Part shown: positions 1 through 34,511 of the stretch, one piece after another | Layout of the letters: every line of letters starts with the position of its first letter | How positions within the stretch are numbered: the stretch's first letter is position 1 | Assembly: GCA_016932915.1 (NCBI GenBank) | Contig: JAFGBY010000057.1 | Location: forward strand, 1 to 34,511 | From: Acidobacteriota bacterium | Lineage (GTDB): Bacteria > Acidobacteriota > DATKUA01 > JAFGBY01 | Reading direction: 5' to 3' | Length of the DNA stretch: 34,511 nt | Notes under the pieces: model-generated | Database searches by the model: none | What the model saw: only the letters and a program-made list of their open reading frames with translations | Told to the model about the DNA's origin: nothing | Program-made: the position numbers and the translations under genes

Positions 1-24
1 ATTCTTATCTGAGGATGATATAGA

Positions 25-1152
25 ATGCGATATTTTCTGGTTAATTTGGCGGGAATTCTGCTTCGGTTTATTCCCATGAAGGCAAAAACCGGCCTTGTAA
101 AGATCGGTTCGCCAACCAAGGATTCGCCGGTTTTACTGACCGGTAATTACATCCTTACTGTTTCCAGGGTAAAGAGGGCTCTTCGGGAGATGGATGTGTA
201 CCTGTTGATAGCAAACAGTGATGGAATAAATATCTGGTGCGCTTCAATGGGAGGGTTATTTACAAGTAAAGATGTTATCCAGATAATTTATGACTCGGGG
301 ATAGATAAACTTGTAAAGAAAAAGAAGATAATTGCCCCACAGCTGGCGGCATCAGGTCTCGAGAAGAAAGAAATCAAGAAACAGACAGGATGGAATATAA
401 TATGGGGCCCCGTCTATGTCCGGGATATAAAAGCTTATCTTTCGGCAAATCTTCATAAAAGCCCTGAGATAAAGAAGACAAGTTTTCCTTTATTATCCCG
501 TCTGGAAATGGCTGCCGCATGGGCTTTTCCTGTTTCTGTTTTTATCGCACTTTGTTGTCTACTGTTCTGGAACAGGGCTATTCTTCCTGCGATAACTCTG
601 ACATGGTTTTTAACCCTGCTTCTGTTTACTTTTTTTCATCAGTACAGCAGATTTATTAAAAAACGTGGACTTGAATGTGTGGGGAGAAGGGTACGGTTTG
701 CCAGGCTGATGATATGGTCATTGATTATGATTGTTATCACTATCCGGGCAGAGCTCTTTGGGTATCTTGATCCTATCAGTATGATCAAGGCGTCGGTTTT
801 ATCTCTCATTATTGTGATCGCATCAACTATTGATACACTCGGATTTGCGCCGGGCCACAAGAGCAGCCTTCATCCTGATAAGTTTAATATAGTTCGAGTG
901 GATTCAAAAAAATGTAGCCTTTGCGGTGAATGTGTGAATGTCTGCCCGGCGGAATGTTTTGAATTGGATAATAAAAAACTGAAAATACCAGGGGCTTCCG
1001 TGTGTGTGCAGTGTGGAGCTTGCATTATACAATGTCCATGTGATGCTCTTTCATTTTTTACTCCGGATGGTAAAAGAATTGATCCGGATGAAACGAGACA
1101 ATTTCGGTTGAATCTCTCCGGTAGCAGGTCTGTGGAAATTAAAAAAAGTTAA
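25..1152 (+). CDS. Fused HgcA-like (corrinoid/CFeSP-type domain + membrane helices) and HgcB-like (2x[4Fe-4S] ferredoxin) protein
   Basis: N-terminus GLVKIGSPTKDSPVLLTGNYILT...SDGINIWCASMGGLFTSKDV...IIAPQLAASGLEKKEIKKQTGWNIIWGPVYVRDIKAYL follows the HgcA corrinoid-domain pattern. About four hydrophobic segments follow, then CSLCGECVNVCP and CVQCGACIIQCP ferredoxin motifs. Confidence 0.8.
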   Translation: MRYFLVNLAGILLRFIPMKAKTGLVKIGSPTKDSPVLLTGNYILTVSRVKRALREMDVYLLIANSDGINIWCASMGGLFTSKDVIQIIYDSGIDKLVKKKKIIAPQLAASGLEKKEIKKQTGWNIIWGPVYVRDIKAYLSANLHKSPEIKKTSFPLLSRLEMAAAWAFPVSVFIALCCLLFWNRAILPAITLTWFLTLLLFTFFHQYSRFIKKRGLECVGRRVRFARLMIWSLIMIVITIRAELFGYLDPISMIKASVLSLIIVIASTIDTLGFAPGHKSSLHPDKFNIVRVDSKKCSLCGECVNVCPAECFELDNKKLKIPGASVCVQCGACIIQCPCDALSFFTPDGKRIDPDETRQFRLNLSGSRSVEIKKS

Positions 1153-1156
1153 TAAA

Positions 1157-1678
1157 TTACCAGGTTATCTTATATATACATTTCTTCCCGCCGGTTTTTC
1201 TGCATTCATTCCCTATTTCATAAATAGCAGCGGATTTCTGAAATCTTTTCGCCATTTCCAAATACACTGTTTTATCAAATTCACAGGGGTATGGTGTGTC
1301 GGATTCTATTGTGATCAAATTTGGCGAAGTAATGTCAACATCAATTGTCGAATTATCATCACAGTGATGTTCATGATATTTCTCATTCAATATACTGAAA
1401 AGTTGTACTATATCGACATCAGGTGGAAGTGGAGCTCTATGCCCGACTGTCTCTGCGATTTTTCTTACCCCGTCTTCTTTTATCAATTCATAAGTTTTAT
1501 TTATCATTCTGAGATAAACATCCATTGGATACCATTTCTCCGGATCGATTACTCCGAGCTTGACATCCTCCAGGACAATTCGAGCTATCTCATCGACGGC
1601 AAGGGACTCAGCAAATACAGCTATCACGTCACCTTTGATTTTTGCATCGGGATTATTAGAATTACATATCACCTTCAA
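1157..1678 (-). CDS. Small V4R/H-NOX-like domain protein, distant paralog of the tandem array at 16.9-19.4 kb
   Basis: 173 aa; shares NPDAKI.G at the N-terminus and PCEFD...GNECR..G..KCIYKITW at the C-terminus with the four tandem paralogs. Start appears to be TTG. Confidence 0.7.
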   Translation of the reverse strand: MKVICNSNNPDAKIKGDVIAVFAESLAVDEIARIVLEDVKLGVIDPEKWYPMDVYLRMINKTYELIKEDGVRKIAETVGHRAPLPPDVDIVQLFSILNEKYHEHHCDDNSTIDVDITSPNLITIESDTPYPCEFDKTVYLEMAKRFQKSAAIYEIGNECRKTGGKKCIYKITW

Positions 1679-1844
1679 GCCCTCTCAAATGCTGAAACCA
1701 TAATAATATTAACCGATGTGATAACTTATCACGGGTATAATAGCGTATGATCTATATATTTATTCCTTAAATGATATGATTTTTAACAAATTATATCAAA
1801 CTAATTGTAGCCCTTTTGTCCCAGTTTTATTCATTCGATCAACA

Positions 1845-3587
1845 TTACTTTTTTAAAGTAATATTAAGTTCATCGAGCGCTTTAGTGCCGACTTCACTCG
1901 GGGTGTCGGAAAGCGGGCAGTAAGCCGAAGTCGTTTTCGGGAAAGCGATGACAGCTCGGATTGAATCTTCCCATGCGAGGAATGCAACAATCCTGTCCAT
2001 ACCAAAAGCAATTCCACCATGCGGAGGAGCGCCGTATTTAAGAGCTTTTAAAAGAAATCCGAACTTTTCTTCAGCTTCCTCTTCGGATATCCCTAATGCT
2101 TTAAAGACTTTCTTCTGAATATCCGGCCTGTGGATTCTTATCGAGCCTCCGCCTAGCTCTGTACCGTTACAAACCAAGTCATAAGCCTGTGAAAGCACGG
2201 ATTCCGGACTGGTTTCCAGCTTATCCAGGTCTTCTTCCCTTGGGCTGGTAAATGCGTGATGGGTTGCTGAGTATCTCTGCTCTTCTTCGCTCCATTCGAA
2301 GAGAGGAAAATCGTAAACCCAGAGGAAATTAAATTTATTTTTATCGATAAGTTCCAGTTTTTCACCGGTTACGAGACGCAGGTGGCCGAGGACTTTAGAA
2401 GCTTTGAGGAAACTATCGGAGACTATCAACGCAACATCACCGGTTTTGGCTCCGGCAGCAACTGCCAGCGTCCGGGTTTTTTCCTCACCCAGTGTCTTGA
2501 GTATCGAGGATTTTACTTCTGTCTCTTCCATCTTTATCCATAGCAGACCCTTAGCGCCCATCTTCTTGGCTTCTTCTGTCAGCTCATCGATGACTTTTCG
2601 GCTCCATTCGCTTGCCCCTGGGGCGACGATCGCTTTAGTGACATTGTTTTCTCCCTTGAACATATCGAGGCCAGTCTCCTGTGCTGCTTTGGTTATATCC
2701 ACCAGCTCTATCCCGAACCTGGTATCCGGCCGGTCGGTGCCGTAGCGTTCCATCGCTTCCTGCCATGTCAGGCGAGGGAATGGGGGAGAAAGTTTAACAT
2801 CGATTAAATCCCATAACTCCACCATTAGGCCTTCGATTATCTCGAAGATATCTTCCTGTTCGATGAAGCTCATCTCGGCATCGATCTGTGTGAACTCAGG
2901 TTGACGGTCCGCGCGGAGGTCTTCATCCCTGAAGCAGCGAGCCATCTGTATGTAGCGGTCGAACCCGGCAACCATCAGTATCTGTTTGAATATCTGTGGC
3001 GATTGCGGCAGGGCGTAGAATTTACCCTTGTGGATTCTAGATGGAACGATGTAGTCCCTTGCTCCTTCCGGGGTTGATTTATTAAGTATCGGTGTCTCGA
3101 TATCAATAAAGTTATGGCGTTGGAAGTAATTTCTCACTTTCATCACAGCTTTACTGCGCAGTACCATTGCATTCATCGCTTTTTCGTTGCGCAGGTCAAG
3201 GTAGCGGTATTCGAAGCGCAGTTCTTCCGATGCATTCTCGGCGTCGCTTATCACGAAGGGCGGCACTTCGGATTTGCTGAGTACGGTAAGGCCTGTAGCT
3301 CCCACTTCGATTTCACCGGTGGACATGTTCGGGTTTATGTTTTTCTCTTCCCGTGCGCGTACCTGACCCGTTACTTCGATAACGTCCTCCATACGGAGTT
3401 TTTTCGCGGCTTCGTAGAGTTCAGTTTTTTCGTTATCGAAGAAAACCTGTACCACGCCGCTGATATCACGTAGATCGAGGAAGAGCATCCCGCCGAGGTC
3501 GCGGGTTCTCTTTACCCAACCGTTTAATACAACATTTTTATCCAGGTCTTTTTTAGTAACTTCTCCGCACCGGTGAGTCCTTCTCAT
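1845..3587 (-). CDS. aspS: Aspartyl-tRNA synthetase
   Basis: MRRTHRCGEVTKKDLDKNVVLNGWVKRTRDLGGMLFLDLRD; QSPQIFKQILMVAGFDRYIQMARCFRDEDLRADRQPEFTQID; GGIAFGMDRIVAFLAWEDSIRAVIAFPKT: class II AspRS signatures. Confidence 0.98.
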   Translation of the reverse strand: MRRTHRCGEVTKKDLDKNVVLNGWVKRTRDLGGMLFLDLRDISGVVQVFFDNEKTELYEAAKKLRMEDVIEVTGQVRAREEKNINPNMSTGEIEVGATGLTVLSKSEVPPFVISDAENASEELRFEYRYLDLRNEKAMNAMVLRSKAVMKVRNYFQRHNFIDIETPILNKSTPEGARDYIVPSRIHKGKFYALPQSPQIFKQILMVAGFDRYIQMARCFRDEDLRADRQPEFTQIDAEMSFIEQEDIFEIIEGLMVELWDLIDVKLSPPFPRLTWQEAMERYGTDRPDTRFGIELVDITKAAQETGLDMFKGENNVTKAIVAPGASEWSRKVIDELTEEAKKMGAKGLLWIKMEETEVKSSILKTLGEEKTRTLAVAAGAKTGDVALIVSDSFLKASKVLGHLRLVTGEKLELIDKNKFNFLWVYDFPLFEWSEEEQRYSATHHAFTSPREEDLDKLETSPESVLSQAYDLVCNGTELGGGSIRIHRPDIQKKVFKALGISEEEAEEKFGFLLKALKYGAPPHGGIAFGMDRIVAFLAWEDSIRAVIAFPKTTSAYCPLSDTPSEVGTKALDELNITLKK

Positions 3588-3599
3588 TTCAAATTTTCC

Positions 3600-4127
3600 T
3601 TATATTTCCATCTCTTCTATAACTTTTTTATGTTCTTCAGCCATTTCGACATATTCCATGGCATTATTTTTCATTGCTTCCAGTTCCTTCTCGGTTAGCT
3701 TGCGGAACGGTTTCGCCGGGACGCCTATAGCCAGGTACCCGGCGGGGATTGTTTTACCTTCAGGCACGAGTGCACCCGCGGCAACCAGCGCGCCGTCTTC
3801 TACTACCGAGCCGTCCAGTAATATCGCGCCCATCCCGATAAGGCAATTATTGCCGATCGTACAGCCGTGAAGGGTTACGTTATGCCCTACGGTTACGTAA
3901 TCACCGATGTTCACCGGCGCGGTCTCCGGCGTAACGTGGACGGATGTGCCGTCTTGTATGTTCGAGTAATCCCCGATCTTTATATAATGTATATCCCCAC
4001 GAACGCTCGCAAATGGCCAGACTGAGGAATGTTTTCCTATTGTTACTTCGCCGATCACGGCGGACTGCGGGTCTATATACGCGGTTTCATCTATAACCGG
4101 GTTTTTGCCTTTGTATGGGCGTATCAT
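3600..4127 (-). CDS. Gamma-carbonic anhydrase-like left-handed beta-helix (hexapeptide) protein
   Basis: IGEVTIGKHSSVWPFASVRGDIHYIKIGDYSNIQDGTSVHV...VGHNVTLHGCTIGNNCLIGMGA. Start placed at the ATG at 4127 (MIRPYKGKNP), preceded by AAGGAGA, not at 4187. Confidence 0.93.
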   Translation of the reverse strand: MIRPYKGKNPVIDETAYIDPQSAVIGEVTIGKHSSVWPFASVRGDIHYIKIGDYSNIQDGTSVHVTPETAPVNIGDYVTVGHNVTLHGCTIGNNCLIGMGAILLDGSVVEDGALVAAGALVPEGKTIPAGYLAIGVPAKPFRKLTEKELEAMKNNAMEYVEMAEEHKKVIEEMEI

Positions 4128-4252
4128 TAACAATCTCCTTAAAAAATCGTGAAGATTGATTGAATCATAAAGCCCGTTCTTTATCAAGGCATGGTTATAG
4201 GATTATTGGTGCGGGTTCAAATCTTCTTATCTTAATTGCACCACTGGAAATT

Positions 4253-4290
4253 TCAGATCGCCGCGGTCGCTTTGCTCTCTCGCGATGACG
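4253..4290 (-). repeat. Diverged copy of a CGTCATYGCGAG...GCGA-type interspersed palindromic repeat
   Basis: Reverse complement reads CGTCATCGCGAGAGAGCAAAGCGACCGCGGCGATCTG, resembling the element at 4318-4370. Confidence 0.5.
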
Positions 4291-4317
4291 CTATTATTAA
4301 TTGCACGATAATACACA

Positions 4318-4370
4318 CGTCATTGCGAGCGACCTGTCCCGAGTAAAATCGAGGGGTAGCGAAGCAATCT
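4318..4370 (+). repeat. CGTCATTGCGAGCGAC...GTAGCGAAGCAATCT interspersed repeat
   Basis: cgtcattgcgagcgacctgtcccgagtaaaatcgaggggtagcgaagcaatct matches an interspersed intergenic repeat type recognised from many bacterial genomes; noncoding here. Confidence 0.65.
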
Positions 4371-4401
4371 GTTTTTTAACCAAATAAATTTCCAACAAAA
4401 A

Positions 4402-4420
4402 TCCCGCATCAAGTGCGGGA
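4402..4420. repeat. Short palindrome TCCCGCA-tcaag-TGCGGGA, REP-like
   Basis: Perfect 7-bp inverted repeat with 5-nt loop followed by TGACA, as in the element at 5884. Confidence 0.7.
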
Positions 4421-4471
4421 TGACATAAGAGTAATTTTTATGTATTATTGTTTTTATTATTTTGAGGTCAT

Positions 4472-5509
4472 ATGAAGAAAAATAAAATAGCAGTTCTGAT
4501 ACTTCTAAGTCTTACACTTCCGGTTTTTATTTTGCTGGCTGATACAGGTTATTCCGTTAAAGAGCTCATCCCGATGGAGATTATAATCGGAGACAAACCG
4601 GGTCCCGGGTTAAAAAACACACCGTTTTTTATGATTAAGAATTTCGCTGTCAACGAGGCAGGTGAGTTTTTTCTGATGGGTGATCCCGGTAGAGCCATTA
4701 CTAGGCATGACCGGGATGGAAAGTGCACCGGGACGATCGATATAGATGAGTATATTGGCGGATTTATTCCCAGCGGTTATACCCGGCAGATAGCGTTCGG
4801 TGAGGGCTCAATGCTATACCTTGTATCGAATGAGCCGGATACGATCATCGCCTTTGGGATTTTGAACCGTTCTATTGGGCTCTTCTTTCTTAGGGCAAGG
4901 CCCTCTTCTGTAGAACCGATGGGCAAAAAAATCGCTGTCAGTTTCGAAGGATTTGATCAGGATGGCAATATTATTAATATCCTTAATTCGCAAGGCAAGG
5001 TTGAGCGAAGGATTCACGGCGGTTTGCTTGCCGATTTGAAACGCGAGTCTTATTATTTCAAAAACAGTATTACATCCGATGAAAACGGCAATATCTACCA
5101 GTCTTTCAATTATTTTCCTTTTATCAGGAAGTACAACGCCAAGGGGCAGCTGTTTTACCAGAAAGAAATCGATTTAAGCAGATTGGGAGTCGATGTCGCC
5201 CGGTTCTGGAATGATTATGATTTTAAAAATCCTTCGAACCGCACGGAAGGCGGCTGGGTACAGTTCAGCCGGAAGGTTCAGTATTATAAGGGCAGGCTTT
5301 ACCTGTTGCTGTTTGATGCCGTCCTGGAACTCTCCCTGGATGGTAAGCTGTTGGAGGTCTACCAGTTGAAGAATAGCGACCCGGATTCATGGATAACCTT
5401 GGTCGATATGAACATAGACCCCGCAATAGGTGGATTTTTCATACTTTTCGAGAAGGGTGATCAAACGGGGATTGGATATTTTTCGAAAGGATTAGAAAAT
5501 GAGAAATAA
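4472..5509 (+). CDS. Secreted or membrane-anchored protein, probable beta-propeller (NHL/6-bladed-like)
   Basis: N-terminal signal-like hydrophobic segment MKKNKIAVLILLSLTLPVFILL; repeated blade-like phrases (ITRHDRDGKCTGTIDID, NILNSQGKVERRIHG, IRKYNAKGQLFYQKEID, ELSLDGKLLEVYQL). Confidence 0.65.
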   Translation: MKKNKIAVLILLSLTLPVFILLADTGYSVKELIPMEIIIGDKPGPGLKNTPFFMIKNFAVNEAGEFFLMGDPGRAITRHDRDGKCTGTIDIDEYIGGFIPSGYTRQIAFGEGSMLYLVSNEPDTIIAFGILNRSIGLFFLRARPSSVEPMGKKIAVSFEGFDQDGNIINILNSQGKVERRIHGGLLADLKRESYYFKNSITSDENGNIYQSFNYFPFIRKYNAKGQLFYQKEIDLSRLGVDVARFWNDYDFKNPSNRTEGGWVQFSRKVQYYKGRLYLLLFDAVLELSLDGKLLEVYQLKNSDPDSWITLVDMNIDPAIGGFFILFEKGDQTGIGYFSKGLENEK

Positions 5510-5792
5510 AACGGCCTGGCTGCTGATTGTTGTTTTTCTGTTGCTCTGCGGCGGTATTGCCCGCCCGGCGGATGCCAATGATGAAAAAGTAGTGGTAATC
5601 GGAAAATGCAACCAGGATGACCCGAATTCTGCGGGATGTTATGCGCCGTGTATAGGAAAATTTGGCAAGCGAGGAAATTACAGCGAAGGGAAAACCAGGA
5701 TCTGCTACTGTTACATCAAGATCGGCAATTTCATCTTCCGCTCGGTAAGTAAGGTGGATTGCATTGTAAAAAAGGAAAGTAGAAAAAAGTAA
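5499..5792 (+). CDS. Small secreted cysteine-rich protein of unknown function
   Basis: 97 aa; signal-peptide-like N-terminus (TAWLLIVVFLLLCGGIARPADA) followed by a mature part with six cysteines; overlaps the upstream ORF by 11 nt. Confidence 0.65.
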   Translation: MRNKTAWLLIVVFLLLCGGIARPADANDEKVVVIGKCNQDDPNSAGCYAPCIGKFGKRGNYSEGKTRICYCYIKIGNFIFRSVSKVDCIVKKESRKK

Positions 5793-5814
5793 TATATTTT
5801 CAAGCATGAACGGA

Positions 5815-5834
5815 TTCAGGTCTCCTGACCTGAA
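5815..5834. repeat. Palindrome TTCAGGTC-tcct-GACCTGAA
   Basis: Perfect 8-bp inverted repeat with 4-nt loop; inverted partner of the palindrome at 5844-5867. Confidence 0.8.
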
Positions 5835-5843
5835 CCCATAGTT

Positions 5844-5867
5844 GGTTCGAATCAGGAGATTCGAACC
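5844..5867. repeat. Palindrome GGTTCGAATC-agga-GATTCGAACC
   Basis: Perfect 10-bp inverted repeat with 4-nt loop. Confidence 0.85.
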
Positions 5868-5883
5868 CGCTGGTATAACGAAG

Positions 5884-5903
5884 ATTCCCGCTTTCGCGGG
5901 AAT
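5884..5903. repeat. dRS3-like palindrome ATTCCCGCTTTCGCGGGAAT
   Basis: Matches the ATTCCC-N8-GGGAAT pattern; its reverse translation gives the well-known spurious peptide SFPRKRESS. Confidence 0.85.
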
Positions 5904-6034
5904 GACAATCTTTCTAATCGCCGGGTGTGACCGGCTCCCACATTTTTAAAGATATTCCTCAACGAGAGAATAATTCTTAATATATTGAAAAACTGGGTAT
6001 CGGCAATATAATGTTCATATAAGCAGGTTAGTGA

Positions 6035-6685
6035 ATGAATAAGAAGTTCAAGTTCAAGCAGAACTATATTGCGATCGAGGGGCCGATAGGCGTCGGGAAG
6101 AGCACGCTTGTTAACCTTCTCACGGAGCGTTCGGATGCAGTGAAGGTGATGGAGGATGTCGATAACCCGTTCCTTACGAGCTTCTACAGCGACAGGCCCG
6201 GTTCCGCATTCCAGACCCAGATCTTTTTCCTCCTGAACCGCCATCAGCAGCAGCTGGAGCTTAGGCAGCGCGACCTTTTTTCGGATCTCCTCATCAGCGA
6301 TTATTTCTTTGTGAAGGATAAGATATTCGCGCATATTACATTGAACGATAGCGAGCTCAGGGTCTACAAGAAACTCTACGACCTGCTTATAGAGGATGTC
6401 CCCCTGCCCGACCTGGTGATCTACCTCCAGGCGGAGACCGATACGCTGATGAAGCGGATCAAGAACCGGGGGCGTTCCCTCGAAAAAAGCATCAACCGGG
6501 ACTACATCGACGAGGTAAATAAAGCTTACAATTATTTCTTTTTTCATTATAGAATGTCACCCTTGCTTGTGATTGATACCACGAAGATCAATTTCATCAA
6601 GGATGAAGGAATGGTGGTGGACCTCGTGAGGCAGATAAACCAGACCGAGCGAGGCACAGTTTATTATAAACCGCCGGGAGCCTGA
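6035..6685 (+). CDS. Deoxynucleoside kinase (deoxyadenosine/deoxyguanosine kinase family)
   Basis: P-loop YIAIEGPIGVGKSTL; DLLISDYFFVKDKIFA; PDLVIYLQAETDTLMKRIKNRGRSLEKSI. Confidence 0.92.
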   Translation: MNKKFKFKQNYIAIEGPIGVGKSTLVNLLTERSDAVKVMEDVDNPFLTSFYSDRPGSAFQTQIFFLLNRHQQQLELRQRDLFSDLLISDYFFVKDKIFAHITLNDSELRVYKKLYDLLIEDVPLPDLVIYLQAETDTLMKRIKNRGRSLEKSINRDYIDEVNKAYNYFFFHYRMSPLLVIDTTKINFIKDEGMVVDLVRQINQTERGTVYYKPPGA

Positions 6686-6765
6686 TGGCACCGGACGTCC
6701 AACATTCCGATGTTTTTGTTTTTCACCCTATCCCGGGTTAAAGGGAAGGGAAGAAAGGAGCAAAG

Positions 6766-7650
6766 ATGAGCACACAGACCGGGAACGGTCTTGGCAGGGT
6801 CACGATACCTTCCATCCTCAAGAAAAAATCCCGCGGCGAAAAAATAGTTATGTTAACAGCATACGACTATCAAACCGCCAGGATTCTCGATGATTCCGCA
6901 GTAGATATTATCCTTGTTGGTGATTCACTCGGCAACGTGATCATGGGCTACGAGAACACTATCCCAGTTACGGTGGAGGAATCCCTCCATTATACAAAAG
7001 CTGTCGCCCGCGCGGTGAAAAGGCTTCCGGTTATCACGGATATGCCGTTCCTCTCGTACCAGGTTTCACATGATGAAGCGCTGCAGAACGCCGGGAAGTT
7101 TTTGAAAGAAGGCGGCGCAATCGGAGTGAAAGTGGAAGGCGCATCGCCATTCCGAATCGAGACGATCAAGCGACTGGTCGATGCAGGCATTCCGGTTATG
7201 GGGCACCTCGGCCTCACCCCTCAATCGGTATACAAACTGGGCGGGTTCCGGACGCAGGCTAGGAAGCCGTTTGCTGCGGTTGATGTTGTTCGTAAATCAG
7301 TGGAACTCGAAGCTGCCGGGGTTTTCTCGATAGTACTGGAAAATATTCCGTCGGAGGTTGCGAAAGAAGCGACTGCCGCCGTAGAGATAGCGACGATAGG
7401 TATCGGCGCCGGACCGGATTGTGACGGGCAGGTGTTGGTGATAAACGATATCCTCGGATTCTCGGGGGATTTCATACCTCCGTTCGTGAAGAGATACGCG
7501 GAAATGGGTGAAGTGATCAAAGATGCTGTAAGCAGATTTTCTGATGACGTCCGTTCTGTCGCTTTCCCCGCTGAGGAACATACAACTAAAATGAGCGATG
7601 AGAACCGGGAAAAGTTTTACGAGATTTTGAGTAAAGAGAAGAAGAGATGA
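6766..7650 (+). CDS. panB: 3-methyl-2-oxobutanoate hydroxymethyltransferase
   Basis: KIVMLTAYDYQTARILDDSAVDIILVGDSLGNVIMGYENTIPVT; GHLGLTPQSVYKLGGFRTQ; IGIGAGPDCDGQVLVINDILG. Confidence 0.98.
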   Translation: MSTQTGNGLGRVTIPSILKKKSRGEKIVMLTAYDYQTARILDDSAVDIILVGDSLGNVIMGYENTIPVTVEESLHYTKAVARAVKRLPVITDMPFLSYQVSHDEALQNAGKFLKEGGAIGVKVEGASPFRIETIKRLVDAGIPVMGHLGLTPQSVYKLGGFRTQARKPFAAVDVVRKSVELEAAGVFSIVLENIPSEVAKEATAAVEIATIGIGAGPDCDGQVLVINDILGFSGDFIPPFVKRYAEMGEVIKDAVSRFSDDVRSVAFPAEEHTTKMSDENREKFYEILSKEKKR

Positions 7651-8498
7651 TTACCGCAGGCGGAATAGATGAAGTAAGGCGCCTCATAGGCGAGGCGAAG
7701 AAAGCAGGCAAAACTATAGGTTTTGTGCCGACTATGGGAGCTTTGCATGAAGGGCACCTCAGCCTTGTTCGAAGGGCGAAAAGCGAATGCGATTATGTCG
7801 CCGTTTCGGTATTCGTGAATCCAACACAGTTCGGCGAAGGCGAAGACCTCGATAAGTACCCACGTGATATCGAAAAAGACAGCGCGATGCTGAGCGCCGA
7901 GGGAACTGACCTTTTATTCTTTCCAACTACTGATGATATGTACCCGGACGGGTTTGATACCTGGGTAGTGCCGGGAGGCCCGGCGAGTATACTCGAAGGT
8001 GAAAGGCGCCCCGGGCATTTCAAGGGAGTCTGCACCGTCGTGCTGAAGCTCTTCCAGATCGTCTCGCCGGATAAGGCTTTCTTCGGGCAGAAGGATGCGC
8101 AGCAGTTCACTGTGCTCAACCGGATGGTGATAGATTTAAACCTTGCTCTCCAGATGATAGAGTGTCCGATTGTGCGTGAAGCGGATGGGCTTGCGATGAG
8201 CTCGAGGAATGCTTATCTTAATAGTAAGGAGAGAAAAGCGGCTGTGATTTTCAACCAGGCTATTACCAGGGGCGCTGAGATTATTAAAGATGGGAACAGT
8301 ACCCGCGATCAGGTAATCACCGAGATTAGCAAGGTTTTATCGAAAGAGCCGCTTGCAAGGCTGGATTATGCTGAGATAGTAAACGCGGAAGATTTTTCAG
8401 TAATTGAAAAGCCGCGTGGAGTTGTATATATTCTTATCGCCGGGTTTATCGGCGGTACAAGATTGATTGACAATATAAAACTTAAAATTGAAAAATAA
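7647..8498 (+). CDS. panC: Pantoate--beta-alanine ligase
   Basis: IGFVPTMGALHEGHLSLVRRAK; VSVFVNPTQFGEGEDLDKYPRDIEKD; FFGQKDAQQFTVLNRMVIDLNL; 4-nt overlap with panB. Confidence 0.98.
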   Translation: MITAGGIDEVRRLIGEAKKAGKTIGFVPTMGALHEGHLSLVRRAKSECDYVAVSVFVNPTQFGEGEDLDKYPRDIEKDSAMLSAEGTDLLFFPTTDDMYPDGFDTWVVPGGPASILEGERRPGHFKGVCTVVLKLFQIVSPDKAFFGQKDAQQFTVLNRMVIDLNLALQMIECPIVREADGLAMSSRNAYLNSKERKAAVIFNQAITRGAEIIKDGNSTRDQVITEISKVLSKEPLARLDYAEIVNAEDFSVIEKPRGVVYILIAGFIGGTRLIDNIKLKIEK

Positions 8499-8510
8499 TT
8501 GGAGCGGAAT

Positions 8511-8864
8511 ATGAAATTTCATATGCTCAAATCGAAAATACACAGATGTCGGGTAACCGGGAAAGATATTAATTACGAAGGCAGTATTACCCTGGATCCT
8601 GATCTTATGGATGCTGCTGATATGGTGCCGTATGAGAAGGTGGATATCTATGATATCGATAACGGGAATAGGTTCACCACCTATACGATAGAGGGCGAAA
8701 GAGGAAGCGGTGATGTTATTTTAAACGGCGCAGCGGCTCGCCTTGTGGAAAAGGGAGACCTTCTTATTATTGTCGCCTATACGATTGTAGAAAATGAAGG
8801 GGATGCCCGCACGCATAAACCGACAGTCGTGCTGGTGGATGAGTATAACAGAATAAAAGAGTAG
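8511..8864 (+). CDS. panD: Aspartate 1-decarboxylase
   Basis: KSKIHRCRVTGKDINYEGSITLDPDLMDAADMVPYEKVDIYD with the GS self-processing site and NGAAARLVEKGD; ATG at 8511 with upstream GGAG preferred over TTG 8499. Confidence 0.97.
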   Translation: MKFHMLKSKIHRCRVTGKDINYEGSITLDPDLMDAADMVPYEKVDIYDIDNGNRFTTYTIEGERGSGDVILNGAAARLVEKGDLLIIVAYTIVENEGDARTHKPTVVLVDEYNRIKE

Positions 8865-8870
8865 GTTATC

Positions 8871-9830
8871 ATGCCTGAAAACGCAGTTTTAGATAAAGAA
8901 CGTCTTACAGGGTTCATAGATGAAGAATTTGCGCTTGCGGAAGAGATCCTGGAACTTAAAAAAGAACGGAACGCCGTAATCCTGGCTCATAATTATCAGG
9001 TTCCGCAGGTTCAGCTGATCGGTGATTACCTGGGGGATTCTTTTGATCTCAGCAAACGAGCGGCTCAGACCACGGCGGATACGATTGTATTCTGCGGCGT
9101 ATTTTTTATGGCGGAAAGCGCAAAGATCTTAAGCCCATCGAAAATCGTTCTGCTCCCGGAACTGAGCGCCCGCTGCTCACTGGCGGACAGCATCGAGGCA
9201 GAAGACGTGCGGAAGATGAAGGCGAAACACCCGAATGCGGTAGTGGTCACATATATAAATTCCTCTGCCGAGGTAAAAGCGGAATCGGACGTCTGCTGCA
9301 CGTCTGCAAACGCTCTGAAGGTAGTTGAATCGCTCGATGAGGATGAAATCCTTATGATTCCGGATATCAACCTCGCGAACTGGGTGGAGAAACAGACAAG
9401 TAAAAAGATTATCAAATGGAACGGCGCATGTCATGTCCATCACCGCCTTACCGCTAAGGAGATAATGGATGCGAAAAAATTAGCTCCGAATGCCCCGGTG
9501 ATCGCCCATCCGGAATGCCGCGAAGAGATTCTCGAGCTTTCCGATTATATCCTCGGCACATCCGGTATGCTGAAGCTTGCGAAGGAAATTAAAGACGAGG
9601 AATTGATAATAGCGACAGAACTTGGACTCGTGCAGCGTATGCAGCGTGAGAACCCGGATAAGAAGATCTATCCTGTCACGGTGCGTATGATCTGTGAATA
9701 TATGAAAGAAACGACCTTGGAATCCGTGCGGGATGCATTGAAGATGGAGCAGCATAAGATTGACGTACCTGAGGAAATCCGGGTGAAGGCATATAAATCG
9801 CTGGATAGGATGCTCAGCGTAATCGGATAA
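8871..9830 (+). CDS. nadA: Quinolinate synthase
   Basis: AVILAHNYQVPQVQLIGDYLGDSFDLS; FCGVFFMAESAKILSP; WNGACHVHHRL; HPECREEILELSDYILGTSGML: three conserved Cys. Confidence 0.98.
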   Translation: MPENAVLDKERLTGFIDEEFALAEEILELKKERNAVILAHNYQVPQVQLIGDYLGDSFDLSKRAAQTTADTIVFCGVFFMAESAKILSPSKIVLLPELSARCSLADSIEAEDVRKMKAKHPNAVVVTYINSSAEVKAESDVCCTSANALKVVESLDEDEILMIPDINLANWVEKQTSKKIIKWNGACHVHHRLTAKEIMDAKKLAPNAPVIAHPECREEILELSDYILGTSGMLKLAKEIKDEELIIATELGLVQRMQRENPDKKIYPVTVRMICEYMKETTLESVRDALKMEQHKIDVPEEIRVKAYKSLDRMLSVIG

Positions 9831-9836
9831 TAAATA

Positions 9837-10577
9837 ATGGCAGAGGATAAAAAAATAAAACCTGCGGATGAAGGTATGGAATCGGATAAGCAGGGTGGTA
9901 TAAAAAGAAGCGATATATATGCCCTGATTGCTGGAATACTTTTTTCAGCGCTTCCGTTTTTTTTCACCGGGGATTATATTTTCTTTCGCTTTCTTTTCTT
10001 TTCGTTTGTCGGATTTCAGTTTGGCTCGAGGGTTGGATTGATTTTTACCCTTCCCACAGCAATAGCTATGTTTTTTGCCCAGCCGGAATTGAGCGGTCTC
10101 GAGATGGATTCACCCGGTTTATACAAAGCAATGCTATTTGCAGCCCCTGTTCTTGGGTACATTTCGGGCAGGATTAAGGAATTCAAATCGAATCTGGATA
10201 AAGCCAATATAATTGTCTTTATTTTCTGTCTTGCTTTGGCCGGTCAGCTATACCTATGGATGATAGATAAGCCGGATATTATTGTGAAGATATTCATATT
10301 CTTGATGTTGATATGCGCGTTTTTCCTCTGGAAATATCGTACGCACATGAAGAATATCAAACTCTTTTTCTGGCTGCTTATGGCATATTATTTCACGGCA
10401 TTTATTTTATTTTTCCCGATTACCCGTTTCACCGGTGATATAAAGAGTTTTTATAATTCTCTCGTGTATTTATTACCGGGTGATATCCTGGCGCTTTTCC
10501 TGGCAGCAGTGGTTTCCACACAGATGGATGTGATTCTTGATAGTTTTAAAAAAGCGAGGATTTCAGATGACCGTTAA
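9837..10577 (+). CDS. Multi-pass membrane protein of unknown function
   Basis: 246 aa with multiple hydrophobic segments; located between nadA and lipA, overlapping lipA by 11 nt. Confidence 0.7.
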   Translation: MAEDKKIKPADEGMESDKQGGIKRSDIYALIAGILFSALPFFFTGDYIFFRFLFFSFVGFQFGSRVGLIFTLPTAIAMFFAQPELSGLEMDSPGLYKAMLFAAPVLGYISGRIKEFKSNLDKANIIVFIFCLALAGQLYLWMIDKPDIIVKIFIFLMLICAFFLWKYRTHMKNIKLFFWLLMAYYFTAFILFFPITRFTGDIKSFYNSLVYLLPGDILALFLAAVVSTQMDVILDSFKKARISDDR

Positions 10578-11430
10578 AAGAAAACCTTCCTGGCTGAGGG
10601 TTCCGCCGCCTTGGGGGAGCGATTTCAAACAGGTTAACAATATACTTAAAGAGTACGGGCTGGAGACAGTATGTAAAAACGCCAACTGTCCGAATATCGG
10701 CGAATGCTACAACAGTGGGACTGCGACATTCCTTATCATGGGAAATGTATGCACAAGAAATTGCAGGTTCTGCAATATACAGGGCGGCAAACCTGAAAAA
10801 CTCGATGTGAACGAGCCGAAAAAGGTAGCAAAGGCTGTCCAACTGATGGGACTGAAGTATTCTGTTATTACGTCAGTTACCAGGGACGATGTCCCGGATG
10901 GAGGAGCTGAACACTTTGCGGAGACAATCCGAAGAATTCGGGAGCTCTCACCGGAGTGTGATGTAGAAGTCCTTGTGCCCGATTTCAGGGGATCGGAAGA
11001 TTCGGTTAAAACTGTGCTTGATGCTGAACCGACGGTGTTTAATCATAATGTTGAAACAGTGCCCCGCCTTTACAAGAATTTACGGCCAGGCGCGGATTAT
11101 CGCCAGTCACTGGATTTATTAAAGTTCGCTCATTTGTACCGGAATGACATTCCTACAAAATCCGGCCTGATGGTCGGCGCCGGGGAAACCATAGACGAAC
11201 TGAAGGAAGTGTTCACGGACCTTGCAATAGCAAATGTTCAACTTCTTACTATAGGCCAATATCTTCCACCTTCGCGTGAACATCATCCACTGGACAGGTT
11301 TTATTCGCCGGATGAATTTGACCAGTTAAAATTGGATGCCCTTTCCGCAGGATTAAAAGAGGTAACCTCCGCTCCGCTGGTGCGTAGCTCGTATCATGCA
11401 CAGGAGATGGAAAACCGCCTTAAAGAATAG
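10567..11430 (+). CDS. lipA: Lipoyl synthase
   Basis: CKNANCPNIGECY and CTRNCRFCNI Fe-S motifs; VTRDDVPDGGAEHFAETI; VETVPRLYKNLRPGADYRQSL; start at ATG 10567 (MTVKRKPSWLRV). Confidence 0.97.
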   Translation: MTVKRKPSWLRVPPPWGSDFKQVNNILKEYGLETVCKNANCPNIGECYNSGTATFLIMGNVCTRNCRFCNIQGGKPEKLDVNEPKKVAKAVQLMGLKYSVITSVTRDDVPDGGAEHFAETIRRIRELSPECDVEVLVPDFRGSEDSVKTVLDAEPTVFNHNVETVPRLYKNLRPGADYRQSLDLLKFAHLYRNDIPTKSGLMVGAGETIDELKEVFTDLAIANVQLLTIGQYLPPSREHHPLDRFYSPDEFDQLKLDALSAGLKEVTSAPLVRSSYHAQEMENRLKE

Positions 11431-11732
11431 TTATTCCACAATTTTAAGTCGATCTAAAGACCTTTGTATAAAGCTGTCTTCTCGTAATCTGATATGTTAT
11501 AATCTTTAAATGCTCTGGCATACATATTTTTTCCTCTAAGCACATGTCGGCATTGAAAAAACTGGTCAAAAGCATAAAATTATATGATGCAGGAGTGATA
11601 ATAAAGCAGGTTGATCCAATGCGATTTTCACAAAAGTTCTTTGATTGGAAATAACTCTTTAACTGGACTTACCTGCTGAAGAAATTTGTTTAACAGAGTT
11701 CACTTAAGCCCTGGGATTGAAGGTGAAAGAAT

Positions 11733-12941
11733 ATGCATATTAACGACGTTTTAAAACTTGCCATTGAGAAAGAGGCCTCGGATATTCACATCAAGGTCGG
11801 TTCGTATCCTTATATCCGTGTACACGGAGAGCTGTTCCCACTTGTGGAAATGAGAAGGCTCACACAGGAGGATACGCTGAGGATGGCATTCGATTGTATG
11901 AGCGAGAACCAGAAGCAGAAGTTTCAGAAATACCAGGAAATAGATATCGCCTACAGTGTACCGGGGCTTGGAAGATTCCGTGTTAATATATTCCAGCAGC
12001 GCGGTACTGTTGGTATGGTTTTGCGTATTATTTCATTTGAGATTATTTCTATCCGCGATCTCGACCTGCCGCCGGTCATCGAACAGGTCGCTCTTTACCC
12101 CAGGGGTTTGATCCTATGTACCGGTACAACCGGTTCCGGTAAATCCACTACGCTGGCTTCTATTATCGACCATATTAACCAGCACAGGACTTGCCATATA
12201 ATCACCATTGAAGACCCGATAGAATTCCTGCATAGAGATAAGAAAAGTATCATCAACCAGAGAGAGGTTGAGGTTGATACGAAAAGTTTCTCGGTGGCAT
12301 TGCGTTCAGCCCTTCGTCAGGATCCCGATGTTATACTCGTCGGCGAAATGCGTGACTACGAAACAATTGAAACTGCCATCACCGCTGCGGAAACAGGCCA
12401 TTTGGTTCTTAGTACCCTGCATACCACGGATGCCATGGAGACCATAAACCGTATTATTTCGGTCTTCCCGCCGTACCAGCAGAAACAGGTAAGGATGCAG
12501 CTGGCATCTGTTCTGAAAGCGGTACTTTCCATGCGCTTAATGCAAAAAGCTGACGGAAGGGGCCGTGTACCTGCCGTTGAGATTATGATTGCCACGAACT
12601 TCATCCAGGATTGTATCATCAACAAGGATAAGACAAGGATGATCCCGGATGCTATCGCTGCCGGCATCTCCCAATATGGTACCCAGACATTCGACCAATC
12701 ACTTTATTTCCTGTATCGTAAAGAGCTGATCACCCTCGAAGAGGCGCTCAAAGGCGCTACCAACCCGGATGACTTCAAGCTCAAGATCCAGGGTATTGAA
12801 TCCACAAGCCAGGCTTCACAGGCTCAGATGGAAGAGTCTATTTCCGATCCATTCGGTGGTGCAGGAGGTGATGCTTTCGGCACCGATGAAGGATTAAGCG
12901 GAAATCCTGATGATTTTATATTTAATAATTCCCAGGGATAA
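11733..12941 (+). CDS. pilT: Type IV pilus twitching-motility ATPase PilT
   Basis: Walker A GTTGSGKSTTLASIIDHIN; IITIEDPIEFLH; VGEMRDYETIETAITAAETGHLVLSTLHTTDA. Confidence 0.93.
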   Translation: MHINDVLKLAIEKEASDIHIKVGSYPYIRVHGELFPLVEMRRLTQEDTLRMAFDCMSENQKQKFQKYQEIDIAYSVPGLGRFRVNIFQQRGTVGMVLRIISFEIISIRDLDLPPVIEQVALYPRGLILCTGTTGSGKSTTLASIIDHINQHRTCHIITIEDPIEFLHRDKKSIINQREVEVDTKSFSVALRSALRQDPDVILVGEMRDYETIETAITAAETGHLVLSTLHTTDAMETINRIISVFPPYQQKQVRMQLASVLKAVLSMRLMQKADGRGRVPAVEIMIATNFIQDCIINKDKTRMIPDAIAAGISQYGTQTFDQSLYFLYRKELITLEEALKGATNPDDFKLKIQGIESTSQASQAQMEESISDPFGGAGGDAFGTDEGLSGNPDDFIFNNSQG

Positions 12942-12947
12942 TATTGT

Positions 12948-13418
12948 ATGACCCAGCCTGGTGCCTGGGAAAAATCACTGGTCTATCTTACTTCCAGACC
13001 TCGTACTGAGCGTCAGGTAAAAGAATATCTTCTTAACAAGGGATTCGACTATGCCGAGGTGGAGGAAACAATCACTCAGCTCAAGGAAGCGAATTATCTA
13101 AATGATCTCCGTTTTGCGGAAGGTTTCGCCCGGGCACGCTCGGAGGGAAAACTTCATGGCAGGTTTCGGCTTCGGCGGGATATGATATCCAGGGGCGTTT
13201 CCCCCTCTACTGCGGATAAAGCCCTGGATGATGTTTATACATATATAGATGAAGAAGAAATTTTGGAAAAAGCATTGAATAAATGGATTCGAATCAACGG
13301 CAAACCGGATAATATTAACAGTAAAAAAAGATTAAATGATTACCTGTTCAGATTAGGCTTTGAACCTCAGGCGATTATCAGTAAAATAAGGGCGATAGGA
13401 GACAGCGATGAAGAGTAA
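12948..13418 (+). CDS. recX: RecX family regulatory protein
   Basis: LTSRPRTERQVKEYLLNKGFDYAEVEETITQLKEANYLNDLRFAEGFARARS...GRFRLRRDMISRGVS. Confidence 0.9.
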   Translation: MTQPGAWEKSLVYLTSRPRTERQVKEYLLNKGFDYAEVEETITQLKEANYLNDLRFAEGFARARSEGKLHGRFRLRRDMISRGVSPSTADKALDDVYTYIDEEEILEKALNKWIRINGKPDNINSKKRLNDYLFRLGFEPQAIISKIRAIGDSDEE

Positions 13419-16062
13419 GGATGTTAGAGAGAAATTTTTATCATATTTTGAGAACAGGGATCACAAACGGATTTCGAGCGCGTCTCTTATTCCGCGTACA
13501 GACCCTACACTGATGTTTACCAATGCAGGCATGAACCAGTTTAAGAATGTCTTCCTGGGAAAAGAAAAGGTTGATTATAACCGGGCCACCAGCTGCCAGA
13601 AGTGCTGCCGCGTTACGGGAAAACATAACGATTTCGAGATGGTCGGCAAGACCCCGAGGCACCATACATTTTTTGAGATGCTCGGTAATTTTTCTTTCGG
13701 CAATTATTTCAAGAAGGAAGCGATTGAATTCGGCTATGAGCTCATTGTGAAAGAATACGGCTTCCCTCTGGATAGATTATATTTCACGGTTTATAAAGAT
13801 GATGATGAGGCATATGACCTCTGGCATAAACATATCGGCATCCCTGCGAATAGGGTTCTGCGTTATGATGAAAAAGAGAATTTCTGGGCGATGGGCGATA
13901 CAGGCCCCTGCGGCCCATGCAGCGAAATACATTATGATTTTGGACCGGAATATTCAAAAGAGATAAAAAATCCCGAGCCGGCAAACGGTGGTGACCGGTT
14001 TATAGAACTTTGGAACCTGGTCTTTATGCAGTTCAACCGTACAGAAGACGGTAAGATGGAGCCGCTTGCCGCGCCGAGTGTAGATACAGGCGCTGGGCTG
14101 GAGAGGCTTTCTGCTGTTCTACAAGGCAAAGATAATAATTATCATAGTGATCTTTTCATGCCGTTGATAGAGCACCTGTCGGATAAAGCCGAGGTCGAAT
14201 ATGATGCCGATTCAGCTGAGGGGCTGGCTCTACGAGTCATGGCGGATCACATCCGCGCTGCAACTTTCCTTATCAGCGATGGCCTGCTTCCGTCGAACGA
14301 AGGCCGCGGATACGTCCTCCGTAGAATCCTCAGACGGGGCATCAGGTTCGCTAAAAAAATCGGTGTCGAAGAACCCTTACTTTTTGAATCATCCGGGTTC
14401 GTCGTTTCACAGATGAAGGATCAATATATCGAACTCGAACAATCCAGGGATTTCGTAGCCCGCGTCATCAAGAGCGAGGAGGAAAGGTTTAACTCCACTA
14501 TTGCTTATGGAATGAATTATTTCAAAGAATTGATTGAAAGCCCTTCTATAAAAAAGAGTACAGTTGTTCCAGGCACTGAGGTATTCAAACTATATGATAC
14601 CTTCGGTCTACCTCTGGATTTTACGAAGGATATGGCGGATGAATGGGGATTCCAGGTAGACGAAAAAGGCTTCGAAGCGGAGATGGAAAAACAACGTGAA
14701 CGTGCTCGCAGTTCCTGGAAAGGTTCAGGCGCGGCTGCAGTTGATGACCTGTATATCCAGCTTGGCAATGAATTTAACTCAGAGTTTACCGGTTATACTG
14801 AAACAGAATCACAGGGCTTGCAAGTACTTGCTTTGATTAAAGATGGTAGCCGTGTAGAGAAGCTTCTGGAAAATGAGGAAGGCGAGATTATTCTCGATAA
14901 AACGCCATTTTACGGTGAATCCGGCGGTCAGGTGGGTGACCAGGGAAAGCTCAGCGCGTTGGAATTTGAAGCCCGTGTTAACAATACTGTCAAACCGGTT
15001 GCCAGTTTATTTATCCATAAGGTGAAGATTGAAAAAGGGACAGTTAAAACAGGTGATATATTAAATGCTGAAGTTGATGCCGAAAGGCGTAAGAATATTA
15101 TGCGGAACCATACAGCAACCCACCTGCTGCAAGCGGCGCTTCGAAATGAACTCGGTATGCATGTAAAGCAGGCTGGCTCACTTGTGGAGCCGGATAGATT
15201 TCGCTTTGATTTTACTCATTTTTCGCAAGTCGGGCCGCGGGAACTGCGCAGGATAGAGCACTTTGTTAATGATAAAATATTGCAGAACCGTGAGGTCAGC
15301 TGGAAATATACAACTCTTGATGGCGCTATTGCCGAAGGCGCGATAGCATTATTCGATGAAAAATACGGAGATGAAGTCCGTCTCATTACTGTGGATAGTG
15401 TCAGCAAGGAGCTATGCGGTGGAACGCATGTAAACCGTACGGGTGATATCGGCTTATTCCGAATAGTCTCTGAAAGTTCTATAGCCGCCGGTGTACGTAG
15501 GATTGAAGCGTTGACCGGATGGGGAGCATTGAACAAGGCAGAAGCTACGGATTATATGATTGAAGAAACAGCAAAAAAAATGAAAACCTCAGTCGATGAA
15601 TTGCCCCATATCATTGATAAACTGTTGGAAAAAAATAAAAAACAGGAAAAAGAAATCAAAGATTTGCAAATGAAGCTGGCAGAAGGCGGAAGCGCCAGTG
15701 ATTCCGATGGAGAGGTGAAAGAAGTAAACGGTGTTAAAGTGTTTATTAACAGACTTGATCATCTTGATGCTGGAGGCCTCAGGGACTTTTCCGACAGGTT
15801 GAAAAATAAGCATAAAAGTTGTATAATTATTCTTGGAGCGTCTAAAGGGGATAAGGCGCTGATGGTTGCAAGCGTCAGTAAAGACTTGAGCAGCAAGATT
15901 GATGCGGTCAGCCTGATAAATAAAGTATCCAAAGCGATCGAGGGTGGTGGCGGCGGACGTCCTGATATGGCTCAAGCCGGGGGGAAAAAGCCGGAAAATC
16001 TTGATCTGGCATTAAAAAACTCGGAGAAAATAATTGAAGAGGAAATTAAAAGAGCCACATAG
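13408..16062 (+). CDS. alaS: Alanyl-tRNA synthetase
   Basis: FLSYFENRDHKRISSASLIPRTDPTLMFTNAGMNQFKNVFLG; HTATHLLQAALR; CGGTHVNRTGDIG. Confidence 0.99.
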   Translation: MKSKDVREKFLSYFENRDHKRISSASLIPRTDPTLMFTNAGMNQFKNVFLGKEKVDYNRATSCQKCCRVTGKHNDFEMVGKTPRHHTFFEMLGNFSFGNYFKKEAIEFGYELIVKEYGFPLDRLYFTVYKDDDEAYDLWHKHIGIPANRVLRYDEKENFWAMGDTGPCGPCSEIHYDFGPEYSKEIKNPEPANGGDRFIELWNLVFMQFNRTEDGKMEPLAAPSVDTGAGLERLSAVLQGKDNNYHSDLFMPLIEHLSDKAEVEYDADSAEGLALRVMADHIRAATFLISDGLLPSNEGRGYVLRRILRRGIRFAKKIGVEEPLLFESSGFVVSQMKDQYIELEQSRDFVARVIKSEEERFNSTIAYGMNYFKELIESPSIKKSTVVPGTEVFKLYDTFGLPLDFTKDMADEWGFQVDEKGFEAEMEKQRERARSSWKGSGAAAVDDLYIQLGNEFNSEFTGYTETESQGLQVLALIKDGSRVEKLLENEEGEIILDKTPFYGESGGQVGDQGKLSALEFEARVNNTVKPVASLFIHKVKIEKGTVKTGDILNAEVDAERRKNIMRNHTATHLLQAALRNELGMHVKQAGSLVEPDRFRFDFTHFSQVGPRELRRIEHFVNDKILQNREVSWKYTTLDGAIAEGAIALFDEKYGDEVRLITVDSVSKELCGGTHVNRTGDIGLFRIVSESSIAAGVRRIEALTGWGALNKAEATDYMIEETAKKMKTSVDELPHIIDKLLEKNKKQEKEIKDLQMKLAEGGSASDSDGEVKEVNGVKVFINRLDHLDAGGLRDFSDRLKNKHKSCIIILGASKGDKALMVASVSKDLSSKIDAVSLINKVSKAIEGGGGGRPDMAQAGGKKPENLDLALKNSEKIIEEEIKRAT

Positions 16063-16765
16063 CCCTATAAAGATTGTAATTATATCAATTATTATTTTAT
16101 GTTTTTGCGGGAGTACTTTACTTGCGGAGAAGGGGAAAAATTATATCTACCGTACTAAGGACGGTAAACTTCTTCTGACTGACCGGCCGCATAGTTCTGA
16201 ATACGCCCAGCTTCTTAAAACATTTGAATCAAGGAAAGAACAGTTCTATACGCAGTATGGAAATTACTATCACGAGAAATATGATTCTCTAGTAAGGAAA
16301 TATTCAAATAGGAACGGTCTTGATCCCGACCTCGTGCACGCTGTCATTCAGGTGGAATCAGGGTATGATTATACTGCCGTTTCACCTGCCGGGGCTAAAG
16401 GGCTTATGCAACTTGTGGATTCTACTGCCGATTCGCTTGGGGTCCAGAACGTCTACAGCCCGGAGGAAAACATTCGTGGTGGTACAGAGTACTTGTCGAA
16501 GATGCTCTCGCGCTATAACGGTAACCTGACTTTAGCTCTTGCCGCTTACAATGCTGGACCGACTAATGTTGATAGATATAAAGGTGTTCCTCCGTTTTCA
16601 GAGACCAAGAGATATATTCAGAAGATCAGGAATATTCTAGGTGGCAGAGAAATATCGACCTCAAATTATAAAACTGTTCCGTTAAAAGACAAACCTGCGC
16701 CAAAACTACAATTGGAAAAACGGGATGGTAAATACGTAATAGTTTCAAAACCTGTACGTAAATAA
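16034..16765 (+). CDS. Lytic transglycosylase (SLT, MltC/Slt70-like) with N-terminal DUF4124-like segment
   Basis: NGLDPDLVHAVIQVESGYDYTAVSPAGAKGLMQLVDSTADSLGV...NIRGGTEYLSKMLSRYNGNLTLALAAYNAGP; TTG start overlapping alaS by 29 nt. Confidence 0.92.
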   Translation: MKRKLKEPHSPIKIVIISIIILCFCGSTLLAEKGKNYIYRTKDGKLLLTDRPHSSEYAQLLKTFESRKEQFYTQYGNYYHEKYDSLVRKYSNRNGLDPDLVHAVIQVESGYDYTAVSPAGAKGLMQLVDSTADSLGVQNVYSPEENIRGGTEYLSKMLSRYNGNLTLALAAYNAGPTNVDRYKGVPPFSETKRYIQKIRNILGGREISTSNYKTVPLKDKPAPKLQLEKRDGKYVIVSKPVRK

Positions 16766-16949
16766 TTTTCTCTCTTTTATCAAATCATCTTCTTTTTTGA
16801 AATATATGAAGTTATATGTCCCACTATAGTTATTAATATAAATAGTTGCTAATTAATACAGTATAATAGTTGAACTAATTCATCAATTGATATATATTGT
16901 ATTATGTATTGGGGCGAAAAATATTTTTAAAATTAATAGGAGAAGTGTC

Positions 16950-17471
16950 ATGGAATATCAGGCAAAAAATCCGAACGCAAAAGTTATCGGTGGGTCAATA
17001 TTGGCTTTTCTAGCTTCGTTGACCAATAGAGAACTTGGGCTTAAATACCTTGAAAAACATGGTATCACTGATGTTAAAGCTGATGGCTGGTACTCACACC
17101 AGGCATTACTTTCAGCGGAAAAAGACCTTGTGGACGCTATCGGTGTTCCAACTGCCCTTGAGGGAGTGGGAGAAAAAATACCTGATAATGCAAAAATGCC
17201 GGAATGGAAAGACATATATGAAGTCTTTGAGAATTGGACTAATGTTTATATGAACAATCACCAGGGAGATAATGAATCCTATTTTAAAGTGATTGATAAG
17301 ACAGAACACTCAATCAAAATAGAGACTAATAATGCATACTCTTGTGCATTTGACAGAGGGCTTTTCAGGGCCGTAGCAAGAAAATTTTTCCCCACAGCGA
17401 AAGTTACTGAAACGGGGAATAAATGCCGAGCAAAGGGCGATAACATTTGTGTATACCATATCGTCTGGTAA
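16950..17471 (+). CDS. V4R/H-NOX-like small domain protein, tandem paralog 1
   Basis: 173 aa from ATG 16950 (MEYQAKNPNAKV) after an AGGAGAAG RBS; C-terminus SCAFDRGLFRAVARKFFPTAKVTETGNKCRAKGDNICVYHIVW. Confidence 0.75.
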   Translation: MEYQAKNPNAKVIGGSILAFLASLTNRELGLKYLEKHGITDVKADGWYSHQALLSAEKDLVDAIGVPTALEGVGEKIPDNAKMPEWKDIYEVFENWTNVYMNNHQGDNESYFKVIDKTEHSIKIETNNAYSCAFDRGLFRAVARKFFPTAKVTETGNKCRAKGDNICVYHIVW

Positions 17472-17577
17472 GTTTAGATTTATACTATTTGTTGAGTGAT
17501 TAGTGAGGATGCAATGTGTAAGCGGAATAATATCTTATTTACGAATTTATATTGCAATCAAGAAAGACACTCAGTAA

Positions 17578-18120
17578 ATGGAGTTTAAATCAAAGAATCC
17601 TGATGTAAAAGTTTCCGGTGGCGCGATACTCGCGTTTCTCGATGCTCTCAATAATCGTGAACTCGGTCTTAAATATCTTGAGAAACATGGAATTCTTAAT
17701 ATCGAGGCAAAGAAATTCTATTCCCAGCAAGCGTTTCTTCTCACACAGAAAGATCTTGCGGAAACAATGGGTGTAGCCATCGCGCTTGAAGCTACCGGTG
17801 CCAATATTCCACTGGAGTTGCCGCCTGAAAAAGCAAAAACTGTTTTTGAAATATTTGAAAATTGGCAAAAGCATTATATGGATAATAATATTGGAGATAC
17901 TGAATCTTACTTCAGGATTATTGAAAGAGGCGAAAATTATCTCTTACTTGAAACCAATAATCCATATCCATGCGACTTTGACCGTGGTTTGATAAAAGCA
18001 TTTGCACATTTTGTTCAACCGGAAGCGAAGGTTGTTAAATGGGGCAGTAAGTGCAGATCACATGGGGATGATGCGTGCACTTATCATATAAGCTGGAAAG
18101 AAGAACTTTCCATGGATTAA
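17578..18120 (+). CDS. V4R/H-NOX-like small domain protein, tandem paralog 2
   Basis: MEFKSKNPDVKVSGGAILAFLDALNNRELGLKYLEKHGI...PCDFDRGLIKAFAHFVQPEAKVVKWGSKCRSHGDDACTYHISW plus a 7-aa tail. Confidence 0.75.
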   Translation: MEFKSKNPDVKVSGGAILAFLDALNNRELGLKYLEKHGILNIEAKKFYSQQAFLLTQKDLAETMGVAIALEATGANIPLELPPEKAKTVFEIFENWQKHYMDNNIGDTESYFRIIERGENYLLLETNNPYPCDFDRGLIKAFAHFVQPEAKVVKWGSKCRSHGDDACTYHISWKEELSMD

Positions 18121-18221
18121 TTATAATGAATTACGGTATTATATCCGGGATTAGTTCCTGCCGGGCAAAATACAAATAAATGGGGCTTTTTTTGATTTAA
18201 CAAACATTAAAGGAGAAAAAT

Positions 18222-18743
18222 ATGGAATATCAATCTAAAAACTCAAATGTCCAGGTTAGCGGAGGAGCGATTCAGGCTTTTTTGAATTCGCTAAACAATA
18301 AAGAACTTGGTATTAGATACCTGAAGCAACATGGTATTGAAAATCTTGAAGCAAATAAATTTTATTCTCAGCAGGCTTATCTTCTGGCCCAGAAAGACCT
18401 GGTAGCTGCTATTGGAGTTCCGACAGCTCTCGAAGGGGTTGGGGAAAAAATACCGGAACAGCTTCCACCTTCCAACGTTAAAGATGTTTTTGAATTATTC
18501 GAGACATGGATTAATCATTACCGAGCAAATAACCAGGGAGATAATGAGTCTTACATCAGAGTTACTGAGAAGGGTGAAAATTATCTATATCTTGAAACCA
18601 ATAATCCCTATCCATGTGCTTTTGACAGGGGGCTTATCAGGGCTTTTGCACGGAAATTCCATCCTACTGCAAAGGTGACAAAAGTCGGAGATAAATGCCG
18701 CGCAAAAGGTGACGCTGCCTGTACCTATCATATATTCTGGTAG
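18222..18743 (+). CDS. V4R/H-NOX-like small domain protein, tandem paralog 3
   Basis: MEYQSKNSNVQVSGGA...PCAFDRGLIRAFARKFHPTAKVTKVGDKCRAKGDAACTYHIFW; AAAGGAGAAA RBS. Confidence 0.75.
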   Translation: MEYQSKNSNVQVSGGAIQAFLNSLNNKELGIRYLKQHGIENLEANKFYSQQAYLLAQKDLVAAIGVPTALEGVGEKIPEQLPPSNVKDVFELFETWINHYRANNQGDNESYIRVTEKGENYLYLETNNPYPCAFDRGLIRAFARKFHPTAKVTKVGDKCRAKGDAACTYHIFW

Positions 18744-18760
18744 AGATAAATATTCTAACG

Positions 18761-18791
18761 AAAAAGGACATACTAATAGTATGTCCTTTTT
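18761..18791. terminator. Intrinsic terminator (potentially bidirectional) after paralog 3
   Basis: AAAAAGGACATACT-aat-AGTATGTCCTTTTT, perfect 14-bp inverted repeat with flanking A/T tracts. Confidence 0.85.
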
Positions 18792-18813
18792 ATTTCTAAA
18801 TTTCTTTTGCTAA

Positions 18814-18842
18814 TTGTCAACTGTGACATTATATTATATATA
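18814..18842 (+). promoter_or_regulatory. Candidate sigma70-type promoter for paralog 4
   Basis: TTGTCA (18814-18819), 17-nt spacer, TATATA (18837-18842). Confidence 0.4.
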
Positions 18843-18881
18843 CCGTGGGGCTATATTTTATGTAAATATGGAAGGAAGATT

Positions 18882-19403
18882 ATGGAATATCAATCTAAAA
18901 ACCCAAATGTTCAGGTTGCAGGTGGTGCGGTTCTTGCCTTCGTGAATTCACTCACAAATAAAGAACTTGGTCTCAAATACCTTGCAGCGCATGGCATCAC
19001 GGAGATTCAATCGGACAAGTTATATTCTCAACAAGCTTATCTTGATGCTTTGAAGGATCTGGTTAAGGCTATTGGCGTTCCGGGTGCTTTGGAAGGTGTT
19101 GGAGAAAAAATACCCGATTACCTGCCTCCGATGAACGTAAAGGATGTTTTTGAATTATTTGAAACCTGGATTAACCACTACAGGGCCGCAAACCCCGGCG
19201 ACAATGAATCATATATCAGAGTAACTGATAAAGGGGAAAACTATCTTTATATTGAAACAAATAACCCTGTTGCATGCGCTTTTGACAGAGGGCTTATCAG
19301 AGCTTTTGCTCGGAAGTTCCATCCAAATGCTAAAGTAACCAGTAATGGTGATATGTGCCGAGCCAAAGGAGATGCAGCCTGTTTATACCATGTGTTCTGG
19401 TAG
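18882..19403 (+). CDS. V4R/H-NOX-like small domain protein, tandem paralog 4
   Basis: ATG 18882 (MEYQSKNPNVQVAGGA) gives 173 aa, the same length as paralogs 1 and 3; ACAFDRGLIRAFARKFHPNAKVTSNGDMCRAKGDAACLYHVFW. Confidence 0.75.
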   Translation: MEYQSKNPNVQVAGGAVLAFVNSLTNKELGLKYLAAHGITEIQSDKLYSQQAYLDALKDLVKAIGVPGALEGVGEKIPDYLPPMNVKDVFELFETWINHYRAANPGDNESYIRVTDKGENYLYIETNNPVACAFDRGLIRAFARKFHPNAKVTSNGDMCRAKGDAACLYHVFW

Positions 19404-19442
19404 AGTAGGTATTACTTATTAATCTGCCCCACGCATAAGCAG

Positions 19443-19470
19443 GGAACATACTTTTGTATGTTCCTTTTTT
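19443..19470 (+). terminator. Intrinsic terminator after paralog 4
   Basis: GGAACATAC-tttt-GTATGTTCC followed by TTTTTT. Confidence 0.85.
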
Positions 19471-19487
19471 ATTTTATTGATTTATGG

Positions 19488-20459
19488 TTATTTAAGATCC
19501 CTTCCTTTTCCTGAATCAGTGATTGCTACAAGTTCATCCGGATAAGGATGGATATATGATTGTTCAAGAAGGTATTTGTTATCAAAGCGGATAGCCCATA
19601 CTTTGAGGATATGTATCAGAACACTCAATGGAATCCGTTCGTCTCGGTACTGTTCAATGAGGGATAAAAAATACTGTTTTTCATCCGCAGCCAGTTCTTT
19701 TTTCATTCCACCCATAGCATGCTCAAGAACATTGATATGTGAATTGAATCTCGCTGCTTTTATCAACGCGGTTTTTAATAAAGAATGATAATCTTTAAAG
19801 ATTTTTTCCACGGGTGTCTCCGGGTAGCTTGCGATTATCCTGCCCATTTCACGCATACTTGATTGATTATAAGCCATCAGAAGAAGTTTATTTGATGAAT
19901 GAAATTCCATCAGCTCGTTGATTTTTCCTGAGCCTGAGATTTTCCTGAATCTTGCCAATGTGAAAAGCCCTGTAAGAAAGTGCTCTCTTAGTGTGAAGTT
20001 TTTCAATCTGCCTTCATCCTCTATCGCTGCTCCGATAAAATATTTTAAAACTGCACCGCCGAAAAACCCGGGCGCTTTAAAAGCTGCTGCGTTTTTCGAA
20101 AATCCGTAGTAGCTCCTGACGTTTGCAATGCCGCATGACGGGGATCCAAATTTCAGTATAAATCCGTCCACATCTTGTATCGATTTAATAAAATTCTCGG
20201 TGAAGCCCTCCATCTCCTGCGTCACATCTCTGCCTGTTGCCGGCTGATAGAGATGGAAATTTTCCTTCTCATAGACGATCCTGATTGGTTCGCGTGGTAC
20301 TCCAAGCCCGATCTCGACCTCCGGGCAGATGGGGCGAAAATCAATGAATTTTTTAAGCTGTTCGATAAATTTATCCGGTATTACCTGCGCGTTATAACGG
20401 CAACGGTCAAAAGTCAGGCATTTACTGATAATTACGGTTGGTTTAGGAAAATCTCTCAT
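19488..20459 (-). CDS. DUF523 + DUF1722 (YbgA-like) protein
   Basis: IISKCLTFDRCRYNAQ...FRPICPEVEIGLGVPREPIRIV...LKFGSPSCG (DUF523) followed by EFHSSNKLLLMAYNQSSMREMGRIIA (DUF1722). Confidence 0.9.
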   Translation of the reverse strand: MRDFPKPTVIISKCLTFDRCRYNAQVIPDKFIEQLKKFIDFRPICPEVEIGLGVPREPIRIVYEKENFHLYQPATGRDVTQEMEGFTENFIKSIQDVDGFILKFGSPSCGIANVRSYYGFSKNAAAFKAPGFFGGAVLKYFIGAAIEDEGRLKNFTLREHFLTGLFTLARFRKISGSGKINELMEFHSSNKLLLMAYNQSSMREMGRIIASYPETPVEKIFKDYHSLLKTALIKAARFNSHINVLEHAMGGMKKELAADEKQYFLSLIEQYRDERIPLSVLIHILKVWAIRFDNKYLLEQSYIHPYPDELVAITDSGKGRDLK

Positions 20460-20560
20460 AAAACAACTCCGGGATTGGTATTAATATAACATAATTTTTA
20501 AATAAGGTAATTGAGTTTTTAACATGTATATAAACCGATACGGATTGGTTATAACAAAAT

Positions 20561-20580
20561 GGGGAGCTTTTCAGCTCCCC
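20561..20580 (-). terminator. Intrinsic terminator of the TauE/SafE gene
   Basis: Plus strand GGGGAGCT-tttc-AGCTCCCC; on the minus strand the hairpin is followed by ATTTTGTT, and the minus-strand gene ends at 20604. Confidence 0.75.
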
Positions 20581-20603
20581 TTATAAATTGGAAAAATGCA
20601 CAA

Positions 20604-21482
20604 TTAAAACAAGATTTTTGCGAGCGTCAGAAGTCCGAAAAATACTGTCGCGTAACTTATATACCTTCGTAACATGGATGCCGGCAACACTTTGACTGTC
20701 CAGGCTGATATCGGGACGGATAATATCCCCCCGATGGCCAGCGGCAGGGCGAGCCGCCAATAAGGCAAGCCGTAAGTGACAGCGTAGAGAGCCAGGCCTA
20801 TAATGCATACTATACCTTCAGCCATAGAAGTGATCCCGACGGCTTCTTTTTCCTGTACGCCCATGATAACCTGCCCGCCTGTGAGCAGCGGGCCATATCC
20901 GGCGCCGGATATTCCTTTGTTAAATGCTGCGATACCACCAAGGATGTAAATCTTTTTCCTGCTGTATCCGCCCAGGAATTTCTTTCCGATCATTATAAAG
21001 ACACCCATAGCAAGAAGCATTAACGCTATATAGATTTTTACGATGACCCTGGGTAGACTGATCATCAGGAAAACCGCAAGAACTGTTCCAACTAATGAAA
21101 AAAGAACGATAATCCTTACTATTCTTCGCGCTTCCGTTTTGCTGCCGAGGTCGACATTACCGAGTTTATGATGGAAAAATCCGGCTGACAATCCTGTGAT
21201 AAATTCTGAGAAAAGTATTGCCGGGATGGCATCGATAGCTTGAAAACCCAGGATGATCAGCGTGGGAGTCAATATGGTTCCGTATCCCATTCCGATCGAA
21301 GAGTCGACATATTCTGCTAAAAATGCAATACATACCAGCCAGAGCATCAGGACTTTCGCGTTATGCACCTCTTCGAGGTAGGTAAATCCTTTACTGAAAG
21401 TCAGGTAAATAAGCGCGGCGGCGCTGAGCAGCATGAATGCGACCCATATCCTTTGTATGATTGCTCTTTGTTTTTCGCTCAT
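20604..21482 (-). CDS. Sulfite exporter TauE/SafE family membrane protein
   Basis: VCIAFLAEYVDSSIGMGYGTILTPTLIILGF...GGIAAFNKGISGAGYGPLLTGGQVIMGVQEKEAVGITSMAEGIVCI. Confidence 0.93.
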   Translation of the reverse strand: MSEKQRAIIQRIWVAFMLLSAAALIYLTFSKGFTYLEEVHNAKVLMLWLVCIAFLAEYVDSSIGMGYGTILTPTLIILGFQAIDAIPAILFSEFITGLSAGFFHHKLGNVDLGSKTEARRIVRIIVLFSLVGTVLAVFLMISLPRVIVKIYIALMLLAMGVFIMIGKKFLGGYSRKKIYILGGIAAFNKGISGAGYGPLLTGGQVIMGVQEKEAVGITSMAEGIVCIIGLALYAVTYGLPYWRLALPLAIGGILSVPISAWTVKVLPASMLRRYISYATVFFGLLTLAKILF

Positions 21483-21830
21483 ATTTTTCTCCTGTCGAGG
21501 TTGATTCTGCGCAGGGAAAAATGTAGAGCCTGGTGAGATTCCTAAACGGTATACTCCTCACCTGAGGGGATTATTAGCCAGGATCGGCTGATTCCACTTA
21601 TTGCAGCTGTACCGCTTTTATTTGAGTACAGCGGCGGCAGAAGATAGCCATTCCATATATAACTTCAGTGTATCTATACTAATTCTCGAAATCAGGTATG
21701 CATTGATGAAGGTATCAGAGATGACTGAATTCGTTTTTCCCGCAACAGAATGGTAAAAACTGGTCAAGGCTTTTACCACTTTCAATTTAGGTTTTTAGGA
21801 GTTGCTTGTCAAGCGGCAACTGTTTCTTTT

Positions 21831-22925
21831 TCAGTACCTTAATACAGCGGCGATTCCGCCAATATCGGTAAGCCCCTGTATCCCCTCGGCGAATTCCACT
21901 TTGGCGCTGGTAAGCTCTGCCAGTTCGACTAGCTCTTCCGCAAGGTCGACTTTGAACACGGAATCCGAACCGCAGGCGGGGCATTTTGTGAGGTCTGCTC
22001 CGGCCCATAGGTTTTCGCAGTCCCGGCAACGGGCGCCTTTTGGGCTTGATGATTTGTTTATAAGGATTTCTTCCACGCGTCCGGTCTTCAAGGCTTCCAG
22101 GGTTTTTTCCGCACCCAGCACGGCGAGGCCGTGGCTTTTGTAGCGGGCTTTTATCTTTTTCCAGAGGTCTCGTTCCTCTGCTCTCTCGGCTTCCTCGAAG
22201 AGGCTGTAGGTTTCCTTTTCGATTTCGTTCTCGCCTTTCGAAAGGTCTATCTGCTTCTCGCCGATTACCTTGTCTTTCAGGTGTTTCGGCATCTCATCGA
22301 GTATCAGGCTGATTGTCTCCTTCGTCCCGGCGAGGATTATGCGGGAGAAATCTTCCACTTTCTCAAGTTCGGCGAGGTGGTTTACTATATCTTTAGTATA
22401 GTGTTTCAGTTCCTTGTCTCTGCGCCGTTCGTAGCGCTGTTGGGACCATCCGCCGACCTTTACATGGTTCTTGATGTCGCCGCGGATTTTTTCCTCATCA
22501 GTCATGGAGCCCATACTGACGGAGTAAATCTTCGTGGTCCGGTTATCGGTAGCGATGATAATATATGTCTCATATTCATCCTGCATCATCGCGAGCGGTT
22601 TGATATACGGTGATGAATCCACACGGAAGGCTGTATCGAATTTTAATTCCGGTTTGATAACTTCCAGCAAGTCGATCATCCAGCAGGCTATCAGGCAGAG
22701 CGAGCCGGATTTGTATTTGTGCTTCTCGAAGTAGTTATCGATCAGTTTGCAGTTCTCGGTGAAATGCTCCGCTTCATCCGGCTGTTCCTTCAGGAGCGCC
22801 GATGTCTCTTGCTTCCACTTGTCATAAGCCCTCAGGTATTCCGGACCGGAAAAGTACAACGTCACAAATGACCTCTCCCCGCTGGAAAGACCCGATAATT
22901 TCCGTAAATCAATCTTATCTGACAT
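21831..22925 (-). CDS. Bacterial eRF1/Vms1-like (baeRF-type) protein with zinc ribbon
   Basis: VKVGGWSQQRYERRRDKELKHYTKDIVNHL (eRF1 GGQ-loop-like), CRDCENLWAGADLTKCPACGSD zinc ribbon, and C-terminus LAELTSAKVEFAEGIQGLTDIGGIAAVLRY like eRF1 domain 3. Confidence 0.8.
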   Translation of the reverse strand: MSDKIDLRKLSGLSSGERSFVTLYFSGPEYLRAYDKWKQETSALLKEQPDEAEHFTENCKLIDNYFEKHKYKSGSLCLIACWMIDLLEVIKPELKFDTAFRVDSSPYIKPLAMMQDEYETYIIIATDNRTTKIYSVSMGSMTDEEKIRGDIKNHVKVGGWSQQRYERRRDKELKHYTKDIVNHLAELEKVEDFSRIILAGTKETISLILDEMPKHLKDKVIGEKQIDLSKGENEIEKETYSLFEEAERAEERDLWKKIKARYKSHGLAVLGAEKTLEALKTGRVEEILINKSSSPKGARCRDCENLWAGADLTKCPACGSDSVFKVDLAEELVELAELTSAKVEFAEGIQGLTDIGGIAAVLRY

Positions 22926-23080
22926 TATTATTCCTTATTTTCTTAGAACCTTAACAGAGAATTTGTTCAAATTCTAATGAAACTGGAAGATTTCCCTTTT
23001 TTATTTAATGTTTTCGACGTTGTTATAGGGAATACCTTTATGTTTTCTTCGTTGTACATTCCTAAAATAGGAGAAAAGAG

Positions 23081-23827
23081 ATGATAAAGATAAGAATGTT
23101 ATTAATTGCAGTGGTGGCCATGGCGCTGGCGGTAAATGTGAGCGCTGAAAGTAATTTTGAATTTGATATTGAAGGCGGATGGGTTTCCTCCGGGTATAAC
23201 GATGTGAGGATACCGAACGAGGGCGGAACGCTGTTCTCGCTTTCCGAGGATTTATCTATAGATTCCAAAGCATATTTCCGCCTCCGGGCGAGTTACTGGC
23301 TGGGCGAGCGGCATGTGATCTCCGCCCTGTACGCACCGCTTTCGTTCGATGCGTATGGAATCCTGCCGGGTGATATCCATTTCAACGGGACCGATTTCCC
23401 GGGTGGTAGCGAGGCGGACGGCTTTTTCATGTTCAATTCATACCGCCTGACTTATCGATATATGATAGTCAAGAACGAGGATATCCAGTTCGGGATCGGC
23501 TTCACGGGTAAGATCAGGGATGCGGAGATCAGCGTTGACGCTGCGGGGCTTTATTCTTCAAAGACGAATGTCGGCTTCGTACCGCTCTTGAATCTCTATC
23601 TCAAATGGAACTGGAGTGAAAATTTCGGCCTTCTTATAGAGGCGGATGCCGCAGCCGCGAAGCAGGGACGCGCGGAGGATGTCCTTACTGCCCTATTCTA
23701 CAAGCTGAATGATAACATGACTCTCAAGGCTGGTTATCGTTTCGTGGAGGGTGGCGCTGATGTAGATGAAGTCTATAACTTCGCCTGGATTCATTACGCA
23801 GCCGCGGGAATAATTTTTAGTTTTTAA
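23081..23827 (+). CDS. Predicted outer-membrane beta-barrel protein
   Basis: Signal-peptide-like start (MIKIRMLLIAVVAMALAVNVSA); alternating amphipathic strands with aromatic girdles and a terminal IHYAAAGIIFSF. Confidence 0.75.
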   Translation: MIKIRMLLIAVVAMALAVNVSAESNFEFDIEGGWVSSGYNDVRIPNEGGTLFSLSEDLSIDSKAYFRLRASYWLGERHVISALYAPLSFDAYGILPGDIHFNGTDFPGGSEADGFFMFNSYRLTYRYMIVKNEDIQFGIGFTGKIRDAEISVDAAGLYSSKTNVGFVPLLNLYLKWNWSENFGLLIEADAAAAKQGRAEDVLTALFYKLNDNMTLKAGYRFVEGGADVDEVYNFAWIHYAAAGIIFSF

Positions 23828-23880
23828 GGTATTTATAGGCTGAAAAGTAAGACTTCACACTTATCTACCTTTGAAATTAG

Positions 23881-23908
23881 CCCCTTCCTTAGCCAGGAAG
23901 GGGTTTTT
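23881..23908 (+). terminator. Intrinsic terminator of the beta-barrel gene
   Basis: CCCCTTCCT-tagcc-AGGAAGGGG followed by TTTTT. Confidence 0.9.
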
Positions 23909-23931
23909 ATTTTATCCGGATTATTTGGCGC

Positions 23932-26331
23932 TTAATAGGAAACAAGTTTCAGTTTTTCAGAAAATAGTTTTAAAAATTCCCTATCCAGAATTTTGATGGA
24001 ATCGAATGAGTCGAAATGCTGCCTGAACTCTTCTTTTGATAGAGCGCAGCCGAGTGTAAGAGAGGTCAGATCTTTAATAAATTTCTCAGAATCGTCCTGT
24101 TGAATCGGTATCATCTGTTCGAGGGGTTTAATGGTAATTAGCTCTACTCTTTTTACCTTTAAAGATTTAAACGCCCAGCCACCGTTTTTAACAATGCCGA
24201 TAATACTTATATATTGCCTGCCGGTCTCGAATTTTTTCCTGTAAGCCTTGAAAATAAAATATGAATATCTGCCTTCTGCTGAGAGATTTTTTTCGAGTAT
24301 TATATCCAGCAGGTATGAGGTTGGAATCAACGTCACCTCGGTCTCATTCATGTTGGTAAGTAGATTTTCAAGCGATTTTTCAGCCGGGATTTTCTGCCAG
24401 ATATCGGCTGCATTGATCATATAACAGGAGATATTCGGAGTCAGGTTGGATTCATCGAAACCATATAACAAAAGCTTCGAAATCTTCCCTTCTTCCCATC
24501 CATCCGTGAGCAGCTGGAAATTCGCTTTGTTTATCTTTCCGTCCTCACTAACAAAATTGGGGTAATTTTCAGGATTATAATTTTTCGCATAACATCCGAA
24601 ACGGTTAATTATCTGGTCCCTGGTAGCCAGGTTCAATCTAAGCCTGTCGAGATAATAATTAAGTTTTACGGGTGGTATAGTTCCACCGGCGAAAGTAAAC
24701 CGGTACAGCTTCCGCATAAATTCCTTATCATCCGCTTCCTGCCCCGGAATCCATGAAGACAAATCCTGGATATCGATATGATAATCAAGAAGTTTTGAGG
24801 TAAAAATGCTGCTTTTCCGGAAAACTGCGATTTTACGTGTGGAGTTATATTTATTCAGCGAACGAGGAATTTCGATGAAGCTAAAGTCCTCGAATACCGG
24901 AAGGTTTTCCCCGGATGAAAAGAAAAACCTGGCGGCATCGCCGCGGAATAAAATCAGTATATCCTTATCTCCCATACCGTTAAAAGTTTGAACGAGGGTG
25001 TTATCATTTTTATAGAAATCGAGTTTATCCCGGATAAATGCAGTGACCACCTGCTCCGGGTAGCTGTAGGAAAGAAAATCTTCCTTCGATATCAGGAATC
25101 GCGAATTTTCATTATCTTTCGCGATATCGACAAGCAGATGGTACTTAGTTTTCAGATGAGGCTCGGTTACCTTCACCGATGTTTTCGCTGAGTTATATGA
25201 AGTAAAACACAGTGCGATTGAAAGAATAAATATGGCACAAAAAGCCGGAATCCTAATCCGGTTTTTTTCTTTTGCAACTCTATAGAGTTTTTGGAACGTC
25301 AGTATAATCCCCGTTCCAAGGAAAATCGCAAGGCCCGGGTAAAACGGGAACATGTATCGTACCAGCCTCGAAGCGGAGATGGATAAGAGAGCAAGCGGCA
25401 CAGCAAACCAGAGCAACGGGAAAAGCCATGTTGCATACTCCCTGTTCTTCCGGTTGAACAATATATAAAGAATCACCATCAGCGGCACCCAGAGAAACCA
25501 CTTCCCGGTAACATTCTGGATGTTATTGATATGCGCGAGCGGTTCATGGTAACCCGGCTGGCTGGAGAACCCTCCTGAAATCCGCTGGATCAATTCCACC
25601 CGGATGAAGTAGCTGATGTTTTTATCCTGCGCCAGGAAATATGGGACCAGCCAGAGTGCGACCAGCAGGCAGAAAATCAGGATGGTATAGATGAATTTCC
25701 TGTTGAATATCTTTTTATCTTTTATCAACAGGTAGAGATACACGATGAACAGTGCGATTAAAACGGCTATATGTTTATAATAAAAGGCGAATCCGGCGCC
25801 GAAAGCCGCCAGGAAGGGATACCATTTTTTCTCATAATATCGAAGTGTTCCCCAGAAGAGGATAAGCATCCCCATGAAAAACCCGGTATCATACCCGTTC
25901 ATCCTTGACCAGTAATCCCGGTATAGATCATAGAAGGTCATAAATATAAAGACAGATAACAGGGCAGCCCACCTGTTTTTGCTGAGTTCGTAAGAAATCT
26001 GGTAAAGGAATATTAGAGATACCAGGCCGAGCAGGGCGCTCATCAGCCGGAGCGAGAAACCGTTTACCCCGAAGATGTTTAGCGCTAACTTCTGGAGCCA
26101 GCTCTTAAGTGGTGGTTTAAAAAAATGCGGAAGGTCGTTTTTTTCCGCAGGGTACATGTTGTCGTTAACTGAATCCCTGATATCGATAAGGCTGTATATC
26201 GATTCATCGGGATAGTGGGGAGTATTTTTGCCCAGGTTGAAAAAGTTCAGGAAAATTGCAAATGCCGATATCACCAGCATTAATGTGATGAAGATAATGG
26301 ATGAGATTTTTTTCTGGTTTATTGCGGGCAT
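23932..26331 (-). CDS. GT39/ArnT-like membrane glycosyltransferase with long C-terminal soluble extension
   Basis: HYPDESIYSLIDIRDSV...HFFKPPLKSWLQKLALNIFGVNGFSLRLMSALLGLVSLIFLYQI with many TM helices; residues after about 520 are non-hydrophobic. Confidence 0.85.
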   Translation of the reverse strand: MPAINQKKISSIIFITLMLVISAFAIFLNFFNLGKNTPHYPDESIYSLIDIRDSVNDNMYPAEKNDLPHFFKPPLKSWLQKLALNIFGVNGFSLRLMSALLGLVSLIFLYQISYELSKNRWAALLSVFIFMTFYDLYRDYWSRMNGYDTGFFMGMLILFWGTLRYYEKKWYPFLAAFGAGFAFYYKHIAVLIALFIVYLYLLIKDKKIFNRKFIYTILIFCLLVALWLVPYFLAQDKNISYFIRVELIQRISGGFSSQPGYHEPLAHINNIQNVTGKWFLWVPLMVILYILFNRKNREYATWLFPLLWFAVPLALLSISASRLVRYMFPFYPGLAIFLGTGIILTFQKLYRVAKEKNRIRIPAFCAIFILSIALCFTSYNSAKTSVKVTEPHLKTKYHLLVDIAKDNENSRFLISKEDFLSYSYPEQVVTAFIRDKLDFYKNDNTLVQTFNGMGDKDILILFRGDAARFFFSSGENLPVFEDFSFIEIPRSLNKYNSTRKIAVFRKSSIFTSKLLDYHIDIQDLSSWIPGQEADDKEFMRKLYRFTFAGGTIPPVKLNYYLDRLRLNLATRDQIINRFGCYAKNYNPENYPNFVSEDGKINKANFQLLTDGWEEGKISKLLLYGFDESNLTPNISCYMINAADIWQKIPAEKSLENLLTNMNETEVTLIPTSYLLDIILEKNLSAEGRYSYFIFKAYRKKFETGRQYISIIGIVKNGGWAFKSLKVKRVELITIKPLEQMIPIQQDDSEKFIKDLTSLTLGCALSKEEFRQHFDSFDSIKILDREFLKLFSEKLKLVSY

Positions 26332-26358
26332 ATCATTAATCGGGCGTTTTACACTATT

Positions 26359-27249
26359 TTATTTCTTTTTGAAATGTTCGGGTATCTCTTCACCGATTTG
26401 ATGAATCCGGTAGGTCGGGTAAGCGAAATCAATTTCCGGATGCCTCGCAAACTCCAGGAGAACTTTCTGCGCAATAAAGTTTTCAGATGATCTCATTTTT
26501 CTTGTATCCGTCAGGTACCGCATATTAAGTTCCACACCGAAATCAATAATCTTTGTCCATACAATCGGCGTAAGGTTTTTATACTGTATGACGTGTTTAT
26601 CCGTGAGCTTTCTTATTTCCTCCCGCGCAGGCTCATCCACCTTCAATTCTTTTGAACGTAGTATTTCAGTCAGGATTTCTTTTGCCTTCTGCCAGTCGCT
26701 TTCAAATGTGACGACAATCGGTATCTCGTGCCACACATATTTAAAACCCTTGGTATAGTTATATACATTCTCATTGAAGACCTGGTCATTGGGAGCGTAA
26801 ACAATCCTGCCGGTGCTTTGTTCATCCTTAAACCAGTTTCCGACCTCGAGGAGGATTGTATAATATATAGTGATGTCGATAACATCACCGATCAGGTTGC
26901 CGATTTGAATCCGGTCGCCTATTTTGTATAGTTTTTTTGTAAGAATGATTATCCATGCGTAAATTTTGATTGCGGGCTTATGCAACGCTACAACTAATGC
27001 TGCGCCGAGGCCGCCAAGAATAGCGCCCAGAGCTGTAACGTTTTTAACCCAGTATATGGCTATAAAAATGACTGATGCGAATCCTATGATGTAGTAAATC
27101 AACTTCCGGTATGCATGCCGTTGAAAAATGTCATCGACTTTACGGTTTATAAGGATTTTAAGTAAAAAAGCTATCAGGTATAAGCCGACCACAACACCCA
27201 GAGTAATACCAGCGCGGATTAAAAGTGATGTGACTTCAGCATCTTTCAT
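26359..27249 (-). CDS. MscS-family small-conductance mechanosensitive channel-like protein
   Basis: VTALGAILGGLGAALVVALHKPAIKIYAWIIILTKKLYKIGDRIQIGNLIGDVIDITIYYTILLEV...YAPNDQVFNENVYNYTKG. Confidence 0.88.
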   Translation of the reverse strand: MKDAEVTSLLIRAGITLGVVVGLYLIAFLLKILINRKVDDIFQRHAYRKLIYYIIGFASVIFIAIYWVKNVTALGAILGGLGAALVVALHKPAIKIYAWIIILTKKLYKIGDRIQIGNLIGDVIDITIYYTILLEVGNWFKDEQSTGRIVYAPNDQVFNENVYNYTKGFKYVWHEIPIVVTFESDWQKAKEILTEILRSKELKVDEPAREEIRKLTDKHVIQYKNLTPIVWTKIIDFGVELNMRYLTDTRKMRSSENFIAQKVLLEFARHPEIDFAYPTYRIHQIGEEIPEHFKKK

Positions 27250-27373
27250 TCAGCAATTATAACATTTCAGGGGACTTATTTAAATATTTATGTGTGATAA
27301 TTTTTACAGCCCTTGACCTGCCATGTACATACAGATAGAATCACTCCTTAATTTAAATGATTCATTATAAAGA

Positions 27374-28165
27374 ATGCTGAAAGATATCTGGGCTAACAGG
27401 ACATTAATCTGGGCGTTTACAAAGCGGGACCTGCGGGGGAGGTATGCGGGTTCTACAGTTGGTTTCCTCTGGAGCGTCATTCACCCGCTTGCGATGATCC
27501 TGGTTTATACAATTGTCTTTTCAGAGATCATGAAAACAAAACTCCCGGCTACCGCTGAACTGGGGCAAATGGGATACGTGGTGTATCTCTGCGCGGCGAT
27601 ACTACCATGGATATCGATGCAGGAAACACTAATACGTTCCTGTACGGTTTTTATCGAATATTCGGCTCTCATCAAAAAAGTTTCATTTCCCCCTGTTATT
27701 CTTGTCGCATATATAGTGACAGCGGGTTTTATTAATATGCTTATCAGCTTCGGTGTCTTTTTTATCATTATGTTTTTAACCGGTGTTGGATTTGGGATAC
27801 ATATCCTGCTCCTGCCGGTTTCTTTGCTGATTTATTATCTATTCACTTTTGCAATGGGCTTGATTCTCTCATCCGTGAACGTATTTTTCCGTGATATGCA
27901 GCAGATTGTATCAATTTTCCTGACGGTCTGGTTCTGGGTCACACCAATTGTCTACCTACCAAAAGCGTTGCCGGAAAATCTGAGATTTGTGACTGAGATG
28001 AACCCGATGAATTACCTGATGAATCTTTTCCGCGACCCTATTTTCGAAAACCAGTTTTACCACTGGAGAGAAGCAATACTTTTTACGATATCTTCATTAC
28101 TGTTACTGATAATCGGCCGCGCAATACATAAAAAACTGAGGAAACATATACCTGATGAAATCTGA
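27374..28165 (+). CDS. ABC-2 polysaccharide exporter permease (Wzm-like)
   Basis: LIWAFTKRDLRGRYAGSTVGFLWSVIHPLAMILVYTIVFSEIM...WFWVTPIVYLPKALPENLRFVTEMNPMNYLMNLFRDPIF. Confidence 0.95.
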   Translation: MLKDIWANRTLIWAFTKRDLRGRYAGSTVGFLWSVIHPLAMILVYTIVFSEIMKTKLPATAELGQMGYVVYLCAAILPWISMQETLIRSCTVFIEYSALIKKVSFPPVILVAYIVTAGFINMLISFGVFFIIMFLTGVGFGIHILLLPVSLLIYYLFTFAMGLILSSVNVFFRDMQQIVSIFLTVWFWVTPIVYLPKALPENLRFVTEMNPMNYLMNLFRDPIFENQFYHWREAILFTISSLLLLIIGRAIHKKLRKHIPDEI

Positions 28166-29858
28166 TGATCTGGCTATTAAACTGACAAACGTACATAAGA
28201 AGTACAGACTCTACAGCAGCCCAATATCCAGGCTGAAGGAATGGATCACACTGGGTAAGAGGCCGACCCATCATGATTTCTGGGCGTTAAAGAATATAGA
28301 TCTTAAAATTAAAAAAGGCGAAGCGCTTGGTGTTATTGGCGAAAACGGTTCAGGGAAAAGCACCCTGCTAAAGATTATCTCCGGAACAGCTTGGCCTACA
28401 ATCGGAGAAGTCGAGACAAACGGCCGTATATCCGCACTGCTGGAGCTGGGAGCCGGCTTCCATCCTGATTTTTCCGGCAGGCAGAATATATATATAAATG
28501 CACGCCTGCTTGGATTGACCGATAAAGAGATCGATGAACGGTTTAATGATATCGTCCGTTTTGCTGAACTCGGACAGTTTATAGATGCCGCTGTGCGGAC
28601 ATATTCTTCAGGCATGTATGTGCGCCTTGGATTTTCGGTCGCCTCACATGTTTCCCCGGAGATATTGATTGTAGATGAAGCTCTCTCCGTCGGGGATGAC
28701 TATTTCCAGAAAAAATCGATTGACCGGATAAAAAAATTCCGCGATGAAGGAGTGACCGTAATTTTCGTATCGCACTCTATGCCGACGATTACCCGTTTCT
28801 GCGATCGCGCTATTTGGCTTCGTGAAGGAATCATCGAAGCTGAAGGCGAGGCCAAGGAGATCGTGAATGAATATCAGCGGTACTGCTACAGGCATACTTT
28901 CGAGCGGTTGAAATTGCAGGGAACTACAGATACAGAGCTTAAACCGGAAGAACAGCCGATACTTGAAGAACAGGTTTGGGGTTCGGGTAAAGTTAAGTTT
29001 ACGAAGGTCGCAATTCTGAATTCCAATGGGGAGGAAGTCCGTTCCCTGGAGCAGGGCGATGATGTTCGAGTTCGCCTCAGCTATTATGCATTTGAGAAAA
29101 TCAAGGAGCCGATATTCGGGCTCAATATCCATACCATACATGGTGTATATATCTACGGAACTAATAATTATAATATCCATCCAAATACTATCGAGTATAT
29201 CGAAGGCCCCGGTTATGTGGATTTCGACCTAACCAATATGATTCTGCATAAAGGAAAGTATTTCCTTTCAGCTATGGTATTTGATGAGCCTGATGACCCT
29301 TATTGGCAGAATCCATGTGATTGGCATAACCAGGCTTATGAGTTTATCGTGTTTGCCCCGACCGAGGCGCATGGATTGGTGGCTTTCCCGGGCAAATGGA
29401 GCGATCCAAAAATAATGGATAACGAATCAGAGTATGGTGTACCAGCTGAGATTGATCTTTCGAACCAGTGGCATTTTCATTTTCTGGATGCGAACTGGTA
29501 CAAACCGGAGAAGGATAAAGGGAATATTAAGTATTCGTGGTCCAAGGGAGATGCATCTTTTCTTATTTTACAGAAAAAAGGTAAAAAGAGTCTCAAGCTT
29601 AAGTTGAAAGCTGCACATCCGAAGATGAAGAAAAATCCGGTCACTGTAGATATTTTTATAAATGATAAAAAAATTGGGAATTATCTGTTTGCCGATACAT
29701 CCTGGCAGGAGGTTCAATTAAATTATGAGACGCCTGAAAAAGACCAGGTAGTAAAGGTAACTATAAAACCGGCTCGAACCTGGAGCCCAGCCGATATCGG
29801 CCAGGTAGGAGATGATCGGAAACTGGGTATAGCTTTATCACAAGCTTCTTTTATTTAA
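28155..29858 (+). CDS. ABC polysaccharide exporter ATPase (Wzt-like) with Wzt_C-type domain and an additional C-terminal beta-sandwich-like domain
   Basis: Walker A GVIGENGSGKSTLLKII; YSSGMYVRLGFSVASH; EILIVDEALSVGDDYFQKKS; C-terminal VWGSGKVKFTKVAILNSNGEEVRSLEQGDDVRVRLSYYA (Wzt_C-like), then an extra segment ending WSPADIGQVGDDRKLGIALSQASFI. Confidence 0.94.
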   Translation: MKSDDLAIKLTNVHKKYRLYSSPISRLKEWITLGKRPTHHDFWALKNIDLKIKKGEALGVIGENGSGKSTLLKIISGTAWPTIGEVETNGRISALLELGAGFHPDFSGRQNIYINARLLGLTDKEIDERFNDIVRFAELGQFIDAAVRTYSSGMYVRLGFSVASHVSPEILIVDEALSVGDDYFQKKSIDRIKKFRDEGVTVIFVSHSMPTITRFCDRAIWLREGIIEAEGEAKEIVNEYQRYCYRHTFERLKLQGTTDTELKPEEQPILEEQVWGSGKVKFTKVAILNSNGEEVRSLEQGDDVRVRLSYYAFEKIKEPIFGLNIHTIHGVYIYGTNNYNIHPNTIEYIEGPGYVDFDLTNMILHKGKYFLSAMVFDEPDDPYWQNPCDWHNQAYEFIVFAPTEAHGLVAFPGKWSDPKIMDNESEYGVPAEIDLSNQWHFHFLDANWYKPEKDKGNIKYSWSKGDASFLILQKKGKKSLKLKLKAAHPKMKKNPVTVDIFINDKKIGNYLFADTSWQEVQLNYETPEKDQVVKVTIKPARTWSPADIGQVGDDRKLGIALSQASFI

Positions 29859-29952
29859 CCACTTCCAGAAAAATCCGAAAATCTAGTTTCTTGTTTTTAA
29901 AGACTGTTCTGATATAATTATTTCATACCTTTAAATATAGGAGATTCTTGAA

Positions 29953-30141
29953 ATGAGAAATTTCGTTCTTCTTCTTATCGTTGCTGCCGCCATAGCTTTT
30001 ATTGTTGGAAGTATAACAGCTTTTCTTGGCAACATTTTTCTAATTCCTCCCGCCGGCTACTGGCGCGGTACTGTTGCACTGCTGGGATTTGCAATTGCCC
30101 TGATGCTTTTCTCGGATTTCACCAAGGGCAAGAAAAAATAA
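29953..30141 (+). CDS. Small two-TM membrane protein
   Basis: 62 aa with two hydrophobic segments; RBS TAGGAGA upstream. Confidence 0.6.
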   Translation: MRNFVLLLIVAAAIAFIVGSITAFLGNIFLIPPAGYWRGTVALLGFAIALMLFSDFTKGKKK

Positions 30142-30172
30142 TTACCTGATAATTCGATAGAAAATTAGACCG

Positions 30173-30649
30173 ATGATTAAAAAGGCGGCCATTGGCCTTG
30201 TAGTGATAATTGTCTTATATGTTGGAGGCTCTTACTTTTTCGGAAGCGAAGAATCTAAAATCAGGGATATTATTGAAGACGCCACCAGGGCAGTAAATAA
30301 TGAAAGTGTTGGCGATCTCTTTTCCGATGTTGCGCTTGAGTTCCAGGATGCAAGCGGAATAAAGTATCTACCGGCAAGATATATCATGACGAATTTTTTC
30401 AATCAGACTGATAACGTTAACCTGCGAGTTGAAATTGCCAGTGTGAATATTAACGGAAAGGAATCAACTGCGGAACTAAACCTGATTCTCAGCGGTTCTA
30501 AGGGAGGGAATAGTTACCATATCCTTGGAGAACCTGACAACCCAACTATTATTGTGTTAAGGCTCAAAAAAGGCATTACCGGCTGGAAAATCCATCGTAC
30601 TGAGAATATCAAGCCCTCACGGGAGTTCATTTCGGGTAAATCGAATTAA
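30173..30649 (+). CDS. Membrane-anchored/secreted protein of unknown function (possibly NTF2/Tim44-like fold)
   Basis: N-terminal hydrophobic anchor then EESKIRDIIEDATRAVNNESVGDLFSDVA...; fold guess is weak. Confidence 0.6.
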   Translation: MIKKAAIGLVVIIVLYVGGSYFFGSEESKIRDIIEDATRAVNNESVGDLFSDVALEFQDASGIKYLPARYIMTNFFNQTDNVNLRVEIASVNINGKESTAELNLILSGSKGGNSYHILGEPDNPTIIVLRLKKGITGWKIHRTENIKPSREFISGKSN

Positions 30650-30691
30650 TATCCAATTCTCTCCTATATATTAGTTCTAAATGTATACCAC

Positions 30692-30720
30692 TTGACTTTG
30701 CACGCTCATCAATCTAAATT
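30692..30720 (+). promoter_or_regulatory. Candidate sigma70 promoter for the hybrid histidine kinase gene
   Basis: TTGACT (30692-30697), 17-nt spacer, TAAATT (30715-30720). Confidence 0.5.
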
Positions 30721-30778
30721 AATTAGTGTAGAGGGGCAATTATCGTTTTCCTAATTACTCTATGTGGGAAATCTCTAT

Positions 30779-33139
30779 ATGAAAAGCAGTGCTGAAAAAA
30801 TTTATTCTCTTTTAGAGCGAATCAGCGATGACAATCTGAAATCAGAACTGCTGCAGGCTTATCTTGATTTAGCAAAATATGAAAGAAAATATCATCTGCT
30901 GGAGTCCATATCTAGTGATATCATCTGGGAACTTAATAAAGACGGAGTAATAACCTACGTTTCGACAAACACCGATGCTATTGTTGGGTATACACCGGAA
31001 GAACTTATCGGTAAGACAATATTCGAATTTATGGAACCTGAAGAATCCAGTAAAATGATGGAGATTTTTCGTCAAATTGCTTTAGCAAGTGGATCGATCA
31101 TGGATCTTGAAAGTAAGGTTATCCATAAAAATGGGGATAAAGTTACATTATTAGTAACAGGTGTTCCACTTATAAATGAGTATGGGGAGATTCAGGGATT
31201 CTGGGGATTAAACCGGGATATTTCCAGGAGGCTTTTAGCTGAACAAGCTTATGAAGAACGGGAAGCACAATTGCAGAGTATTTTCCGTTCAGCGCCTGTA
31301 GGAATAGGCGTTATTTCCAACAGGATTATGCAGTGGGCGAACAAACATGTATTGGATATGTCGGGATATACATTAGATGAAATGATTGGGAAGAGCACAA
31401 AAATCTTTTATGTATCTGAGGATGAATATTTGCGTGCAGGGAAAGAGCTTTATCAGCAAATACAAAAAAACGGTATAGGAAGCGTTGAGACACAGTTTCG
31501 AAAAAAAAATGGTGATGTAATCTATGTCATTATGAGTGCTTCACCTATTGATCCTTCAGAAACATATCAAAATGTGACATTTTCAATACTTGATATCACT
31601 GAAATGAAACAAGCAAGGGAAGAGCTGCGCAGGAGCGAGTTAAAATACAGGAATCTTATTGAAACAAGTCCCTTCGCTATTACTCTGATGAATCTTGAGG
31701 GAAAAATTGTTTTCACAAACAAAAAACTTTCTCAGATGCTTGGGTATGACAAACCGGAAGAACTAATAAATATATTTGCCTTGAACCTTATTGCACCTGA
31801 TGAAAGGAAAAGGATTGAAGAAACTTTCAGGGAGGTTATAGACTCGGATTCAGTGTACTCAGGGGAATTCAAACTTCTGAAGAAAAATGGAAAAGAAATA
31901 ATCTCTCATCTTACTGTAAACCTGATCCGTGATGATAAAGGTAGGCCTGAAACAATACTGAGTATTGCGCAAGATATTACTGAGAAAAAAATAATTGAGG
32001 GTGAATTAATTAGATTTGAGAAACTCGAATCCCTGGGAGTTTTAGCCGGAGGCATCGCGCATGATTTTAATAATATTCTAGCGGCATTATTGGGCAATAT
32101 AGACCTTGCAAGGCTTTATATAGATAACAGGAGTAAGCTGGAAGAAAATCTTCAAGAAGCAGAAAGAGCTATCAGCCAGGCGACTTCATTGACTCATCAG
32201 CTGTTAACTTTCTCAAAGGGTGGATCTCCAATTAAAGAAGCCACAGATATAGTCGATATAATCAAAGAGACTTCAAAATTTATTCTCAGAGGTTCAAGCG
32301 TTGTTTGTTCAATTTTACCCGGAGAGGATATTCCACCTGTTGATGTAGACAGGGGCCAAATCAGCCAGGTGTTTAATAATATTATTCTGAATGCTGAGCA
32401 AGCGATGGATAAACAGGGGGTGATAACGATTACAATTGAAAATTGTGATAAGCTTCCTGAAAAATTTCTTATGCCACCAAACAATCATAATTGGATAAAA
32501 ATCAGTATTATCGATCAAGGCAAAGGAATTTCGAAAGGGGACCAGGAAAAAATCTTTGATCCATTCTATACGACAAAAAAAACAGGTAGTGGGCTGGGAC
32601 TGGCAAGTACACATACTATTATTAAAAATCACAATGGGTTTATCGATGTGGAATCTGAACCGGGGGAAGGAGCAACCTTCCATATATATCTTCCATCCTC
32701 TGGGGGTAAAGTAAAGCACTCAGAGAAAAATGATTTAATTCAACCTCTATTCAGGAAGAAAATTCTCTTAATGGATGATGAAGAGATGGTACGTAATACT
32801 GCGTTTGGCCTACTCAGATATCTGGGTTATCACGTGGATATTTGTTCTAATGGGGATGATGCAATTAAAATGTACCATGAAGCGTTAAAAAAAGAGGAAG
32901 CATATCATATCGTTATTCTTGATCTTACTGTGCCTGGAGGTATGGGTGGTAAAGAAACTATGGAAAAGATTCTATCAATTCATCCAGAAGCGATAGGAAT
33001 AGCGACAAGTGGTTATTCCAATGATCCTGTAATGTCACACTACAGGAAATATGGCTTCAAGAATGTAATCTCAAAACCTTACAATCTTGAACAATTAAAT
33101 AAATTATTAAATGAAACAATCCTTTCTATAGCCGGTTAA
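30779..33139 (+). CDS. Hybrid sensor histidine kinase: PAS x3, HisKA/HATPase, C-terminal receiver
   Basis: Three PAS-like modules (DIIWELNKDGVITYVSTNTDAIVGYTPEEL; IFRSAPVGIGVISNRIMQW; LIETSPFAITLMNLEGKIVFTNKKLSQMLGY); LAGGIAHDFNNILAALLGNID; DQGKGISKGDQEKIFDPFYTTKKTGSGLGL; receiver LLMDDEEMVRN...VILDLTVPGGMGG. ATG at 30779 preferred over GTG 30764. Confidence 0.95.
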   Translation: MKSSAEKIYSLLERISDDNLKSELLQAYLDLAKYERKYHLLESISSDIIWELNKDGVITYVSTNTDAIVGYTPEELIGKTIFEFMEPEESSKMMEIFRQIALASGSIMDLESKVIHKNGDKVTLLVTGVPLINEYGEIQGFWGLNRDISRRLLAEQAYEEREAQLQSIFRSAPVGIGVISNRIMQWANKHVLDMSGYTLDEMIGKSTKIFYVSEDEYLRAGKELYQQIQKNGIGSVETQFRKKNGDVIYVIMSASPIDPSETYQNVTFSILDITEMKQAREELRRSELKYRNLIETSPFAITLMNLEGKIVFTNKKLSQMLGYDKPEELINIFALNLIAPDERKRIEETFREVIDSDSVYSGEFKLLKKNGKEIISHLTVNLIRDDKGRPETILSIAQDITEKKIIEGELIRFEKLESLGVLAGGIAHDFNNILAALLGNIDLARLYIDNRSKLEENLQEAERAISQATSLTHQLLTFSKGGSPIKEATDIVDIIKETSKFILRGSSVVCSILPGEDIPPVDVDRGQISQVFNNIILNAEQAMDKQGVITITIENCDKLPEKFLMPPNNHNWIKISIIDQGKGISKGDQEKIFDPFYTTKKTGSGLGLASTHTIIKNHNGFIDVESEPGEGATFHIYLPSSGGKVKHSEKNDLIQPLFRKKILLMDDEEMVRNTAFGLLRYLGYHVDICSNGDDAIKMYHEALKKEEAYHIVILDLTVPGGMGGKETMEKILSIHPEAIGIATSGYSNDPVMSHYRKYGFKNVISKPYNLEQLNKLLNETILSIAG

Positions 33140-33242
33140 TTGTGATTTTTGCTTAATAGAAACAACCGGAGAAAAAAATATTCAGAGATATTGAATTAAA
33201 TTTTTATTCTGGTTAAATCTTCAATTCAGATGTTCAGGATGG

Positions 33243-34460
33243 ATGGATATGGCTATATTTGATAAAAACGAAAAAAACACATTGATCTTTTCAGCATTAG
33301 CCCATGGCTATACTCATTTTTATATGGCTATTTTCACAGCTACAATCCTCTTTATGGCAGCGGATTTCAAGATATCGATTGAGAAAATAGGTATAGTAGG
33401 GACAATTTTCAGCGGAGTGTTTGGTTTCGGCGCCCTTGCGGCAGGTTTCCTAATTCACAGGATTTCTGCTAAAACAACGATAATGATTTCCCTGACGGGA
33501 GGCACACTGTTCACATTTCTTACCGCCTTTATGCCAAGTCTCTTTTTGATGGCGCTTTCTCTAACAATTATGGGAGCTTTCGGCGCTCTCTATCATCCGG
33601 CAGGGCTAACGCTTGTTTCGAATACAATAAAATCACGCGGCCGGGGGCTTGCGATCCATGGTATGGGAGGCACAACTGGCCTTGCCATCGCCCCGATGTT
33701 CGCGGGATTCCTGACGGAATATCTCTCATGGCGGTGGGCTTATGCGCTTCTGGCCGCACCGGGAGTTCTCCTCTTGATTTATGGTTTAACCATCCATATC
33801 AAGGAAGAAAATATCGAAGGAGTAAGCCACAAAAAGAAAACTACAAATGGTAATGGAAAAAAGCCAGCCCATCCAGCAGATTTCCTGATCTATGTTTTTG
33901 CACTACAGATATGTTTTGGATTGTTTTTCAATGGCTCGACAACCTTTCTGCCATCACACGCTACAGATGCGATAGGTTTTTCCTTTCTCGGGATGAAAGG
34001 AATGGCTCTGGGTGGTTTCTTTACCACTATTGCTCTTGTGCTGGGCGGTCTGCTGGGCCAGTTTATTGGAGGCGAGCTGTCTGAAAAATATAAACTTTAT
34101 AAACTCCAATTTTTTGTAATGCTTGTATCGGCGCCCACTCTATTTTTACTCGGTGTTACTACTGATTATCTTTTTGTAATTATAATGTTCCTTTTTGCAT
34201 TATTCGCTTTCAGCTGGCAGCCGATTGGGAACGGCATGGTGGCATACTATACACCTGCCAAATTCAGGGGGTATGTATTCGGTATATCTTTTGCCCTCTC
34301 GTTTGGAGTAGGGGCTCTTGCTTCCTGGCTTGCAGGTATAGTTACCGATAGTTATAGTATTGATAAAGTCTTTTTCGTGATGGGATTAATTGCAATTGTG
34401 TCATTATTATTTGCCGTACCTTTATGGCTTATTAATAAAAGACATGAAAATGATGAGTAA
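33243..34460 (+). CDS. Major facilitator superfamily transporter
   Basis: About 12 hydrophobic segments; FSALAHGYTHFYMAIFTATILFMAADFKIS; MGAFGALYHPAGLTLVSNTIKSRGRGLAIHGMGGTTGLAIAPMFAGFL. Confidence 0.9.
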   Translation: MDMAIFDKNEKNTLIFSALAHGYTHFYMAIFTATILFMAADFKISIEKIGIVGTIFSGVFGFGALAAGFLIHRISAKTTIMISLTGGTLFTFLTAFMPSLFLMALSLTIMGAFGALYHPAGLTLVSNTIKSRGRGLAIHGMGGTTGLAIAPMFAGFLTEYLSWRWAYALLAAPGVLLLIYGLTIHIKEENIEGVSHKKKTTNGNGKKPAHPADFLIYVFALQICFGLFFNGSTTFLPSHATDAIGFSFLGMKGMALGGFFTTIALVLGGLLGQFIGGELSEKYKLYKLQFFVMLVSAPTLFLLGVTTDYLFVIIMFLFALFAFSWQPIGNGMVAYYTPAKFRGYVFGISFALSFGVGALASWLAGIVTDSYSIDKVFFVMGLIAIVSLLFAVPLWLINKRHENDE

Positions 34461-34494
34461 GAAAAGATTATTTAGATATATAAATTAGAAAGCC

Positions 34495-34511
34495 CTTCCA
34501 TCAAATGGAAG
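34495..34511 (+). terminator. Partial putative terminator hairpin truncated by the window end
   Basis: CTTCCA-tcaaa-TGGAAG after the MFS gene; the T-tract would lie outside the window. Confidence 0.45.

Follow-up and report, generated by a model that had tools for sequence, protein, structure and literature searches.

A divergent HgcAB-like fusion protein from an Acidobacteriota bacterium and the linkage of its family to a SAM-dependent methyltransferase

The gene studied here resembles HgcA and HgcB, the mercury-methylating pair, which between them carry a corrinoid domain with a cap-helix Cys, a membrane domain and two [4Fe-4S] motifs. Purified HgcAB receives its methyl group from SAM via methylcobalamin with Cys ligation (PMC11588087); the Co-thiolate role of the cap Cys is described there and in PMC7305189, and mutation of HgcB Cys73 abolishes methylation (PMC7305189). 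Fused HgcAB proteins have been named in Pyrococcus furiosus, Methanococcoides methylutens, Kosmotoga and Atribacteria (PMC7438021, PMC7573106), and the literature treats such fusions as non-methylating relatives with which trees are rooted (PMC7438021, PMC7573106, PMC8605020). These proteins presumably belong to NF043039, the "HgcAB-like fusion protein" family. Both this family and CpaM (NF043040), the corrinoid protein-associated methyltransferase, a class I SAM-dependent enzyme, are already known, each with an NCBIfam model, although our literature search found no paper using the phrase "corrinoid protein-associated". The function of the HgcAB-like fusion family is not solved, and its members nearly always lie beside a SAM-dependent methyltransferase.

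The window, by which we mean the whole stretch of 34,511 nucleotides that was analysed, is an entire contig (1-34511) of a 2.33-Mb, 178-contig, 75.6% complete assembly, and opens with an intact ORF with an ATG start (Table 1). Its product scored 381.7 bits against NF043039 (curated cut-off 285), with residues 6-343 aligned to profile positions 2-350; the scores against the HgcA model NF040863 (144.1 bits, cut-off 275) and the HgcB model NF040864 (44.9 bits, cut-off 99) both fell below threshold. The corrinoid, membrane and ferredoxin parts all lie within the single ORF, as in the NF043039 family, with which the window protein shares domain order, length, an N[IV]WC..GG-type cap motif and a match along the whole profile. 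The gene is thus a clear NF043039 member, and a divergent new member of a family that was already known. An earlier note, made from the DNA alone, had tentatively read its product as a corrinoid protein of the membrane that carries its own electron donor, with fused HgcAB-like proteins as its kin, rather than as a proven Hg methylator; the profile match and the tree described below agree with that reading, although its novelty does not hold.

Table 1 Features of the HgcAB-like fusion gene and its upstream edge in the window.
Feature	Position	Strand	Basis or remark
HgcAB-like fusion protein, NF043039 family	25..1152	+	375 aa; profile match
Residues 17-138, corrinoid-binding domain of the HgcA / CFeSP gamma C-terminal type	73..438	+	Pfam, PDB sequence and fold matches
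Cap-helix motif N69-I-W-C72-A-S-M-G-G77	229..255	+	Sequence, alignment
Membrane domain with its hydrophobic segments (residues 158-274)	496..846	+	Hydrophobicity; low-confidence AlphaFold helices
Ferredoxin domain (residues 294-342) with eight Cys ligands for 2x[4Fe-4S]	904..1050	+	Pfam, alignment, Cys positions
All upstream sequence on the contig; site of CpaM in relatives cut off	1..24	+	

The arrangement that had been noticed at first sight, a corrinoid domain, membrane helices and a 2x[4Fe-4S] ferredoxin in one 375-aa ORF, was borne out by Pfam, Cys positions and hydrophobicity, and the domain matches are far beyond chance. Pfam CdhD covers the whole corrinoid domain (E = 2.9e-15), Fer4 families match at about residues 290-341, and the ferredoxin Cys form two complete CxxCxxCxxxCP motifs (297/300/303/307 and 327/330/333/337). 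Strongly hydrophobic peaks occur at about residues 163-181, 186-204, 228-246 and 251-269; these are four clear peaks, whereas HgcA has five transmembrane helices. Among solved structures in the PDB, the one closest in sequence to the corrinoid part is the CFeSP large (gamma) subunit (4djd, 2ycl), matched at E = 7.3e-12, with the same domain fold and about 26% identity. Only its C-terminal corrinoid domain is common to the two proteins, and the full-length CFeSP architecture was not found; the window protein instead has a cap Cys where CFeSP has Thr, an added membrane domain and a C-terminal ferredoxin. AlphaFold, given six sequences, returned mean pLDDT values of 53 for the whole protein and 51 for the corrinoid domain alone and left the cap helix without resolution (confidence below 50 at residues 66-77, the span holding C72); despite this weak model, the fold matches were headed by the HgcAB model 9a0b, at E = 1.1e-9, and by CFeSP.

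We compared the cap helix with those of 23 other non-redundant fused relatives and with those encoded by 16 canonical HgcA genes taken from the same sample of the phylum. The window motif, WCASMGG, does not match the HgcA consensus N(V/I)WCA(A/G/S)GK: Gly takes the place of the HgcA Lys. The canonical caps read WCAAGKG in 15 of the 16 genes and WCAAGEG in the remaining one, whereas the Lys occurs in 0/23 fused relatives. In the latter, N[VI]WC is followed by variable residues and, in 20/23, by a Gly-Gly end like that of the window SMGG, the exceptions being L007 (SLSG) and L096/L097 (AGGD). Because it is common to the fused relatives, the "altered" cap is a mark of the family. The motif and its departure from HgcA are therefore present as the earlier note described them, but the note overstated how particular they are to the window protein, and a reading as a special mutation is rejected. 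What sets the window copy apart within the family at this site is Met75, at a variable position that holds A, T, G, C or L in relatives. By homology with HgcA Cys93, C72 is presumed to be the lower Co ligand.

In the ferredoxin part, the last Cys of the window protein is residue 339, two residues past the second cluster motif, so that both the HgcB C-terminal Cys pair, whose absence had been pointed out before, and an equivalent of Cys73, expected about 12 residues past that motif, are missing. Three distant fused relatives (L007, L053, L099) have Cys-rich tails. The window protein also differs from its closest NF043039 clade, since it keeps the full set of eight ligand Cys whereas the second Cys of the first Fe-S motif is missing in all 16 of the other members of this 17-row clade (L003, L004, L005, L033-L037, L051, L052, L087, L088, L092-L095), e.g. 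CRGAGFCEQVCP. The same Cys is kept in the more distant fused members L007, L053 and L096-L099. In seven-iron ferredoxins, loss of this Cys goes with a [3Fe-4S] cluster, which suggests that the 7-Cys fused proteins may hold a [3Fe-4S] or differently ligated cluster. Mapped on the tree, the 8-Cys/7-Cys pattern requires two changes, and a tree grouping the 7-Cys rows was not clearly rejected (AU p = 0.066), so the eight Cys of the window copy may have been either retained or regained.

A maximum-likelihood tree of 40 rows, comprising fused proteins and the 16 canonical HgcA, separated the two groups on one branch with support of 100/100. Within the fused group, the window protein belongs to a clade of 13 with 97/97 support, in which those members that are named come from Acidobacteriota, Chloroflexota and Myxococcota; no other protein of this clade has an end branch as long as that of the window protein (1.22). 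Six of 59 conserved, near-invariant columns are changed, including H99K and L104A, no more than in several relatives. Position 99 is His in 23/23 fused relatives and in 15/16 HgcA, and a G-S-T motif at residues 273-275 has become G-F-A. The long branch and K99 indicate that the activity of the window copy could differ, or could be decaying.

In relatives, the gene for CpaM, a partner of the fused protein rather than a homologue, lies ahead of the fused gene and in many cases overlaps its 5' end. A profile built here was run on loci with flanks reaching about 1.5 kb at most. It placed CpaM immediately ahead of the fused gene, or joined to it in one chain, at 21/22 of the fused loci that have sequence on that side, and next to 0/16 canonical HgcA genes (Fisher p about 8e-10, a value that ignores the relatedness of the sequences and therefore overstates the evidence). 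Of the 14 genome entries with a fused gene that were searched, 12 had a CpaM above cut-off (11 distinct, G376 and G396 apparently being one genome), the two without it being the window's own genome and G059. Across 396 genomes of the phylum, the fused protein was above cut-off in nine and CpaM in seven, all seven within the nine. The two are also joined physically: L090 (G648:C58, 1432-3051, minus strand) is a single 539-aa chain with a CpaM part (278 bits) and an HgcA-like part that scores just under the 285 cut-off (276.7 bits) and has no ferredoxin, and L098 (G758:C110, 1495-3153, minus strand) holds a CpaM part and a complete HgcAB-like part in one ORF, its CpaM part, cut by the contig end, reaching 172.9 bits against a threshold of 180. 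At L007 (G059:C12), a different class I methyltransferase overlaps the start of a divergent fused gene, whose product has an extra N-terminal hydrophobic part in addition to its Cys-rich tail.

The window contig starts 24 bases upstream of the ORF, and its upstream neighbour is consequently lost. CpaM was not found anywhere in the 75.6% complete assembly, from which this upstream region is missing; the two candidates for it inspected at other contig ends, C152 (contig start) and C161, proved to be different methyltransferases. Inspected by eye as a clue to the acceptor, the genes downstream of the fused gene differ between L033, L036 and L037, with nothing conserved. In the window, the gene directly downstream (1157-1678, minus strand) is convergent and is a paralogue of four tandem genes of ~175 aa at 16887-19403 (plus strand); its product is 30% identical to the copy at 18222 (E = 2e-26), three of the tandem four show a weak V4R domain match that stays under the cut-off, and together the five form a family within the window.

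Since HgcAB takes its methyl group from SAM and the family is linked to CpaM, the protein is most simply read as a corrinoid methyl carrier of the membrane that is driven by SAM and contains its own reductant, an explanation that we consider, as a whole, to be probable. The protein would be anchored in the membrane and bind its corrinoid, as homology predicts, under the cap helix bearing Cys72, and its own ferredoxin domain would reduce the cobalt to Co(I). The methyl group would come from SAM, probably with CpaM loading the corrinoid or helping to load it; this organism, too, would have a CpaM gene just upstream, at the place cut off by the contig end. From the corrinoid, the methyl group would pass to an acceptor at or in the membrane, probably other than mercury. 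CpaM and the fused protein might also act in series on one substrate, the fused protein carrying out the corrinoid chemistry alone by taking SAM directly. HgcAB accepts the methyl group of SAM with no CpaM-like methyltransferase at its side (PMC11588087), so CpaM might methylate something else, such as the product or final acceptor, as its kinship with the UbiE/ArsM small-molecule methyltransferases would allow; the CpaM-HgcA polypeptide L090, however, slightly favours direct loading of the corrinoid by CpaM, and we regard action in series as rather unlikely. Loading from methyl-tetrahydrofolate or by a Wood-Ljungdahl methyltransferase, suggested by the homology of the corrinoid domain to CFeSP, itself loaded from methyl-tetrahydrofolate, appears more improbable still, given the CpaM linkage in relatives and the use of SAM by HgcAB (PMC11588087); moreover, neither a separate CFeSP above cut-off nor CdhC (acetyl-CoA synthase) was found in the incomplete assembly, which makes such a donor less likely.

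The combined HgcA and HgcB domain content and the conserved cap Cys could also point to a fused-form mercury methylase. The window protein nevertheless scores under both the HgcA and HgcB cut-offs, has the cap Lys of HgcA replaced, and lacks any C-terminal Cys as well as an equivalent of the essential HgcB Cys73 (PMC7305189), and in two organisms with fused genes, Methanococcoides methylutens and Pyrococcus furiosus, MeHg did not rise above control levels (PMC5893877). On these residues and these two organisms, mercury methylation by the window protein is unlikely, and we give a fused-form methylase very little credence. Equally little can be given to a decaying, non-functional family member: the long branch, the loss of the invariant H99 and L104 and the changed G-S-T motif would fit decay, but the ORF is intact, the eight Fe-S Cys and the cap Cys are all kept, and the number of changed conserved columns is not exceptional among relatives.

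These results bear on the natural role of HgcA-type proteins: the fused branch, with which published work roots mercury-methylation trees, is now tied by gene order, co-occurrence and two gene fusions to one SAM methyltransferase, CpaM. This tie makes the question of corrinoid loading directly testable without mercury. Of the by-products of this analysis, the CpaM-HgcA fusions and the counts of co-occurrence are of most use. The window gene itself is not to be counted as a mercury-methylation marker. More tentatively, CpaM and the HgcAB-like fusion may constitute a widespread SAM-driven membrane corrinoid methyltransferase whose natural acceptor is other than mercury, the window copy being a diverged form, altered in details of its corrinoid domain and Fe-S part; if this is true, the pair would indicate what the HgcA lineage originally did.

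Follow-up and report, generated by a model that had tools for sequence, protein, structure and literature searches.

A tandem array of stand-alone proteins with a predicted H-NOX/V4R fold and a three-cysteine site in an Acidobacteriota genome

What do four similar single-domain proteins do when a bacterium encodes them side by side, with no output domain attached to any of them? Such a group (array A, 16950–19403) lies in the window analysed here, a stretch of 34,511 nucleotides forming contig JAFGBY010000057.1 of an Acidobacteriota bacterium (GCA_016932915.1), the sole representative of its class in the genomes searched. The original prediction, made from the letters alone, described four consecutive paralogues of 173–180 aa with a V4R/H-NOX-like character, belonging to an expanded family of stand-alone ligand or metal carriers or sensors whose copies have diverged in the ligand-facing N-terminal half. 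Here, we follow these genes through their paralogues, predicted fold, heme-binding and cysteine positions, and neighbourhoods. Added to the earlier picture are a fifth copy in the same window, four further copies in a second array (array B), the missing heme motifs, a match to the zinc cysteines of H-NOX proteins, and the loss of those cysteines in array B.

Array A and its paralogues

Array A consists of four intact open reading frames placed head to tail on the forward strand: copy 1 (16950–17471; 173 aa), copy 2 (17578–18120; 180 aa, with a C-terminal extension of 7 residues), copy 3 (18222–18743; 173 aa, the copy used for modelling) and copy 4 (18882–19403; 173 aa, 79% identical to copy 3). 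The starts at 16950, 17578, 18222 and 18882 align at a common M-E-(Y/F)-(Q/K) N-terminus, and the ribosome-binding site is good in three of the four copies and weak in copy 2. Pairwise identities are 53–79% over 173 aligned residues with no gaps, and a genome search with copy 3 recovers the other three at E values of 1e-71 to 1e-94, which excludes chance similarity. The motifs originally quoted are correct and occur in all four copies (Y-S-(H/Q)-Q-A, C-x-F-D-R-G and G-x-x-C-R-x-x-G-D-x-x-C-x-Y-H-x-x-W), and a Pfam search of the array-A proteins found no additional domain, in keeping with their description as stand-alone. A 14-bp perfect hairpin with A/U flanks, resembling a terminator, lies 3′ of copy 3 (18761–18791, forward strand; −17.1 kcal/mol, z −6.2), and a hairpin with a U tract, resembling an intrinsic terminator, lies 3′ of copy 4 (19441–19466, forward strand; z −4.6); no clear terminator was found between copies 1, 2 and 3. 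Because strong terminator-like hairpins follow both copies 3 and 4, copy 4 at least is probably a separate transcription unit.

The genome contains nine family members in total, and the family is both larger and older than the four genes first described. Copy 5 (1157–1678, reverse strand), in the same window, is a distant paralogue with 31% identity to copy 3; its listed start is a TTG at 1678, and the ATG matching the starts of the other copies ends at 1672. The remaining four comprise three tandem copies and a single one, which lie at the starts of contigs C30 and C103, respectively, with 57–75% identity among themselves and 34–43% to array A. Their strands and contig-end locations suggest that they form a single array B split by the assembly. 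In a maximum-likelihood tree all nine copies lie on the same side of a branch with good support (98/98), with array A forming a clade (98/99), the array B copies grouping together (88/98) and copy 5 on a very long branch. The tree supports one lineage-specific expansion, which is not recent.

Synonymous divergence is saturated in five of the six array-A pairs and reaches 2.1 in the sixth, with dN of 0.16–0.39; the copies are thus old and conserved, and are under purifying selection. This bears on the suspicion that strain variants of one gene were collapsed into a false array. The genome is fragmented (2.33 Mb in 178 contigs, 75.6% complete) and array B sits at contig ends, as such an artefact might have it, but array A is internal to a contig of 34.5 kb, and its levels of identity, its (near-)saturated synonymous sites and its distinct spacers leave this explanation extremely improbable. 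The proposed concentration of divergence in the N-terminal half did not hold up: identities of the N- and C-terminal halves are similar across the six pairs (0.54/0.51, 0.61/0.64, 0.66/0.59, 0.62/0.67, 0.56/0.57 and 0.72/0.86), and the N-terminal value is clearly lower only between copies 3 and 4.

Within the phylum, 14 of 396 genomes have family matches, and the other 13 carriers have one match each. The family occurs in bacteria and haloarchaea; plasmids of Haloarcula and Halobellus also carry relatives, and a Leptolinea plasmid has two in tandem. Four Marinobacter loci (L022–L025) from a scan of genome contigs were set aside as chance YELFENW matches in an unrelated protein of >600 aa. A role in phage biology or defence was dropped because searches of viral contigs, phages, PADLOC, PHROGs and viral structures returned no relative.

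Predicted fold and family membership

The AlphaFold2 model of copy 3, computed with the five window sequences as input, has a pLDDT of 87.6 and a pTM of 0.84. Foldseek gives 43 matches in the PDB at E ≤ 0.001, the best at 1e-6, and every one of them is an H-NOX domain, with TM scores of 0.6–0.71 for most and 0.69–0.71 for the best; the next structural neighbours are TRAPPC3/Bet3 (TM 0.44–0.48) and the V4R domain of MopR. Copy 5 gives a model with a pLDDT of 71, and its top matches are also H-NOX proteins, at a TM of about 0.5. In profile–profile comparisons, using H-NOX and V4R profiles built here from proteins of the same phylum, the family is related to H-NOX at P 4.7e-7 and to V4R at P 4.5e-7, its helical part aligning with H-NOX and its C-terminal part with V4R, a split that agrees with the published kinship of V4R, Bet3 and H-NOX (PMC2253512, PMC10933270). 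The family is thus modelled with an H-NOX/V4R fold, and with copy 3 closest to H-NOX and then to TRAPPC3/Bet3 and MopR, the fold named in the original prediction stands.

Membership in either family does not. The Pfam search found no HNOB (PF07700) match among the window copies, and there is none in the whole genome at E ≤ 1e-5. Matches to V4R (PF02830) reach 15.6–21.7 bits, the weak upper value being that of copy 1, against a gathering cut-off of 31. The likeness to V4R proteins, such as the MopR/PoxR sensor domains and MJ1460, consists of the fold, these sub-threshold matches and a C-terminal CxxxGDxxC knuckle of the V4R type, and the family differs further from the sensor domains in having no attached output domain. 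The best NCBIfam match is to MsvR (NF053755), a redox regulator of methanogens, and covers its V4R half only (E 2e-4 to 0.02); MsvR is defined by a helix-turn-helix together with V4R at 220 bits, whereas the window copies are bacterial, have no helix-turn-helix and score 14.6–21.4 bits. Other family members mostly match nothing in Pfam or NCBIfam. MJ1460 was among the profile matches to the PDB, at E 0.24, two others in that search (3et6 and Cas8) were judged to be chance, and phmmer found no PDB match. The myxobacterial DUF2378/TIGR02265 proteins are similar in size (about 200 aa), and a Haloarcula relative matches them at E 0.075 and 0.085, which is not significant; the window copies do not match them. 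By the families' own tests, then, these proteins are neither H-NOX nor V4R members, being alike in fold and zinc site, and the family is modelled by no Pfam or NCBIfam entry.

Two side observations concern V4R-like proteins outside the family. The same genome encodes a weakly V4R-like protein (DUF6144, MetOD1) with a signal-like N-terminus at 1090–1626 of locus L013 (genome G000, contig C23). In addition, three proteins (L050, L052 and L054) match HNOB and V4R over overlapping stretches; they are H-NOX proteins with the heme motif and V4R-type cysteines, and form a bridge between the two families.

Heme positions and the three-cysteine site

The nearest known counterparts are the zinc-type H-NOX proteins of S. 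oneidensis, V. cholerae and C. crescentus, which share with the array-A proteins the fold, the small stand-alone format and the zinc-cysteine columns; the glycine at column 74 is also kept in nearly all family members. The family departs from them in its lack of an HNOB match and in the residues that hold heme. None of the 25 members examined has the heme-propionate motif YxSxR, which is replaced overall by T/C/S-x-N/S/T-x-Y: the three columns are T/N/Y in the window copies, with few departures (copy 4 has V for Y), and C/N/Y in most relatives. At the proximal-histidine column, where the alignment is uncertain by a few residues, copies 1–4 have R or M and other members H, K, N, Q or R. Membership among heme-binding H-NOX proteins was rejected on the absence of YxSxR and of a histidine in this column in array A. 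Because the YxSxR anchor is absent, the family probably does not hold heme in the way that H-NOX proteins do.

A porphyrin might nonetheless be held by an altered ligand set, through a histidine where the proximal helix ends. Relatives outside this genome carry an almost invariant His104, and each array-A copy has a histidine at exactly one of two positions spaced by five residues (position 104 in copy 1, position 99 in copies 2–4). Together with the H-NOX fold and the imprecise alignment at the helix end, this gives such an arrangement some footing, but the complete lack of YxSxR and the R or M in the proximal column make it doubtful, and we consider it very unlikely.

Cys132 of copy 3 (codon at 18615–18617, forward strand) corresponds in the alignments to the first of the zinc cysteines in zinc-type H-NOX proteins, which is Cys139 in S. 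oneidensis (PMC7108781), and Cys159 and Cys167 (codons spanning 18696–18722, forward strand) belong to a C-R-x-x-G-D-x-x-C zinc knuckle. All three fall in the zinc-cysteine columns of the H-NOX proteins L052–L054, on which three MAFFT settings agree. Their spacing is 27+8, compared with 25+8 in the zinc-type H-NOX proteins (C139/C164/C172 in S. oneidensis, C149/C174/C182 in V. cholerae and C138/C163/C171 in C. crescentus; PMC7108781, PMC12329717) and 26+8 in MsvR, where the equivalent three cysteines (C206/C232/C240) affect redox-dependent DNA binding (PMC3729527). In zinc-type H-NOX proteins the fourth zinc ligand is a histidine or glutamine three residues before the second cysteine (PMC7108781, PMC12329717); in copies 1–5 this position is a glycine (Gly156), which makes zinc affinity uncertain. 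Most relatives have an additional cysteine at position 126 that might supply the fourth ligand; this genome's own copies have Thr or Ser there. Metal binding, as the original prediction proposed, is supported as a possibility, and ligand binding is likewise putative.

The three cysteines are kept in copies 1–5 but all are lost in array B, in which Asp replaces Cys132 and a deletion runs through the knuckle. Cysteines are also fewer or absent in the relatives from genomes G096 and G395 and from G333 and G367, and the site has therefore disappeared on more than one occasion and is not essential to the family. Such losses are known among the structural neighbours, since the zinc site of Asgard TRAPPC3 has given way to a hydrogen bond in mouse TRAPPC3 (PMC10933270), and they recall the possibility that the copies are adaptors: dimerising building blocks of the Bet3/TRAPPC3 kind, with zinc only bracing the fold and the paralogues assembling into hetero-oligomers, for which many copies would be suited. 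TRAPPC3 is the second structural neighbour; however, it shows no sequence match, H-NOX fits better (TM about 0.7), and no partner-subunit or trafficking-type genes were seen near the arrays, so that we regard an adaptor role as quite unlikely.

Gene neighbourhoods and candidate function

Array A is flanked by transglycosylase and DUF1722 genes, and none of the genes next to it encodes a kinase, a cyclase or a DNA-binding protein; the lack of an adjacent kinase or cyclase is a further difference from the zinc-type H-NOX proteins. Downstream on the reverse strand (19488–22925) are a 2-thiouracil desulfurase/DUF1722 fusion, a TauE/SafE permease and a bacterial eRF1-like release factor (baeRF family 10). 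A PAS-domain hybrid histidine kinase, a conceivable though unproven partner, is encoded 11 kb from array A (30764–33139, forward strand). At the other end of the window, a gene at 25–1152 (forward strand) is convergent with copy 5 and a few bases from it; its product is an HgcAB-like fusion (NF043039; 381.7 bits, cut-off 285) with corrinoid and ferredoxin parts of the mercury-methylation kind.

Among relatives no shared signalling partner or informative common neighbourhood was found, and two individual cases lean towards signalling. One relative (L016/L029, in genome G273) has an N-terminal PilZ fusion (E 1.6e-5, above the cut-off), a link to cyclic-di-GMP, and on the plasmid of Leptolinea sp. 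HRD-7 (3128–7352 of locus L027) a family pair directly follows a periplasmic-binding/MCP chemoreceptor, and a GGDEF response regulator is encoded close by. The Acidobacteriota genome itself encodes two GGDEF and two PilZ proteins, counting those found here.

The reading that we favour, with moderate confidence, is that the copies are stand-alone heme-less sensors of H-NOX/V4R fold that act in trans, and that array A, but not array B, has a zinc-thiolate switch. Each protein would most likely be a small cytoplasmic sensor that binds a small, hydrophobic or aromatic ligand in a pocket enclosed by the sheet together with the helical N-terminal part. The three-cysteine site would pin the sheet to the last helix, much as zinc ties sheet to helix and makes the ligand cavity in V4R and TRAPPC3 proteins (PMC10933270), and could serve as a redox switch of the thiol/zinc kind; the heme-free V. 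cholerae H-NOX and the C. crescentus H-NOX are both switched when their zinc cysteines are oxidised (PMC7108781, PMC12329717). A change of shape would then be relayed to a separate partner, in the way that stand-alone bacterial H-NOX proteins act in trans on kinases or on cyclic-di-GMP enzymes (PMC7108781, PMC12329717). The fold, the cysteine correspondence, the loss of the heme motif, the expansion and the purifying selection are computed results; zinc, ligand, redox switching and partner are what we infer here, and on the best reading array A and copy 5 would be redox-capable and array B not. A more specific version, in which the copies form a multi-channel set with array A reading redox state through cysteine-bound zinc, array B reading ligand only, and both sharing trans partners, is put forward tentatively and seems unlikely as it stands.

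The main rival, which we rate as somewhat improbable, is that the proteins are carriers or chaperones handing over a hydrophobic or tetrapyrrole compound, with the copies specialised by cargo and the zinc structural. For stand-alone V4R proteins in the pathways of bacteriochlorophyll and bilins a carrier role has been proposed, and V4R pairs are found in bilin gene clusters (PMC10151467); the single-domain architecture, the palmitate or phenols in the cavities of relatives (PMC10933270) and the position of copy 5 beside a corrinoid HgcAB-like gene all fit it. Against this, neither array A nor array B is surrounded by a biosynthetic cluster, and the PilZ fusion and chemoreceptor neighbour point to signalling.

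H-NOX, V4R and Bet3 have a fold in common, but there are few examples of the steps between heme sensor, zinc-containing ligand sensor and trafficking subunit. The family identified here occupies this ground: its helical half ties it to H-NOX and its zinc knuckle to V4R, and the heme anchor is lost. It also flags a bacterial and haloarchaeal group for which Pfam and NCBIfam have no model. If the copies do form a multi-channel sensor set, the repertoire would have been built by duplication instead of by fusion to output domains. With the zinc site kept in array A and lost in array B, one genome offers a natural side-by-side test of what that site contributes.
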